Assembly: GCF_011927825.1 (NCBI RefSeq)
Contig: NZ_JAATJI010000001.1
Coordinates: 2,586,001-2,650,000 of the forward strand
Reading direction: 5' to 3'
Length of the DNA: 64,000 nucleotides
Source of the DNA: Polymorphobacter fuscus
GTDB lineage: Bacteria > Pseudomonadota > Alphaproteobacteria > Sphingomonadales > Sphingomonadaceae
Part shown: in pieces, positions 1 through 64,000 of the stretch
How the letters are laid out: each line of letters opens with the position of its first letter
Position numbering within the stretch: position 1 is the first letter of the stretch
Notes under the pieces: model-generated
What the model was told of the DNA's origin: nothing
Databases searched by the model: none
The model's input: the letters and a program-made list of their open reading frames with translations, nothing else
Made by a program: the position numbers and the translations under genes

Positions 1-4958
<4,958 letters not shown>

Positions 4959-4962
<4 letters not shown>

Positions 4963-6377
4963 GCCGCACGACGGGCCTGGTAAAGAAGATCGGCACGCGT
5001 TTCCTGCCGTTCGCCGACGCCGCGACCAAGGAACTGCCGCTGTCGCAGCTGCTGCGCCTGTCGCTGTTCCAGGTGTCGGTCGGACTCGCCATGGTCCTGC
5101 TCAACGCGACGCTCAACCGGGTGATGATCGTCGAGTTGAAGATTTCGGCGACACTGGTGTCGGTGCTGGTGGCGCTGCCGTTGCTGTTCGCGCCGATGCG
5201 CGCGCTGATCGGGCACAAGTCCGACACGCACCGTTCGATCCTCGGCTGGAAGCGCGTGCCCTATATCTGGGCCGGCACGATGATGCAGTTCGCCGGGCTG
5301 GCGATCATGCCGTTCGCGCTGCTGGTGATGACCGGCGGCGGCCAGTCGGGCCCGCTGGCCGGCGAGATCTTCGGCGCGCTTGCGTTTCTGATGGTCGGTG
5401 CCGGCGTCGCCGTGACGCAGACTGCCGGCCTGGCGCTGGCAAATGACTTGGCGCCGGCGGATGCGCGGCCGCGCGTCGTATCCTTGCTCTACACGATGTT
5501 GCTGGTCGGCATGTTGATCTCGTCGGTCGTGCTCGGCCGGATCCTGACCGACTTTACCGAGACGCAGCTGGTCGGCGTGATCCAGGGCACGGCGGTCGTC
5601 ACGCTGGTCCTCAACGTCATCGCCCTTTGGAAGCAGGAAGTCCGCCAGGTCGGCGGAACGACGACGACGGCCGAAGAGGACAAGGCCTTTGCCGTGCGCT
5701 GGAGCGACTTCACCGCCGCACCGCGCACCCGCCGTCTGTTGACCGCCGTCGCGCTCGGCGCAGCGGGATTCGGCATGCAGGACATTCTGCTTGAACCCTA
5801 TGGTGGACAGGTGCTGGGACTTTCGGTGGGACGCACCACCGGGCTGACGGCGCTATCGTCGATGGGAACGCTGATCGGGCTGTCGATGGCAGCGCAGGCG
5901 CTGGCACAGGGCCGTGACGCGGCGCGGCTGGCGGCGTGCGGGGCGCTTGTCGGCATCGTCGCCTTTGCGCTGGTGGTGTTTTCGGCGCCGACGCATTCGG
6001 TGGCGCTGTTGTCGCTGGGCACAACGGGAATCGGTCTTGGCAATGGCTTGTTTGCGGTGTGCACGCTGACGGCCGCGATGGCATTGGGCGAGGAAGGCGG
6101 CTCGGGCCTGGCGCTCGGCGTCTGGGGCGCGGTGCAGGCTTCGGCGGCCGGCCTCGGCATCCTGTTGTCGGGTATCATCCGGGACGGCGTCGGCGCGATG
6201 GCAATGGCCGGCAAACTCGGGCCTGGCCTCGTCGACCCGGCAACCGGCTATTCGATTGTCTGGCATATCGAAATTTTCCTGCTTTTCGGCAGTCTTATCG
6301 CCCTAGGCCCGCTGGCGCGGCGAGCTGTGGACGCACAATCCCGCGCCCGTTTCGGCCTGACCGAATTCCCAACCTGA
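4959..6377 (+). CDS. lhaA: LhaA, light-harvesting 1 assembly protein (PucC/BCH transporter family)
   Basis: Polytopic inner-membrane protein of the major-facilitator fold needed for LH1 assembly, probably by delivering bacteriochlorophyll to antenna polypeptides. The 472-residue protein has about twelve hydrophobic segments and the family motif GHKSDTHRSILGWKRVPYIW after the second one. The ATG at 4959 overlaps the bchM stop (ATGA). Its position between bchM and puhA is the standard place for lhaA. PucC, a paralogue serving LH2, is the alternative name, but no pucBA genes are nearby. Confidence 0.95.
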
Positions 6378-6390
6378 AGGGGAGACTCAA

Positions 6391-7155
6391 ATGTCCAGTG
6401 TCATTCTTGTCGGAGGTCTCGACGTTGCCGAGCTCGCCTTCTACCTGTTCTTCCTCTTCTTCATCGGGTTGGTCTGGTATCTGAACCGGGAAAGCCGCCG
6501 CGAAGGTTATCCGCTCGAACATGATATCTCGGGCGTGGTCGGCAACGATGTCGCCCGGCTCGACTTCAGCGACCGCAAGACCTTTCAGCTGCCGCACGGA
6601 CTCGGCACCTACACGCCTGAGGCCGTTCCGCGCGACGCGTTGCCGACCAACGTGTTGCCGCGCGTCTATCCCGGCACGCCGCTCGATGTGATCGGGGAAC
6701 CGCTCGGGTCGGGGGTCGGGCCCGGTGGCTATGCCCTGCGCGCCGACCGTCCGGACATCGACATGTTCGGCCGGCCGCGCATCGTGCCGATGGCGATTGC
6801 CGAACATGTCAGCGTCGCGACCAAGGACGTCGATCCGCGCGGCCTGCCGGTCTCCGGGCTCGATGGCCTGGTAGCCGGGACGGTGCGCGACATCTGGGTG
6901 GACCGGGCGGAACATGTGATCCGCTACATCGACGTGGCGCTGACCGATGGCGGCACCGCGACCCTGCCGATGGCGATGGCGCGCATTTCCCGCCGCGGCG
7001 TCGTGTCGGACGCGATCAAGGCGTCGCAGTTCGCAGGTTGCCCGCAGTTGAAATCCCCTACGCAGATTACCTTGCTTGAGGAGGAAAAGGTTTCGGCCTA
7101 CTTCGGAGCAGGCTATCTGTGGGCAACGCCCGAGCGTTCGGAGCCGCTGTTGTGA
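6391..7155 (+). CDS. puhA: Photosynthetic reaction centre H subunit
   Basis: H subunit of the type II reaction centre. It caps the cytoplasmic side of PufL/PufM and shapes the proton path to QB. The 254-residue protein has one N-terminal membrane helix (about residues 12-31, AFYLFFLFFIGLVWYL), followed by the conserved NRESRREGYPLE stretch and a cytoplasmic PRC-barrel domain (GLPVSGLDG to the C terminus). It starts 13 bases after lhaA with an AGGGGAGA ribosome binding site. Its last codons overlap the GTG start of puhB. Length and motifs are typical. Confidence 0.98.
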   Translation: MSSVILVGGLDVAELAFYLFFLFFIGLVWYLNRESRREGYPLEHDISGVVGNDVARLDFSDRKTFQLPHGLGTYTPEAVPRDALPTNVLPRVYPGTPLDVIGEPLGSGVGPGGYALRADRPDIDMFGRPRIVPMAIAEHVSVATKDVDPRGLPVSGLDGLVAGTVRDIWVDRAEHVIRYIDVALTDGGTATLPMAMARISRRGVVSDAIKASQFAGCPQLKSPTQITLLEEEKVSAYFGAGYLWATPERSEPLL

Positions 7156-7793
7156 CCATCGAGTACGAGATCGAACCCATCCCCGGACTGCCCGGCAACC
7201 TGCCGGCCGGGGAAACCATTGTCTGGCAGGGGTCGCCTGATTGGCAGACTCTTGCGCGTGCCGTGTTCCACACCCGGCTCGTGGCCGTGTGGTTCGTCTT
7301 TGTCGCGTCGCTGGCGTTTGTGGCCGGCGGCACCGGCCTCAAGGGCGCGTTGGTGACGCTTCTGGCGGCAGGTCTCGGGCTCGGTGTCCTGTATTTCCTC
7401 GCGCGGGCCTCATCGCGTTCCACTATCTACACGTTGACCAGCCGCCGTGTCGTCATGCGCTTCGGCGTGGCGTTGCCGAAATGCATCAACCTGCCATTGA
7501 AGGCGATTGGCGCAGCCGACGTGCGCAACCTTGGCAATGGCCGCGTCGACATCGTCCTGCGTCCGACCGATCGTTTCCCGCTCGGCTGGCTGCAGATGTG
7601 GCCGCATGTCCAGCCCTGGAAGGTGGCCAGTCCACAGCCGATGCTGCGCGCCGTCCCGGAAAGTTTCGTGCCGATCCTCGCCGAGGCTCTCAGGGGTGCG
7701 GATCCGGTCCAGACCAGCACGGTTGAATTGGCACCCCAGGCGGCGGGATCGCATGTCGAGTTGTCGTCGCCCGCGATCGGCGTCGCCGCATGA
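7152..7793 (+). CDS. puhB: PuhB, reaction-centre/LH1 assembly protein
   Basis: Membrane protein that helps assemble the reaction centre and LH1 core complex. The 213-residue product begins EYEIEPIPGLPGNLPAGE, the usual PuhB N terminus, followed by WQGSPDW and two strongly hydrophobic stretches (about residues 35-80) before a PH-like domain with the YTLTSRRVVMR motif. A GTG start at 7152 overlaps the puhA stop as GTGA. A longer frame opens upstream, but the added residues lie inside puhA and do not look like the family. Confidence 0.95.
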   Translation: MTIEYEIEPIPGLPGNLPAGETIVWQGSPDWQTLARAVFHTRLVAVWFVFVASLAFVAGGTGLKGALVTLLAAGLGLGVLYFLARASSRSTIYTLTSRRVVMRFGVALPKCINLPLKAIGAADVRNLGNGRVDIVLRPTDRFPLGWLQMWPHVQPWKVASPQPMLRAVPESFVPILAEALRGADPVQTSTVELAPQAAGSHVELSSPAIGVAA

Positions 7794-8392
7794 GCGATTT
7801 TGCCCATGAGAAATTTCCGACCTGGGTGCTGGGTGTCGCCGGCGGGGTCGTCGGTATCACGATCCTCGTCGTGTTCAGCGTCCGGCTCGGGGTGCTTCCC
7901 GGCCGGCCGACGGCGCCGGAACAGCGGATCGAGAAGCATGTCGGCATTGTCGCCCAGCGCGATTTCGTCTTTGCGGACCGTGCCGATGGCGCGCTTATTG
8001 CCAACGATGCCAAGACCGGTCGTCCGGCGCTCATCCTCGAACCGGGATCGAACAGCGGCTTTATCCGCGGCGTTATGCGCGGCATGATGCGCGAACGCAT
8101 GTTGCACGATGTCTCGCGCTACGGCGCGGTGACGATCACGCAATGGGCCGATGGCGCGCTGACGCTGAAGGACCCTTCGACGGGGCGGATTCTCGAGCTT
8201 GGCAGCTTCGGACACACCAACCGCGCAGCCTTTGCGCAGTTGCTGGCGCCGGGGGTGCATGTGGTCGAAAGCATCCAGAAGATGCAGCCCAATGGCCCGC
8301 GCACGCCGGACGATAACAGCAGCGTCGGCAATACCTTGCCTGATGTACCGGTTGCGACCTCCGCACCGGTGTCCGCGGCCGACCCCGCGTGA
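7790..8392 (+). CDS. puhC: PuhC, photosynthetic complex assembly protein
   Basis: Assembly factor for the photosynthetic core, anchored by one N-terminal membrane helix (about residues 12-33) with the rest probably periplasmic. The 200-residue protein carries the conserved FADRADGAL, GAVTITQWADGALTLKDPSTGRIL and FGHTNRAAFAQLL segments. It overlaps puhB by ATGA and the following small gene in the same way. The last 30 residues are proline/alanine-rich and look unstructured. Confidence 0.93.
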   Translation: MSDFAHEKFPTWVLGVAGGVVGITILVVFSVRLGVLPGRPTAPEQRIEKHVGIVAQRDFVFADRADGALIANDAKTGRPALILEPGSNSGFIRGVMRGMMRERMLHDVSRYGAVTITQWADGALTLKDPSTGRILELGSFGHTNRAAFAQLLAPGVHVVESIQKMQPNGPRTPDDNSSVGNTLPDVPVATSAPVSAADPA

Positions 8393-8688
8393 CGCGGCTT
8401 TTTGCCCGGGAAAGCTGGGAGACCGGCTGCACCATCGCCGTCGAACATACGGCGGATGCGCTGCACGCGCATGTCGAGCTTGATGACAATGTCCTGCTCG
8501 GCCCGGGCGACCAGGTGCGCGTCCATGGTTCGCCGGTGCGCTTGCCGTTCGGCGAGGCGATCACGCTGCGGCGGCGGGCGACGGTGTCGCGCGCGGGACT
8601 GGTCATGCAGTGGTGGACGAAGCTGCGCGCCCAGTTCGACCTGACCGAATTGTACGAGATCACCTTCACGTCGGAAAAGCCGCGATGA
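8389..8688 (+). CDS. Conserved photosynthesis-cluster protein of unknown function between puhC and acsF
   Basis: A 99-residue soluble protein without signal peptide or membrane segment. It starts with an ATG overlapping the puhC stop (ATGA) and ends 22 bases before acsF. Related clusters are known to have an unnamed gene at this exact place (puhABC-hyp-acsF-puhE-hemA). The sequence is rich in short beta-strand-like stretches ([22 protein letters not shown]) and ends in a basic half ([18 protein letters not shown]). I recognise no catalytic motif. Its invariant place suggests a role in cyclase function or reaction-centre assembly, which is inference. Confidence 0.85.
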
Positions 8689-8710
8689 ACGCGGGTGGGG
8701 AGAAAGCGCA

Positions 8711-9817
8711 ATGAACGCGCATGTGCCGATCGCGATAGCCGATGCGGAGGGCGACGCCGACCGCGCCGTCGCGATCACCAAGGACGTGACCCAGGCCATG
8801 GCGAACGAGGACACGGTGTTGTCCCCGCGCTTCTACACCACCGATTTCGATGCGATGGACAAGATCGATGTCAGCGCCGTCCGCGGCGAATGGGATGCGC
8901 TGATCGCCGAAATGACCGCCGATCCGAACAAGCGCCACTTCAAGCGCACGGAAGAGTTCGACGGCGTCATCGAAAACCTGCCGCCGGCGTTGCGGATCGA
9001 GTTCACCGACTTTCTGGTGACGTCGATGACGTCGGAGTTTTCCGGCTGCATCCTTTACGCCGAAATCGCCAAGCGGGTGACCAACCCCGACGCCAAGGCT
9101 TTGTTCAAGCTGATGGCACGCGACGAATCGCGGCACGCGGGCTTCATCAACGACAGTCTGAAGGATGCCGGCATCGGCATCGACCTGGGCTTCCTGACCA
9201 AGACCAAGAAATATACCTATTTCCGCCCAAAGTTCATTTATTACGCGACATATTTGTCGGAAAAGATCGGCTACGCCCGGTACATCACGATCCATCGGCA
9301 CTTCGAGCAGCATCCCGAAATGCGCTTCCACCCGATCTTCAAATGGTTCGAGGCCTGGTGCAACGACGAGTTTCGCCATGGCGAAGCGTTCGCCCTGTTG
9401 ATGCGCGCCGACCCCAAGCTGATCCAGGGCTATAACAAATTGTGGATTCGGTTCTTCCTCGTCGCCGTCTATGCGACGATGTACGTGCGTGATCATAATC
9501 GGCCGGTCCTGTACAAAGCGTTCGGAATTGACCCGACCGAGTATGATTTCAAAGTGTTCGACATCACGACGATGATCACGCGGCAGGTGTTCCCGCTGGC
9601 GCTCGATACCGACGCTCCGCAGTTCCGGGCGCTTCTCGAAAAGATGCGCGGCATTTCGGCGGCGATCGATGCGACGCACAAGGAGGGCGGCGCGGTGGCG
9701 GCGGTCAAGCGCCTCGGGCTCAAGTTGTCGGCGGGCGTGACCTTTGCGCGCCTCTACCTGCAGCCGGTCCAGAAGACCGAACTGCCAGCCAGCATCCGGC
9801 TCCAGCCCGTCTGGTAA
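8711..9817 (+). CDS. acsF: Aerobic Mg-protoporphyrin IX monomethyl ester cyclase
   Basis: Di-iron oxygenase that builds the isocyclic ring E with O2, giving protochlorophyllide. The 368-residue protein has the paired iron ligand motifs DESRH (residues 138-142) and DEFRH (219-223), with further carboxylate candidates in [14 protein letters not shown]. The start at 8711 follows GGGGAGAAAGCGC. Because the reaction uses oxygen, the gene points to aerobic phototrophy. No oxygen-independent bchE is seen here, although it could lie elsewhere. puhE follows after one base. Confidence 0.98.
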
Positions 9818-9818
9818 G

Positions 9819-10679
9819 ATGCTGGCCCAACCGTTCCTGTTCCCCTTGCTGTTTGCAACGGTGCTTTGGTTCGTCGCCACAGGCTTTGTGCTGTGGCTCG
9901 ACCGGCTGCCGAGCCGCACCTGGCCGGCGAGCCTGGTCGGTGCGACAATCGCCAGCGGTTTCGCCATGGCGGGGGTCATCGCGACGGCGCCCGAAACCAG
10001 CCCCGCCGCCGCCTATGCAGCATTTGCCTGCGCGCTGGTGCTTTGGGGCTGGCACGAGCTGAGCTTCCTGATGGGCTTTGTCACCGGGCCGAACCGCGAA
10101 CCTTGCCCGCCCGAAGCACGCGGCTGGCGTCGGTTTCGCCTCGCTGCTGCCACACTCATCCATCATGAAGTCGCGATGTTCGCGACCGTCGTCGTCATGG
10201 CGGCTGCGACCTGGGGTCAGCCCAACCAGACGGCGACGCTGACCTTCCTGCTGCTGTTCGTCATGCGCCTGTCGGCCAAGTTCAACATCTTTGCCGGCGT
10301 GCCGCACCTTTCGACCGAAATGATGCCCGATCACATGCGCTATCTCGCCAGCTACTTCCGCATCCGTCCCGCCAGCGGCTTTTTCATCGCCAGCCTGTCG
10401 GGGATCGCGGCGCTTGCGGCGTGGCTGGGCAACGCCGCCATGCAGGCGGAAGGCGGGGTCGCCACCGGCTATGCGCTCGCGTTCGCGCTTGTCGTGCTGG
10501 CGTTCATCGAACACGGTTTTCTGGTCGTGCCATGGCAGGACACACGGCTTTTTCGCTGGGCAATGCGCGACCGTGTCGCAATAGCCCATTCCACCCACCG
10601 CGACGGCACAAGAACGGCCGAAACCGTGGCACTTCGCACGCCGAATCCGCTTGCGAGCCTTGAAAGTGCACGGCATTGA
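9819..10679 (+). CDS. puhE: PuhE, putative photosynthetic complex assembly protein 2
   Basis: A 286-residue integral membrane protein of the PuhE (DUF3623) family with about seven hydrophobic segments, thought to tune bacteriochlorophyll production or core complex assembly. Conserved features are WGWHELSFLMGFVTGP and the central MRLSAKFNIFAGVPHLSTEMMPDHMRYLASYF block, rich in His and Met. The ATG at 9819 lies one base after the acsF stop; a longer open frame upstream is inside acsF. hemA follows after 18 bases. Confidence 0.94.
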   Translation: MLAQPFLFPLLFATVLWFVATGFVLWLDRLPSRTWPASLVGATIASGFAMAGVIATAPETSPAAAYAAFACALVLWGWHELSFLMGFVTGPNREPCPPEARGWRRFRLAAATLIHHEVAMFATVVVMAAATWGQPNQTATLTFLLLFVMRLSAKFNIFAGVPHLSTEMMPDHMRYLASYFRIRPASGFFIASLSGIAALAAWLGNAAMQAEGGVATGYALAFALVVLAFIEHGFLVVPWQDTRLFRWAMRDRVAIAHSTHRDGTRTAETVALRTPNPLASLESARH

Positions 10680-10697
10680 GTACCGGGGAGATAGTAC

Positions 10698-11921
10698 ATG
10701 GATTATGAAGCCCATTTCCAGGCGGCGCTCGACGGCCTGAAAGAACGCGGAAACTACCGCGTGTTTGCCGAACTGCAGCGCCGCAAGGGCGAATATCCGC
10801 GTGCGACTCGTCACCTGGAAAATGGCGAGACCCAGGACGTCACCGTCTGGTGCTCGAACGATTATCTCGGCATGGGCCAGCATCCGTCGGTCATCGAGGC
10901 GATGCACGACGAGCTCGACCGGTCGGGGGCCGGTGCCGGTGGCACGCGCAATATTTCGGGCACCATGCACGCCCATCGCCAGCTCGAACTCGAACTGGCC
11001 GATCTGCACGACAAGGAAGACGCGCTTCTGTTCACCTCGGGCTATGTCTCGAACTGGGCGGCGCTCGGCACGCTTGCCAACAAGCTGCCCAACTGCGTCG
11101 TGCTGTCGGACGCGCTCAACCATGCCTCGATGATCGAAGGCATCCGCCACAGCCGCGCCGAATGCCTGAAATTCCGCCACAATGACGTTGCCGACCTCGA
11201 CCGGCTGCTGGCGTCGATCGAGCCCGGTCGGCCCAAGCTGGTCGCGTTCGAAAGCGTCTATTCGATGGATGGCGATATCGCGCCCATCAAGGAAATCCTC
11301 GACGTCTGCGAAAAGCATGGCGCCATGTCGTACATCGACGAAGTCCATGCTGTCGGCATGTACGGCCCGCGTGGCGGCGGCGTTGCCGAACGCGAAGGAT
11401 TGATGGACCGGCTGACGGTGATCGAAGGCACGCTCGGCAAGGCCTTCGGCGTCGTCGGCGGCTATATCGCCGGGTCGAAGGCCATGTGCGACTTCGTCCG
11501 CAGCTTCGCCTCGGGCTTCATCTTCACCACAGCGCTGCCGCCGGCAATCGCCGCCGGGGCGCTCGCCAGCGTTCGGCATCTGAAGGCCAGCCCGTTCGAG
11601 CGCAAGCGCCAGCAGGAGCGCGTTGCCAAGGTGCGCGCTGCGCTGCGCGCCATGGGCATTCCGCAGCTGGAAAACCCCAGCCACATCATTCCCGTCATGG
11701 TCGGCGACGCCAAAAAGGCCAAGATGATCAGCGACTGGCTGATGGAAAACCACGGCATCTATGTCCAGCCGATCAATTACCCGACGGTTCCGGTGGGGAC
11801 GGAGCGGCTGCGCATCACGCCAGGTCCGGTGCACAGCGATGACGATATCGACCGGCTGGTCCGGGCGCTGAGCGATATCTGGGGCCAGTGCGCGCTGCAC
11901 CGGGTTGAAGCAGCGGCTTAG
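10698..11921 (+). CDS. hemA: 5-aminolevulinate synthase
   Basis: PLP enzyme that condenses glycine with succinyl-CoA to 5-aminolevulinate, the first precursor of haem and bacteriochlorophyll in alphaproteobacteria. The 407-residue protein has the active-site lysine K248 in [14 protein letters not shown], the same number as in Rhodobacter ALAS. It also has the cofactor Asp/His of [13 protein letters not shown] and the [14 protein letters not shown] substrate loop. GGGGAGAT precedes the ATG. It is the last gene of this block and is followed by a terminator hairpin. A cycA gene often follows hemA in related clusters but is missing here. Confidence 0.98.
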
Positions 11922-11959
11922 ACGCCGACCGCAGGCGCGCGTGTCGCGCGCACAGGCTC

Positions 11960-12000
11960 AAAGCCGGCCAGCGAAGCACAATGCTTTGCTGGCCGGCTTT
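11960..12000 (+). terminator. Hairpin terminator after hemA
   Basis: An inverted repeat with 18-base arms (AAAGCCGGCCAGCGAAGC at 11960-11977 and its complement at 11983-12000, one mismatch) and a 5-base loop. It lies 38 bases after the hemA stop. The 5' arm begins and the 3' arm ends with an A3/T3 run rather than a long T tract, so it may act in both directions. It marks the end of the bchH-hemA transcription unit. Confidence 0.75.
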
Positions 12001-12027
12001 GCCTGTTGCTCGGCATAGCCCGTCGCC

Positions 12028-13677
12028 ATGACACTTCTCGGCAATATTCTGGGGTGGATCGCGCGCCATGCGCTGGTGTTCGTCCTGCTCATCGCCGCCA
12101 TGGCGATTTATGGCCAGTATCGGCAGTCCGCCGCGTCATCGAACGGCGTGTCGACGTCGATTGCCCGGATCGAGAGCGCCCGGACCGAACTCGCCAACGA
12201 CATCGAGCAGATGCGTGGAAAGGCGGTCACCGGGCTCGATGACGCGCAGCGCAGCTCGCAGACGGCCATCGCCGCACGCATCCGGGTCGCGACCAGCGAG
12301 CGCGACGCACTGCTGCGCCGCCAGCCGGGCAGCGCCGATGTTTTGCGGGCACCACGTGATGCGATCGTCGCCGGGGTGCGACGCGATCTTGCCATCGAAC
12401 GGCTCGACCAGGAAATCGCGTTTCTGCAACGGCTGCGCGACAATGTCGAAACGCGCGGCCGGGCGCTTTCGCTCGACAACCAGATTGCCGATCTCGACCG
12501 GCGCATTGCGGCCGACGCCGCCAATATCGCCGCGCTGCCGCCGGCAATGTCACCGCAGCGCTACGTTCGGGAAGGGCTTGCGGTGCGGGATCTCGGCGAC
12601 GTGTACGCGGAGCGAAGGGCCGCGAACGCGGCGCGGCGGACGGCACTGATCGCGGCGCGGCGGCAATTGGGCGACATAACTGCGCTGGCGACGCCCGAGC
12701 TTGCCCTCGCCGCGTTGCAGGCGCGCCTGCAACCGCTCGAAACCGCTGCCGCCGCCCAGAGGCAGGTGCTGGAGGCAAGCGCCGAACGCGAAGCGCGGCG
12801 CTGGTACGCAAAGCTGGGCATCGGCGACCTGTTGTGGCCGGCCTTCTGGGCCTTGCTTGCCATCATCGTGACGCCGTTTGCCATCCGCACGCTGTTCTAC
12901 TGGGTGCTGGCGCCGCTGGCATCGCTGCAGCGGCCGATCAAGCTGCTCGACACCACAGTGCCGATCCCGCTGCCCGCCGAGCGGTCCTCCGTGTCGAAGA
13001 CAATCCTGCTGGCGCCGGGGCAGGAATTGCTGGTGCGGCAGGGGTTCGAACAGACCGTGTCGCTGGGCGGTGCCAAGGCGACCCAGTGGCTGCTCGATGC
13101 CCGCCACCCGATCAGCAGCCTGGTGTCGGGCCTGTATTTCCTGACCCGCATTCGCGGCGGGCCGGGCGACACGGTGACGGTATCGGCGACGCACGATGCC
13201 TTTGCCGAAGTGGCGGTGCTCGGCTTGCCGGCGGGGGCGGCCGCCGTGCTGCAACCGCGCGCCATTGCCGGGGTGGTGCAGCCGATCGGCACGCCACTGC
13301 GCGTGACGGCCCATTGGCGGCTGGGCACGCTCAACGCCTGGCTGACCTGGCAGCTGCGCTTCCTGGTCTTCCACGGTCCTGCCGAGATCATCCTGACCGG
13401 CGGCCGCGGCGTGCGGGTCGAACCGGCGCTGGCGGGGCGGAGCATCGGGCAGGACCAGCTGATCGGCTTTTCGGCCGGCATTGCCTATTCGACCGGGCGG
13501 ACAGAGACCTTCATTCCCTATCTGTTCGGCAGGGAGCCGCTGTTGAAAGACAGGGTCGCTGCCGGATCGGGGCTGTTGATCGCTGAGGAGGCGCCGATGG
13601 CCGGGCGAGCGAAGCGCGGTATCCGCCACGGGCTGGAAGGCGCCATCGATGCCGTGCTGAAGGTTTTCGGGATCTGA
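12028..13677 (+). CDS. Membrane-anchored coiled-coil protein of unknown function
   Basis: I do not recognise this 549-residue protein with certainty. It has an N-terminal membrane helix (about residues 11-28), then about 230 residues rich in Arg, Ala, Glu and Gln with coiled-coil character. A second hydrophobic region (about 267-300) follows, then a beta-rich C-terminal half starting near KTILLAPGQELLVRQGFEQTV. That half faintly recalls the AIM24/TIGR00266 beta domain, which is a weak resemblance. It begins 106 bases after hemA, behind the terminator, so it is probably transcribed separately. No strong ribosome binding site precedes the ATG. A role in envelope or intracytoplasmic membrane organisation is only a guess from the architecture. 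Confidence 0.8.
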   Translation: MTLLGNILGWIARHALVFVLLIAAMAIYGQYRQSAASSNGVSTSIARIESARTELANDIEQMRGKAVTGLDDAQRSSQTAIAARIRVATSERDALLRRQPGSADVLRAPRDAIVAGVRRDLAIERLDQEIAFLQRLRDNVETRGRALSLDNQIADLDRRIAADAANIAALPPAMSPQRYVREGLAVRDLGDVYAERRAANAARRTALIAARRQLGDITALATPELALAALQARLQPLETAAAAQRQVLEASAEREARRWYAKLGIGDLLWPAFWALLAIIVTPFAIRTLFYWVLAPLASLQRPIKLLDTTVPIPLPAERSSVSKTILLAPGQELLVRQGFEQTVSLGGAKATQWLLDARHPISSLVSGLYFLTRIRGGPGDTVTVSATHDAFAEVAVLGLPAGAAAVLQPRAIAGVVQPIGTPLRVTAHWRLGTLNAWLTWQLRFLVFHGPAEIILTGGRGVRVEPALAGRSIGQDQLIGFSAGIAYSTGRTETFIPYLFGREPLLKDRVAAGSGLLIAEEAPMAGRAKRGIRHGLEGAIDAVLKVFGI

Positions 13678-13796
13678 CCGAATGTTGCGGTAGGGCAACA
13701 GCGGTGCGGCGAAGCCAATCTGCAACGAAGCTTGAATAACAACGTCACAATCTTTCGCCAGACGCCGGCTGTCCTTCTTGCCAAGCGGTGAAACCC

Positions 13797-16118
13797 ATGA
13801 CCATGATGCCTGTCCGCGCCCTGCTGCTTGCCGGGGCCAGCCTGACCTTTGCCGCCTCTGCTGCCTTCGCCCAGACGCCTTCGCCCGCCGTTACCCAGAT
13901 TGCTGCGGCCGATGCGACCGACGATGGTGAAATCATCGTTTTCGGCCGCGGCCAGGTCCGCCAGGTCACCGAAGTCACCCAGATGGACATGCGCCAGACG
14001 GTGGCAGGGTCCAGCCCGTTCAAGGCGATCGAAAAGCTGCCGGGCGTCAATTTCCAGTCTGCCGATCCCTTCGGTGTCTATGAATGGTCGACGCGGATCA
14101 GCCTGCGCGGTTTCAACCAGAACCAGCTCGGCTTCACCCTCGATGGCGTGCCGCTCGGCGACATGAGCTATGGCAATGTCAACGGCCTTCATATCAGCCG
14201 TGCCATCATTTCGGACAATGTCGGCAGCGTCCGGGTCAGCCAGGGTGCCGGTGCGCTCGGCACTGCCAGCACCTCCAACCTCGGCGGCACGATCGAATTC
14301 AGCTCACGCGAACTGTCGCAGGACCTCGGCGTCGCCGGCAATTTCACTTATGGATCGAACGACACGATCCGCGGTTATGCCGCGATCGACAGCGGCGACA
14401 TCGGCGGCTTCCGCGCCGGCGTGTCCTACGCCTATCTCAACGCCAAGAAGTGGAAGGGCGTCGGCGAGCAGCGGTCCCACCAGGTCAATACCAAGGCGAC
14501 CTACGACTTCGCCGGCGGCGGCCGCATGACGGGCTTTGTCAACTTCACCGACCGCCGGGAAAATGACTATCAGGATCTCTCCCTGGGGATGATCAACCGC
14601 CTCGGCTATGATTGGGACAATATCTCGGGCGACTGGCCGCTGGCGCTGCGGATCGCACAGATCGCCGCCAATCGCGGCGATGTCGGCGGCGCCGTGCCGC
14701 GGCTGCCCAACACCGCCGGCACGGTTTATCCGGCACCTTTTGCAAGCGTCGATGACGCTTATTACGATGCCGGAGGCCTGCGCCGCGACTGGCTGGGCGG
14801 GCTGAAGCTGGAAGTGCCGCTGACCGACCGGCTGCGCGCCAATGTCCAGGGCTATTACCACAACAACAAGGGCCAGGGGTCGTGGTTCACGCCCTATCTC
14901 GCCAGCCCGTCGGGCAATGGCATTTCGCTGCGCACCACCGAATATCGCATCGAACGCGTCGGCTTCCTCGGCGACCTCGCCGCCGACATCGGGTCGAATG
15001 CGCTAAAACTGAGCCTGTGGTGGGAAAACAACGACTTCGACCAGGCGCGGCGGTTCTACAATGTCGCCGGTGCCACCACACCGAGCACGACGGCGCTGAC
15101 CTTCCAGTCGAACCCGTTCACATCGCAGTGGGACAATGCCTATAACACCGAAACCGTCCAATATGCGCTGCAGGACGACATCCGCCTGACCGATGCGCTG
15201 TCGATCACCGCCGGCTTCAAGGGCCAGAGCGTCAAGCTGCGGGCGCGCGAAAACATCGTCACCGGCGCCCTGGCGCTGGGCAATATCAAGTCGGAGGACT
15301 TTTTCCTGCCGCAGGCCGGTGTGCTCTACAAACTGGGCACCGGCGCCGGCGAAGTCTTTGCCAACTACACCGAAAACCAGCGCGCCTTCAACGCATCGGC
15401 GACGACCGGGCCGTTCGCGACCACCCAGGCCGGCTTTGCCGCGCTGCGCCCGAACCTGCGGCCGGAACGGTCGAAAACTGTCGAAGCTGGCTATCGCTTC
15501 GGCTTTGGCCCGGTGCGCGGTGTCATCGCAGGCTATTATGTCGATTTTTCGAACCGCATCCTCGGCACCCAGGCCGGCGCCGGCATTGTCGGCAACCCGG
15601 TCATTCTCGCCAACGTCGGGTCGGTGCGGTCGCTCGGCGTCGAAGCCGGGCTAACGTGGAAGGTCATCGATCCGATCACCGTCACCGCCAGCTATGCCTA
15701 TAATGACTCGACCTATCGCGACAATGTCGTCAACGCCGCCGGGGCGGTTACCCAGGCAATCAAGGGCAAGTTGGTCGTCGACTCGCCCCGCCATATCGGC
15801 AATGTCGAAATCGCCTTCGATCAGGATGGTTTCTATGCCCGTGCCAACGGCAATTTCATGTCGGAACGCTTCTTCACCTACTCGAACGACCGCTCGGTGC
15901 CGGGCCGTGCGCTGTTCGATGCCAAGGTCGGTTATCGCTTCGAAGGCGCCAGCGGCCTGCTCAACGGCTTCGGCATCGAAGGTTCGGTCACCAACCTGAC
16001 CGACAAGCGCTACGTCGCCACCATCGGCTCCAACGGATACGGGTTCAGCGGTGACAACCAGACGCTGCTGGCGGGCGCGCCGCGGCAATGGTTCGTGACG
16101 GTGCGCAAGGACTTCTGA
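13797..16118 (+). CDS. TonB-dependent outer-membrane receptor (773 aa)
   Basis: Outer-membrane active transporter powered by TonB. It has a signal peptide (MTMMPVRALLLAGASLTFAASAAFA), a TonB-box-like EIIVFGRG, a plug domain (FKAIEKLPGVNFQS, TRISLRGFNQNQLGFTLDGVPLG, GTIEFSS) and a beta-barrel ending in WFVTVRKDF with a terminal Phe. The substrate is not evident; the short plug and SRELSQDL/NVGSVRVSQG features resemble sphingomonad receptors for small organic ligands. The frame also allows a GTG start at 13788, but the ATG at 13797 gives a cleaner signal peptide. The following M24 peptidase starts 53 bases downstream, suggesting import and hydrolysis of a peptide-like ligand (inference). Confidence 0.92.
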   Translation: MTMMPVRALLLAGASLTFAASAAFAQTPSPAVTQIAAADATDDGEIIVFGRGQVRQVTEVTQMDMRQTVAGSSPFKAIEKLPGVNFQSADPFGVYEWSTRISLRGFNQNQLGFTLDGVPLGDMSYGNVNGLHISRAIISDNVGSVRVSQGAGALGTASTSNLGGTIEFSSRELSQDLGVAGNFTYGSNDTIRGYAAIDSGDIGGFRAGVSYAYLNAKKWKGVGEQRSHQVNTKATYDFAGGGRMTGFVNFTDRRENDYQDLSLGMINRLGYDWDNISGDWPLALRIAQIAANRGDVGGAVPRLPNTAGTVYPAPFASVDDAYYDAGGLRRDWLGGLKLEVPLTDRLRANVQGYYHNNKGQGSWFTPYLASPSGNGISLRTTEYRIERVGFLGDLAADIGSNALKLSLWWENNDFDQARRFYNVAGATTPSTTALTFQSNPFTSQWDNAYNTETVQYALQDDIRLTDALSITAGFKGQSVKLRARENIVTGALALGNIKSEDFFLPQAGVLYKLGTGAGEVFANYTENQRAFNASATTGPFATTQAGFAALRPNLRPERSKTVEAGYRFGFGPVRGVIAGYYVDFSNRILGTQAGAGIVGNPVILANVGSVRSLGVEAGLTWKVIDPITVTASYAYNDSTYRDNVVNAAGAVTQAIKGKLVVDSPRHIGNVEIAFDQDGFYARANGNFMSERFFTYSNDRSVPGRALFDAKVGYRFEGASGLLNGFGIEGSVTNLTDKRYVATIGSNGYGFSGDNQTLLAGAPRQWFVTVRKDF

Positions 16119-16171
16119 AACCGGCGGCCGTCCGTCTTGCATTCGCCTGCGGCTCTGCGAAAGTCGCAGGC

Positions 16172-17446
16172 ATGATGCCAATGTCCTTCGATCGCCGGCG
16201 CTTCGGCGCTGCTGCCCTCACTCTCGGCGCCGTCGCCGCCCTGCCGCGCGCCGCCTGGGCGGCGACGGCCGGCGCGATCGATACCGCCGGCCTGATGCCG
16301 ATGACCGACGACGTCAAACTGATTGACGCCGCCGAAAGGGCGGGCCGCCTCGCGCGGGCGCAGGAATTGATGGCGAAGGCGGGCATCGCCGCAATCGTCC
16401 TCGAACCCGGCGCTTCGCTCGATTATTTCACCGGCGTCCAGTGGTGGCGCAGCGAGCGGCTGACCGCCGCCGTCATCCCGGCGCGCGGCGAAGCGATCGT
16501 CATCACGCCGTTCTTCGAAGAACCCTCCGTCCGCCAGAGCCTGGGGATCCCCGCCAGCGTCCGGGTGTGGCAGGAGGATGAGGATCCGCTGGCGCTTCTC
16601 GCCGGCGCGCTGAAGGACCGCGGCGCCGGGTCGGGCCGCATCGGCATCGAGGAAACGGTGCGCTTCTTTGCCAGCGACGGCCTGGCGCAACGCCTGCCCG
16701 GCGCACGGCTGGTGTCCGCGAACCCCATCGTGCGGGGCTGCCGGATGATCAAGACGCCGGCAGAAATCGCGCTGATGCAGGCCGCCAATGACGTGACGAC
16801 TGCGGCGTTCCGCTGGACCTGGCCGCGCATCCGCGAAGGCATGACGCCTGGCGAGATCGCAGCGCATGTCAATGCGGCGACGACGGTGCTGGGCGGGACG
16901 CCAACCGGCGCGCTCGTCTTGCTCGGCGAGGCATCGGCCTATCCGCACGGTTCGCGCAAGCCCCAGGCGGTGCGCGAAGGCGAGGTCGTGCTGCTCGATT
17001 GCGGCTGTTCGGTCGGCGGTTATGCCTCGGACATCTCGCGCAGCTTCGTGCTTGGCAAGGCGCCCGATGCGGTGCGGCGGGTGTGGGACATTGTCGCGCA
17101 GGGCCAGCAGGTGGCGCGCGGCGCAGCACGCATCGGGGCGCCGGCGGGCAGCATCGACGATGCGGTGCGGCGTTTTTACCAGGCCAAGGGCTTTGGCCCG
17201 GGTTACCAATTGCCGGGCCTGTCGCATCGCACCGGCCATGGCATCGGCATGGACGGGCATGAACCGGTCAACCTCGTCCATGGCGAAGCGACGCCGCTGG
17301 CGCCGGGCATGTGCTTTTCGAACGAGCCCGGCCTGTATCTGCCGGGCCAGTTCGGGGTGCGGCTGGAGGATTGTTTCCACATGACTGCGGCCGGTCCGGA
17401 ATGGTTCAGCGTGCCGCCGACGAGCCTCGACAAGCCGTTCGGCTGA
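16172..17446 (+). CDS. Tat-exported M24 family metallopeptidase (Xaa-Pro aminopeptidase-like)
   Basis: Probable periplasmic aminopeptidase P/prolidase-type enzyme. After a twin-arginine leader (FDRRRFGAAALTLGAVAALPRAAWA), a creatinase-like N-terminal domain leads into the catalytic pita-bread fold. All five usual metal ligands are visible: the two Asp of LLDCGCSVGGYASDISRSF, His of GHGIGMDGHE, Glu of FSNEPGLYL and Glu of GVRLEDCF. The start is taken at 16172, and ATG 16181 is an equal alternative. It is close behind the receptor gene and probably in the same operon. It is 424 residues long, normal for the family. The specific substrate is unknown. Confidence 0.9.
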   Translation: MMPMSFDRRRFGAAALTLGAVAALPRAAWAATAGAIDTAGLMPMTDDVKLIDAAERAGRLARAQELMAKAGIAAIVLEPGASLDYFTGVQWWRSERLTAAVIPARGEAIVITPFFEEPSVRQSLGIPASVRVWQEDEDPLALLAGALKDRGAGSGRIGIEETVRFFASDGLAQRLPGARLVSANPIVRGCRMIKTPAEIALMQAANDVTTAAFRWTWPRIREGMTPGEIAAHVNAATTVLGGTPTGALVLLGEASAYPHGSRKPQAVREGEVVLLDCGCSVGGYASDISRSFVLGKAPDAVRRVWDIVAQGQQVARGAARIGAPAGSIDDAVRRFYQAKGFGPGYQLPGLSHRTGHGIGMDGHEPVNLVHGEATPLAPGMCFSNEPGLYLPGQFGVRLEDCFHMTAAGPEWFSVPPTSLDKPFG

Positions 17447-17468
17447 CGTGCCGCTTGCGGGCGGGAAG

Positions 17469-17486
17469 TGTCATGCTAGATGGACA
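17469..17486 (+). promoter_or_regulatory. Candidate PpsR/CrtJ site before bchI
   Basis: The 18-mer TGTCATGCTAGATGGACA fits TGT-N12-ACA exactly, the recognition pattern of the PpsR/CrtJ repressor of photosynthesis genes. Its half-sites (TGTCA-N8-GGACA) are the same as those of the crtD-crtF site read on the minus strand. It ends three bases before the bchI ATG, so a bound repressor would cover the translation start region. A chance match to this pattern alone is not rare (about 1 in 4,096 positions); the place and shared half-sites are what support it. Confidence 0.55.
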
Positions 17487-17489
17487 GTC

Positions 17490-18506
17490 ATGAAAGCCCC
17501 GTTCCCGTTTTCGGCCATCGTCGGCCAGTCCGAAATGAAGCAGGCGCTGCTGATGGCGGCGGTCGAACCGCGGTTGGGCGGTGTCATGGTGTTCGGCGAT
17601 CGCGGCACCGGCAAGTCGACGGCGGTGCGGGCGCTGGCGGCGTTGCTGCCGCCGATGACGATCGTTGCCGGGTGCCGCTATGGCTGCGCTCCCGGCGATC
17701 CGGCGCCGTGCCCCGATGATTGCCGGGCGCGTGCCGGCAAGGCCGTCGCCGAAGTGCCGGTGCCGTTCATCGATCTGCCGCTCGGCGCCACCGAGGACCG
17801 AGTGGTCGGCAGCCTCGACCTGGAACGCGCGCTCGCGACCGGCGAGAAGCGGTTCGAGCCGGGCCTGCTCGCCAAGGCCAACCGCGGCTTTCTCTATATC
17901 GACGAAATCAACCTGCTCGAGGATCATCTGGTCGACCTGTTGCTCGATGTGGCGGTGTCGGGGCAGAACCTGGTCGAGCGCGAGGGGCTGAGCATCCGCC
18001 ACGCGGCGCGCTTCATCCTCGTCGGATCGGGCAATCCGGAGGAAGGCGAACTGCGGCCGCAACTGCTCGACCGCTTCGGGCTGTCGGTCGATGTGCGAAC
18101 GCCGACGGAACTTGCCGACCGGATCGAGATCGTCAAGCGCTGCGACCGCTTCGACCGCGACCCGCAAGGTTTTGCTGCGACCTATGCGGCCGAAGAAGCC
18201 GCGACGCTGGCGCGCATCGCGGCGGCGCGCAAGCGCCTGCCCAAGGTCGAGGTCGCCGATGCCATGCTCGAGCTTGGCAGCCGGCTGTGCCAGGCGGTCG
18301 GCGCCGATGGGCTGCGCGGGGAACTGACGCTGCTGCGTGCCGCGCGCGCGGCTGCGGCGCTGGCGGGCAAGAAGGCCGTGACGGCGCACCATGTCGGGGA
18401 GGTCGCGACGCTGGCGCTGCGCCACCGGCTGCGCCGCAATGTCACCGACGATGTCGGATCGACGGTCCGCATCACCCGCGCCGTCGCCGAGCTGATCGCG
18501 GCATGA
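17490..18506 (+). CDS. bchI: Magnesium chelatase AAA+ ATPase subunit I
   Basis: ATPase ring subunit of Mg-chelatase; with BchD it drives Mg2+ insertion by BchH. The 338-residue protein starts with PFSAIVGQ as usual and has Walker A GDRGTGKST (residues 36-44), Walker B GFLYIDEINLL (about 132-142), and the sensor/arginine finger region VGSGNPEEGELRPQLLDRFGL. The ATG at 17490 agrees with family start points; the frame is open further upstream but without homology. It overlaps bchD by ATGA. It lies 5.6 kb from the hemA end of the first block, separated by the receptor and peptidase genes. Confidence 0.97.
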   Translation: MKAPFPFSAIVGQSEMKQALLMAAVEPRLGGVMVFGDRGTGKSTAVRALAALLPPMTIVAGCRYGCAPGDPAPCPDDCRARAGKAVAEVPVPFIDLPLGATEDRVVGSLDLERALATGEKRFEPGLLAKANRGFLYIDEINLLEDHLVDLLLDVAVSGQNLVEREGLSIRHAARFILVGSGNPEEGELRPQLLDRFGLSVDVRTPTELADRIEIVKRCDRFDRDPQGFAATYAAEEAATLARIAAARKRLPKVEVADAMLELGSRLCQAVGADGLRGELTLLRAARAAAALAGKKAVTAHHVGEVATLALRHRLRRNVTDDVGSTVRITRAVAELIAA

Positions 18507-20245
18507 GCCGAGTGGCGGCGATGTTGGCGCCGCCCGACGCACCGGAGATCGATGCGGCGAGTGCCGAGCGCTGGGCGCTGGCGCTACGGGTGGTCGCGGT
18601 GCTGGCCGGGAACCCGGCGGGCGTCGGCGGGGTGCTTTTGCGGGCGCGGCCGGGGCCGGTGCGGGACCTTTGGGGGGCAGCGCTGGGGCAGGTGGCGCAT
18701 GTCCGCCGCCTGCCGGCAAGCGCCGATGGCGAAGCGCTCGACGGTGGCCTCGATCTGACCGCGACGCTGGCCGCCGGGCGGCCGGTGACCCGGCGCGGGC
18801 TGCTGGCGGAACTGGGTGATGGCCCGGGCGTCGGCGTGCTGCTGGTGCCGATGGCCGAGCGGCTGGCACCGGCGCTGGCGGCCCGGCTGGCGAGCGCCCT
18901 GGACGACGATGGCCCGCTGCTGGTGCTGTTCGATGAATCGCTGGACGATGGCGAGGACCGGGTGTCACCGGCGCTGGCCGACCGGCTCGCCATCCATCTC
19001 GACCTGTCGCGGGTGCGGCTGCCGATGGCGGCGCTGCTGTCGGGGGCGGCGATCCCGTCACCGGCTCCGGCGCCCGTCGGCGACCCAACGCCGGTCGACG
19101 ATGCGGTGACGGCGCTGGCGACGGCGGCGGTGCAGCTCGGCATCGCGTCGATCCGCGCACCGATCCAGGCGCAGCGCGTCGCCCATGCACTGGCGCGCAT
19201 CGATGGCCGCAGCGCCATCGCCAACCCCGATCTGGAAGGCGCAGCGGCGCTGGTGCTCGGCCCGCGGGCGCGGCAGGTGCCGCAGCCTGACGAGCCCGAG
19301 ACCGCCGAGTCCGAACCTCCGCCCGAGCCACCGCCGCCGTCCGACAACAACGACGCGGGCGACGAATCCGAAAACGAAAGCCCGCAGGATTTGACCGACA
19401 TGGTCGTCGAGGCTGCCGAAACCGCGCTGCCGCCGGGCCTGCTCGATGCGCTTGCCAATGGCATCGCCTTCAAGGCGCCGGCAGGGGGCAGCAGCGGCGC
19501 CAAGCTGCGCACACTGACCAGCGGCCGCCCTGCCGGGGTGCGTGCCGGGGCGCCGGGCCGCGGGGCGCGGCTGGCGCTCATCGAAACCATCAAGGCGGCG
19601 GCACCGTGGCAGAAACTGCGCGGGGCGCGTGACGACGGCCGGCTGTCGATCCGCCATGACGACCTGCGTATCCGGCGCTATGTCGCCCGCGCCCAATCGA
19701 CGACGGTCTTTGCAGTCGATGCCTCGGGGTCGGCTGCCTTTGCCCGGCTGTCCGAAGCCAAGGGCGCCATCGAGCTGTTGCTGGCCCAGGCCTATGTGAA
19801 GCGCGCCGAAGTGGCGCTGGTGGCCTTTCGCGGCCAGGACGCCGCCGTCACCCTGCCGCCGACGCGCAGCCTGGCACGAGCCAAGAAGGAACTCGCGGCG
19901 CTGGCGGGGGGCGGCGGCACGCCCATCGCCGCCGGGCTCGACCTCGCCCGTTGGGTGGCGGAGGCCGAGCGGGCGCGCGGGCGCACGCCGTTGATCGTGA
20001 TCCTGACCGATGGCCGTGCCAATGTCGGTGGCGACGCGACGCGCAGTCCGCACGAGGCGGCGCTGGCGAGCGCGCGGGCGCTCGGCGCCACCGGCATCGC
20101 CAGCGTCTTCATCGATTGCAGCGCGCGGCCCCGCCCCGAAGGCGCGGCGCTGGCGGCGGCGCTGGGCGCGCGCTTCGTCGCGCTGCCGCGCCTCGACGCC
20201 AAGGCAGTGGTCGCCGCCGTCAATTCAGCGACGGTGCGCGGCTGA
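18503..20245 (+). CDS. bchD: Magnesium chelatase subunit D
   Basis: Scaffold subunit that pairs with the BchI ring and contacts BchH through an integrin I domain. The 580-residue protein has a degenerate AAA+ N-terminal half, an acidic proline-rich linker (about residues 258-300, PPPEPPPPSDNNDAGDESE), and a C-terminal von Willebrand A domain with MIDAS motif DASGS starting at D406 and the later TDGRAN. The ATG at 18503 overlaps bchI (ATGA). Its stop overlaps the ATG of bchO by one base (TGATG). Length and domain order are normal. Confidence 0.96.
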   Translation: MSRVAAMLAPPDAPEIDAASAERWALALRVVAVLAGNPAGVGGVLLRARPGPVRDLWGAALGQVAHVRRLPASADGEALDGGLDLTATLAAGRPVTRRGLLAELGDGPGVGVLLVPMAERLAPALAARLASALDDDGPLLVLFDESLDDGEDRVSPALADRLAIHLDLSRVRLPMAALLSGAAIPSPAPAPVGDPTPVDDAVTALATAAVQLGIASIRAPIQAQRVAHALARIDGRSAIANPDLEGAAALVLGPRARQVPQPDEPETAESEPPPEPPPPSDNNDAGDESENESPQDLTDMVVEAAETALPPGLLDALANGIAFKAPAGGSSGAKLRTLTSGRPAGVRAGAPGRGARLALIETIKAAAPWQKLRGARDDGRLSIRHDDLRIRRYVARAQSTTVFAVDASGSAAFARLSEAKGAIELLLAQAYVKRAEVALVAFRGQDAAVTLPPTRSLARAKKELAALAGGGGTPIAAGLDLARWVAEAERARGRTPLIVILTDGRANVGGDATRSPHEAALASARALGATGIASVFIDCSARPRPEGAALAAALGARFVALPRLDAKAVVAAVNSATVRG

Positions 20246-21135
20246 TGGCAGCGCCGCGCTGGGACCGGGAAGGCCGTGACTGGCCGAACGCTGCCGCAAG
20301 CCGCTTCGTCGTGGCCGGCGGCCTGAAATGGCATGTCCAGGTCATGGGGCAGGGGCCGGTCGTGCTGTTGCTCCACGGTACCGGTGCTGCCACGCACAGC
20401 TGGCGCGACCTGATGCCGTTGCTGGCGGAACGCTTCACCGTCGTGGCGCCCGATCTGCCCGGCCATGGCTTTACTTCGGCGATCGGGCGGGCATCGCCGG
20501 TGAATGTCGCGACGGCGCTGGCGGCGCTGGTCGACACGCTGGGGCTGCCGCCGGTGCTGACCGTCGGCCACAGCGCCGGTGCCGCGATCGCGCTGACCAT
20601 GGCCGACAAGGGGCTGGCACGGCCGCGGGCGGTCGTGTCGCTCGGCGGGGCACTGCTGCCGTTCCCCGGCATGGCCGGAAAGCTGTTCCCGACCATGGCG
20701 CGGGTGATGTTCGTCAATCCGCTGACGCCCGAGCTCTTTGCCATGCGCACGCGGCGGCCGGGGGAGGTCGCGTCCTTCCTGAAGCGTTCGACGGGGTCGG
20801 TGATCGATGCCCATGGCGTCGCGCTGTACGAGCGGTTGTTGCGCACCTCGGGGCATCTCGGCGGCGCGCTGGCGCTGATGGCAAATTGGGACCTGCATCC
20901 GCTCGAAGCGGCGCTGCCGCGCATCGCCCTGCCGGTGCTGCTCCTCCACGGCGCCCGCGATACGACGATTCCGCCTGCGACCTCGCGCACGGTAGCGGGC
21001 CGGCTGCCCGATGGCCGGTTGAATATCCTGCCCGACCTTGGCCATCTGGCGCATGAGGAAGCCCCGGCGCAGCACGCGGCGCTGATCGTCGACTTCGCCG
21101 TGGCGTGCGGGTTGCTGGCAACGGCCAAACGCTGA
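20245..21135 (+). CDS. bchO: BchO, alpha/beta hydrolase of the Mg-chelatase operon
   Basis: Alpha/beta-fold protein found with bchI-bchD; it is proposed to help Mg-chelatase, but its chemistry is unsettled. The 296-residue sequence shows the oxyanion motif LLLHGTGAATHSW, the nucleophile elbow GHSAGAA with S110, and a late Asp/His pair (HGARDTTIPP and LPDLGHLAHEE). The start overlaps the bchD stop (TGATG). It is the last gene of this photosynthesis sub-block; Ku follows 75 bases later. Confidence 0.93.
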   Translation: MAAPRWDREGRDWPNAAASRFVVAGGLKWHVQVMGQGPVVLLLHGTGAATHSWRDLMPLLAERFTVVAPDLPGHGFTSAIGRASPVNVATALAALVDTLGLPPVLTVGHSAGAAIALTMADKGLARPRAVVSLGGALLPFPGMAGKLFPTMARVMFVNPLTPELFAMRTRRPGEVASFLKRSTGSVIDAHGVALYERLLRTSGHLGGALALMANWDLHPLEAALPRIALPVLLLHGARDTTIPPATSRTVAGRLPDGRLNILPDLGHLAHEEAPAQHAALIVDFAVACGLLATAKR

Positions 21136-21210
21136 CGCCTGCACGGCGTCGCGCGCGGAACGAATCGCTGCCATAAGCATTTGACGTCCGACCCGATCAA
21201 AGGACCGCCG

Positions 21211-22116
21211 ATGCCTGCACGTGCCTATTGGACCGGCCAGCTTCGCCTGGCGCTTGTCTCGATCCCGGTGGAAATCTATTCGGCGACGCGCAGCACCGCC
21301 GGAATCGCGCTCAACCAGATTCACAAGCCGAGCGGCAAGCGCATCAAGCTGGAAAAGACCGTCCCCGGCATCGGCGAGGTCGAGGCCGAGGACATTGTCA
21401 AAGGGTATGAGATCGAAAAGGGCGAATATGTCCTGCTCAGCGATGCCGAGCTCGACGAGGTCAAGCTGGAAAGCCGCCAGACTTTCGAGCTGGTGCAGTT
21501 CGTCGATTCGAGCGAGATCGACGCGATCTATTTCGAAAAGCCCTATTATGTCGTCCCCAAGGACACGCTGGCGGAGGAAGCCTTTGGTGTCATCCGCGAT
21601 GCCCTGAAGGCCGCCAAGAAGGTCGGGCTCGGCCAGCTGGCGATGCGCGGTCACGAGCATTTGTGCAGCCTCAAGCCCTGCGGGCGCGGCATGATCATGG
21701 AAACGCTGCGCTATGCCGATGAAGTCAACAAGGCGCAGCAGTTCTTCCGCGACATTCCGGACGGCAAGCCGCCCGAGGAACTGCTCGAACTGGCGACGGC
21801 GCTGATCGAGAAGCGGACGGCGGCGTTCGATCCCGCCAAGTTCCACGACCGCTATGACGAAGCCTTGCGGGCGCTGATCGACAGCAAGCGCGGCAAGAAG
21901 CCGGCCCCGGCCGACGCGCCGTCGGTCAAGCCGTCCAATGTCATCGACCTCATGGCAGCGCTGAAGGAGTCGATCGAGAAGGGCGGCAAGACGGCAGCAA
22001 AGGGCGCGCCCGCCAAGGCAGCGGCAAAGCCCGCCAAGGCCGCCGCCAAGACGCCGGCGAAGGCTGAACCCAAGGCCGCATCCGGCGCCGCGCCCAAGGC
22101 GAAAAAACGCGCATGA
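21211..22116 (+). CDS. ku: Non-homologous end-joining protein Ku
   Basis: DNA-end-binding homodimer of bacterial NHEJ that recruits LigD to double-strand breaks. The 301-residue protein begins PARAYWTGQLRLALVSIPVEIYSATRS, the standard bacterial Ku start, and keeps the core KPCGRGMIMETLRYADEV. The C terminus (about residues 255-301) is a lysine/alanine/proline-rich tail, as often seen in Ku proteins that contact DNA. AAAGGACC precedes the ATG. A TTG further upstream in frame is less likely. It overlaps ligD by ATGA, forming the usual two-gene NHEJ operon. Confidence 0.95.
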   Translation: MPARAYWTGQLRLALVSIPVEIYSATRSTAGIALNQIHKPSGKRIKLEKTVPGIGEVEAEDIVKGYEIEKGEYVLLSDAELDEVKLESRQTFELVQFVDSSEIDAIYFEKPYYVVPKDTLAEEAFGVIRDALKAAKKVGLGQLAMRGHEHLCSLKPCGRGMIMETLRYADEVNKAQQFFRDIPDGKPPEELLELATALIEKRTAAFDPAKFHDRYDEALRALIDSKRGKKPAPADAPSVKPSNVIDLMAALKESIEKGGKTAAKGAPAKAAAKPAKAAAKTPAKAEPKAASGAAPKAKKRA

Positions 22117-24536
22117 CCGCCGATCCGCTTGCCACCTACAACGCCAAGCGGGACTTTGCACTGACGACGGAACCGGCAGGCAAGCGGGGCAAGGTCAAGT
22201 CGAAGGCCCGCGCCTTTGTCGTCCAGAAGCATGGCGCCACACGGCTGCACTGGGACTTTCGGCTGGAACTCGACGGCGTGCTCCTGTCCTGGGCGGTGAC
22301 GCGCGGGCCGAGCACCAGCACCAAGGACCGACGCCTGGCGGTGCGGACGGAAGACCATCCGCTCGATTACGGCAGTTTCGAAGGCACGATTCCCAAGGGC
22401 CAATATGGCGGCGGCACGGTGATGCTGTGGGACCGCGGCACCTGGGAGCCGATCGACGAGCCGCGTGAAGGGGTCAAGAACGGCAAGTTCCACTTCATCC
22501 TCCACGGCGAGCGCATGCACGGCGAATGGGTGCTGATTCGGCTCAAGCCCGATGAAGGGAAGAAGGCCGGCCGGGAAAACTGGCTGCTGTTCAAGATCGC
22601 CGACGACCATGCCAATGGCGCCGATCTGGTGGCGACCCATGACGTCAGCGTGTCGACCGGGCGGTCGATGGACGACATTGCCAAGGGCGCAAAGGTGTCA
22701 CCCAAGACGAAAAAGCAGGGCACGATGCCGCCACCGGCGTTTCGCGCGCCGCAGCTGGCGACGCTGGTCGACACACCGCCGACCGGCAACGACTGGCTGC
22801 ACGAAACCAAATATGACGGCTATCGGGCGCTGCTTGCCGTGGGTGGCGGCAAGGCGCTGGCCTATACGCGCAGCGGGCTCGATTGGACCGAAAAGTTCGC
22901 GAGCGTCGCCGCTGCTGCTGCCGCGCTGCCGTGCGCATCGGCGCTGGTCGACGCCGAAATCTGCGCGCTCGATGGCGATGGCCGGCCAAGCTTCGGCCTG
23001 CTACAGGCGGCGCTCAAGGACGGTGGGCCGATCGTTGCCTTCGGCTTCGACCTTCTCGAACATGATGGTATCGACCTGACCAAGGCGCCGCTGACCGAGC
23101 GCAAGGCAGCGCTGGCAACCCTGCTCGCCGACGCGCCATCGCCGCTCTTCTATGCCGAGCATGTCCGCGGCGGCGGGGAACGCATGTTCGCGGCGCTGTG
23201 CGGTGCCGGCTATGAAGGCGTCGTCAGCAAGCGCGCCGACGCGCCGTATCGCGGCGGGCGTACCAAGGTCTGGCTGAAATCCAAGTGCACGCACCGGCAG
23301 GAATTTGTCATCGGCGGCTGGGCGGCATCGGAAAAGGGCCGCGGCTTTGCCTCCCTGCTGCTCGGCGTGCACGAAACGGACGGCCTGCGCTATGCCGGCC
23401 ATGTCGGGACCGGCTTCGATGACCGCACGCTCGCGATGCTGACCGAGCGGCTTGCCGGCCTTGCCGCTGATACCACGCCCTTTGCCGGCAAGCTGAGTGC
23501 CGAGGCGCGGCGGCGGGCGCATTGGGTCAAGCCCGAACTGGTCGCCGAAGTTGCCTTTGCCGAATTCACGTCCGACGGCATTGTCCGTCACGCCAGCTTC
23601 ATCGGCCTGCGCGAGGACAAGCCGGCCAAGACCGTGATCGCCGAAAAGCCAGCCGGCAAGGCCGTGTCGGGCGCGTCGGCGCTCGCAACGCTCGGTGTCA
23701 CCATCAGCTCGCCCGACCGAATCGTGTTTCCGGACCTCGGCCTCAGCAAACAGGCGCTGGCCGAATATTACGCGCTGCTCGGCGATGCGATGCTGACCGA
23801 CATGGCGGGCCGGCCGATCAGCCTGGTGCGGTGTCCGCAGGGGCGCGGCAAGGCGTGTTTCTTCCAGAAACACGACAGCGGCATGTTTCCCGACAGCGTC
23901 CGTCACGTCCCGATTGCCGAGACCGACGGCAAGCAGGAGGATTATCTCTATCTCGAAGACACCGCCGGCGTCGTCGCCTGCGTCCAGATGGGGACGATCG
24001 AATTCCACGGCTGGGGGTCGCGGGTTGCCGATCTCGAGCGTCCCGACCGGCTGGTGTTCGACCTCGATCCCGACGAGGGGCTGGGATTCGACGCGGTCAA
24101 GGCGGCCGCGCTGCTTGTCCGTGATCGGCTGAAGGCGGTCGGGCTGGCGTCGCTGCCGATGGTTACCGGCGGCAAGGGCGTCCATGTCGTGGCGCCGCTG
24201 GTGCCCGATGCCGACTGGCCGGTGGTCAAGGCCTGGGCGCGCAGCTTCGCCGAAGCGCTGGCAACCGAACGTCCGGCGGACTTCACCGCGACGATGAGCA
24301 AGGCCAAGCGCAAGGGCCGTATCTTCATCGACTGGCTGCGCAACCAGCGCGGCGCCACGGCCGTCATGCCATTCTCGGTGCGCGCCCGGGATGGCGCCGG
24401 CGTCGCCGTGCCGCTGACCTGGGCCGAACTCGCCGAGGCGACCAGCGGCAATGGCTTCACCGCCGCCGACCCGGCCGCCGTGCTGGCGATGGCGAAACGG
24501 CGCAAGACGGTGAGGGCGTCGAAGCTGCCGAAGTGA
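22113..24536 (+). CDS. ligD: Multifunctional ATP-dependent DNA ligase LigD
   Basis: Three-domain NHEJ enzyme of 807 residues. It has a 3'-phosphoesterase domain (about residues 25-190; HWDFRLELDG), an ATP-dependent ligase domain with adenylated lysine K233 in ETKYDGYRALL (about 210-510), and a primase/polymerase domain (about 535-800) with the metal-binding DLDPDEG and FIDWLRNQRG motifs. The PE-Lig-Pol order is the one found in Pseudomonas-type LigD. It overlaps ku by ATGA. The stop is followed after seven bases by a 23-base inverted-repeat element. The pair sits directly beside bchO, an unusual place for repair genes. Confidence 0.96.
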   Translation: MTADPLATYNAKRDFALTTEPAGKRGKVKSKARAFVVQKHGATRLHWDFRLELDGVLLSWAVTRGPSTSTKDRRLAVRTEDHPLDYGSFEGTIPKGQYGGGTVMLWDRGTWEPIDEPREGVKNGKFHFILHGERMHGEWVLIRLKPDEGKKAGRENWLLFKIADDHANGADLVATHDVSVSTGRSMDDIAKGAKVSPKTKKQGTMPPPAFRAPQLATLVDTPPTGNDWLHETKYDGYRALLAVGGGKALAYTRSGLDWTEKFASVAAAAAALPCASALVDAEICALDGDGRPSFGLLQAALKDGGPIVAFGFDLLEHDGIDLTKAPLTERKAALATLLADAPSPLFYAEHVRGGGERMFAALCGAGYEGVVSKRADAPYRGGRTKVWLKSKCTHRQEFVIGGWAASEKGRGFASLLLGVHETDGLRYAGHVGTGFDDRTLAMLTERLAGLAADTTPFAGKLSAEARRRAHWVKPELVAEVAFAEFTSDGIVRHASFIGLREDKPAKTVIAEKPAGKAVSGASALATLGVTISSPDRIVFPDLGLSKQALAEYYALLGDAMLTDMAGRPISLVRCPQGRGKACFFQKHDSGMFPDSVRHVPIAETDGKQEDYLYLEDTAGVVACVQMGTIEFHGWGSRVADLERPDRLVFDLDPDEGLGFDAVKAAALLVRDRLKAVGLASLPMVTGGKGVHVVAPLVPDADWPVVKAWARSFAEALATERPADFTATMSKAKRKGRIFIDWLRNQRGATAVMPFSVRARDGAGVAVPLTWAELAEATSGNGFTAADPAAVLAMAKRRKTVRASKLPK

Positions 24537-24543
24537 ACGCCCG

Positions 24544-24634
24544 GCAGGGGGTGACCCCCTGCACCCAATTTATTGAAGTGAACGAAGCGTCGGCGGATGG
24601 CCCCAACAACGGGGTGCAGGGGGTCACCCCCTGC
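24544..24634. repeat. 23-base inverted repeat pair between ligD and the M24-like gene
   Basis: The 23-base element at 24544-24566 recurs exactly, inverted, at 24612-24634. Each copy is itself a hairpin (CAGGGGGTGACCCCCTG core) followed by CACCC. The pair flanks 45 bases between two convergent genes and could fold into one long stem or two short ones, so it probably ends transcription from both sides. A related element (GCAGGGGCTGAGCCCCTGC then ACCCC) follows the SDR gene at 35380, suggesting a small intergenic repeat family in this genome. Confidence 0.7.
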
Positions 24635-25982
24635 TGAACAGGCGGTCGCTGCGGAGCCAGCAGGGCGGCAGGCAGAGCGGTGTCGCGGACAGCGGCAGCA
24701 CCGATGGTGCGATCTGTGCGCCGATGACATCGGTCATGAAGGCGCGGCGGGCCGTGATGCGCGCCCAGACGGCGGGATAGTCGCGGGCGAGCTCGGCACG
24801 CAGGTGTTCGTCGGCAAAGACGATGCTGTCTTCGCAATTGAGCGCCCAGCCGTCGGGCATCGGCGTCGGGATGACATCGACCTGCATGTGCATGCCCGAT
24901 CGCAGCCGGTCGGTCGATCCGGGGCGGACGGGGGTTGCCGACCATTCCTCGTGCCCGGTCAGATGGCCGGGGTTGAGCATCGAGCGCAGCCCGCCTTGCG
25001 CCAGAGTCGCCTGGACTTCGGCCTCGAGCGTGCCGCCCTCCACGCCGATGTCGGCGACTTCGTACCAGCGCAGCAGCCCGGCGAAATAGCCGGCGGCGAG
25101 GCTTTCGAAGGCGTCATGTCCGGCGGTGACGAGGCCGCCGCGGGCCGTCAGGCCGCCCCACAGGCCGACGGCGGTCGACACGCCATCGCCTTCGGCAATG
25201 CGGCGCGATCCGGCGCTGGCGAGGCCGATGACCGGGCCACCCGCGGCATCGCCCGAGGCCAGCATGGCGTGGACGGCAAAGGGTTCGCCGCGATAGCCCA
25301 TGCGCGCTGCGGCTTCGCGTTCGCTGTCGCCGGGGCGGACCTGGCTGAGGATCGACCAGACCATTTCGGAACTGCGCGCGGCGGCGGCTTCGAACACCGC
25401 GATCTGGTCGGCGCCAATGATCGACCGCTGGCCGGTTTCGGGGTGGAGCAGCACCGGGGTGGCGTCGACGACACTGCCGGCGACACGGGTGGCCGCCGCG
25501 ACATGGACAGCAGGCAGATACATCGGCAGCGGTGCATCGCCATCCCATTCGGCGGATTCCAGATATTTCCAGCCGACGAGCCCCAGGCGGTGGCTGTGGC
25601 CGATGCCGGCGTCGCGCAGCACGTCGGTCAGCCGGGGGGCGATGGTGCGGTCCTGCCCGGCCAGGCTCATCGTCTGGCTGAGCAATGGCCGCAGCCCCGG
25701 CAGCGGCGAAATGCGGGCGTAGGAGAGGCATTCGTTGCCGGCGACGAGCACGCGCGCGCCGGCCGGGCCGAGCAGCAGCAGCGCCTCCTCGAAGCGCGGC
25801 TCGAAGCCCGAGAGGAAGGCGATGTTCGCCATATGCTCGCGATCGGCATAGACCATCAGCCAGTCGGTCCCCGCCGCCGCCAACGCAGCATCGCACCGGG
25901 CGGCATAGGTCGCCCCCGACAGCGGGACCGGATCGGCGATGGCACCGAAGTCGGGGATGGCGATTTCGCGCAGACGAACCAT
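24624..25982 (-). CDS. M24-fold (creatinase/Xaa-Pro peptidase-like) protein, metal ligands not conserved
   Basis: A 452-residue cytoplasmic protein with the two-domain creatinase/aminopeptidase P architecture: an N-terminal domain with WLMVYADREHMANIAFLSGF and a C-terminal pita-bread domain. The usual first pair of Asp ligands is replaced in GVSTAVGLWGGLTARGGLV. The His region reads NPGHLTGHEEW, and only one of the late acidic positions (CEDSIVF) is evident. It may therefore act like creatinase, without metal, or have another role. The ATG at 25982 follows GGAGA; longer upstream frames lack support. The last residues (FSRG) and the stop are encoded by the intergenic repeat, so the C terminus may have been extended by it. 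It is divergent from the acylase gene. Confidence 0.85.
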   Translation of the reverse strand: MVRLREIAIPDFGAIADPVPLSGATYAARCDAALAAAGTDWLMVYADREHMANIAFLSGFEPRFEEALLLLGPAGARVLVAGNECLSYARISPLPGLRPLLSQTMSLAGQDRTIAPRLTDVLRDAGIGHSHRLGLVGWKYLESAEWDGDAPLPMYLPAVHVAAATRVAGSVVDATPVLLHPETGQRSIIGADQIAVFEAAAARSSEMVWSILSQVRPGDSEREAAARMGYRGEPFAVHAMLASGDAAGGPVIGLASAGSRRIAEGDGVSTAVGLWGGLTARGGLVTAGHDAFESLAAGYFAGLLRWYEVADIGVEGGTLEAEVQATLAQGGLRSMLNPGHLTGHEEWSATPVRPGSTDRLRSGMHMQVDVIPTPMPDGWALNCEDSIVFADEHLRAELARDYPAVWARITARRAFMTDVIGAQIAPSVLPLSATPLCLPPCWLRSDRLFSRG

Positions 25983-26053
25983 TTCAGTCTCCAATGTCCT
26001 TGAGCGGCGACAATATATATGACTTAAAGTGAACGCAACGGCGGGAGGAATGG
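25983..26053. promoter_or_regulatory. Divergent promoter region of the M24-like and acylase genes
   Basis: A 71-base spacer between two divergent starts with an AT-rich centre (CAATATATATGACTTAAAG, about 26011-26029) in otherwise GC-rich DNA. TATATT on the minus strand is a possible -10 box. I cannot fix -35 boxes with confidence. Ribosome binding sites for both genes (GGAGA on the minus strand, GGGAGGA on the plus strand) lie at its edges. Confidence 0.5.
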
Positions 26054-28291
26054 GTGCGCGCGCTTCTGACGATCGGCCTGGCAATGGCACTGGCGGCACC
26101 GGCGGCGGCTGCCGGGCGCGACGACGCGCGGGCGGCGCGGTCGAGTATCGTCCGCGATGGCTTCGGCATCGCGCATGTCCATGGCAAAAGCGACGCCGAT
26201 GCGGTGTTCGCGATGGTCTATGCCCAGGCCGAGGATGATTTTCCGCGCATCGAGCGCAACTATCTGGCGGCGCTGGGCCGGCTGGCGGAGGCCGATGGCG
26301 AGGCGGCGCTATGGCTCGATCTGCGCCAGCGGCTGTTCCTCGATCTCGATGGCCTGCAGGCCGAATATCGCCGGTCGCCGGGCTGGTTGCGGGCGTTGAT
26401 GGATGGCTGGGCAGCGGGGCTGAACCATTATCTCGCGACGCATCCGGACGTGCGCCCGCAGGTCATCAGCCGCTTCGAACCCTGGATGGCGCTGGCCTTT
26501 TCGGAAGGCAGCATCGGCGGCGACATCGAACGCGGGGTCGATCTGGCGGCGCTGGCGGCCTTATACGGCGGTGCGGCAGCGCCCGATCCGGCGGCGCGTC
26601 TCGCCCTGGCGGGGCGAATGACCGAGCCCAAGGGGTCGAACGGCATCGCCATCGGGCCTTCGCGAAGCTCCGACGGCCGGGCGCTGCTGTGGATCAACCC
26701 GCATACCTCCTTCTATTTCCGCGCCGAACAACAGGTGACGAGCGACGCCGGGCTCGATGTCTATGGCGCTGCGACCTGGGGGCAGTTTTTCGTCTATCAG
26801 GGGTTCAACCGCCATGTCGGCTGGATGCATACGTCGAGCGGAGTCGACACCATCGACGAGTTCGGCGTCGAAGTGGCGAAGCGTGGCGGCGTGCTGCATT
26901 ACCGCCATGGCAGCAAATGGCGACCGGTTCGCCAGCGCGCCGTGACGCTGCGGGTGCGGCAGGCCGATGGCGCGCTGGCGGCGCGGCGCTTCACCGTCCT
27001 GTCCACCCACCACGGCCCGATCATCCGCGCCGAAGGCGGGCGCTGGATTGCCGTGGCAATGCTCAATGCGCCGCGTGCCGCGCTGGAGCAGAGTTTCCTG
27101 CGCACCAAGGCCGCCGACCTGCGCGATTATCTGCGCGCCTCCGATCGCAAGGCCAATTCCTCGAACAACACCATCTTCGCCGCCGATGATGGCACCATCG
27201 CCTATCTCCACCCGCAGTTCGTCCCCGTGCGCGACGATCGCTTCGACTATACCCGGCCCGTCGATGGCAGCGACCCGGCCACCGACTGGCGGGGCCTGCA
27301 CCGGCTCGACCAGCTGCCGCAGGCCGTGGCGCCGGCGACCGGCTGGGTGATGAACACCAACAACTGGCCATGGGGCGCCGCCGGTTCGGCCAGTCCGAAG
27401 GCGGCGGACTTTCCGCGCTACATGGACCAGTTCGGCGAGAACCCGCGCGGCGTCCACGCCACCGCCTTGCTCGACACGGCGGCGAAATTCACCCCGCAAA
27501 GTCTTGCTGCGGCTGCCTTTGATCCTTTCCTGCCGTTGTTCGACGCGCAGATCCCCCAGCTGCGGCGCGGCTTCGATGCGCTGCCGGCGGGCGACCCGCG
27601 GCGGGCGCGGCTGGCGGCGCCGCTGGCGCTGCTGGAAGGCTGGGACCGGCGCTGGAGCAGCGGTTCCGAGCCGACGAGCCTTGCCGTCCATTGGGGCGAG
27701 GCGATGTGGGCGCAGCAGGGGCCAAAGGCAGCGGCGGCCAATGTGCCGCTGTTCACCTGGTTCGACACGCGGATGACCGATGCCGACCGCATCGCCGCGT
27801 TCGACACGGCGGTGACGACGATGGTGCGGGATTTCGGTGGCTGGCGCATCGCCTGGGGGCGGATCAATCGGCTGCAGCGGATCAGCGGCGCGATCACCCA
27901 GGCGTTCGACGATGCGCAGCCCAGCCTGCCGGTCGGCTTCACCTCGGGCAATTTCGGCTCGCTGGCAGCGTTCAGCGTCGAACGCCAGCCGGGCCAGCGG
28001 TGTTTCTATGGCAGCACCGGCAACAGCTTTGTCGCGGCGGTCGAATTCGGGCCGCAGGTGCGCGCCTGGGCGGTGTCGGTCGGCGGGCAGAGCGGCGACC
28101 CCGCCTCACCGCATTTCGACGATCAGTCCCGCCGCTATGTCGCCGGCGACCTGCGCGAAGTGCCGTTGACGGCCGCGGCGCTCGCCCCGTTCGAATCGCG
28201 GCGCTACCGGCCCGGCGCCGCGCGGCCGGATGACGGCGTCCGCCGCACTGCGCCCGCGCCGATCGGCGATGGTCGCTGCCTCGACCGGTAG
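26054..28291 (+). CDS. Secreted penicillin-acylase-family Ntn hydrolase
   Basis: Probable periplasmic amidase made as a precursor that cuts itself into alpha and beta chains. It has a signal peptide (about residues 1-20), an alpha region with the EDDFPRIERNYLAALGRL segment, and the autocleavage site in KGSNGIAIGPS, where S195 would become the N-terminal nucleophile. The beta-chain motif WINPHTSFYF follows. The total of 745 residues is normal. It starts with GTG at 26054 behind GGGAGGA. Family members hydrolyse penicillins, acyl-homoserine lactones, aculeacin or other amides; the sequence does not say which. It is divergent from the M24-like gene, hinting at a shared amide or peptide substrate. 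Confidence 0.9.
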   Translation: MRALLTIGLAMALAAPAAAAGRDDARAARSSIVRDGFGIAHVHGKSDADAVFAMVYAQAEDDFPRIERNYLAALGRLAEADGEAALWLDLRQRLFLDLDGLQAEYRRSPGWLRALMDGWAAGLNHYLATHPDVRPQVISRFEPWMALAFSEGSIGGDIERGVDLAALAALYGGAAAPDPAARLALAGRMTEPKGSNGIAIGPSRSSDGRALLWINPHTSFYFRAEQQVTSDAGLDVYGAATWGQFFVYQGFNRHVGWMHTSSGVDTIDEFGVEVAKRGGVLHYRHGSKWRPVRQRAVTLRVRQADGALAARRFTVLSTHHGPIIRAEGGRWIAVAMLNAPRAALEQSFLRTKAADLRDYLRASDRKANSSNNTIFAADDGTIAYLHPQFVPVRDDRFDYTRPVDGSDPATDWRGLHRLDQLPQAVAPATGWVMNTNNWPWGAAGSASPKAADFPRYMDQFGENPRGVHATALLDTAAKFTPQSLAAAAFDPFLPLFDAQIPQLRRGFDALPAGDPRRARLAAPLALLEGWDRRWSSGSEPTSLAVHWGEAMWAQQGPKAAAANVPLFTWFDTRMTDADRIAAFDTAVTTMVRDFGGWRIAWGRINRLQRISGAITQAFDDAQPSLPVGFTSGNFGSLAAFSVERQPGQRCFYGSTGNSFVAAVEFGPQVRAWAVSVGGQSGDPASPHFDDQSRRYVAGDLREVPLTAAALAPFESRRYRPGAARPDDGVRRTAPAPIGDGRCLDR

Positions 28292-28308
28292 GCGATCAGG
28301 CCTCCCGA

Positions 28309-29061
28309 TCAGGGCCGCGGCGGCTGCTTGCCCGCCGCCAGCAGCAGGTCGAGCGCGTCGCGGATGAGGTCGTGCATGCGCGCGCCGGCCAGCCGAGCGT
28401 CGCCGGCGGCGATGGCTTCGGCGACTTTCTGGTGGTCGCGGGCGCTGGCGCGCGGCACGCCCTTGTATTCGTTGGTGCGCCGGATCGAGAAGCGCAGCGT
28501 CGTGTCGATCAGGTCGGTGAACTGGCGCAGGAACCGGTTGTTGCTCGCCTCCAGCACGGCGATGTGGAAGCCGATGTCGGCTTCCAGCGCATCCTCGCCG
28601 CGCTCGGCGGCAAACATCCGGTCGATGGCATCGATGATGGCGCGGCGCTGCTTGCCGTTCGATGTCTGTGCCGCCAGCATCGCCGCGCGCGGCTCGATCG
28701 CCATGCGGATCTCGGTGAAGTCGATCATCAGGTCGATCGAGAAATCGCGCTCCAGCATCCATCGCAGCACATCGGGGTCGAGCAGGTTCCAGCTTTCTTC
28801 GGGCTGGACCACGGTGCCGGCGCGCTTGCGGGCGAACAACAGGCCCTTGGCCGTCAGCATCTTGACCGCTTCGCGGACCACCGGGCGGCTGGCGCTGTAC
28901 AGCTGGCACAGCGCTGCCTCGGTCGGGAAGGCCTGCTTCGACGTGTAGGTCTGGGTGACGATGGCACGGCCAAGATCGTTGACGATGCTGCCGGTCAGGT
29001 TGCGCCCTTCGTCATCGGTGCTCGGCACGTGATCGATGGCCGGGCGTGGCAGGTCGTTCAT
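28309..29061 (-). CDS. FadR-family GntR transcriptional regulator (DgoR-like)
   Basis: Winged-helix regulator of 250 residues with an N-terminal DNA-binding domain (about 20-90; FPTEAALCQLYSASRPVVREAVKMLTAKGLL) and a C-terminal all-helical FCD ligand domain (about 110-240). The linker SWNLLDPDVLRWML is typical of sugar-acid regulators such as DgoR. It is next to the lactonase gene and heads the sugar cluster, so it probably represses it until galactonate or a related intermediate binds. A candidate operator, GTATGATA, occurs three times in the cluster's control regions. The GGGAG before its ATG is clear. Confidence 0.9.
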   Translation of the reverse strand: MNDLPRPAIDHVPSTDDEGRNLTGSIVNDLGRAIVTQTYTSKQAFPTEAALCQLYSASRPVVREAVKMLTAKGLLFARKRAGTVVQPEESWNLLDPDVLRWMLERDFSIDLMIDFTEIRMAIEPRAAMLAAQTSNGKQRRAIIDAIDRMFAAERGEDALEADIGFHIAVLEASNNRFLRQFTDLIDTTLRFSIRRTNEYKGVPRASARDHQKVAEAIAAGDARLAGARMHDLIRDALDLLLAAGKQPPRP

Positions 29062-29092
29062 CCGGCTCCCTCATCTGGACATCTGGCCGGAA

Positions 29093-29953
29093 TCATCCGG
29101 CGTGGCAGTGCGGCGGCAACCCTATCACGCCCGTCCGGATTTCAAACAGCGCACCGGCATCGGGTTCACCTTCGGCGTCGATTGTCGACGATGTGGCAAA
29201 CAGCCGGTCGAGCCCCGGCCCGGCAAAGGCACAGCTGGTGATGTTGGTCGCCGGCAGTGCGACGCTGTCGACCAGTCGTCCGGCCGGGTCGAAGCGGCTG
29301 ATGCGGCCGCCGCCCCAATGGGCGATCCACAAATGGCCGTCGGCGTCGATCGTCATTCCGTCCGGGCTGCCCCAACCGGTTTCGAACTGGATGAACAGCG
29401 CGCGGGGACCAAGGCTGCCGTCATCGCCAAGGGCGAAGCGATAGACGCGGCCGAGGCCGCTGTCGGTGTGGTACAGCCAGCGCCCGTCCGGGCTGAACGC
29501 CGGGCCGTTGGTGACCTTGTAGCCGTCGTCGATGCGGACCGGGGTGCCGCCGGGATCGAGCCGGTACAGCGCGCCGCTGGCATCCTGGTCGCGATCATCC
29601 TTGCTGCCGAACCACAGCCGGCCGGCGGCATCGACCTTGGCATCGTTGAGCCGGTTGTGCGGACGGTCGGGTTCGGGCCGATGCAGCGGCGCGATGCACA
29701 GCGGGTCGAGGGCGAGCGTGACGATGCCGCTCTTGAAGCCGGCCAGCAGGTCGTCGCGGCCCGCGCGTTCCACCACCCAGCCGATGCGTTCGGGCATCGG
29801 CCAGCTGGTGATGCGATCATCGGCAAGCGATAGCGACCAGAGCTGCTGGCCCATGATATCGACCCACAGCAGCGCGTTGCGGCGCGCGCTCCACACCGGG
29901 CCTTCCCCCAGGATGTCATGTGCGTCGCGCGGGACAATTCGATAATCGGTCAT
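29093..29953 (-). CDS. SMP-30/gluconolactonase family sugar lactonase
   Basis: Calcium- or zinc-dependent lactonase of the six-bladed propeller family that would open galactono-1,5-lactone to galactonate. The 286-residue protein has the metal-binding Glu of LGEGPVW, the Asn of VTNGPAFSPDG and the Asp of SPDGMTIDADG, all expected in SMP-30 lactonases. AGGAGAC precedes its start. It is divergent from the ABC transporter operon and close to the regulator. Arabinono- or xylonolactonase activity is possible by family, but dgoD, dgoK and dgoA nearby favour galactonolactone. Confidence 0.9.
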   Translation of the reverse strand: MTDYRIVPRDAHDILGEGPVWSARRNALLWVDIMGQQLWSLSLADDRITSWPMPERIGWVVERAGRDDLLAGFKSGIVTLALDPLCIAPLHRPEPDRPHNRLNDAKVDAAGRLWFGSKDDRDQDASGALYRLDPGGTPVRIDDGYKVTNGPAFSPDGRWLYHTDSGLGRVYRFALGDDGSLGPRALFIQFETGWGSPDGMTIDADGHLWIAHWGGGRISRFDPAGRLVDSVALPATNITSCAFAGPGLDRLFATSSTIDAEGEPDAGALFEIRTGVIGLPPHCHAG

Positions 29954-29972
29954 GATGTCTCCTGCGATATAA

Positions 29973-29980
29973 GTATGATA
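29973..29980. promoter_or_regulatory. Candidate GntR operator 1 (GTATGATA)
   Basis: The octamer GTATGATA sits in the divergent spacer between the lactonase and the ABC transporter genes, within a longer GATATAAGTATGATATAAA stretch that holds GATATAA twice, 11 bases apart. The same octamer recurs at 39312 and 39421. Shared context TAA(T)GTATGATA supports a common regulator. Confidence 0.45.
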
Positions 29981-30044
29981 TAAATTGACGATTGTCGATC
30001 ACGGCGGCAAGAGTGGACGCGATTGCTGCGGGGAGAGTGAACGG

Positions 30045-31043
30045 GTGCCGATGACGCGCCGATCCTGGTTGACGGGCGCCGCCGCGGCGGGTGGCGCGAG
30101 CCTGCTCGGCGCCTGTGCATCGGCGCCCGGTGATATCCGCATCGGCTTCCTCGTCAAGCAGCCGCAGGAACAATGGTTCCAGGATGAATGGCGCTTTGCC
30201 CGTGCCGCGGCCCGGCGCCACGGCTTTTCGCTCATCGCCATCGGCGCGGAAGATGGCGACCGGGTGCTGTCGGCGCTCAACACGCTGTACGCGCGTTTCG
30301 CGCAAGGCTTCATCATCTGCGCGCCCGATCCGCGGCTTGGGCCCGCCATCGCCGGCTTTGCCGCCGATACGGGACTGAAGGCCATGTCGGTCGATGACCG
30401 GTTGACCGGTGCCGATGGCCTGCCGATCGCCGGCATCCCGCATGTCGGCATTTCGGCGCGCAAGATCGGGGCGCTGGCCGGTGCGGCGGCTGCGGCAGAG
30501 GCCAAGCGCCGCGGCTGGCCGATCGGCGAAACCGGCATCCTGCGGATCAGCTTCGACAGCCTGGAAACCGGCCGCGAACGGCTGCTTGGCGCCGTCGAGG
30601 CGCTGCAGGCGGCGGGCTATCCGGCATCGGCGATCTTCAGCGCGCCGCAGCGCACGACCGATACCGAAGGCGCCTTCAGCGCCGCGTCGCCGGTGCTGAC
30701 GGCGCGCGCCGGCATCGACAGGTGGATCATCCTGGGCCTCAACGACGAGACGGTGGTCGGCGGGGTGCGCGCCGCCGAAGGGCTGTCGATGGCCGCTGCC
30801 AACATCATCGGGGTCGGTATCGGCGGGTCGGAAGTGGCGATCGCCGACCTGGCGAAGCCGCGGCCGACCGGCTTTTATGCCTCGGTGCTGCTCAGTCCGC
30901 GCCGCCATGGCTATGACACTGCGCTCGCCATGTATGAATGGGTGGGCGACGGCCGGCGTCCGCCGCCGCTGACGCTGACCAGCGGCACGGTCATCACCCG
31001 CGACACCTATCGCGACCTGCTGGCCCGGGAAGCGGCGGCGTGA
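30045..31043 (+). CDS. araF: Sugar ABC transporter substrate-binding lipoprotein (AraF-like)
   Basis: Periplasmic binding protein of the arabinose/galactose type. Segments IGFLVKQPQEQWFQDEW, GFIICAPDPRLGPAI, GLNDETVVGGVRAAEG and ATNIIGVGI-like stretches follow E. coli AraF closely. AraF binds L-arabinose and also D-galactose, so a galactose role fits the neighbouring genes. Instead of a plain signal peptide it has RRSWLTGAAAAGGASLLGAC, a Tat-like and lipobox leader, so it is probably a lipoprotein. The GTG at 30045 lies seven bases after GGGAGAG and is preferred; ATG 30051 is the alternative. It overlaps the ATPase gene by GTGA. Confidence 0.88.
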   Translation: MPMTRRSWLTGAAAAGGASLLGACASAPGDIRIGFLVKQPQEQWFQDEWRFARAAARRHGFSLIAIGAEDGDRVLSALNTLYARFAQGFIICAPDPRLGPAIAGFAADTGLKAMSVDDRLTGADGLPIAGIPHVGISARKIGALAGAAAAAEAKRRGWPIGETGILRISFDSLETGRERLLGAVEALQAAGYPASAIFSAPQRTTDTEGAFSAASPVLTARAGIDRWIILGLNDETVVGGVRAAEGLSMAAANIIGVGIGGSEVAIADLAKPRPTGFYASVLLSPRRHGYDTALAMYEWVGDGRRPPPLTLTSGTVITRDTYRDLLAREAAA

Positions 31044-32557
31044 CCGCGCTGCTGGAATATGCCGGCGTCGGCAAGGTCTTCCCGGGGGTCGTGGCGCTCG
31101 ACGGTGTCAGCTTCACCGTGGCCGGCGGCGAAATCCGCGCGCTGATCGGGGAGAATGGCGCCGGCAAGTCGACCCTGCTCAAGATCTTGTCGGGCCAGTA
31201 TCAGCCCGACAGCGGCACGTTGCTGGTCGATGGCGTCGCCCGCCGCTTCGCCGCGCCGCGCGACAGCCGCGACGCCGGCATCGCCATCATCCACCAGGAA
31301 CTGCAACTGGCGCCCGATCTCAGCGTCGCTGAAAACCTGATGCTCGGTGCGTTGCCGGGCCGCTTCGGCCTTGTCGACCGGCGGGCCCTGCGGCGGCAGG
31401 CGCTGGCGGTGCTCGAGCGGCTGGGCGAGCCCATCGACCCCGATTCGCGGCTGGGCGACCTGCCGATCGGCCGACGCCAGATGGTCGAGATCGGCCGTGC
31501 CCTCCTCCGCGACGCCCGCGTCATCGCTTTCGACGAGCCGACCAGCTCGCTCAGCGCGCGCGAAACCACCCGGCTGATGGCGATCATCCGCCAGCTGCGC
31601 GCCGAAGGCCGCGCCATCATCTATGTCAGCCATCGCATGGAGGAGGTGTTCGCGCTGGCGGACAGCGCGACGGTGCTGCGCGACGGGCGTCATGTCTTCG
31701 ATGCGGCACCGGTCGGGCCGGACGACGAAGGCCGGCTGTTGTCGGCCATGGCGGGCCGCACCATCGCCGACATCTATGACTGGCGGGCGCGGGCCAGCGG
31801 CGACATGGCGATCGCGCTCGACGCCATCACCGGCCCGGGGGTCACCGCACCGGTCACGCTCAGCGTGGCGCGCGGCGAGATCCTGGGCTTTTTCGGCCTT
31901 GTCGGCGCCGGTCGCTCCGAACTCTTCCGCCTCGTCTTCGGCGCGGTGCCGCCGGCATCGGGCGCTGTCGCGGTCGGTGGCGCGCCGCTGCGCCCCGGCG
32001 ATCCGCGCGCCGCCATCGCCGCCGGGCTGGCGCTGTGTCCGGAGGACCGCAAGGAGGAAGGCATCGTGCCGCTGGCCTCGGTTCGCGAGAACGTCGCGCT
32101 GGCCTGGCGCAATCGTGCCGGGGCGACGCCATTGTTGCAGGATCGCGCCGAAAAGGCGGCGTCGACCGACCGGATCGCGCAGATGCGGGTCAAGACCGCC
32201 AGCCCAGAGGTTGCCATTTCGACCCTGTCGGGCGGCAACCAGCAAAAGGCGATCATCGCGCGCTGGCTGATGGCCGATGCCCGGGTGCTGCTGCTCGACG
32301 AGCCGACGCGCGGCATCGACGTCGGCGCGCGGCAGGAAATCTATGCCCATATGTACCGCTTTGCCGAAGCCGGCGGCGCCATCCTGTTCGCATCGAGCGA
32401 CATGCCCGAAGTGCTCGGCGTGGCCGATCGCATCGTCGTGATGCGCGAAGGGGCGATCAGCGGCATCGTCGCGCGCGGTGACGCGACGCCCGAACGCCTG
32501 CTGCGCCTCGCCTTGCCCGATGCGGACGCCGCCGCCCCACACAGGATGTCTGCATGA
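31040..32557 (+). CDS. araG: Sugar ABC transporter ATP-binding protein (AraG-like)
   Basis: Tandem ATPase of the carbohydrate uptake class 2 importers, 505 residues. The first domain has an intact Walker A (GENGAGKSTLLK), a signature-like region and Walker B (VIAFDEPTSSL). The second has the degenerate GLVGAGRSELFR loop typical of these proteins and an LSGGNQQKA signature with LLLDEPTRGIDVG. The GTG start overlaps the araF stop (GTGA), and its 3' end overlaps the permease gene (ATGA). It energises uptake of the sugar bound by the AraF-like protein. Confidence 0.92.
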   Translation: MTALLEYAGVGKVFPGVVALDGVSFTVAGGEIRALIGENGAGKSTLLKILSGQYQPDSGTLLVDGVARRFAAPRDSRDAGIAIIHQELQLAPDLSVAENLMLGALPGRFGLVDRRALRRQALAVLERLGEPIDPDSRLGDLPIGRRQMVEIGRALLRDARVIAFDEPTSSLSARETTRLMAIIRQLRAEGRAIIYVSHRMEEVFALADSATVLRDGRHVFDAAPVGPDDEGRLLSAMAGRTIADIYDWRARASGDMAIALDAITGPGVTAPVTLSVARGEILGFFGLVGAGRSELFRLVFGAVPPASGAVAVGGAPLRPGDPRAAIAAGLALCPEDRKEEGIVPLASVRENVALAWRNRAGATPLLQDRAEKAASTDRIAQMRVKTASPEVAISTLSGGNQQKAIIARWLMADARVLLLDEPTRGIDVGARQEIYAHMYRFAEAGGAILFASSDMPEVLGVADRIVVMREGAISGIVARGDATPERLLRLALPDADAAAPHRMSA

Positions 32558-33540
32558 CCGCCAGTCGTTTGTTCCAGCGATCGGGGCCGCTGATCCTGCT
32601 CGCCGTCCTGCTCGTCCTGCTGTCGCTGTTCGTTCCGGACTTTCTGGGGTTGCGGAACCTGCGCGGGCTGATGCTGTCGGTAACGCTGGTCGGCACCATT
32701 GCGGCGACGATGATGCTGGTGCTCGCCATGCGCGAGGTCGACCTGTCGGTGGGATCGACAGTGGCGCTGGCCGGCGTGCTGACCGCCGTCGTCATCGGCG
32801 CAACCGGCAGCGTCGCGCTCGGCGTGCTGGCGGGGCTGGCGGGGGGCACGCTCGTCGGGCTGTTCAACGGTGTCGTCATCGCCGGGCTGAAGGTCAATTC
32901 GCTGATCGTGACATTGGCGACGATGGAGATGGTGCGCGGGCTGGCGTTCCTGGTGTCGGGCGGCGAATCGGTCGCCATTCCGGCGGAGGCCTTCTACGCG
33001 CTCGGTTCGGGCAGTTTCCTCGGCATCAACTGGCCGATCTGGGTGATGCTGCTCAGCTTCGTCGTCTTCGGCCTTGTCGTGAACCGGACAGTATTCGGCC
33101 GCAATATCCTCGCCATCGGCGGCAATCCGGAGGCGGCGCGGCTCGCCGGGGTGCCGGTGACGCGGGTGCGGGTGATGGTGTTCGCACTGCAGGGGCTGGC
33201 CGCCGCGGTTGCCGGCATCGTGCTCGCGGCGCGCATCACCAGCGGCCAGCCCAACACCAGCATGGGGCTGGAACTGGCGGTGATTTCGGCGTGCGTGCTG
33301 GGCGGGGTCTCGCTGTCGGGCGGCGTCGCCACCATCGGTGGCGTCATCGTCGGCGTCCTCATCATGGGCGCTGCGCAGAATGCGCTCAACCTGCTCAACG
33401 TGCCGACTTTCTACCAATATCTTGTTCGCGGCGGCATCCTGCTCGTCGCGGTCATTGCCGATCGGCTGCGCCAGGGCGGCCGCCTGCCCACCTTCCGCCG
33501 GCGGCCTGCCGCGGCGCCCAACGAGACGTCCCATGCATAG
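32554..33540 (+). CDS. araH: Sugar ABC transporter permease (AraH-like)
   Basis: Inner-membrane permease of the BPD_transp_2 family, 328 residues with eight to ten hydrophobic segments and the MREVDLSVGSTVALAG and GRNILAIGGNPEAARLAGV loops typical of ribose/arabinose/galactose permeases. It overlaps araG (ATGA) and runs eight bases into dgoD, so uptake and catabolism are translationally coupled. Confidence 0.92.
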   Translation: MTASRLFQRSGPLILLAVLLVLLSLFVPDFLGLRNLRGLMLSVTLVGTIAATMMLVLAMREVDLSVGSTVALAGVLTAVVIGATGSVALGVLAGLAGGTLVGLFNGVVIAGLKVNSLIVTLATMEMVRGLAFLVSGGESVAIPAEAFYALGSGSFLGINWPIWVMLLSFVVFGLVVNRTVFGRNILAIGGNPEAARLAGVPVTRVRVMVFALQGLAAAVAGIVLAARITSGQPNTSMGLELAVISACVLGGVSLSGGVATIGGVIVGVLIMGAAQNALNLLNVPTFYQYLVRGGILLVAVIADRLRQGGRLPTFRRRPAAAPNETSHA

Positions 33541-34678
33541 AATTTCCACGATCGAAACCTTCATCGTGCCGCCGCGCTGGCTGTTCGTCCGCATCGGCAC
33601 GGATGAAGGCGCCGTCGGCTGGGGGGAAGCCAGCCTGGAAGGCCATGCCGAAGCCGTTGTCGGCGCGATGGAGGCCGTGCGCGACCGCATCATCGGCCAT
33701 GACGTGCGACGGATCGAGGACATCTGGCAGCTGCTCCATCGCCTCGGCTTCTATCGCGGCGGACCGGTGCTGCTTTCGGCCATTTCCGGCATCGATCAGG
33801 CCCTGTGGGACATCAAGGGCCGGATGCTCGGGGTGCCGGTGTCGGACCTGCTCGGCGGCCGCGTGCGTGACCGGATGCGCGTATACGCCTGGATCGGCGG
33901 CGACCGGCCGTCCGATGTTGCCGACGCCGCCAGGCGCCGCCGCGAACAGGGCTTCGACGCCGTCAAGATGAACGGCACCGAGGACATGGACTGGCTCGAC
34001 AGCCCGGCCGCCGTCGACGCCGCCGCCGAACGGCTGGCGCTGGTGCGCGAAACCGGCGTCGATGTCGGGATCGACTTCCACGGCCGCGTTCACAAGCCGA
34101 TGGCGCGGCAACTGGTGCGGGCGCTCGAGCCGTTGCGTCCGCTGTTCGTTGAGGAGGTGCTGACCAGCGAACAGCCCGAAGCCATCGCCCAGCTGGCGGC
34201 GCAGACGGTGCTGCCGATCGCGCTCGGCGAGCGGCTCTACAGCCGCTGGGACTTCAAGCCGTTCTTCGAAGCCGCCAGCATCGACGTGGCGCAGCCCGAC
34301 CTCAGCCACGCCGGCGGCATTTCGGAATGCCGGCGCATCGCTGCGATGGCCGAAGCCTATGACGTCGCGCTGGCGCCGCATTGTCCGCTGGGGCCGCTGG
34401 CGCTTGCGGCGTGCCTGCAGGTGGCGGCCTCGTCGCCCAACTTCGTCATTCAGGAGATGTCGCTCGGCATCCACTACAACCAGGCCGACGCCGACCTGCT
34501 CAGCTATGTCCGCAACCCCGAGGTGCTGTCGGTCAGCGCCGGTATGGTGGCGGTGCTGGAAGGGGCCGGGCTGGGCGTGGAGATCGACGAGGACGCTGTC
34601 CGCGCCGCCGCCATCAAGCCGCACCGCTGGCGCAACCCGGTCTGGCGCGGCCGCGACGGCGCGTTGCGCGAATGGTAG
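33533..34678 (+). CDS. dgoD: D-galactonate dehydratase
   Basis: Enolase-superfamily enzyme that removes water from D-galactonate to give 2-keto-3-deoxygalactonate. The 381-residue protein has the metal/acid-base set expected for DgoD: D181 and H183 in IDFHGR, E207 in FVEEV, the Glu of ALGERLYSRWDF, and H283 in PHCPLGPLALA. These are two positions below the E. coli DgoD numbers I recall (D183, H185, E209, H285). The start overlaps the permease stop. It is the key gene that sets the cluster's substrate as galactose. Confidence 0.95.
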   Translation: MHRISTIETFIVPPRWLFVRIGTDEGAVGWGEASLEGHAEAVVGAMEAVRDRIIGHDVRRIEDIWQLLHRLGFYRGGPVLLSAISGIDQALWDIKGRMLGVPVSDLLGGRVRDRMRVYAWIGGDRPSDVADAARRRREQGFDAVKMNGTEDMDWLDSPAAVDAAAERLALVRETGVDVGIDFHGRVHKPMARQLVRALEPLRPLFVEEVLTSEQPEAIAQLAAQTVLPIALGERLYSRWDFKPFFEAASIDVAQPDLSHAGGISECRRIAAMAEAYDVALAPHCPLGPLALAACLQVAASSPNFVIQEMSLGIHYNQADADLLSYVRNPEVLSVSAGMVAVLEGAGLGVEIDEDAVRAAAIKPHRWRNPVWRGRDGALREW

Positions 34679-35379
34679 GTCTTCCCGGCAAGGTCGCGCT
34701 GGTGACCGGCGCCGCCGGGGGCATCGGCGGCGCGGTGGCGGCAGCGCTGGCGGAAGCGGGGGCGGTGCTGGCGCTGGTCGATCGGGATGTGCCCGGGGAT
34801 GCCGGCGACGCGGGATGGTTCGCTGCCGATCTGGGGGACCCGGCGGCGGTCGATGCCGTCTGGGCGGCGGCGACGGCGCGGCTCGGCCGAATCGACATAT
34901 TGGTCAATGTCGCCGGCATGATGATCTTCAAGCCGATCGCCGCGCACGACGCCGATGACTGGCAGCGCCTGCTCGCCGTCAACCTCGTCGCGCCGGCATT
35001 GCTGACCGGCCACGCGCTGCGCACAATGGCGCCGGGCGGGGCGATCGTGAACATCGCCTCGGTCCACGCCCGGCGGACGACGCCGCTGGTTGCCGCCTAT
35101 GCCGCATCCAAGGCGGCGATGGTCAGCCTGACGCGATCGACGGCGATCGAGGGGCGCGAACGCGGCATCCGCTGCAACGCGATCCTGCCCGGCGCCATCG
35201 ACACCGCGATGCTGCGCGACAGCCCGGCGATCCGCTCCGGCGCCGAAGTCCTCGATCCGGCCGACGTCGGCCAGCCGGCGGAGATCGCCGCACTGGTGCA
35301 ATTCCTCGTGTCGGACGCGGCGCGCTTCATCACCGGGGAGGATATCGTCGCCGACGGCGGGCGGATGGGGCGGCTTTAG
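34672..35379 (+). CDS. SDR-family sugar dehydrogenase (probable galactose dehydrogenase)
   Basis: Classical short-chain dehydrogenase of 235 residues with the NAD(P) motif TGAAGGIGGAVA (about 13-24), the NVAGMM segment, and the active-site Ser of NIASVHARR and YxxxK of YAASKAAM. The ATG overlaps the dgoD stop by seven bases. Within a pathway that has lactonase, dehydratase, kinase and aldolase, the missing first step is oxidation of galactose to galactonolactone; this is the only dehydrogenase in the cluster, so that assignment is inference. It could instead act on L-fucose or arabinose. Confidence 0.82.
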   Translation: MVGLPGKVALVTGAAGGIGGAVAAALAEAGAVLALVDRDVPGDAGDAGWFAADLGDPAAVDAVWAAATARLGRIDILVNVAGMMIFKPIAAHDADDWQRLLAVNLVAPALLTGHALRTMAPGGAIVNIASVHARRTTPLVAAYAASKAAMVSLTRSTAIEGRERGIRCNAILPGAIDTAMLRDSPAIRSGAEVLDPADVGQPAEIAALVQFLVSDAARFITGEDIVADGGRMGRL

Positions 35380-35403
35380 GCAGGGGCTGAGCCCCTGCAC
35401 CCC
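35380..35403 (+). repeat. GC-rich hairpin element after the SDR gene
   Basis: GCAGGGGCTGAGCCCCTGC followed by ACCCC begins immediately after the SDR stop codon. It has the same layout as the pair at 24544-24634 (palindromic GCAGGGG...CCCCTGC, then CACCC), with a changed centre. It lies between the convergent SDR and galM genes and may stop transcription. Confidence 0.6.
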
Positions 35404-35425
35404 GTTTGTGTTCGGGGCTCATCGC

Positions 35426-36463
35426 TCAACCTTCCGCGCCGAACTGGAGCTGCAGCTCCGACGTGTAGGAGCCCCCCGGGTCAAGGCGGGTCGAGGGAAA
35501 GTCCGGGCGGTTGGGGCTGTTCGGCCAGGCCTGCGCCTCGAGCGCTACGCCCGCCCGGTCGGCAAACCCCGAGCCGCCACGCCCGAGTGCATAGCCGTCG
35601 TAAAATTGCAGGCCCGGCTGGTCGGTCGCCAGTGCCAGCCAGCGGCCGCTGCGCGGCGACGACAGGCGTGCCGCCGTTTTCAGGCCTTCTGCCGGCAAAA
35701 CATAGCAATGGTTGAAGCCGAGGTCGGCGGGCAACTGGCCGTCGGGCTGGCGCATCGCCTCGGCAATGGTGCGCGGCTGGCGGAAGTCGAACGGGCTGCC
35801 GGCAACGCTGCGCCGCTCGCCGGTCGGAAGCGCGGCAGTGTCGATCGGCAGGAATGTGTCGGCAGCGATCGTCAACCGGTGGTCGAGAATGGTCCCGCCG
35901 CCATCCAGGTTGAAATAGGCGTGGTTGACGAGATTGACATGCGTTGCCCGGTCGGTCGTCGCACGGTAGCGGATGGCGAGCGTGTCGGGGGCGATCAGCC
36001 GCATCGTGGCTTCGGCGCGCAGCACGCCGGGCCAGCCCTGGTCGCCATCCGGGCTGTCCAGCGTCAGCCGCACGCCGTCCGCCAGCGCTTCGCCCTGCCA
36101 CAGCCGGCGGTGAAAGCCGTCGGGGCCGCCGTGGAGCTGGTTCGGGCCATCGTTGGCGGCGAGCGCAATGTCCCGGCCGTCGATCGTTATCCGGGCACCC
36201 GCGACACGGTTGGCGACGCGCCCGCAGCTGCCGCCCAGGCAGGCGTCACCGCCCGGGCCACCGGCGGCCGGGTAGCGGGCGATATCATCGAACCCCAGCA
36301 CGACATTGGCCAGCCGGCCCTCGCGGTCGGGCGCATCGATCCGCATGATCGTGGCGCCAAGCTCCGCAATGGTCACGGCAATGCCGCCCGCAGCGGTCAG
36401 GCGGAACACGCCGCAGCGGCGCCCGTCCGGTAGCAGCGATGAAGTGCGTTCGACCGTGATCAT
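35426..36463 (-). CDS. galM: Aldose 1-epimerase (galactose mutarotase)
   Basis: Interconverts alpha- and beta-galactose, giving the anomer that the dehydrogenase uses. The 345-residue protein has the conserved NRVAG segment, LHGGPDGFHRRLW, the catalytic His of VNLVNHAYFNL and the late FNHCYVL. There is no evident signal peptide, so it is probably cytoplasmic. It lies downstream of the receptor gene on the minus strand with a terminator between them, and is convergent with the SDR gene. Confidence 0.94.
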   Translation of the reverse strand: MITVERTSSLLPDGRRCGVFRLTAAGGIAVTIAELGATIMRIDAPDREGRLANVVLGFDDIARYPAAGGPGGDACLGGSCGRVANRVAGARITIDGRDIALAANDGPNQLHGGPDGFHRRLWQGEALADGVRLTLDSPDGDQGWPGVLRAEATMRLIAPDTLAIRYRATTDRATHVNLVNHAYFNLDGGGTILDHRLTIAADTFLPIDTAALPTGERRSVAGSPFDFRQPRTIAEAMRQPDGQLPADLGFNHCYVLPAEGLKTAARLSSPRSGRWLALATDQPGLQFYDGYALGRGGSGFADRAGVALEAQAWPNSPNRPDFPSTRLDPGGSYTSELQLQFGAEG

Positions 36464-36480
36464 GTTCGCCCCATAAACGA

Positions 36481-36514
36481 AAAGGGGCCGGAGCGTCGCC
36501 GCTCCGGCCCCCTT
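36481..36514 (-). terminator. Rho-independent terminator of the receptor gene
   Basis: Twelve-base perfect arms (GGGGCCGGAGCG at 36484-36495 and its complement at 36500-36511) around a four-base loop. On the minus strand the stem is followed by TTTTCG, the expected T run, 19 bases past the receptor stop. It should end the receptor transcript before galM. Confidence 0.8.
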
Positions 36515-36532
36515 ATCGATGATCGCCGTGCG

Positions 36533-39271
36533 TCAGAAGGTGGTCCGCACGCCGACCGTGACCCGGCGACCCTGGTCGGACAGGGTGATCAGCCGTTCGT
36601 CGAACCGCGAATAGCTGCGGAACTTCTGGTTGGTCAGGTTGAGCACTTCGCCATAGAGCGACACCTGGTCGAACAGGCGGAGCGATGCGCTGACATCGAA
36701 CTGTTTGTAGCTGTTGATGTTTTCCGGCTGGCTCTGCGGCCCGAAGGTCTGGCGCAGGAACGGCGCGCGCCAGTTGTAGGCGCCGCGGATCTGGAACCGG
36801 TCGTCTTCATAGAACAGCACCAGGTTGGCGCTGTCCGACAGGCCTTCGACATTGAAGGTCTGGTTGCTCAGCGACGGATCGAAGCTGATCGAGCTTTCGA
36901 CCTTGGTGTAGTTGGCCGCACCGCCGAAGTGGTTGAACGGCGCCGGCAGGAAGTCGAACGTCGCCGAAACCGCAGCTTCGAACCCGTACACATCGCCGTC
37001 CTGGGCATTATAGGGACGGTTGGCGATGAACTGCAGGCCGAAATACTCTTCCGGCTGCTGGCCGGAAATGATGAAGTTCTGCAGTTTCTTGTAGAAGCCG
37101 GCGATGCTGGCATAGCTGGTGCGGCTGAAGTAATAATCGGCCGACACATCGGCGTTCCAGGCGAGGAACGGCTTCAGGAAGGGGTTGCCGCCGCTGACCG
37201 TGTTCGAGTTGGGGGGGCGGAAGACGAAATCCTGCGACAGGCCGAGCCGGCTCAGCGTCGGCCGCGTCAGCGTACGCGATCCGGCCAGGCGGAAGGTCAG
37301 CTTGTCGGTGGCATCGAGGCGGAAATTCGCCGTCGGCAGGACATAGGTATAGTTGTTGTTGGCGGTGACCGGCACCGTCGGCGAATAGACCGGCACCGCG
37401 GCGGTGGGATCGGCCGGATTCTGGATGATGTTGAGCAGCGTCACCGAATAGCCGGTGGCGAACAAATTGGTGTGGATGACGCGGGCGCCGAGCATGCCGG
37501 TCCAGCGCCGTTCACCGAAATCGCCCTGGAAGCTGGCCTGGACATAGCCAGCGTAGGTGTTTTCGCGCACTGTTCCCGAGCCGCGCTCCCGATCGATGGG
37601 GTCGAGGCTGTTGTTGTTGCCGCCATAGACCGCAAGGAAGCGATTGCGCGCGTCGATCGCCGACTGGCTGGTGCCGCCGACCTGGCTTACCGCCGCGGCG
37701 CTGCCATAATAGCGGACGAGTGCGTCGCGATCATAGTCGAGCCAGGTGATGTCGCGGCCCTGGACGTTGGCCGAGAAGTCGCTGAACAGCGTGCCCGGCG
37801 CGGTCGCCAGATAGCCGCAATAGAAGCAGCCGAGCGGCTCGGGCGATTCGCGGACCACCGTCGTCTTCAGGCGGTTGGTGAACTGGACGCCGGCCTGCAG
37901 CTTGGAAAGAATGCCCGAGCCCACGTCCCAGGTCCCGTCGATCGAACCCTGATTGATGGTGTCGTAGTTGCGGCCGCCGCGTTCCGAGCAGCAATGCAGC
38001 CGTGGCTGCGACTTGTCGTTGGTGGCCAGGATATTGGTCATTTCCGGCAGCCCGTCGGAGCCGACAAGATTGAAGGTCGGGGTGACGCCGACCTGGCGGG
38101 TGCCGACGACATAAAAGAGCTGGTCGGACAGGTTGCGCGAGTTGGAGTGCGCGGCGTCGAACACCACGGTCAGGTCGTCGCTCGGCGTCCACGCCAGGTT
38201 GCCGCCGATCTGGTAGGTGCGGGCATCCTGCGGCGAAGTCGACAGGATATTGTCGGACGCGAGGCCCGAGGTCGCGGTGGCGGGCAGCACGGTGAAGCTC
38301 GTCGCCGTGCCATTGCCGTTGATGGTCGCGTTGGTGATGCGGTCGGGATCGACATAATAGCCGAGCTGGTTGGTGCGGCTGTCGACCTTCTGCTGGGTGT
38401 AGAGCGCGTCGAGGGTCAGCTTCAGCTCGTCCGAGACGACATAATCGAGCGCGAAGGTGCCGCCGATGCGTTCACGATCGTTGCGCGTCGAGGTGTAGTT
38501 GACCGTGCGCGGCAACGAGACGCCGCGGGTGTCGCGGACGCGGTCGCCGTTGGTGTCGATGTTCTGGTTGATGATCCAGCCGTCGGTGCTGATGTTGGTC
38601 AGCTGCGAAATGCGCTTGTCGTAGATGATGCTGGCGAGGACGCCGAAGGTGCGATCCTCGTTCGAATGGCTGATGACGCCCGAAAAGAACGGCGTCACCT
38701 CGTTCGAGGTATTGTCATGGCGGCCGGCGACATTGGCCGAGATGCGGAAGCCGGCGCGGTCGGTCGGGCGCGCGGTGCGCAGGATGACGGTCGATCCGAT
38801 GCCGCCTTCCTGCAGCCGCGCTTCGGACGATTTGTAGACTTCGGCACCGCTGATCAATTCCGACGACAGGATGTCGAACGAGAAGGAGCGGCCGCCGGCG
38901 TCGGTCGACAGCAGGCGGTTGTTGAGCAGCACGGTGTTGAATTCGGGCCCCAGGCCGCGAACGGTGATGCCGCGGCCTTCGCCGTTGACGCGGTCGATCG
39001 ACACGCCGGGAATGCGCTGCAAGGATTCGGCGATATTCTGGTCGGGGAATTTGCCGATGTCTTCAGCCGAGATCGCGTCGACGATGCCGATGGTGTCGCG
39101 CTTGATTTCCAGCGACTTCGCCAGGCTGGCGCGCTGGCCGGTGACGACGATGTCATCGGCGGCTGCAGCCGGTGGTGTTGCCGGTGCCGGCGTCTGTGCC
39201 ATCACCTGTGTCGTCGACAGGGCCATTCCGGCTGTTGTCACCAGATATGCCGCCAACCTTATGCTACGCAT
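36533..39271 (-). CDS. TonB-dependent receptor, probable galactoside importer (912 aa)
   Basis: Outer-membrane receptor with a signal peptide ending at TTQVMAQ, a plug with GKFPDQNIAESLQRIPGVSIDR and GITVRGLGPEFNTVLLNNR, and a long barrel closing with RVTVGVRTTF (terminal Phe). This plug form is common in receptors for plant-type carbohydrates in sphingomonads and Caulobacter. It is divergent from the GH36 gene, and the spacer holds two copies of the candidate operator, so alpha-galactosides or galactose-containing oligosaccharides are the likely cargo (inference). GGGGAGGAATTC precedes the ATG. Confidence 0.93.
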   Translation of the reverse strand: MRSIRLAAYLVTTAGMALSTTQVMAQTPAPATPPAAAADDIVVTGQRASLAKSLEIKRDTIGIVDAISAEDIGKFPDQNIAESLQRIPGVSIDRVNGEGRGITVRGLGPEFNTVLLNNRLLSTDAGGRSFSFDILSSELISGAEVYKSSEARLQEGGIGSTVILRTARPTDRAGFRISANVAGRHDNTSNEVTPFFSGVISHSNEDRTFGVLASIIYDKRISQLTNISTDGWIINQNIDTNGDRVRDTRGVSLPRTVNYTSTRNDRERIGGTFALDYVVSDELKLTLDALYTQQKVDSRTNQLGYYVDPDRITNATINGNGTATSFTVLPATATSGLASDNILSTSPQDARTYQIGGNLAWTPSDDLTVVFDAAHSNSRNLSDQLFYVVGTRQVGVTPTFNLVGSDGLPEMTNILATNDKSQPRLHCCSERGGRNYDTINQGSIDGTWDVGSGILSKLQAGVQFTNRLKTTVVRESPEPLGCFYCGYLATAPGTLFSDFSANVQGRDITWLDYDRDALVRYYGSAAAVSQVGGTSQSAIDARNRFLAVYGGNNNSLDPIDRERGSGTVRENTYAGYVQASFQGDFGERRWTGMLGARVIHTNLFATGYSVTLLNIIQNPADPTAAVPVYSPTVPVTANNNYTYVLPTANFRLDATDKLTFRLAGSRTLTRPTLSRLGLSQDFVFRPPNSNTVSGGNPFLKPFLAWNADVSADYYFSRTSYASIAGFYKKLQNFIISGQQPEEYFGLQFIANRPYNAQDGDVYGFEAAVSATFDFLPAPFNHFGGAANYTKVESSISFDPSLSNQTFNVEGLSDSANLVLFYEDDRFQIRGAYNWRAPFLRQTFGPQSQPENINSYKQFDVSASLRLFDQVSLYGEVLNLTNQKFRSYSRFDERLITLSDQGRRVTVGVRTTF

Positions 39272-39311
39272 GAATTCCTCCCCTAGGCGCTTGTTATGTT
39301 CGCAGCATTAA

Positions 39312-39319
39312 GTATGATA
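39312..39319. promoter_or_regulatory. Candidate GntR operator 2 (GTATGATA)
   Basis: Octamer within TAAGTATGATATTA, 41 bases upstream of the receptor start on the minus strand, in an AT-rich part of the divergent spacer. It shares TAAGTATGATAT with operator 1. Confidence 0.45.
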
Positions 39320-39420
39320 TTATCGCAAAGTTTGTCGAGCGGCATTTTGTGCCCTTTGACAAATTATGACTTGATATGTGGCGATCGGGTGACACAAGCC
39401 GAGCGAGGCGCATAGCTAAT

Positions 39421-39428
39421 GTATGATA
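39421..39428. promoter_or_regulatory. Candidate GntR operator 3 (GTATGATA)
   Basis: Third copy of the octamer, in TAATGTATGATAACA, 15 bases upstream of the GH36 start codon and just before its AGGGAGA ribosome binding site. Repressor binding here would sit over the 5' end of the transcript. Confidence 0.4.
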
Positions 39429-39442
39429 ACAGGGAGATACCG

Positions 39443-41659
39443 ATGCAGGCGCGGCTCATTCGGGGGGTGTTGCTTGCCGGCCTGTGCCTCTCGCCCCTGG
39501 CGTCGGCGTCGGCCGAGTCCGCCTATGACGCAGGCACGCGCGTCTTCCGCCTCGATGGCGGCGATGTCACCTATGCATTCAAGGTGGACGGGCAGGGACT
39601 GTTGCAATCCGTCTATTGGGGCGCCCGGCTGGCAAACGGCGACCCGGTCGATTCGCCGGCGATCAAGGGCCTCAGCGGGTTCGATGTGGCCGCCAATGTG
39701 GTGCCGCAGGAACATGCCGGCTGGGGCGGCGGACTGTTCGCCGAAGCGGCGCTGAAGATCGCCTTTCCCGACGGCAATCGCGACCTCGTCCTCGTCTATG
39801 CCGCGCACCGGCTGGAACGCGATGGCGTCACCGTCCAGTTGCGCGACATCAGCCGTCCGGTGAACGTGACGCTGCGCTACACGATCGACCGCGACACCGG
39901 CATCGTCGGCCGGTCGGCCACGATCGTGAACGGGACCGCAGGCGATATCCGCGTCGACCAGGCGATGTCGGGCACCTATGTCCTGCCGGTCGGGCGGGAT
40001 TATCAGCTGAATTTCCTGACCGGCCGCTGGGGCGCGGAATGGACGCGGCAGCAACGCCCGGTATCGGCCGGCGCCACCGTGCTCGAAAGCCGCCGTGGTT
40101 CGACCGGCAGCGAGAACAACCCCTTTTTCGCCATATCGCGCGCCGGCGCGACGACGGAGGCCGACGGCCCGGTCTGGTTCGGGGCGCTGGCGTGGAGCGG
40201 ATCGCACCGCATCACCGTCGACCAGGATGTTGCCGGCCGGGTGCGGGTGACCGGCGGCTACAACCCGTTCGATTTCGCCTATCGGCTCGGCGCCGGGGAA
40301 AAGCTCGAAACCCCGATCTTCTACGCCGGCCATACCGGGCGCGGCATGGGCGAGGCGTCACGCCTGTTCCATCGTTTCCAGCGCGACACGATCCTGCCGC
40401 ATGCCGCCGACAAGGCGCCGGCACTGCGCAAGATCCTCTACAACAGCTGGGAAGCCACCGAATTCAAGGTCGACGAGGCGGGGCAGGTGGCGCTCGCCGG
40501 AAAGGCGGCCAAGATCGGCGTCGAACGCTTTGTCATGGACGATGGCTGGTTCGGCGCGCGCAACAACGACAAGGCGGGGCTGGGCGACTGGACCGTCAAT
40601 CGGCAGAAATTCCCCAACGGGCTGAAGCCGCTGATCAGCCGCGTCAACGCGCTCGGCATGGAATTCGGCCTGTGGGTCGAACCCGAGATGGTCAACGCCG
40701 ACAGCGACCTGTATCGCGCTCATCCCGATTGGGTGATCGCCTTCGACGGGCGCCCGCGCACCGAAGGGCGCAACCAGATGGTCCTCAACCTCGCCAAGCC
40801 CGAGGTGCGCGACCATCTGCTCAAGGTGCTCGACGAACTGCTGACGACCAACAGGATCGCCTTTCTGAAATGGGATTATAACCGCAACTGGTCGGAACCC
40901 GGCTGGCTCGGCGCGGCGCCGGCCGACCAGCAGCGGATCTGGGTCGATTACGTCCGCAACCTCTATGGCATTCTTGCCGAGCTGCGGCGGCGGCATCCGG
41001 GGGTGGAGATTGAAAGCTGTTCGGGCGGCGGCGGCCGCGTCGATCTCGGCATCATGGGGCTGACCGACCAGGTCTGGGCGTCGGACAACACCGATCCGGT
41101 CGATCGCCTGCTGATCCAGGATGGCTTCACCCAGGCCTATGCGCCCGGCACGATGATGGCGTGGGTCACCGACAGCCCCAATTGGCTCAACAAGCGCTCG
41201 ACGCCGCTGTCGTTCCGCTTCCTGTCCGCAATGCAGGGCGGGCTCGGCATCGGCACCAACCTCAATCATTGGGTCGCGGAGGATTTCGCCACCGCCAGTA
41301 CCTATGTCGCGGCCTACAAGCGCATCCGCGCCACGGTGCAGCGCGGTGATCTGTATCGGCTGGTCCGGCCGACGCCGGGGGACGTCGAATCGACGACGCT
41401 TTATGTGGCGGCCGACAAGTCGCAGGCGGCGCTGTTCACGCTGGTCCAGGGCACCCACCGGCTCGATCCGCGTACCCCGATCCGGTTGCAAGGCCTCGAC
41501 CCGGCGGCGCGCTACCGGATCGAACGGATGGACGGCGCGGCGCTGCCCGAAGGTGTGCCGGCGGTCGCCAGCGGCGCCTATTGGATGGGCCGCGGGCTCG
41601 ACGTGCCGTTGCGCGGGGACTTCCAGGGTGCCGGCTTCATCCTGACCCGGGGCAGCTGA
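39443..41659 (+). CDS. Secreted GH36 alpha-galactosidase
   Basis: Releases galactose from alpha-galactosides such as melibiose or raffinose. The 738-residue protein has a signal peptide (MQARLIRGVLLAGLCLSPLASASA), a beta-sandwich N-terminal domain and a TIM barrel. D478 in FLKWDYNRNW is the nucleophile and D548 in WASDNTD the acid/base, the same numbers I recall for Geobacillus AgaA. Further conserved parts are WVEPEMVN and SCSGGGGRVD. Most GH36 enzymes are cytoplasmic, so export to the periplasm is notable and fits uptake through the divergent receptor. AGGGAGA precedes ATG 39443. The stop overlaps dgoK by one base. Confidence 0.94.
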   Translation: MQARLIRGVLLAGLCLSPLASASAESAYDAGTRVFRLDGGDVTYAFKVDGQGLLQSVYWGARLANGDPVDSPAIKGLSGFDVAANVVPQEHAGWGGGLFAEAALKIAFPDGNRDLVLVYAAHRLERDGVTVQLRDISRPVNVTLRYTIDRDTGIVGRSATIVNGTAGDIRVDQAMSGTYVLPVGRDYQLNFLTGRWGAEWTRQQRPVSAGATVLESRRGSTGSENNPFFAISRAGATTEADGPVWFGALAWSGSHRITVDQDVAGRVRVTGGYNPFDFAYRLGAGEKLETPIFYAGHTGRGMGEASRLFHRFQRDTILPHAADKAPALRKILYNSWEATEFKVDEAGQVALAGKAAKIGVERFVMDDGWFGARNNDKAGLGDWTVNRQKFPNGLKPLISRVNALGMEFGLWVEPEMVNADSDLYRAHPDWVIAFDGRPRTEGRNQMVLNLAKPEVRDHLLKVLDELLTTNRIAFLKWDYNRNWSEPGWLGAAPADQQRIWVDYVRNLYGILAELRRRHPGVEIESCSGGGGRVDLGIMGLTDQVWASDNTDPVDRLLIQDGFTQAYAPGTMMAWVTDSPNWLNKRSTPLSFRFLSAMQGGLGIGTNLNHWVAEDFATASTYVAAYKRIRATVQRGDLYRLVRPTPGDVESTTLYVAADKSQAALFTLVQGTHRLDPRTPIRLQGLDPAARYRIERMDGAALPEGVPAVASGAYWMGRGLDVPLRGDFQGAGFILTRGS

Positions 41660-42528
41660 TGACAGGCAAGGGCTTTCTGGCGATCGACTGGGGCACGACC
41701 AACCGGCGTGTCTATCATGTGCTGGACGACGGCCGGGTCGTCGACCGGCTCGATGATGCCGAGGGCGTCGCCGCGCTGTCGCCAGAGGCCTATCCGGCCG
41801 CGATCGCGGCGCTGCGGGCGCGTTTCGGCGCGCTGCCGGTCCTGGCGGCGGGGATGGTCGGTTCGACGCGCGGCTGGCGCGAAGCGCCCTATGTCGCGGC
41901 GCCGGCGGGGCTGGAAACCATTGCCGCCGGGTTGTTGGCGGTCGGCGACGGCGTCGCCATCGTGCCCGGCGTCTGCCAGGCCGACGGCGACCGCCCGGAC
42001 GTGATGCGCGGCGAGGAAGTGCAGCTGCTCGGGGCGGTCGCTGCCGGCCTGGTGCCCGCCGATGCCGTGCTGGTGCAGCCGGGCACCCACAGCAAATGGG
42101 TGACGATGGCGGGCGGCCGCATCGCCGGCTGGCGGACGCGCATGACCGGCGAACTGTTTGCGCTGTTGCGCGACCGGAGCGTGCTGGCGGAGATGATGCA
42201 GGGTCCGGTGGCGCCGGGTCCGGCCTTTTGCGAGGGTGTGGACCGGCGCGGCGAGGATCTGACGGCGGCGTTGTTCGAGGTGCGGGCCGGGGTCCTGCTC
42301 GGTCGCCGCGCCGCAGCGGACGGGGCTGCCTTTGCCAGCGGCTTGCTGATCGGCGCCGAAATCGCCGCGGCCGGGGATGCGGGCGCGCCAGTGCATCTGT
42401 TGTCCGAAGGGCCGTTGGCTGCGCTTTACACGGCCGCCATCGTGCGGCTCGGCGGCACCGCCGAACATATCGACAGCCACCGCGCCTTTGTGGCCGGCAT
42501 CCATCGCCTTTGGGAGCTTTCCAGATGA
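41659..42528 (+). CDS. dgoK: 2-dehydro-3-deoxygalactonokinase
   Basis: Phosphorylates 2-keto-3-deoxygalactonate with ATP. The 289-residue protein has the DgoK-type ATP-binding start IDWGTTNRRVYHV, then LAAGMVGSTRGWREAPYV, GEEVQLLGA and QPGTHSKWV, all characteristic of the family. It begins on the last base of the GH36 stop (TGATG) and overlaps dgoA (ATGA), so galactoside cleavage, kinase and aldolase are made from one message. Confidence 0.95.
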   Translation: MTGKGFLAIDWGTTNRRVYHVLDDGRVVDRLDDAEGVAALSPEAYPAAIAALRARFGALPVLAAGMVGSTRGWREAPYVAAPAGLETIAAGLLAVGDGVAIVPGVCQADGDRPDVMRGEEVQLLGAVAAGLVPADAVLVQPGTHSKWVTMAGGRIAGWRTRMTGELFALLRDRSVLAEMMQGPVAPGPAFCEGVDRRGEDLTAALFEVRAGVLLGRRAAADGAAFASGLLIGAEIAAAGDAGAPVHLLSEGPLAALYTAAIVRLGGTAEHIDSHRAFVAGIHRLWELSR

Positions 42529-43157
42529 CCGACGCCTTCGCCCGGTTCACCCGCGCCTTTGCCGCTTGCCCGCTGGTGGCGATCCTGCGCGGCATCACCC
42601 CGGGCGAAGTCGATGCCGTCGGCGACGCGCTGGTCGGTGCCGGCTTCACCCTGATCGAGGTGCCGCTCAACTCTCCCGATCCGTTCGACAGCATCGCTCG
42701 CCTTGCCGCCCGGCTGGGCGATCGCGCGATGGTGGGTGCCGGCACCGTGCTCGATCCGGCGCAGGTCGATCGCGTCGCGGCAAATGCCGGCACGCTGATC
42801 GTCTCGCCGAACAGCGACCCGCGCGTCATTCGCGCCAGCGTTGCCGCCGGGCTGATCTCGCTGCCGGGCTATGCCACCCCGACCGAAGCCTTTGCCGCGC
42901 TCGCGGCGGGCGCCCATGGTCTCAAGCTGTTCCCTGCCGACGCGACCCCGCCTGCCATATTGAAGGCGCACCGCGCCGTGCTGCCCCGAACAGTGCCGGT
43001 GCTGGCGGTCGGCGGCATCACGCCCGATACCATGACGCCATGGCGCGACGCCGGCGCTGATGGCTTCGGTCTCGGTTCCGCCCTCTACAAGCCCGGCAAG
43101 CCGGCCGGCGCCGTTGCCGCCGACGCCGCGGCGTTCGTTGCCGCCTGGAACCGCTGA
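42525..43157 (+). CDS. dgoA: 2-dehydro-3-deoxy-6-phosphogalactonate aldolase
   Basis: Class I aldolase that cleaves KDPGal into pyruvate and glyceraldehyde 3-phosphate, the last step of the De Ley-Doudoroff route. The 210-residue protein shows the catalytic Glu E45 in IEVPLNSP and the Schiff-base lysine K134 in GLKLFPAD, followed by AVGGITPDT. The N-terminal VAILRGI is typical of DgoA/Eda proteins; the LNSPDP segment favours the galactonate form. It overlaps dgoK by ATGA, and the MFS gene follows after two bases. Confidence 0.95.
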   Translation: MTDAFARFTRAFAACPLVAILRGITPGEVDAVGDALVGAGFTLIEVPLNSPDPFDSIARLAARLGDRAMVGAGTVLDPAQVDRVAANAGTLIVSPNSDPRVIRASVAAGLISLPGYATPTEAFAALAAGAHGLKLFPADATPPAILKAHRAVLPRTVPVLAVGGITPDTMTPWRDAGADGFGLGSALYKPGKPAGAVAADAAAFVAAWNR

Positions 43158-43159
43158 GC

Positions 43160-44437
43160 ATGGCCGTCACCGCGGCGCCGCCTGGCCATGCGTCCAGCGA
43201 TGAGTCGGTCAGCGCGCCGGGCCTGCAGGCGTTCATGTTCGCGCTGTTCTTCATCTTCGGCGGCATCACCAGCCTCAACGATGTCCTCATCCCCAAGCTC
43301 AAGGGCCTGTTCGCGCTCAACTATGCCCAGGCGATGCTGGTCCAGTCGGCGTTCTTTGCCGCCTATCTGGTGGTCTCGCTGCCCGCTGCCGCCATCGTGC
43401 AGCGGCTCGGCTATTTGCGCACCGCGACGGTCGGGCTCGGCGTGATGACGACCGGCTGCCTGTTGTTCCTGCCGGCGACCGCTTCGGCGCAATATCCGAT
43501 GTTCCTGTTCGCGCTGTTCGTGCTGGCCGCCGGCATCACCATCGTCCAGGTCGTCGCCAATCCGCTGATGTCGCTGCTCGGCCCTGTCCGCACCGCGTCG
43601 AGCCGGCTGACCTTCGCCCAGGCCTTCAACGCGCTCGGCACGACGGTCTTTCCCTATGTCGGCGCGATCCTGATCCTTGGCAGTCTTGGCGGCGCCGACC
43701 CGGCGCAGTTGGCGCCTGCCGAACGCAGCGCCTATCTGGTGGCGGAAAGTGCCGTCATCCGGCACGCCTATCTCGGCCTTGCCGCCGCGCTGCTGCTGGT
43801 CGCGGCTGCGGTCTGGGCAATGCGCAACCGGCTGGCGGATGTGCATGCACGCGGCCCCGTGCTGCAGGCGTTCGACCTGCTGCGCCGCCGCCGCTTCGCC
43901 CTCGGCGCCTTGTCGATCTTTCTCTATGTCGGCGCCGAAGTCGCCATCGGCTCGCTGATCGTCAGCTTCCTGATGGCCGGCGATGTCATGGGCCTCGGCG
44001 GCGAAGCGGCGGGGCGGATGCTGGCGCTGTACTGGGGCGGCGCGCTGGTCGGGCGTTTCATCGGCTCGTTCGTGCTGCGGCTGCTGCGTCCGGGGCTTGT
44101 GCTGGCCGGCGTCAGCGCCGCCGCGATCACGCTGCTGCTGCTGGCGGCAACGCTGGCCGGACCCGCCGCCGGCTGGGCCCTGCTGGCGATCGGCCTGACC
44201 AACGCCATCATGTTTCCAACCATCTTCAGCCTGGCGATCGAGGGTCTGGGTCCGCGTGCCGCCGAAGGCTCGGGCATCATCTGCATGGCGATCGTCGGCG
44301 GCGCCGTCATCCCGCCGCTGACCGGCGTGCTGGCGGATGCGGCGGGCCTGCGCGTGGCGCTGGTGCTGCCGGCGCTCTGCTATCTCGTCATCACCGGCTA
44401 TGGCATGGCGACGACACGCGGCGCGGCGCGAGGCTGA
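43160..44437 (+). CDS. FucP/GluP-type sugar:H+ symporter
   Basis: Major-facilitator transporter of 425 residues with about twelve membrane segments. The opening FMFALFFIFGGITSLNDVLIPKLKGLFALNYAQAMLVQSAFFAAY is the hallmark of the FucP/GluP/NagP family of fucose, glucose/galactose and GlcNAc importers. It lies two bases after dgoA, so it is in the same operon and probably brings in galactose released by the periplasmic GH36. This would be a second inner-membrane route beside the AraFGH-like system. Confidence 0.92.
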   Translation: MAVTAAPPGHASSDESVSAPGLQAFMFALFFIFGGITSLNDVLIPKLKGLFALNYAQAMLVQSAFFAAYLVVSLPAAAIVQRLGYLRTATVGLGVMTTGCLLFLPATASAQYPMFLFALFVLAAGITIVQVVANPLMSLLGPVRTASSRLTFAQAFNALGTTVFPYVGAILILGSLGGADPAQLAPAERSAYLVAESAVIRHAYLGLAAALLLVAAAVWAMRNRLADVHARGPVLQAFDLLRRRRFALGALSIFLYVGAEVAIGSLIVSFLMAGDVMGLGGEAAGRMLALYWGGALVGRFIGSFVLRLLRPGLVLAGVSAAAITLLLLAATLAGPAAGWALLAIGLTNAIMFPTIFSLAIEGLGPRAAEGSGIICMAIVGGAVIPPLTGVLADAAGLRVALVLPALCYLVITGYGMATTRGAARG

Positions 44438-44779
44438 CGCTGGCAGACCGGCATTGCGACATTGCTCACCTGTCCGCCGGCACCGGCCAGCAACGCCGAC
44501 GAAATGGGGCAGGCACTGCTTTGTAGCTTGGCGATCAGATGCCGACCGTCAGCAGTGGCTGTTGCAACCGTTCACGCCGAACGCCGGTCCAATCCCGATG
44601 CGGTCGTGATCGCCGTCTGAATGTGTCGGCACAGTGACCGATACGCTTCCGTTTCGTGATGGCATGTGAGAGTTCCGCCCGGAACGCGCTCGGCGCCATT
44701 GCGCGAGATGGTCATCGACCCGCCGCCCACCTGTCACAAACCTCCCCTAACTGCACGCCTTGCTTGTTAGGGGAGCTTA
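44438..44779. other. Intergenic region before the second receptor operon
   Basis: 342 bases without a convincing gene. A 62-codon minus-strand frame exists but has no recognisable features. The last 40 bases hold the stem-loop described separately. The region changes from galactose genes to the receptor-DUF218-GH92 operon and must contain that operon's promoter, which I cannot place. Confidence 0.6.
44740..44773 (+). promoter_or_regulatory. Stem-loop hiding the ribosome binding site of the receptor gene
   Basis: Perfect 10-base arms, CTCCCCTAAC (44740-44749) and GTTAGGGGAG (44764-44773), around a 14-base loop. The 3' arm contains the Shine-Dalgarno sequence AGGGGAG, six bases before the ATG at 44780. 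The folded RNA would block initiation, so this looks like a translational control element. Confidence 0.6.
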
Positions 44780-47314
44780 ATGTTTTCGCGATTCATAGCT
44801 ATTCATGCGCGGGCGCTGGCGACCGTCAGTGCGTTGGCATTCGCCGCGCCGGTTCTCGCCGCCCAGCCTGTTGAAACCGCCGCCGTCGCGGACGCGGCTG
44901 TCGCCGACGCGGCTGTCGAAACCGAAAGCGAGATCATCGTCACCGGGGCATCCCGCGCACAGCGCCGTTTTGATGCTTCTTTTGCAGTCAATTCGCTTTC
45001 CCAAGACGAAGTGCGGCGGATCGCCCCGAAGAATTATGCCGAGCTGCTTGGCATCATGCCCGGCATCCATGTCGAGGCGACCGGGGGCGAAGTGCAGAAC
45101 GTCACCCGCGTGCGCGGCATCCCGACCGACCGCGGCTACCTTATCTTCCAGCAGGACGGCCTGCCGCTCTTTCACGAAATCGACGGCGTGTTCTTCAACT
45201 CCGGCGACGGCATGAATCGGTTCGATCTGATGACGGAACGCGTCGAGGTCGTGCGCGGCGGCCCGGCGCCGATCTATGCCAGCAGCGCTGCGGCCATTGC
45301 CAACAACATCACTGTCACTGGCAGCGAAGAATCGCGCGGCATGGCGCAGGTCACGCTCGGTGACACCGGCCTTTATCGGCTTGACCTCGTGCAGTCCGGC
45401 AAGATTGCCGACCGCACCTTCTATGCGATCGGCGGCTTCCTGCGCCATCACGACGGATACCGCGACAATGGCTATCCCAATGACAAGGGGGGCCAGATCC
45501 GCGCCAACATCAAGCGTGAGCTCGACAATGGCTTCATCAAGCTGTCGGGCACCTATCTCAACGACAAGAACACCTTTTATCTGCCGATTCCGCTCGCTGA
45601 CCCGCGCAACCCCGCGGTTTCGCTCGATCCGTTCATCAACTTCTTCACCGGCACGATGAACTCGCCATCGCTCCGCGGGCTGGACATCAGCTATCGCGAC
45701 GGCAACAACAGTGTTCAGACCCTGCAGCGCGATCTCGCCGATGGCCGTCATATCCGCTTCGGCAACATCGGCCTGCAGTATGAGGGCGATTTCGGCGGCT
45801 GGCTCGTTGCCGCCAACCTTGGCTACACCAAGGGCAAGAACAGTTTCGATGCCTTTTATTCAACGACCAATCCCGTCGACGCTCGGACCTTTGCGGCTGG
45901 CTTCCTGCCTGCCGCGCGAACCGCGTTCGGCACCGCTGCCACCCCGGTCGCTCGGCTCGGCTATGCAATTGCCGGCTCGAACGGCACCGCGGTCTATGAC
46001 CCTTCCGCGGCTTCGGGCCTCGTCATGTCGGGCCAGTACCGCGCCGTGGAATCGGATTTTTACTCGGGCCAGGGCACATTGAGTGTCACCCGCAAGTTCG
46101 TCACCGGAATCGGAACGCATGATGTCAAGGCCGGCATCTATGGCGCCGCTTATGGCGCCACCAACCTCGCCGTCTACAGCGACATGCTGATCGAAGTCGC
46201 CGGCAAGCCGCGCACGCTCGATCTGGTCGCCTATGGCGCGTCGGGCCAGGTGCTGGGGTATGTGACCGACAACGGCACTTTGCGCGCTACCACCACGCTC
46301 AACCAGGGCGAAGCCGATGGCAAGGTCCTGGCGCTTTTCGCCAACGACACCTGGGAAATCGTGCCGAGCCTGCGGCTTGACGCAGGCATTCGCCACGAAT
46401 GGTATGATTATTCGGGCTATTCGCTGCTGTCGACCGGGGGAATTGACCTCGGCAATGCGACAACCCTGGCCGACAACGCCACGCGCGGTTTCACCGGCGC
46501 CCGAGTGACAACGAAGCTGAAACCCACGGCGACCAACTGGACGGTCGGCCTCGGTTATGACTTCACCTCCAACCTCGGCGCCTATGGCCGCGTTTCGACC
46601 CTCGAGGTGCCGCCGCAGGCAACGGTCGCGTTGAGCACGACGCCGACCATAGTCACCACCGTGGCGCGCCAGTATGAGGCGGGGATACGCGCCGACTTCG
46701 GCCGATCCTACCTGTTCGTCACCGGCTTCTACACCAAGTTCGACCCGTTCAATGCCTCGTTCGTGGCGTTCAATCCGGTCACGGGCCGCAATGACCAGTC
46801 CGTGCCGTTCATCGGCGAAGCCATCGTCAAGGGTGTCGAAGTCGACGGCCGGTTCGTTCCCGTCGACTGGCTTTCGTTGGCCGGATCCGTCACCTTTGCC
46901 GATCCCCAATATCGCAACCTGCAGAACACCGCGGGCGCCGATCCAAGCGCGGTCAACGGCAACCAGATCATCCGTGAACCCAAGGTGTTCGGCAATATCC
47001 GCCCGACCCTGTTCTTCGAAACCGGCAAGACCCAGATCGAAGTCTATGGCCGCCTCGACTTCGTCGGCAAACGCTTTGTCGACCTGTTCAACCAGACATC
47101 GATGGCCGCTTATCAGACGCTGGCTGCCGGCGTGACCGTCAACCGCGATGCTTGGCGCTTCCAGCTCGTCGGTGACAATCTGACCAATGCCAGGGGCGTG
47201 ACCGAAGGCAACCCGCGGACCGACCAGCTCGCCGGCCAGGACGCTTCGGAGGCCATCTACGGCCGCCCATTGTTCGGCCGCAATTTCCGCTTCATCGTCA
47301 GCCGCAGCTGGTAA
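44780..47314 (+). CDS. TonB-dependent receptor (844 aa)
   Basis: Outer-membrane receptor with a signal peptide ending at VLAAQ, a short alanine-rich repeat (AAVADAAVADAAV, encoded by about 2.5 copies of a 15-base unit near 44880-44925), a TonB box EIIVTGAS, a plug (YAELLGIMPGIHVEATGG, RVRGIPTDRGYLIFQQDGLPLF) and a barrel ending RFIVSRSW. It heads an operon with a DUF218 protein (58-base gap) and a GH92 glycosidase, so a mannose-containing glycan or glycophosphate is a reasonable cargo (inference). Translation may be held back by the upstream stem-loop. Confidence 0.92.
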   Translation: MFSRFIAIHARALATVSALAFAAPVLAAQPVETAAVADAAVADAAVETESEIIVTGASRAQRRFDASFAVNSLSQDEVRRIAPKNYAELLGIMPGIHVEATGGEVQNVTRVRGIPTDRGYLIFQQDGLPLFHEIDGVFFNSGDGMNRFDLMTERVEVVRGGPAPIYASSAAAIANNITVTGSEESRGMAQVTLGDTGLYRLDLVQSGKIADRTFYAIGGFLRHHDGYRDNGYPNDKGGQIRANIKRELDNGFIKLSGTYLNDKNTFYLPIPLADPRNPAVSLDPFINFFTGTMNSPSLRGLDISYRDGNNSVQTLQRDLADGRHIRFGNIGLQYEGDFGGWLVAANLGYTKGKNSFDAFYSTTNPVDARTFAAGFLPAARTAFGTAATPVARLGYAIAGSNGTAVYDPSAASGLVMSGQYRAVESDFYSGQGTLSVTRKFVTGIGTHDVKAGIYGAAYGATNLAVYSDMLIEVAGKPRTLDLVAYGASGQVLGYVTDNGTLRATTTLNQGEADGKVLALFANDTWEIVPSLRLDAGIRHEWYDYSGYSLLSTGGIDLGNATTLADNATRGFTGARVTTKLKPTATNWTVGLGYDFTSNLGAYGRVSTLEVPPQATVALSTTPTIVTTVARQYEAGIRADFGRSYLFVTGFYTKFDPFNASFVAFNPVTGRNDQSVPFIGEAIVKGVEVDGRFVPVDWLSLAGSVTFADPQYRNLQNTAGADPSAVNGNQIIREPKVFGNIRPTLFFETGKTQIEVYGRLDFVGKRFVDLFNQTSMAAYQTLAAGVTVNRDAWRFQLVGDNLTNARGVTEGNPRTDQLAGQDASEAIYGRPLFGRNFRFIVSRSW

Positions 47315-47372
47315 GCGGACGAAGATCGCGCCGGCCATCGCGCCGGCGCCTCCCTGCTCTGGAGACGTGTCG

Positions 47373-48623
47373 ATGCGGCTTGTGCTTGGCGCCTTGATGC
47401 TTGCGGCCGTATTGGCAGGACCGGTGCCGGTGCTGGCACAGGACCCGCCAGGCTATGCGCGTCCTTTCGCCGATACGCTCGAAACGCGCGTATTTCCGTT
47501 GTTTGCCATGCTGCACGCCGCCCCGGGCTGGACGGCGGCGCTGCGCGCTGACCCCCAACTCGCCCGGCTGGCGTCTGCCCGTGCGGCGCGCATCCCGCCC
47601 GACGCCTGCGCCCCGGCACCGCAATGCCTCGCCGATGCCTGGCTATGGACGACAGACGACATCGCCAAGGTTTCGGAACGGTTGCGGCTGATCATGCGCG
47701 ACCGCGCGCTGGCCGACGCGCTTGTGGTGCGTCAGATGCGGCCTTCGGGTCGCTTTGCACGGCATGCAGCCCTTGCCGATGCGGATTTGCTGGGTGCTGC
47801 CTGGGCCGATGCTGCCAACGGCATCAACCGCGTCATCGCGATCTATGCCAAGGGCGAGCCGCCGCGATATCCCAAAATCGATGCAATGATCTTCGATGTT
47901 GCGCGGCCCGAGTATCCACAGCTGCTGGCGGCGCACGGCACGAGCATTGCCGCGCTGCCGCCCCCGGACGACACCGTGTTCGATCCCGTGCAGCGTTATG
48001 CGACGGGGCTGCTGATGATCAACGAGCGGGCCGATGCCGGCGCCTTCCGGCCGCTGCTGGGCGGCGACAATGCCGCGACCGTTCGTGCGATTGCCGGCAC
48101 CGACTGGCGCGGCGAGCGTCATTCCGCGCTGCTTGTTTTCGGCCACGGCCCGGAGGACGCCCAGTCGCGGACCGGTGTCATGGGACATATCCGGATGCGC
48201 ATCGCGGCGGACTTGTTCGCGCGGCGGCTGGCGCCGTTCATCATCGTGTCGGGCGGCAATGTCCATCCCAACCGCACGCCGTTCAACGAGGCGGTGGAGA
48301 TGAAGCGCCTGTTGATCGAACAGCATGGCGTTCCGGCCGATCGCATCCTGATCGAACCGCATGCGCGCCACACCACCACCAATTTGCGCAATACGGCGCG
48401 GCTGCTGCTCGCAGCCGGCTTTCCGGCCGACCGGCCCGCGCTGGTGGTGTCGGACCACGCGACGATCCGCTACATCGGCAGTGCCGAACTATCCGTGCGC
48501 AATCTGCGTGAAATGGGGTTGCAGCCCGGCACGCTGGCGCCTGGCCCCGATCGCTTTTCGCTGATGTTCAAGCCCGATCCGGCGGCATTCCATGTCGAAG
48601 TTGCCGATCCGCTCGATCCATGA
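47373..48623 (+). CDS. Exported DUF218 (YdcF/ElyC/SanA-like) protein
   Basis: A 416-residue protein with a signal peptide (MRLVLGALMLAAVLAGPVPVLAQ), an N-terminal part of about 220 residues that I do not recognise, and a C-terminal DUF218 domain (about 235-400; LLVFGHGPED, IIVSGGNVHPNRTPFNEAVEMKRLL, DRILIEPHARHTTTNLRNTARLL). DUF218 proteins are linked to cell-envelope glycan metabolism, but their reaction is poorly known. ATG 47373 lies eight bases after GGAG; a GTG at 47367 is too close. It overlaps the GH92 gene by ATGA, so the two are coupled. Confidence 0.88.
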   Translation: MRLVLGALMLAAVLAGPVPVLAQDPPGYARPFADTLETRVFPLFAMLHAAPGWTAALRADPQLARLASARAARIPPDACAPAPQCLADAWLWTTDDIAKVSERLRLIMRDRALADALVVRQMRPSGRFARHAALADADLLGAAWADAANGINRVIAIYAKGEPPRYPKIDAMIFDVARPEYPQLLAAHGTSIAALPPPDDTVFDPVQRYATGLLMINERADAGAFRPLLGGDNAATVRAIAGTDWRGERHSALLVFGHGPEDAQSRTGVMGHIRMRIAADLFARRLAPFIIVSGGNVHPNRTPFNEAVEMKRLLIEQHGVPADRILIEPHARHTTTNLRNTARLLLAAGFPADRPALVVSDHATIRYIGSAELSVRNLREMGLQPGTLAPGPDRFSLMFKPDPAAFHVEVADPLDP

Positions 48624-50647
48624 ACGTGCGGTTCAGAGCATTTCGCTTCCTTGTCGCGTTGGCAGCGACCGTCGTTTCCGCCGGCTCGGCGCCAGCTGTC
48701 GCGCGCCCGCCGGGGCTGTTGGTCGATCCCTTTGTCGGCACGCTCGCTGACTTCGGCCAACTCAGTCCGGCGGCGGTTGCGCCCTATGGGATGGTCCAGA
48801 TCGGTCCCGATACAGATCCGGCAAATCATGCCGGATATGACCATGCAGCGACGCGACTTGTCGGGTTTTCGCATACGCGCGGCGTCGGTGTCGGCTGTGG
48901 CGGTGCCGGCGGCGATGTGCGGATAAATGTCGGCTATGGCGGTGATCCTCTCGCGGCCCCGATCGACAAGCGCCGCGAACGTGCGCATGCCGGATATTAT
49001 CGCGTCGCCTACGGCAGGGGCATCATCGCCGAGATGACCGCGACACGCGGCACCGGCGCCATTCGCTTCACCATGCCCCGTTCGGGCCCGGTGACGGTCA
49101 GCGTCGACTTCGGGCCTGGCTATGCAAAGCGGATCGCTGCGAAATGGCAGGCAAAGGCCGACGGCGATCTGCACGCCGATTTTTCGGCCGGCACCGTCTG
49201 CGATGCCGGGATCTATCACCTGCATTCCGCGACTCGGCTGTTGCGGGCCGGCAAGCCTGTGACGGCGCACTGGCAAGGCGATGGATCGCGCGCGACCTTG
49301 ATGCTGACGGTGCGCAGCGGCGATGTCGTCGAATTGCGCACTGGCCTTTCGGCGGTCGATGCCGCCGCAGCTGCTGCCGTGCGCGAGACCGAAATGGGCG
49401 ACATGTCGTTCGATCATGTTGCCGCGCGCGCTTTGGCGGATTGGAACACGCAATTGTCGCGCCTGACGATTTCCGGCAGCCGCGCCGAACAGGCATTGTT
49501 CTACACCGCGCTTTTTCGCGTCATGCAAACGCCCGTGGCGATCACCGATCCCGATGGCCGGACGCGGGGCAGCGACGGCCGCATCCTGCAGCTCGACCCG
49601 GGCGAACAACATTATGCCAGCTGGGCGATGTGGGACAATTACCGGACCCAGATGCCGCTGCTCGCGCTCATCGACCCGGTGCGTGCCGAGGCGATCGCGC
49701 GCGCGCTGGTGCGGCTCTACGCCAGCGGCAAACAGCGCTGGGCAACCTCGGACGAACCCTTCCTGACCGTGCGGACCGAGCACGCCGGCATCGCTCTGCT
49801 CGATTTCCGCCGCAAGGGTATCATCGGGTTCGACGCAAAGGCGGCGCTGTCCGGCATGGTGGCGGAAAGCTCGACGCTGGCCCGCAACACGCCCGATGAG
49901 CAGATCGAGGCCGCCTATGACGACTGGGCGACCGCTGAGCTTGCGGCCGACCTTGGCGAACCCGACCTTGCCCGCAGCTTTCACGACAAGGCGTTGGGCT
50001 ATCGACCCATGTGGCTCGACACGTTTCGCGATTTGGGGCCGGACGCCGATGTGGTCAAGGCGCGCGGCCTGTACCAGGGAACGCTGGCGCAGTATCGCTG
50101 GGCCCCCGTCTTCGACCTGCCATGGCTGGCACAGGCAATGGAACCGCGGCTGATCCCCGAACTGGAGCGCTTTTTCGGCGACAATCTTTTCAACATTACC
50201 AACCAGCCTGACCTGCACGTGCCCTATCTGCTGGCCTGGGCCGGCCGGCGTGATGCGAGCCTGGCAATTGTTCGCCGCTATCTGTCCTTGCCGGTGGCAC
50301 ATCGCTACACGAATTCGGGCGTCCGCCCCGAACCCTGGATTGGCCGCAGCTTTGCGCTGGCACCGCAAGGCTTTGCCGACGGCATGGACGACGATGCGGG
50401 CACGATGTCCGCCTGGTACATCTGGGCGACGCTGGGACTTTATCCCCTGACACCGGGCGAACCACGCTATCTCGTGACAAAGCCAATCCCGAAGGTCACC
50501 GTTTTGAGACCTTTTCACGACGTCGACATCGTTCTGCGAAAGGGCCGGGATGGGCTTTTGACCATTGGAGGCCAAGAGGTCACGGGCATCTTTGTCGAGC
50601 ACACGATGCTCGATGGGATAGCTGCTGCAAAAACAGCGCAGAAATGA
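48620..50647 (+). CDS. Exported GH92 family glycosidase with Gln at the usual catalytic acid
   Basis: GH92 enzymes are Ca2+-dependent exo-alpha-mannosidases. The 675-residue protein has a signal peptide, the N-terminal VDPFVGT...APYGMVQIGPDT signature, and the C-terminal GMDDDAGTMSAWYIWATLGLYP signature. Where family members normally read NEP(S/D)xH, with Glu as the catalytic acid, this protein reads NQPDLHVPYL with Q529. A Glu-to-Gln change at this place is known from a GH92 enzyme that cleaves mannose-1-phosphate-6-mannose linkages, where no acid is needed. The sequence is somewhat short for GH92 (often about 740). It is the last gene of the receptor-DUF218-GH92 operon. Confidence 0.9.
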   Translation: MNVRFRAFRFLVALAATVVSAGSAPAVARPPGLLVDPFVGTLADFGQLSPAAVAPYGMVQIGPDTDPANHAGYDHAATRLVGFSHTRGVGVGCGGAGGDVRINVGYGGDPLAAPIDKRRERAHAGYYRVAYGRGIIAEMTATRGTGAIRFTMPRSGPVTVSVDFGPGYAKRIAAKWQAKADGDLHADFSAGTVCDAGIYHLHSATRLLRAGKPVTAHWQGDGSRATLMLTVRSGDVVELRTGLSAVDAAAAAAVRETEMGDMSFDHVAARALADWNTQLSRLTISGSRAEQALFYTALFRVMQTPVAITDPDGRTRGSDGRILQLDPGEQHYASWAMWDNYRTQMPLLALIDPVRAEAIARALVRLYASGKQRWATSDEPFLTVRTEHAGIALLDFRRKGIIGFDAKAALSGMVAESSTLARNTPDEQIEAAYDDWATAELAADLGEPDLARSFHDKALGYRPMWLDTFRDLGPDADVVKARGLYQGTLAQYRWAPVFDLPWLAQAMEPRLIPELERFFGDNLFNITNQPDLHVPYLLAWAGRRDASLAIVRRYLSLPVAHRYTNSGVRPEPWIGRSFALAPQGFADGMDDDAGTMSAWYIWATLGLYPLTPGEPRYLVTKPIPKVTVLRPFHDVDIVLRKGRDGLLTIGGQEVTGIFVEHTMLDGIAAAKTAQK

Positions 50648-50660
50648 TCCGTCCGGAGAC

Positions 50661-50682
50661 GCGGCCGACCTGCACCGGCCGC
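50661..50682 (+). terminator. Possible terminator hairpin after the GH92 gene
   Basis: GCGGCCG at 50661-50667 and CGGCCGC at 50676-50682 form a 7-base stem with an 8-base loop, 13 bases after the GH92 stop. There is no T tract, so a role in termination is uncertain. Confidence 0.35.
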
Positions 50683-50902
50683 TCTGCGCTGGCATGATTT
50701 GCTGGAGGCGATTTTGCGTGGCACGTAGCGCGGTAACCGCCCAGCGTTTGCCACGGGTCGCTGCTTGGACGATGGCTAGCGACGCACGTCACCCGATGCC
50801 ATCGCGCAACGCGGGCGGAACGACGTGGCGGACGGCGCGTTCAACCGTGCAACCGGTGGACCCCTGCCGGTCTCGATTTTCGGTTTGAAAGCAGAAATTT
50901 CC

Positions 50903-51595
50903 ATGACAGCCCCCATCAAATCCCGTGTCCTCATCGGCGTCCTCGGCGGCGCACTGGCATTTTCCACGGCGGCAACGGCGCAGGTCCAGGGCCAGCAGCA
51001 GCAAGGGGGAATCCTCGGCCAATTGCTCGGCTCCGTTTTCGGCGGCAATCAGCAGGCCAGCGAACAGACGCTGGAATCGGACTGGAACCAGGGGCGTCGC
51101 CCATTCGAACAACGCCGCGACCAGCTCGACGCGCGCATCAATACCGCGGTGCAAAATGGTTCGCTGAGCCGCAACGAGGCCGACCAGATGCGGCGCGAAT
51201 ATGACGATATCGTCCGCCTCGAATCGCAATATTCGGCCAATGGTGCGATGTCGCAGCAGCAGCGCACCGAACTCCGGTCGCGCTATCGCGCGCTGACGCA
51301 GCGGATGAGCGCGCAGGGCAATGGTCAGGGCTACGGCCAGGGCTATGGGCAAACCGGCGGTTTCGGCAATGACCGCAACACGGCACGATGGACACAGATG
51401 GAAACCCGTCTGGCGACGGCGGAGCGCAACGGCAGCATCACCCGCAACGACGCCGTGCAGGTGCGGGCGCAGTTGAGCGATCTGGCGCGCCTCGACGCAG
51501 CCTATTCGGCGCGCGGTTACAGCGCCGAGCAGCGCAGCTATCTGACGCGGCGCTATGGCGAGATCGAGTCGATGCTCGGCAATCGCCGCCGCTGA
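50903..51595 (+). CDS. Small exported protein of unknown function
   Basis: A 230-residue protein with a signal peptide (KSRVLIGVLGGALAFSTAATAQ), a Gln/Gly-rich stretch, and two related helical segments separated by a Gly/Tyr/Gln-rich linker (GNGQGYGQGYGQTGGFGND). The two helical parts share the pattern of a basic/acidic helix, then NGSLSRNEADQMRREYDDIVRLE versus NGSITRNDAVQVRAQLSDLARLD, so the protein holds an internal duplication. The motif resembles calcium-free EF-hand-like or DUF-type periplasmic helical repeats, but I do not recognise a family. ATG 50903 is chosen because it gives the signal peptide. Confidence 0.8.
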   Translation: MTAPIKSRVLIGVLGGALAFSTAATAQVQGQQQQGGILGQLLGSVFGGNQQASEQTLESDWNQGRRPFEQRRDQLDARINTAVQNGSLSRNEADQMRREYDDIVRLESQYSANGAMSQQQRTELRSRYRALTQRMSAQGNGQGYGQGYGQTGGFGNDRNTARWTQMETRLATAERNGSITRNDAVQVRAQLSDLARLDAAYSARGYSAEQRSYLTRRYGEIESMLGNRRR

Positions 51596-51669
51596 GGGAG
51601 CCGCACGCGGGGACGGCAGCGTCCTAAGACTTTGCGCAAAGCCGTCCGCCTGTGTAGCGACGTCGGCCC

Positions 51670-52956
51670 ATGCCCGCACCCCGCATCCTCGGTCTCGATT
51701 TCGGGACCACCAACTCCGTCGCCGCAGTCGCGCGCGGCGACGGATCCGACCTTGTCGTCCTCGACAGCCCGGACGGCGGCACGACCGGGTTTCGATCGGC
51801 ATTGTGCTTCTGGGAGGATGAGGCGGTCCGCGGCGGCATCGCCGTCGAAGCCGGCCCGCAGGCCATCGCCGAATATCTGGAATTTCCCCAAGGCAGCCGG
51901 TTCCTGCAGTCGTTCAAATCGGTCGCGGCGAGCCCGAGCTTCGAACATGCGACGATCTTCGAGCGGCGGTACCGCTTCGAAGATCTCGGCCGCACCTTCC
52001 TGCGGACAATGGCGGGCCACAGCCGTGGCAGCATGGCCGATGTCGACCGGCTGATCATCGGTCGGCCGGTGGTTTACGCGGGTCACGCCCCCGACACTGT
52101 GCTGGCGCGGCAGCGCTATGACCTGATGTTCGATGGCATCGCTGCCGAGCGGCACTATGTCTACGAGCCGCTCGGCGCCGCCTTCAGCTACGCCACGCGC
52201 ATCACCGATCCCGCGACGATCCTGGTCGCCGATTTTGGCGGCGGGACCAGCGATTTCTCGGTTGTCCGCATCGAGGCGCCGGGCGCCGCGCGGCGCTGCA
52301 TCCCGCTCGGCTATGCCGGCGTCGGCATTGCCGGCGACCGCTTCGATGCGCGGATCGTCGAACAGCTTGTCATGCCGCTGCTCGGTTTGGGCGGCAGCTA
52401 CCGCTCCTTCGGCAAGGTGCTTGAAATTCCGCGCGGCTATTTTGCCGACTTTGCCGACTGGTCGCGGCTGGCGCTGATGCGCAACCGCAAGACCGTTGCC
52501 GAGCTGGAAAAGCTGCAGCGTACGGCGCTCGATCCGGGCGCCATCGGCCGCATGATCGCGATCATCGAGGAAGAGCTGGGGTTTCGGCTCCACGAGGCCG
52601 TCGGCAAGGTCAAACGCGACCTGTCATCCGCGGAGACCGCGCATTTTCACTTCAGCGGCGCCGGGCTGGCGATCGAAGCCGACGTCACCCGCGCTGCCTT
52701 CGAACGCTGGATCGCGCCCGAGATCGCCGAAATCGCGGCCGCCGTCGACCGGGCCCTGGCCGCTGCGGCGGTCGATGCCGGCGCGATCGACCGTGTGTTC
52801 CTGACAGGCGGCTCGTCGCTGATCCCGTGCATCGGACGGCTGTTCGCCGACCGCTTCGGTGCCGATCGCATCGCCACCGGCGGCGAACTGACGTCGATCG
52901 CCCATGGCCTCGCGCTGATCGGCGCGCAGGACGACCTAACCGCCTGGACGGCGTAG
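51670..52956 (+). CDS. Hsp70-family protein, YegD-like
   Basis: A 428-residue actin/Hsp70-fold ATPase without a substrate-binding domain. It has phosphate-1 LGLDFGTTNS, phosphate-2 LVADFGGGTSDF and the adenosine motif FLTGGSSLIPCI. The insert FADWSRLALMRNRKTVAELEKLQRTAL is typical of YegD, a putative chaperone of unknown clients. It is convergent with the AI-2E-family gene; its stop codon lies inside a short tandem hairpin repeat. Confidence 0.92.
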   Translation: MPAPRILGLDFGTTNSVAAVARGDGSDLVVLDSPDGGTTGFRSALCFWEDEAVRGGIAVEAGPQAIAEYLEFPQGSRFLQSFKSVAASPSFEHATIFERRYRFEDLGRTFLRTMAGHSRGSMADVDRLIIGRPVVYAGHAPDTVLARQRYDLMFDGIAAERHYVYEPLGAAFSYATRITDPATILVADFGGGTSDFSVVRIEAPGAARRCIPLGYAGVGIAGDRFDARIVEQLVMPLLGLGGSYRSFGKVLEIPRGYFADFADWSRLALMRNRKTVAELEKLQRTALDPGAIGRMIAIIEEELGFRLHEAVGKVKRDLSSAETAHFHFSGAGLAIEADVTRAAFERWIAPEIAEIAAAVDRALAAAAVDAGAIDRVFLTGGSSLIPCIGRLFADRFGADRIATGGELTSIAHGLALIGAQDDLTAWTA

Positions 52957-52996
52957 CGGCGCCGTCAACCGTCTAAACGGCGTAGCGTCGCCGTCA
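52948..52996. repeat. Tandem hairpin repeat at the yegD/permease junction
   Basis: Two 20-base copies of ACGGCGTAGCG(G/T)CGCCGTCA at 52948-52967 and 52977-52996, 29 bases apart. Each has arms ACGGCG and CGCCGT around a 6-base loop. The stop codon of the Hsp70-like gene is in copy 1, and the stop of the convergent permease gene is at the end of copy 2. They look like a duplicated two-way terminator without T runs. Confidence 0.6.
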
Positions 52997-54055
52997 GTCC
53001 CGCCCGGCGACCTTGATGTCCTTGCCCAGCAGCGTGCGGACATAGACGCGCTGGACGAGGACGAAGACGACCACCGTCAGGGGTGCCGCCAGCAGCACGC
53101 CGATGAACCCGAACAGCAGCCCCGCCGCCACCACCGCGAACAGCAGGATGGCCGGTGGCACGTCGACGGCATGTTTCTGGATCATCGGCTGCAGGAGATT
53201 GCCCTGCAGCTGCTGGACGACAAGGAACAGGACGACCGTCCACAAGGCGGTGGTCGGCGACACGGTGAAGGCCAGCAGCACCGCCGGCACGCCCGCAATG
53301 ATCGGCCCGACCATCGGGATCACGTCGAGAAGCCCGGCGATGAGGCCAAGCCCACCCGACGCCGGAACGCCGAGCAGGGCAAGGCCGATCCAGGTGACGG
53401 CAGCGACGACGAGCGAGGACACCGCCTGGCCGACCATCCAGCCGCGCAAGCCATGGGCGGCGTCGTCGAGCCCGGCCGCTGCCGTGTCCTCGGCGCGGCT
53501 GGGGATCAGCAACAGCAGGCCGCGACGATAGACGCCCGGGTCGCTGGCGACGAAAATGGCGCCGACGAACACCAGCACCAGATTGGCAATGCCGTTGCCG
53601 GCCGTCAGCGCATAGCTGCCGGCCTGGCTGGCCAGCGCGGAGATATCGCCGCCGCCCTGGTCGAGAAGGTCGCGTGCCGGCTTGCCGAGCCCGACGCGGT
53701 CGAGCAACCCGCGGACCTCCTCGATCGCCGGCGGGATGCTCTCGCGGATCGTGTCGAATTCGTCAGCCAGCTGCGAACCGAACAGCGTGAAAACGCTGGC
53801 AAAGACACCGAGCAGGGCAATGACGGAGATTGCCAGCGACGGCCCGCGCTTGAGCTTCGTGATCCGGCTGACGAAGCGCGTCATGACATCGAAGATCGCC
53901 GCCAGCACCAGCGCCGCGAACACCAGCATCAGGAAGCTGCTGAGCGTCAGCAGCAGCCACGCGACACCCAGGATGACGACGCCCATGACAATGATCGTCG
54001 CGATGCGTCCCAGGTCGTCGGCGCGGTTGTTGGCAGGGGCTGGCGGTTCGGTCAT
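52994..54055 (-). CDS. AI-2E/PerM-family permease
   Basis: Integral membrane protein of 353 residues with about eight membrane segments, including the family's C-terminal LIAGLLDVIPMVGPIIAGVPAVLLAF and LQGNLLQPMIQKHAVDVPPAILLFAVVAAGLLFGFIGVLLAAP. Family members have been linked to autoinducer-2 export or Na+/H+ antiport; the substrate here is unknown. The ATG at 54055 gives the usual start; the frame stays open upstream without likeness to the family. Confidence 0.92.
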   Translation of the reverse strand: MTEPPAPANNRADDLGRIATIIVMGVVILGVAWLLLTLSSFLMLVFAALVLAAIFDVMTRFVSRITKLKRGPSLAISVIALLGVFASVFTLFGSQLADEFDTIRESIPPAIEEVRGLLDRVGLGKPARDLLDQGGGDISALASQAGSYALTAGNGIANLVLVFVGAIFVASDPGVYRRGLLLLIPSRAEDTAAAGLDDAAHGLRGWMVGQAVSSLVVAAVTWIGLALLGVPASGGLGLIAGLLDVIPMVGPIIAGVPAVLLAFTVSPTTALWTVVLFLVVQQLQGNLLQPMIQKHAVDVPPAILLFAVVAAGLLFGFIGVLLAAPLTVVVFVLVQRVYVRTLLGKDIKVAGRD

Positions 54056-54238
54056 GCTCGGTCGCGCTCCTCGGCATCGGGACGGGCGCCCGATGCCATG
54101 CTTGCAGCCTGTGACGCCACTTGTGGCATGTGTCGACTCCGGCGTGGGCGAGCGACGGCTTTTGACTGGTCCTGCGCCATTGGCGTGGCTATCGTCGCGG
54201 CCTGGCCGTTGCTGCGGTGACCAGCGAAGGATCGCGCG

Positions 54239-55288
54239 ATCATCATCGTCACCCGACTGCTTGCCGCCGTGCTTATCCTTGCAACCGGCCTCAGCCTTGT
54301 CGAATCGAATGAATGGTGGGTCCGCATCTGGGATTTTCCGCGCGCGCAGATCCTTGCGCTGCTGATCATCGCTGCTGGCCTGGTCCTGTGGCGGGACCGA
54401 GCATGGGGGAAATGGCTTGCGGTTGGCTGCGCCCTGGCCGGAGGCTGGCAACTGTACCGCATCATGCCCTACACGCCCCTGGGATCGAAGGAGATCGCCT
54501 TTGCCGACCGGCAGGACAAAGGCGACGGGTGCTTCAGTGCGCTGTCGCTCAATGTCCTCGAATCGAACCGCGATTATGCGCGTACTGCAAAGCTGATCGA
54601 CCGCGAGCGGCCCGATATCCTGCTGCTGCTGGAAACCGACCGGCGGTGGGAAGCTGCGCTCGCGCCGCAACTCGGGCGCTATCCGCATGTCGTCGCGCAG
54701 CCCCAGGACAACACCTATGGTCTGATCTTTGCCTCGCGGCTGCCGATGCGGGAAGGCCGAGTCGAAATGATCGCCGAGGCGGATGTCCCCTCCGTCAGCG
54801 CGGTGCTCACGGCCAGAAGACCGTTTCGGGTGATCGGCCTGCATCCGCGTCCACCCTCGCCTGGCCAGGATACGGAAGCACGCGACGCCGAAATCGCCGT
54901 TGCCGCCCGCAGGGCAGCGCGGGACAAGCGCCCCGTGCTTGCCTTCGGTGACTTCAATGACGTCGCCTGGTCGCGCACGTCGCAGCTGTTCAAGCGCATC
55001 GGCGGCTATCTCGATCCGCGGATCGGACGCGGGACTTTCGCGACCTTCCCTGCCTGGGCGCCATTGCTCGGCTGGCCGCTTGACCACATGTTCGTCACGC
55101 CCGAGTTCGAGGTTCGTTCGCTGAGGGTGCTCGAAAATGTCGGCTCCGACCATCTGCCGGTCAGCGCCATATTGTGCCTTGCCGCCGGTGCAACCGGCAA
55201 TGATCGGCCCGAGCCGGTTTCGGCGGAGGATCGCCGGGACGTCGACGAGATCATGGACGAATATCGGTCGGAACGCCGCGCCGAATGA
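54239..55288 (+). CDS. Membrane-anchored endonuclease/exonuclease/phosphatase family protein
   Basis: EEP-fold hydrolase with two N-terminal membrane segments and a catalytic domain showing LLLLETDRRW (metal Glu), FGDFNDVAW and the final SDHLPV. The substrate is not evident; bacterial relatives are often annotated as exported phosphodiesterases. The start is uncertain. The first standard start codon is GTG 54269, but the in-frame upstream codons IIIVTRLLAA complete the first membrane segment, and AAGGA at 54227-54231 is well spaced for ATC at 54239. No ATG is available back to the stop at 54218. The coordinates given assume the longer form. Confidence 0.8.
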   Translation: MIIVTRLLAAVLILATGLSLVESNEWWVRIWDFPRAQILALLIIAAGLVLWRDRAWGKWLAVGCALAGGWQLYRIMPYTPLGSKEIAFADRQDKGDGCFSALSLNVLESNRDYARTAKLIDRERPDILLLLETDRRWEAALAPQLGRYPHVVAQPQDNTYGLIFASRLPMREGRVEMIAEADVPSVSAVLTARRPFRVIGLHPRPPSPGQDTEARDAEIAVAARRAARDKRPVLAFGDFNDVAWSRTSQLFKRIGGYLDPRIGRGTFATFPAWAPLLGWPLDHMFVTPEFEVRSLRVLENVGSDHLPVSAILCLAAGATGNDRPEPVSAEDRRDVDEIMDEYRSERRAE

Positions 55289-55309
55289 CCTGCGGCGGGC
55301 GCGCGCGCC

Positions 55310-56326
55310 CTAATTTCGGCGCGGCATCCGCCACGGCAGCATCCATTGCACGATCGGCGAACGAAAACGGTCGAGCGACAGCGATTCGTGAACGGCGTGG
55401 ACGTCCTCTCCGAACATCCGGCTCGACAGCGCCGTGCGCGAATAGAAGGGCGTGTCCTCCCAGGTTGCGCGCACGCGGGCGGCAGCGGCCGAATCGGCGC
55501 GGGTCAGCCGGTCGATCGCCCAGCCGGTGCGCGGCAGGACGACGCCGTGCGGCATCTCGCAGACTTCGGCATTGCCATCCCGGCCGATGCGCAGCGCCAT
55601 GCCGAAATCATTGCCCGACCGCAGCTTCCCTTCATAGATGACGGCGGTGTCGCCGCCCTTCAGGTGGGCGCGCGACCATTGCCAGTCGGCAAAGCCGTCT
55701 TCCAACGGTTCGCTGCCATGGTTGGCGTCGAAATAGCCGTGGCCGCTCCAGGCGATATCGGGGTCCGAAAAGGCGACGTCGACGCGCGATCGCGGCGCCA
55801 GCGGCTCCCAGACATGGCGGCCCTGCGGGTCGAGTCGGAAGCGGCGCTGCCCGAGCACTTCGGGGGTGACGCGGATGCGGCCGCGCACGGCGCGGGGAAT
55901 CACCGCGGCCTTCTCGTCGATGTCGATGGTCAGGCCGTTGCCGTCCCAGTGCAACTGGCTCGGGCCGATCTTGAGGAGCGTCCGGTCGCGCCACAGGGCG
56001 TTGTTGCCGCGTTCGGTCATCGCCCAGCGGCGGCCGCGCGGGCCATAGAGCGCGACGTTGAGCGACACATGGTTTTCGGGCGCGTGCCGCCCGCTGGCCT
56101 TGTAATAGGGGGAAAAGACCGAGCCGATGAAGGCGATGATGGTCAGGCCGAAGCTGTCCCGGCTGCCGGGGTCGCTTTCGGCGTCGACATACCACCAGCG
56201 ATAGCCATTGGCACCGACAGCCGCGTCGAAGCGCGGGCCGAAAGGATCGCAGCGCTCGCCAAGCGGCCGGACAAGGCCGCCATCGGCACGCCCGCTCCCG
56301 GATGCGCCGAACCCCCCGCGAGCCAC
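55310..56326 (-). CDS. crtC: Hydroxyneurosporene synthase (carotenoid 1,2-hydratase)
   Basis: Adds water across the C1-C2 double bond of neurosporene or lycopene ends in spheroidene/spirilloxanthin-type synthesis. The conserved CrtC body starts near DPFGPRFD and NGYRWWYVDAESD, followed by GLTIIAFIGSVFSPYY, AMTERG and a C-terminal SRTALSSRMFGEDVHAVHESL. No ATG lies close upstream; GTG at 56326 is the nearest possible start (338 residues), and the frame stays open to an ATG at 56518. Either way the gene overlaps the end of crtD by at least about 100 bases, 184 with the start chosen. Confidence 0.88.
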   Translation of the reverse strand: MARGGFGASGSGRADGGLVRPLGERCDPFGPRFDAAVGANGYRWWYVDAESDPGSRDSFGLTIIAFIGSVFSPYYKASGRHAPENHVSLNVALYGPRGRRWAMTERGNNALWRDRTLLKIGPSQLHWDGNGLTIDIDEKAAVIPRAVRGRIRVTPEVLGQRRFRLDPQGRHVWEPLAPRSRVDVAFSDPDIAWSGHGYFDANHGSEPLEDGFADWQWSRAHLKGGDTAVIYEGKLRSGNDFGMALRIGRDGNAEVCEMPHGVVLPRTGWAIDRLTRADSAAAARVRATWEDTPFYSRTALSSRMFGEDVHAVHESLSLDRFRSPIVQWMLPWRMPRRN

Positions 56327-57726
56327 AGCCCCGCCAACCGGGAACGGCTGCCCGGCCGGCGGAAGCTGGCGCGCCACCCGTGCGAGGCCCGACCATAAAG
56401 GGCTCCACCCGTCGAAGGGAAAAGCGCCTCGAACGTCGCCGGCCCCACCGGCACTGTCCGGTGCGGTGTCAACTGCAGCCCGCATCGTTCCAATGCCGCG
56501 AATGTCGCCGTCTGACATGCTTCGATCTCCCCCGCGGTTGGTGCGCGTCCGTCTCCGGTGGCGGGCGCATTGACGATAAGCTGAAAACGTTCCGAACCCG
56601 TGGCCGCGCCGGGCCTGTCCTGCGCACAGACATAGACACTGGGTGCCGATGGCAAGCGCCGGTCGCGGAAAATCTCCCGAAACTCGCGTTCATAGTCGAC
56701 CGAGAAAAACACGTTGTGGCGGTCGAGGTCAAACCCCCTGGCCTCGGCGGTCATCATCGTCACCAGCCCCGACAGCGAACGATCGGCGGCTTTCGTGCCA
56801 TCGACGGCACCGCGCACCGCATCGCCGAAACAGCCGTTGGCAATGGCGCTGGCATCGCAATTGGCGATCACATCGGCGGCGGGAAGGACTTCGCCGCTCG
56901 CCAGCACCACGCCGGCGGCGCGTCCCGCCACCACCCGGATGCTCTCGACATGCGCCCCATAGCGGAACTGCGCGCCGCGGGCCGCGGCCAGCCCGGCGAG
57001 CGCCTCCGCCACCTTGTGCATGCCGCCTTCGACCAGCCAGACGCCGCGCGCTTCCAGATGCGCGATCAGCATCAGCGTCGCGGTGGCCTCGTACGGAGAG
57101 GCGCCGCAATAGGTGGCATAGCGCCCGTACAGCTGGTGCAGGCGCGGGTCGCGGAAATGCTTGCCGAGCGCCGTCCACAAGGTCTGGAAGGGGTTGATCG
57201 CCAGCATTTCCCCCATGCCGCCGATGCCGAAGCGCAGCGCCAGGCCGACAGGCGAGGTGACCGGCGCCTCCATGTAGCGATGTTCGAGCGCATTCCAGAT
57301 CCGCGCCGATTCGGCCCGAAACGCGTCCCAGCCGCGCGCCTCGTCCGGCCCGGCAAACGCCGCGATGGCATCTCGGCTGCGCGCGGGATCGGCCCACAGG
57401 TCGAGCTGCGATCCGTCCTGCCAGGCATGGCGCGCCAGGCGCTCGCTCGGCACCAGCGTCAGATGATCGTCGAGGTCGGCGCCGAGTTCGGCAAAGATCG
57501 CTTCGAAGACCCAGCGGGCGGTGAACACCGTGGGCCCGGCATCGACCGCGACGCCGCCGCAATCGACGGTGCGCAGCTTGCCGCCGGGCGCCGCCATCCG
57601 CTCGACAACCGTCACCGGCACGCCGCGACCCGCCAGCAACGCCGCCGCCACCAGGCCGCCGATGCCGGCGCCGATGATGACGACGCCATCCCGTTCGCTG
57701 CGGTCCTGATCGCCTGTCCGGCTCAA
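56143..57726 (-). CDS. crtD: Hydroxyneurosporene/methoxyneurosporene desaturase
   Basis: FAD-dependent C3,4-desaturase of the CrtI family acting on 1-hydroxy carotenoids. It has an N-terminal dinucleotide motif VVIIGAGIGGLVAAALLAGRG and ERMAAPGGKLRT, and the C-terminal GLWLAGGSAHPGAGVPMAALSGRLA typical of carotenoid desaturases. The remaining 27 residues run inside crtC and resemble no family. The start is TTG at 57726, eight bases after GAGGA; no in-frame ATG fits. It is divergent from crtF across a spacer with a PpsR-type site. Confidence 0.92.
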   Translation of the reverse strand: MSRTGDQDRSERDGVVIIGAGIGGLVAAALLAGRGVPVTVVERMAAPGGKLRTVDCGGVAVDAGPTVFTARWVFEAIFAELGADLDDHLTLVPSERLARHAWQDGSQLDLWADPARSRDAIAAFAGPDEARGWDAFRAESARIWNALEHRYMEAPVTSPVGLALRFGIGGMGEMLAINPFQTLWTALGKHFRDPRLHQLYGRYATYCGASPYEATATLMLIAHLEARGVWLVEGGMHKVAEALAGLAAARGAQFRYGAHVESIRVVAGRAAGVVLASGEVLPAADVIANCDASAIANGCFGDAVRGAVDGTKAADRSLSGLVTMMTAEARGFDLDRHNVFFSVDYEREFREIFRDRRLPSAPSVYVCAQDRPGAATGSERFQLIVNAPATGDGRAPTAGEIEACQTATFAALERCGLQLTPHRTVPVGPATFEALFPSTGGALYGRASHGWRASFRRPGSRSRLAGLWLAGGSAHPGAGVPMAALSGRLASAAILSARASTRLSVPMAIAGGMSTPKATPAAGTASA

Positions 57727-57795
57727 AAAATGCGTCCTCGATGCGCCGGCAAAGGCGCCAAATCACCGGCATATGATTGACCGGACAAGGCCGAC

Positions 57796-57813
57796 TGTCC
57801 AGTGTCGATGACA
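57796..57813. promoter_or_regulatory. Candidate PpsR/CrtJ site between crtD and crtF
   Basis: TGTCCAGTGTCGATGACA fits TGT-N12-ACA exactly; on the minus strand it reads TGTCA-N8-GGACA, the same half-sites as before bchI. It lies in the divergent crtD-crtF spacer and ends two bases before the crtF ATG, where no Shine-Dalgarno sequence is visible. One site could control both directions. Confidence 0.6.
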
Positions 57814-57815
57814 CA

Positions 57816-58967
57816 ATGACCGATCCGATACCTGGGCCTGGCTGGCGCGAGAAATGGCTTTTGTGGCGCAACCGCTGGCTCGGTGACCCGCGATTCCAGC
57901 ACTGGTCGATGCGCCTGCCGCTGCTGCGCCGGGTCGCATCGCACCATGCCAATGCGATGTTCGGCGTCATTACCGGCTTTGTCTACACCAAGACGCTGAC
58001 CGCGGTTGTCGACGCCGGCATCATCAGCGGCCTGGCCCGGGCACCGGCGGCGACGGCCGCGCTGGCCGCGGCCGCCGACCTGTCGCCGGCGGCGATGGCG
58101 CGGCTGCTTGCGGCGGCGCAGGCGATCGATCTCGTGACGCCGCTGCCCGGCGACCGCTGGACGCTGGGGCAGCGCGGGGCGGCGCTGGCCAACAACAGCG
58201 GCGCGCTGGCGATGATCGAGCATCACAAGCTGTTCTACGATGATCTCGCCGACCCGCTGGCCATGCTGCGTCAGGGGCGCGGCGGCGGCAAGCTCGCCGA
58301 TTTCTGGAGCTATGCGGCAGCAGCGGGGCAGGGCGTGCCGGCCAGCAGCAGCGCCGACCCCGCGGCGGCGACCAAGGCCAGCGCCTATTCGGCGCTGATG
58401 GCGGCATCACAGCCGATGGTCGCGGAACAGGTGCTTGCCGCCTATGACTTCGGCCGTCACCGCCGTTTGCTCGACGTCGGCGGTGGCCATGGGGCCTTTG
58501 TCGCCGAGGTGGCGGCGCGCCACCCGGGGCTCGACCTGGCGATCTTCGACCTGCCGCCGGTCGTCGAAACGGCACGCGGCGTGCTGGCCGCGCGCGGACT
58601 CGCCAGGGTCGAGGTTCATGGCGGCAGCTTCCGCGACGATCCGCTGCCGCCCGGTGCCGATCTGGTCAGCCTGGTGCGAATCCTCCACGACCATGACGAC
58701 GCCGTGGTGCAGGCGCTCCTGGCCAAGATCCATGCGGCGCTGCCGCCGGGCGGCCGGCTGATCGTGGCCGAGCCGATGGCCGGTACGCGCGGCGCCGAGG
58801 CGATGGGTGACGCCTATTTCGGCCTTTATCTCTGGGCAATGGGGTCGGGGCGTCCGCGCACTGCCGCTGCCTATCGGGCTTTTCTGGAGGGCGCCGGCTT
58901 CCGCCGCATCCGCGAACAGCGCACGGCGTTGCCCATGGTCACCCGCCTGCTCGTCGCCGACCGCTGA
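57816..58967 (+). CDS. crtF: Hydroxyneurosporene O-methyltransferase
   Basis: SAM-dependent methyltransferase that methylates the tertiary hydroxyl of demethylspheroidene-type carotenoids. The 383-residue protein has a CrtF N-terminal dimerisation domain (WREKWLLWRNRWLGDPRFQ) and the SAM motif LLDVGGGHGAFV with V221-G224. Then follow LVRILHDHDD and LIVAEPMAGTRGAEAMGDAYFGLYLWAMGSGRPR. The ATG at 57816 is set directly after the PpsR-type site. The bchC promoter region follows. Confidence 0.95.
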   Translation: MTDPIPGPGWREKWLLWRNRWLGDPRFQHWSMRLPLLRRVASHHANAMFGVITGFVYTKTLTAVVDAGIISGLARAPAATAALAAAADLSPAAMARLLAAAQAIDLVTPLPGDRWTLGQRGAALANNSGALAMIEHHKLFYDDLADPLAMLRQGRGGGKLADFWSYAAAAGQGVPASSSADPAAATKASAYSALMAASQPMVAEQVLAAYDFGRHRRLLDVGGGHGAFVAEVAARHPGLDLAIFDLPPVVETARGVLAARGLARVEVHGGSFRDDPLPPGADLVSLVRILHDHDDAVVQALLAKIHAALPPGGRLIVAEPMAGTRGAEAMGDAYFGLYLWAMGSGRPRTAAAYRAFLEGAGFRRIREQRTALPMVTRLLVADR

Positions 58968-58984
58968 CGACTGCCAGAAACCTG

Positions 58985-59050
58985 TGTCAAAACAAATTGA
59001 CGCCAAAAAGCGTCAAGCCAGCTTTACATCTGCTATCGGGTTGGTAGGAT
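58985..59050 (+). promoter_or_regulatory. bchC promoter with two candidate PpsR/CrtJ sites
   Basis: Two 18-base sites each have one perfect half: TGTCAAAACAAATTGACG (58985-59002) and CGTCAAGCCAGCTTTACA (59011-59028), 26 bases apart centre to centre. The second overlaps a likely -35 box TTTACA (59023-59028), with TAGGAT (59045-59050) as a -10 box after a 16-base spacer. Between them TTGACGC and GCGTCAA form an extra inverted repeat. Paired CrtJ sites over the bchC promoter are known in Rhodobacter. Confidence 0.7.
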
Positions 59051-59101
59051 GCTGCCGGAAGAGAAGAGCCACCAGGAATGGAGGCTCTCCGGGGATCGGG
59101 G

Positions 59102-60046
59102 ATGGATACGCTGGCAGTTGTTGTAGAGGCACCGGGTCAAGTGGCCCTGCGCCGTCTCGACATGGCACCGCCGGAAGGCGACGACCTGGTCATTGCCGTC
59201 GATTTCAGCGGCATCTCGATGGGCACCGAAAAACTGATGTACAACGGCTCAATGCCGGCGTTTCCCGGAATGGGCTATCCGCTGGTCCCGGGCTATGAAG
59301 CCGTCGGTCGCGTCGTCGATGCGGGTCCGAATGCCAGCGCGACATCGCGCAGCCGCATAGGCGAACATGTCTTCGTGCCCGGATCGTCGAAGTTCATCGG
59401 CGCCCGCGGGCTGTTCGGCGGCTCGGCGCAGACTTTGGTCACCGGCTCGGCGCGCGTGCTGTCGATTCCCGAAGGTCTCGGCGAATCGGCGGTGCTGCTG
59501 TCGCTCGCTGCCACCGCCCGTCACGCCCTTGCCGGCGGCGCCCTTCCCGATCTCATCATCGGTCATGGCGTTCTTGGCCGCTTGTTGGCGCGCATGGCGG
59601 TTGCCGAAGGCCGTCACCCGACAGTCTGGGAAATCAACGGTGCCCGCATGGACGGCGCCTCGGGCTACCACGTTGTTGCCCCCGATGCCGACGACCGCCG
59701 CGACTATCGCAGCGTCTATGACGCGAGCGGTGATTCGGCGATCCTCGACCCGGCGGTGGCGCATATGGGCCATGGCGGCGAGATCGTCCTTGCCGGCTTC
59801 TACAGCGATCCGCTGAGCTTCAATTTCGCCCCGGCATTTCGCCGCGAAACCCGGATCCGGATCGCCACCGAATTCCTGCCCGACGACCTTGCCGCCGTGG
59901 TGGCGATGGTCGGCAGCGGGCGGCTGTCGCTCGACGGCCTGGTGACCAACACCGTGCCCGCCACCGAGGCAGCGACGGCCTATGGCCGCGCCTTCACCGA
60001 TCCGGCCTGTCTGAAGATGGTGTTTGACTGGAGAGACATGTCATGA
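59102..60046 (+). CDS. bchC: Bacteriochlorophyllide a dehydrogenase
   Basis: Oxidises the 3-hydroxyethyl group to the 3-acetyl group of bacteriochlorophyllide a. The 314-residue protein is a medium-chain dehydrogenase relative: DTLAVVVEAPGQVALRRL start, YPLVPGYEAVGRVVDAG, and LIIGHGVLGRLLARMAV as the cofactor-binding turn. The ATG at 59102 matches the family start; an ATG at 59078 would add eight residues. It overlaps bchX (ATGA) and begins the bchCXYZ operon. Confidence 0.96.
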   Translation: MDTLAVVVEAPGQVALRRLDMAPPEGDDLVIAVDFSGISMGTEKLMYNGSMPAFPGMGYPLVPGYEAVGRVVDAGPNASATSRSRIGEHVFVPGSSKFIGARGLFGGSAQTLVTGSARVLSIPEGLGESAVLLSLAATARHALAGGALPDLIIGHGVLGRLLARMAVAEGRHPTVWEINGARMDGASGYHVVAPDADDRRDYRSVYDASGDSAILDPAVAHMGHGGEIVLAGFYSDPLSFNFAPAFRRETRIRIATEFLPDDLAAVVAMVGSGRLSLDGLVTNTVPATEAATAYGRAFTDPACLKMVFDWRDMS

Positions 60047-61038
60047 GCGTCAACGCTCTGCTCGACGAAGTGCTGGCGCTGCGCGCCGAAGCCGACATGG
60101 AGCCCGATCCGGTCCACACCGGCCCGGTCACCAAGGAAACCCAGATCATCGCCATCTATGGCAAGGGGGGCAGCGGCAAGTCCTTCGCGCTGGCAAATCT
60201 CAGCTACATGATGGCGCAGCAGGGCAAGCGCGTTCTGCTCATCGGCTGCGACCCGAAATCCGATACGACGAGCCTGTTGTTCGGCGGCAAGGCCACGCCG
60301 ACGATCATCGAGACATCGGCAGCCAAGAAGCTTGCCGGCGAGGAAATCAGCATCGAGGACGTCTGCTTCCAGCGCGACGGCGTCTTCGCAATGGAATTGG
60401 GCGGGCCCGAAGTCGGTCGCGGTTGCGGCGGCCGCGGCATCATCCATGGCTTCGAAACGCTGGAAAAGCTGGGCTTTCACGATTGGGGCTTCGACTATGT
60501 CCTGCTCGATTTCCTCGGTGACGTGGTTTGCGGCGGCTTCGGCCTGCCGATCGCGCGCGACATGTGCCAGAAGGTCATCGTCGTCGCTTCGAACGACCTG
60601 CAGTCGCTCTATGTCGCCAACAATGTCTGCAAGGCGGTCGAATATTTCCGCAAGATGGGCGGCAATGTCGGCGTCGCCGGCATCCTGATCAACAAGGACG
60701 ATGGCTCGGGCGAAGCCCAGGCCTTTGCCAATGCCGTCGGCATCCCGATCCTGGTGTCGATCCCGGCGGATGACGACATTCGCAAGAAGTCCGCCAACTA
60801 CCAGATCATCGGCACCAACGAGAGCCAATGGGGCCCGTTGTTCGAGAGCCTGGCCGAAAATGTCGCGACAGCGCCGCCGGTGCGGCCGAAGCCGCTCGAC
60901 CAGGACGGGCTGCTCGGCCTGTTCAAGCCCGAAGATACCGGCGGCAGCTTCACCCTGCGCCCGGCCACCCAGGCCGATATGCGCGGCGGCGAGTTTGTTA
61001 CCAAGCCGTCGCTCGAGGTCGTTTACGACAATGTCTGA
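60043..61038 (+). CDS. bchX: Chlorophyllide a reductase, iron protein BchX
   Basis: NifH-like ATP-dependent electron donor to BchYZ, which reduces ring B of chlorophyllide a and so makes the bacteriochlorin. The 331-residue protein has P-loop GKGGSGKS (residues 40-47) and cluster cysteines C128 (RGCGG) and C163 (DVVCGG). The N-terminal extension before the P-loop and the C-terminal tail distinguish it from BchL. It overlaps bchC by four bases and bchY by eight. Confidence 0.97.
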   Translation: MSVNALLDEVLALRAEADMEPDPVHTGPVTKETQIIAIYGKGGSGKSFALANLSYMMAQQGKRVLLIGCDPKSDTTSLLFGGKATPTIIETSAAKKLAGEEISIEDVCFQRDGVFAMELGGPEVGRGCGGRGIIHGFETLEKLGFHDWGFDYVLLDFLGDVVCGGFGLPIARDMCQKVIVVASNDLQSLYVANNVCKAVEYFRKMGGNVGVAGILINKDDGSGEAQAFANAVGIPILVSIPADDDIRKKSANYQIIGTNESQWGPLFESLAENVATAPPVRPKPLDQDGLLGLFKPEDTGGSFTLRPATQADMRGGEFVTKPSLEVVYDNV

Positions 61039-62536
61039 CCATCTCGATCTTGAACTGCCGGTGGCGGAAGCGGACGGTTGCCATGCCGGCGCCGACACGA
61101 TGCGCGACGCGGCGGCCAAGGCCGGCAAATCCGACATTCTCGATCGCTATGCCGCCGATTATCCCAAGGGGCCGCACGATCAGCCGCAGTCGATGTGCCC
61201 GGCGTTCGGGTCGCTGCGTGTCGGCCTGCGGATGCGCCGCACAGCGACCATCCTCTCGGGTTCGGCCTGCTGCGTTTACGGCCTGACCTTCACATCGCAC
61301 TTCTATGGCGCCCGCCGCACCGTCGGCTATGTGCCGTTCAATTCCGAAACGCTCGTCACCGGCAAGCTGTTCGAAGACATCCGCGAAGCGGTGTACAAGA
61401 TGGCCGACCCGGCGTTGTACGACACCATCGTCGTCACCAACCTGTGCGTCCCGACGGCATCGGGCGTGCCGCTGCAGCTCATTCCCGACGTCATCAACGG
61501 CGTCCGCATCATCGGTATCGACGTTCCCGGTTTCGGCGTACCGACCCATGCCGAAGCCAAGGATGTCCTTGCAGGCGCGATGCTCGCCTTCGCCCGCAAG
61601 GAAATCCAGGCCGGCCCGGTCGCGGCCCCCGCAGTGCGCCCCGACAAGCCGACCATCACCCTTCTCGGCGAGATGTTCCCCGCCGATCCGGTCGGCATCT
61701 CGATGATGCTCGAGCCGATGGGGCTCGCCGCCGGTCCGGTCGTCCCGACTCGCGAGTGGCGCGAACTTTACGCCGCGCTCGATTGCGCGGCCGTCGCTGC
61801 GATCCACCCCTTCTACACGGCGTCGGTGCGCGAGTTCGAAGCTGCCGGCCGCAAGGTCGTCGGCAGCGCGCCGGTCGGTCGCGACGGCACCGCAGCCTGG
61901 CTCGCCGCCATCGGCGACGCGTGCGGCATTGCCGCAGACAAGGTCGCTGCTGCGCAGAACAAGTTCCTGCCTGCCATCGCCGGCGCGCTGGCGGCCAAGC
62001 CGATCAAGGGCCGCATCACGGTGTCAGGCTATGAAGGCTCCGAACTGCTGGTGGCGCGGCTGCTCGTCGAATCGGGCGCCGAAGTCCATTATGTCGGCAC
62101 TGCTTGCCCGCGGACGCGCTGGTCGGATCCCGACCGCGAGTGGCTCGAGGCCAAGGGTGTCCACATCCAGTATCGCGCCAGCCTGGCGCAGGACCTGGCG
62201 GCGGTGGATGCCTTCAAGCCCGATCTGGCCATCGGCACGACGCCGGTCGTGCAGCACGCCAAGTCGCACGCCATACCGGCGCTGTATTTCACCAACCTGA
62301 TTTCCGCCCGCCCGCTGATGGGCCCGGCCGGCGCCGGCAGCCTGGCGCAGGTGATCAATGCGGCGCTCGGCAACAAGGCGCGGTTTGACACGATGCGGAC
62401 CTTCTTTGAAGGCGTGGGCGAAGGCTTTTCCGCCGGCATCTGGGAAGATACGCCGACCGACCGCCCCGATTTCAAGAAGAAGTACGCCGCCAAGATGCTG
62501 GCCTCGGCCAAGGCCGAAGAGGCGATCGGCTCATGA
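61031..62536 (+). CDS. bchY: Chlorophyllide a reductase subunit Y
   Basis: NifD/BchN-like catalytic subunit of chlorophyllide a reductase. The 501-residue protein carries the candidate [4Fe-4S] ligands C56 ([10 protein letters not shown]) and C80/C81 (GSACCVYGL), shared with a cysteine of BchZ. Further markers are [20 protein letters not shown] and [18 protein letters not shown] [17 protein letters not shown] 61031 overlaps the bchX stop by eight bases; the stop overlaps bchZ as ATGA. Confidence 0.96.
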
Positions 62537-63984
62537 CGCTGATTCTCGATCATGATCGGGCCGGCGGCTATTGGGGCGCGGTCTATGCGTTCACCGCCAT
62601 CAAGGGCCTGCAGGTCATCATCGATGGCCCGGTCGGTTGCGAGAACCTGCCCGTTACCTCGGTGCTGCACTATACCGACGGCCTGCCGCCGCACGAGCTG
62701 CCGATCGTCGTCACCGGCCTGTCGGAACAGGAACTGGGCCGTGATGGCACCGAAGGCGCGATGAAGCGCGCGTGGAAGACGCTCGACCCTTCGCTGCCGG
62801 CGGTGGTCGTCACCGGCTCGATCGCCGAAATGATCGGCGGCGGCGTGACGCCCGAAGGCACCAATGTTCAGCGCTTCCTGCCGCGCACCATCGATGAAGA
62901 CCAGTGGCAGGCCGGCGACCGCGCGCTGACCTGGCTGTGGACGCAGTTCGGTCCCAAGAAGGTACCGCCGCTGCGCCCGCGCAAGGAAGGCGCCCGGCCC
63001 AAGGTCAACATCATCGGCCCGATGTACGGCACCTTCAACATGGCCAGCGACCTCGCCGAAATCCGTCGTCTCGTCGAAGGCATCGGTTGCGAGGTTAATC
63101 TGGTCTTCCCGCTCGGGACGCACCTTGCCGACATTCGCCGGCTCGCCGATGCCGAAGTCAACATCTGCATGTATCGCGAATGGGGCCGCGGCCTTTGCGA
63201 AACGCTCGAACGCCCGTATCTCCAGGCGCCGATCGGTCTCAATTCGACGACGCTGTTCCTGCGCAAGCTCGCCGAGCTTACGGGGCTCGACGCCGAGCCG
63301 TTCATCGAGCGCGAGAAGCACACCACAATCAAGCCGCTGTGGGATCTGTGGCGGTCGGTCACCCAGGATTTCTTCGGGACCGCAAGCTTCGCCGTTGTCG
63401 CCACCGAAACCTATGTCCGCGGGCTGCGCAGCTTCCTTGAAGACGATATGGGGCTGCCCTGCACCTTCAGCTTCATGCGCACGGCAGGGGTGAAGCCCGA
63501 CAATGAAGCCGTCATCGAAGCGATCAAGACCAGCCCGCCGCTGATCCTGTTCGGCAGCTACAACGAGCGGATGTACATGGCCGAGCACGGCAGCCGCGCC
63601 ATCTATGTCGCCGCCAGCTTCCCCGGTGCCGCCATCCGCCGCCATACCGGAACGCCCTATATGGGCTATTCGGGCGCCACCTATCTGATCCAGGAAGTCT
63701 GCAACGCGCTGTTCGACGCGCTGTTCTTCATCCTGCCGCTGGCCGGCCAGATGGACCGTGCCGAAGCAACACCGTCGCGTCTGCTCGAGCCGGTCGGCTG
63801 GGACGATGAAGCGCGGTCGGAGCTTGATGTCCTGGTCGATGCGCAGCCGGTGCTGGTGCGGATTTCTGCCGCCAAGCGCCTGCGCGATGCCGCCGAACGC
63901 GCCGCGCGCGACGCCGGCGAAAAACAGGTCACCCGGGACCGGCTTCACGCCGCGGCCCGACTTTTCGAAGCCCAGGCGGCATGA
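62533..63984 (+). CDS. bchZ: Chlorophyllide a reductase subunit Z
   Basis: NifK/BchB-like partner of BchY. The 483-residue protein has the cluster cysteine C36 in [27 protein letters not shown], the conserved [26 protein letters not shown], and the [26 protein letters not shown] block before the C-terminal helical tail. The ATG overlaps bchY (ATGA), and its stop overlaps a further ATG at 63981. Confidence 0.97.
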
Positions 63985-64000
63985 GCCGCTGGCTGTTCAA
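63981..64000 (+). CDS. Start of a further gene, cut by the window end
   Basis: An ATG overlapping the bchZ stop as ATGA begins a frame reading MSRWLF before the window ends. The tight overlap makes it a real member of the bchCXYZ operon. In relatives puf genes or pufQ follow bchZ, but six residues are too few to name it. Confidence 0.5.

Follow-up and report, generated by a model that had tools for sequence, protein, structure and literature searches.

We found that the gene at 48620..50647 (+) of a 64,000-nt stretch of Polymorphobacter fuscus DNA, here called the window (contig NZ_JAATJI010000001.1, 2,586,001-2,650,000; coordinates count from its first letter), encodes a GH92 glycoside hydrolase of 675 amino acids in which glutamine occupies the general-acid position. 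With moderate confidence we read the protein as an exo-α-mannosidase of GH92 that works without an acid, an α-mannosyl-phosphate-type hydrolase, for which phosphomannan or mannosyl-inositol-phosphate may be the substrate. Mannose-6-phosphate glycans, which are useful for lysosomal enzymes, arise when Man-PO4-Man loses its mannose cap. A large clade with a conserved gene context and a probably separate loss of the acid would supply more such enzymes and a lead on bacterial use of phosphorylated mannosides; it would also form a natural series of acid losses that can be compared with Glu-acid sisters.

A GH92 protein with glutamine at the acid position

The open reading frame matches both GH92 Pfam domain models, PF07971 (212.2 bits, gathering cut-off 24.6) and PF17678 (105.6 bits, cut-off 34.5), with E-values for the two models of 4.7e-30 and 1.9e-62, and its predicted fold is that of GH92. 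The NCBIfam subfamily model TIGR01180 scores 193.3 bits, under its cut-off of 249.55; this model does not define the CAZy family, and the score marks the protein, judged by sequence, as a divergent GH92. The acid Glu is typical of GH92 but not required for membership by sequence, and CcMan5 also does without it. Residues 1-28 (48620..48703, +) read by eye as a probable Sec signal peptide, with APAVA before the putative cleavage site and RPPG after it. A search of the organism's own genome found neither a second GH92 nor a GH76, so it appears unlike a general yeast-mannan degrader.

The general acids given in the available text of the published work are Glu533 of Bt3990, Glu535 of BT3130 and Glu531 of BT3965. 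Chain alignments, with offsets from chain position to published numbering of +19, +16 and +0 in that order, placed all three on the Glu of an xEG...WQY-type motif, and the offset of 19 also puts Asp642 and Asp644 of Bt3990 on its DED motif. The corresponding residue here is Q486 (CAG; 50075..50077, +), within GLYQGT. Gln was present at this position in 120/120 homologs (the best 120 of 257 found), and the acid loop Y485, Q486, G487 and T488 was invariant in a 45-row alignment. Glu is one base change away (CAG/CAA vs GAG/GAA). According to the text available for PMC12858847, changing the acid Glu to Gln abolishes ordinary mannosidase activity in AnGH92A, and the accessible part of PMC10167667 reports strong impairment for the same change in Bt3990, with some activity left in its Ala and Gln variants. 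An invariant Gln is thus hard to reconcile with an ordinary mannoside as substrate.

The sequence-only reading had placed the lost acid elsewhere, at Q529 (CAG, 50204-50206) of NQPDLH (N528-H533; 50201..50218, +). The GH92 frame, its Pfam domains and the motif residues were all confirmed, but the assignment of the acid is practically untenable. Its sole support is the Glu that the majority of GH92 rows carry in this NEP motif, where our protein has Gln, and it was ruled out by the mapping of the published acids to 486 and by NQP in enzymes with a Glu acid. NQP occurs in Bt3990, an active α-1,2-mannosidase whose acid is Glu533, and in 5/18 control GH92 ORFs, every one with a Glu acid; the change from NEP to NQP is therefore uninformative about the acid. 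At residue 529 the best 120 of 257 homologs show Gln 103 times and Glu 17 times, and since Gln is this common Q529 is no sequencing slip. The same swap had also been ascribed to a known mannosyl-phosphate enzyme; however, the Gln of CcMan5 is at 536 (YQGT), and Glu is kept in NEIDLQ, its equivalent of NEP. The suggestion of a mannosyl-phosphate hydrolase survives as plausible, now resting on Q486. A check for another Glu at the acid position moved that position from 529 to 486 and found Gln there as well.

The base region is kept, as had been claimed. It reads MDDDAGTMSAWY at residues 589-600, and by alignment D590 and D592 of D590-D591-D592 (50387..50395, +) correspond to the general-base pair Asp642 and Asp644 of Bt3990. 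The base aspartates, W338, D339 and R342 were invariant in 36/36 query-clade rows. D339 aligns with Asp353 of BT3130, which the published text available to us names as a -1 subsite residue. A group comparison of R385, E387 and Y485, from which P0160 and P0147-P0150 were excluded, showed that R385 and E387 (R385-T-E387; 49772..49780, +) are invariant in the four Gln-acid lineages and in their Glu-acid sisters and absent from 14 ordinary GH92 rows. In CcMan5 the counterparts of R385 and Y485 reportedly bind phosphate, and Gln536 and Tyr535 are reported in connection with it. The Glu-acid sisters conserve R385, E387 and Y485 just as well, so there is no ground for naming these residues phosphate ligands here.

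Relatives and probably separate losses of the acid

The best Foldseek match was CcMan5 (CcGH92_5) of Cellulosimicrobium cellulans (PDB 2xsg, 4aq0), with 30% identity over 629 aligned residues. According to the available text of PMC5930347 it was in 2018 the sole GH92 with demonstrated hydrolysis of Man-PO4-Man linkages, and that of PMC9246025 describes its use for uncapping Man-PO4-Man glycans; no other GH92 of this kind is named in the published text available to us. CcMan5 shares the Gln at the acid position, the GLYQGT motif, the base aspartates and equivalents of R385, E387 and Y485. It also shares a long stretch from N528 to the base (62 residues in our protein and 72 in CcMan5, vs 40-42 in ordinary GH92). 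However, CcMan5 has NEIDLQ for NQPDLH, Trp for A490, Asn for R87, a longer stretch from the acid to N528, and a separate place in the tree. Bt3990 (PDB 2wvx) has the GH92 fold, the base pair and the NQP motif in common with our protein but keeps its Glu acid, which lies 69 residues before the NQP Gln (533 to 602) where ours lies 43 before. Its +1 site is described in the accessible part of PMC10167667 as a His584-Glu585 pair. The Glu-acid enzymes nearest to our protein are two from Porticoccaceae and Spongiibacteraceae MAGs (L048 and L086), which carry R385, E387, Y485, GLYxGTLWQYRW and the motif NQPDIQ. They differ in having the Glu acid and in adjoining myo-inositol catabolism genes.

Further relatives were taken as the best 80 of at least 109. 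Among 41 proteins from the CcMan5 search the acid position was Gln in 22, Glu in 11 and without coverage in 8 (P0135, P0139-P0142, P0144, P0145 and P0158); 31/41 entered the later alignment. The tree was built from 95/113 rows, near-duplicates and P0158 being dropped, and topology tests used 48 of these 95. A single clade of all Gln-acid GH92s was rejected, as was a grouping of the query clade with CcMan5 apart from the Glu-acid enzymes (AU p 0.0008), in a tree that has long branches and uneven letter make-up; the all-Gln group had been named by residue, and the two smaller tested groups once the first tree was seen. The query clade has the Glu-acid lineage of L048 and L086 as its sister (bootstrap 100, SH-aLRT 99). 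The Gln-acid GH92s are not one clade, and the query lineage therefore probably lost its acid independently of CcMan5, as far as these sequences indicate. Reversal from Gln to Glu may have occurred in some lineages. Since the query clade stands apart from that of CcMan5, it may act on a different substrate.

Neighbouring genes

Upstream lie a TonB-dependent receptor (44780..47314, +) and a DUF218 protein (47367..48623, +), which to the eye seems to begin with a signal peptide and whose gene shares 4 bp (ATGA) with the start of GH92. Both accompany GH92 in 26/35 fetched query-clade loci, related loci being counted as separate here and in the other locus counts. The single CcMan5-type locus fetched (L089) differs in having no match to either. 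Comparison of the DUF218 AlphaFold model (pLDDT 85) with the PDB gave no match at E <=0.001, YdcF (3ca8) coming second at E 0.026. Among the titles and starts of abstracts listed in a literature search, mostly outside subscription papers, there was no description of Gln-acid GH92s in sphingomonads or of the TonB/DUF218/GH92 unit.

In the fetched loci, phosphoesterases adjoin GH92 in two of the four Gln-acid lineages. PI-PLC-C1 was found in 8/36 query-clade loci, at two different positions, and purple-acid-phosphatase-like matches in 2/36 of these loci and 18/19 Paenibacillus-type loci. Such neighbours were found in 0/14 Bacteroides-type loci, 0/1 CcMan5-type loci, 0/6 Glu-acid sister loci (mostly short) and 1/25 control loci. 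The controls were 20 hand-chosen regions plus L090-L094, and the acid residue was checked in 18 GH92 ORFs, which come from 15/20 regions (excluding L128, L129, L138, L140 and L144). At genome level PI-PLC-C1 was present in 17/22 query-clade genomes (among them a 53-residue fragment and a copy with an internal stop), the search covering the genomes of 22 of the 35 loci, and in 4/98 genomes neighbouring the window's, a comparison that is not taxon-matched. It was not found in the organism's own genome.

In both L048 and L086 iolC lies directly downstream of GH92. L086 additionally has iolD (truncated at the edge of the contig), together with mannonate dehydratase and genes resembling mannose isomerase and KDG kinase; the set would suit mannose, glucuronate and myo-inositol. 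These three make up the plant GIPC head group. Part of that composition is given in the available text of PMC11496612. In 22 query-clade genomes (20 from the PI-PLC set, the organism's own and G043) there was no DUF2090/IolC match and no IolD above the cut-off of 715, matches of about 210-220 bits occurring in 4/22; myo-inositol catabolism was looked for in these genomes and not found.

Proposed reaction and alternatives

In the reaction that we favour, a secreted, probably periplasmic enzyme would act as a Ca-dependent exo-α-mannosidase with the Asp base pair and the conserved active-site residues intact but the acid lost, Glu being replaced by Gln at 486. It would most likely release mannose with inversion from an α-mannosyl bond whose leaving group can depart unprotonated, chiefly an α-mannosyl phosphodiester, and CcMan5 acting on Man-PO4-Man would be the model. 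The TonB receptor, DUF218 protein and GH92 may together serve the uptake and processing of a phosphorylated compound that contains mannose.

An ordinary, perhaps slow, α-mannosidase using another residue or water as acid appears improbable. The residual activity of the Bt3990 Gln variants speaks for it, as do D587, R314, Y168 and Y341, which the query clade keeps invariant or nearly so and which its five nearest Glu-acid relatives lack; D587, Asp in 35/36 query-clade rows, adjoins the base motif and is a possible stand-in acid. However, Gln inactivates AnGH92A and is invariant among the best 120 homologs even though a single base change would restore Glu, and the clade-specific filter that picked out these four residues detected no new ionizable residue within the acid loop itself. 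A non-catalytic protein, lectin-like or decayed, is more improbable again: loss of the canonical acid and a best NCBIfam model named lectin (200 bits, under its cut-off of 800) would agree with it, but the base pair is as invariant as the acid loop in the 45-row alignment.

Unlikely, too, is a mannosylated inositol-phosphate head group (fungal MIPC, plant GIPC, actinobacterial PIM or GPI anchor) freed by PI-PLC; here the enzyme would cleave a Man-O-sugar or Man-O-inositol bond, and a phosphate or uronate of the substrate would give the proton that Q486 cannot. The PI-PLC-C1 genes in query-clade loci and genomes and the inositol genes beside the sister GH92s point to it. Against it, the organism's own genome lacks PI-PLC-C1, the 22 query-clade genomes searched lack IolC and above-cut-off IolD, PI-PLC also adjoins other, ordinary-looking GH92s (L140, G136), and substrate-assisted protonation is conjecture. 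Speculatively, the acid may have been lost several times independently in GH92, and in one lineage, mostly sphingomonads, an uptake unit may have formed around the acid-less enzyme (with TonB receptor, DUF218 enzyme and often PI-PLC) that would take mannose off phosphoinositol-linked glycans, the phosphate of the substrate replacing the acid.

Sulfatase-like matches were also seen in 3/36 query-clade loci (L025, L036 and L039), and L044 holds a candidate phosphatase-like match.

General acid of the GH92 protein

The window encodes a 675-aa GH92 protein (48620-50647, + strand; ORF call and GH92 domain matches), the query, whose residues 1-28 have by eye the appearance of a Sec signal peptide. 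The sequence-only reading had pointed to an NQPDLH motif and a base-region stretch, and both were found, at residues 528-533 and, as MDDDAGTMSAWY, at residues 589-600. It had further proposed Q529 of the first motif as a replaced general acid. Excerpts of published work (PMC10167667, PMC5930347, PMC5215778) identify Glu533 of Bt3990, Glu535 of BT3130, Glu531 of BT3965 and Glu489 of SpGH92 as GH92 general acids, and Asp642/Asp644 of Bt3990 as base residues. By chain alignment, Bt3990 residue 514 (+19 = 533) is a Glu within AFTEGNSWHYTW, BT3130 residue 519 (+16 = 535) a Glu within PFTEGNAWQY and BT3965 residue 531 a Glu within ITEGFTMQYTW, while the two aspartates in GDEDNG stand at Bt3990 residues 623 and 625 (+19 = 642, 644). 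Acid and base chain positions were recounted, and the offsets match the entry numbering in the structural alignment.

At the acid position the query has Q486, within GLYQGTLAQYRW; residue 529 lies 43 residues downstream, where Bt3990, an active alpha-1,2-mannosidase, has GNQPIQH. Since the published acids map to Q486 and an active enzyme itself has NQP, Q529 is excluded as the general acid. The likeness drawn earlier to a mannosyl-phosphate GH92 enzyme holds at the acid, which is Gln in CcMan5 of Cellulosimicrobium cellulans (PDB 2xsg; GLYQ536GT), but not at the NxP motif, where CcMan5 keeps Glu (NEIDLQ). Foldseek gave 2xsg as the best match to the query structure model (pLDDT 86; <50 at residues 480-485), and several GH92 chains tie by VIA-align.

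Distribution of Gln at the acid position

Among the best 120 of 257 homologs found, position 486 is Gln in 120/120; at position 529, 103 carry Gln and 17 Glu. Across 113 aligned rows the acid position is Gln in 90, Glu in 22 and uncovered in 1. All four acid/NxP pairings exist: Gln/Gln in 24 rows (the query), Gln/Glu in 66 (CcMan5, Bacteroides and Paenibacillus types), Glu/Gln in 5 and Glu/Glu in 17, with 1 uncovered. Glu/Gln was seen in loci L048, L051, L058, L065 and L086, in Bt3990 and in 5/18 control ORFs. As judged from these alignments, Gln at the acid is not coupled to Gln at the NxP residue. Gln and Glu codons are one base apart.

The Gln rows form four lineages, namely the query clade (Sphingomonas, Sphingobium, Novosphingobium, Caulobacter, Pseudoxanthomonas, Chromatocurvus and others), a Bacteroides/Opitutae type, a Paenibacillus type and the CcMan5 type, with Glu-acid lineages interleaved between them. 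By parsimony on trees built without the acid and NxP columns, the acid residue changed 4 times and the NxP residue 3 times, equally on the 95-row tree, which carried a long-branch warning, and on the 48-row tree. One common Gln clade was rejected by AU test (p 1e-46), as were the query clade joined with the CcMan5 type (p 0.0008) and, modestly, with the Bacteroides type (p 0.0096), these two smaller groups having been defined after tree inspection. Reversal from Gln to Glu may also have occurred.

R385, E387 and Y485 show no variation across the four Gln lineages or the Glu-acid sisters, and they are missing in 14 ordinary GH92 rows. The N528-D590 spacing is 62-73 residues in this subfamily versus 40-42 in ordinary GH92, and the acid-N528 spacing 42-45 versus 49-69, the CcMan5 type (52-53) being the exception within the subfamily. 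On the aligned rows these marks do not track the acid residue and are therefore no proof of phosphate binding.

Proposed substrate and gene context

A phosphate leaving group does not need protonation. Ordinary GH92 enzymes given Gln for the acid are inactive or very poor, according to parts of PMC12858847 and PMC10167667, and Gln occurs naturally in the GH92 enzyme reported, in an excerpt of PMC5930347, to act on Man-PO4-Man linkages (Gln from alignment). Together these points lead us to favour a putative alpha-mannosyl-phosphate-type hydrolase. As carrier of the bond, analogy with CcMan5 would point to yeast-type phosphomannan, and gene context may point to a mannosyl-inositol-phosphate.

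The neighbourhood of GH92 contains both a TonB receptor and a DUF218 gene, in the window as well as in 26/35 fetched query-clade loci. The usual order is receptor, DUF218, GH92, but in a few cases they follow GH92 or are divergent from it; in the window DUF218 and GH92 overlap by 4 bp. P331, A333, R334, H335, T336-T338 and N339 of DUF218 are invariant in 20 aligned partners, in line with the Thr/His/Glu triad put forward as a proposal for the DUF218 protein SanA (excerpt of PMC12176290). PI-PLC-C1 is present in 8/36 query-clade loci (window counted), where it separates the receptor from DUF218 or follows GH92, and in 17/22 query-clade genomes searched (one fragment, one with an internal stop), compared with 4/98 genomes around the window's genome, to which the query-clade set is not taxon-matched. 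Genome searches found no PI-PLC-C1 in the window's genome or in its relative G043, whose GH92 is 72% identical to the query; GH76 was likewise not found in the window's genome. The query-type gene is the sole GH92 there, in 4/7 query-clade genomes (G110-G113) and in 8 of the 22 query-clade genomes searched.

A purple-acid-phosphatase-like gene lies near 18/19 Paenibacillus-type genes (tblastn, 24-29% identity), confirmed by Pfam in L067. Phosphoesterases of these kinds were found in 0/14 Bacteroides-type loci, 3 of which (L055, L062, L064) have an adjoining GH125. The Glu-acid sister loci, which are mostly short, gave 0/6, and the control loci 1/25 (PI-PLC, L140). In the sisters L048 (1666-5916) and L086 (2671-15270) iolC lies directly behind GH92; L086 further contains mannonate dehydratase, genes resembling mannose isomerase and KDG kinase, and an iolD truncated where the contig ends. 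These surroundings are possibly a locus for mannosyl-glucuronosyl-inositol head groups.

Window positions 39419-44437, immediately upstream of the TonB receptor, hold a GH36 alpha-galactosidase, 2-keto-3-deoxygalactonokinase, an aldolase-like ORF (by eye) and an MFS transporter, which together look like a cluster for the use of galactosides and galactonate. A 428-aa ORF at 51670-52956 resembles by eye a relative of Hsp70-type chaperones. PI-PLC-C1 also adjoins ordinary-looking GH92 genes in L140 and at G136:C8:7248-11742, within the Caulobacter and Novosphingobium genomes of L044 and L045. L067 (4234-15199) encodes a 1921-aa Gln-acid GH92 with CBM6 and F5/8 domains, and one S-layer-domain gene separates it from the purple-acid-phosphatase-like gene; in 17 further Paenibacillus-type loci a large Gln-acid GH92 was likewise seen near a purple-acid-phosphatase-like gene.
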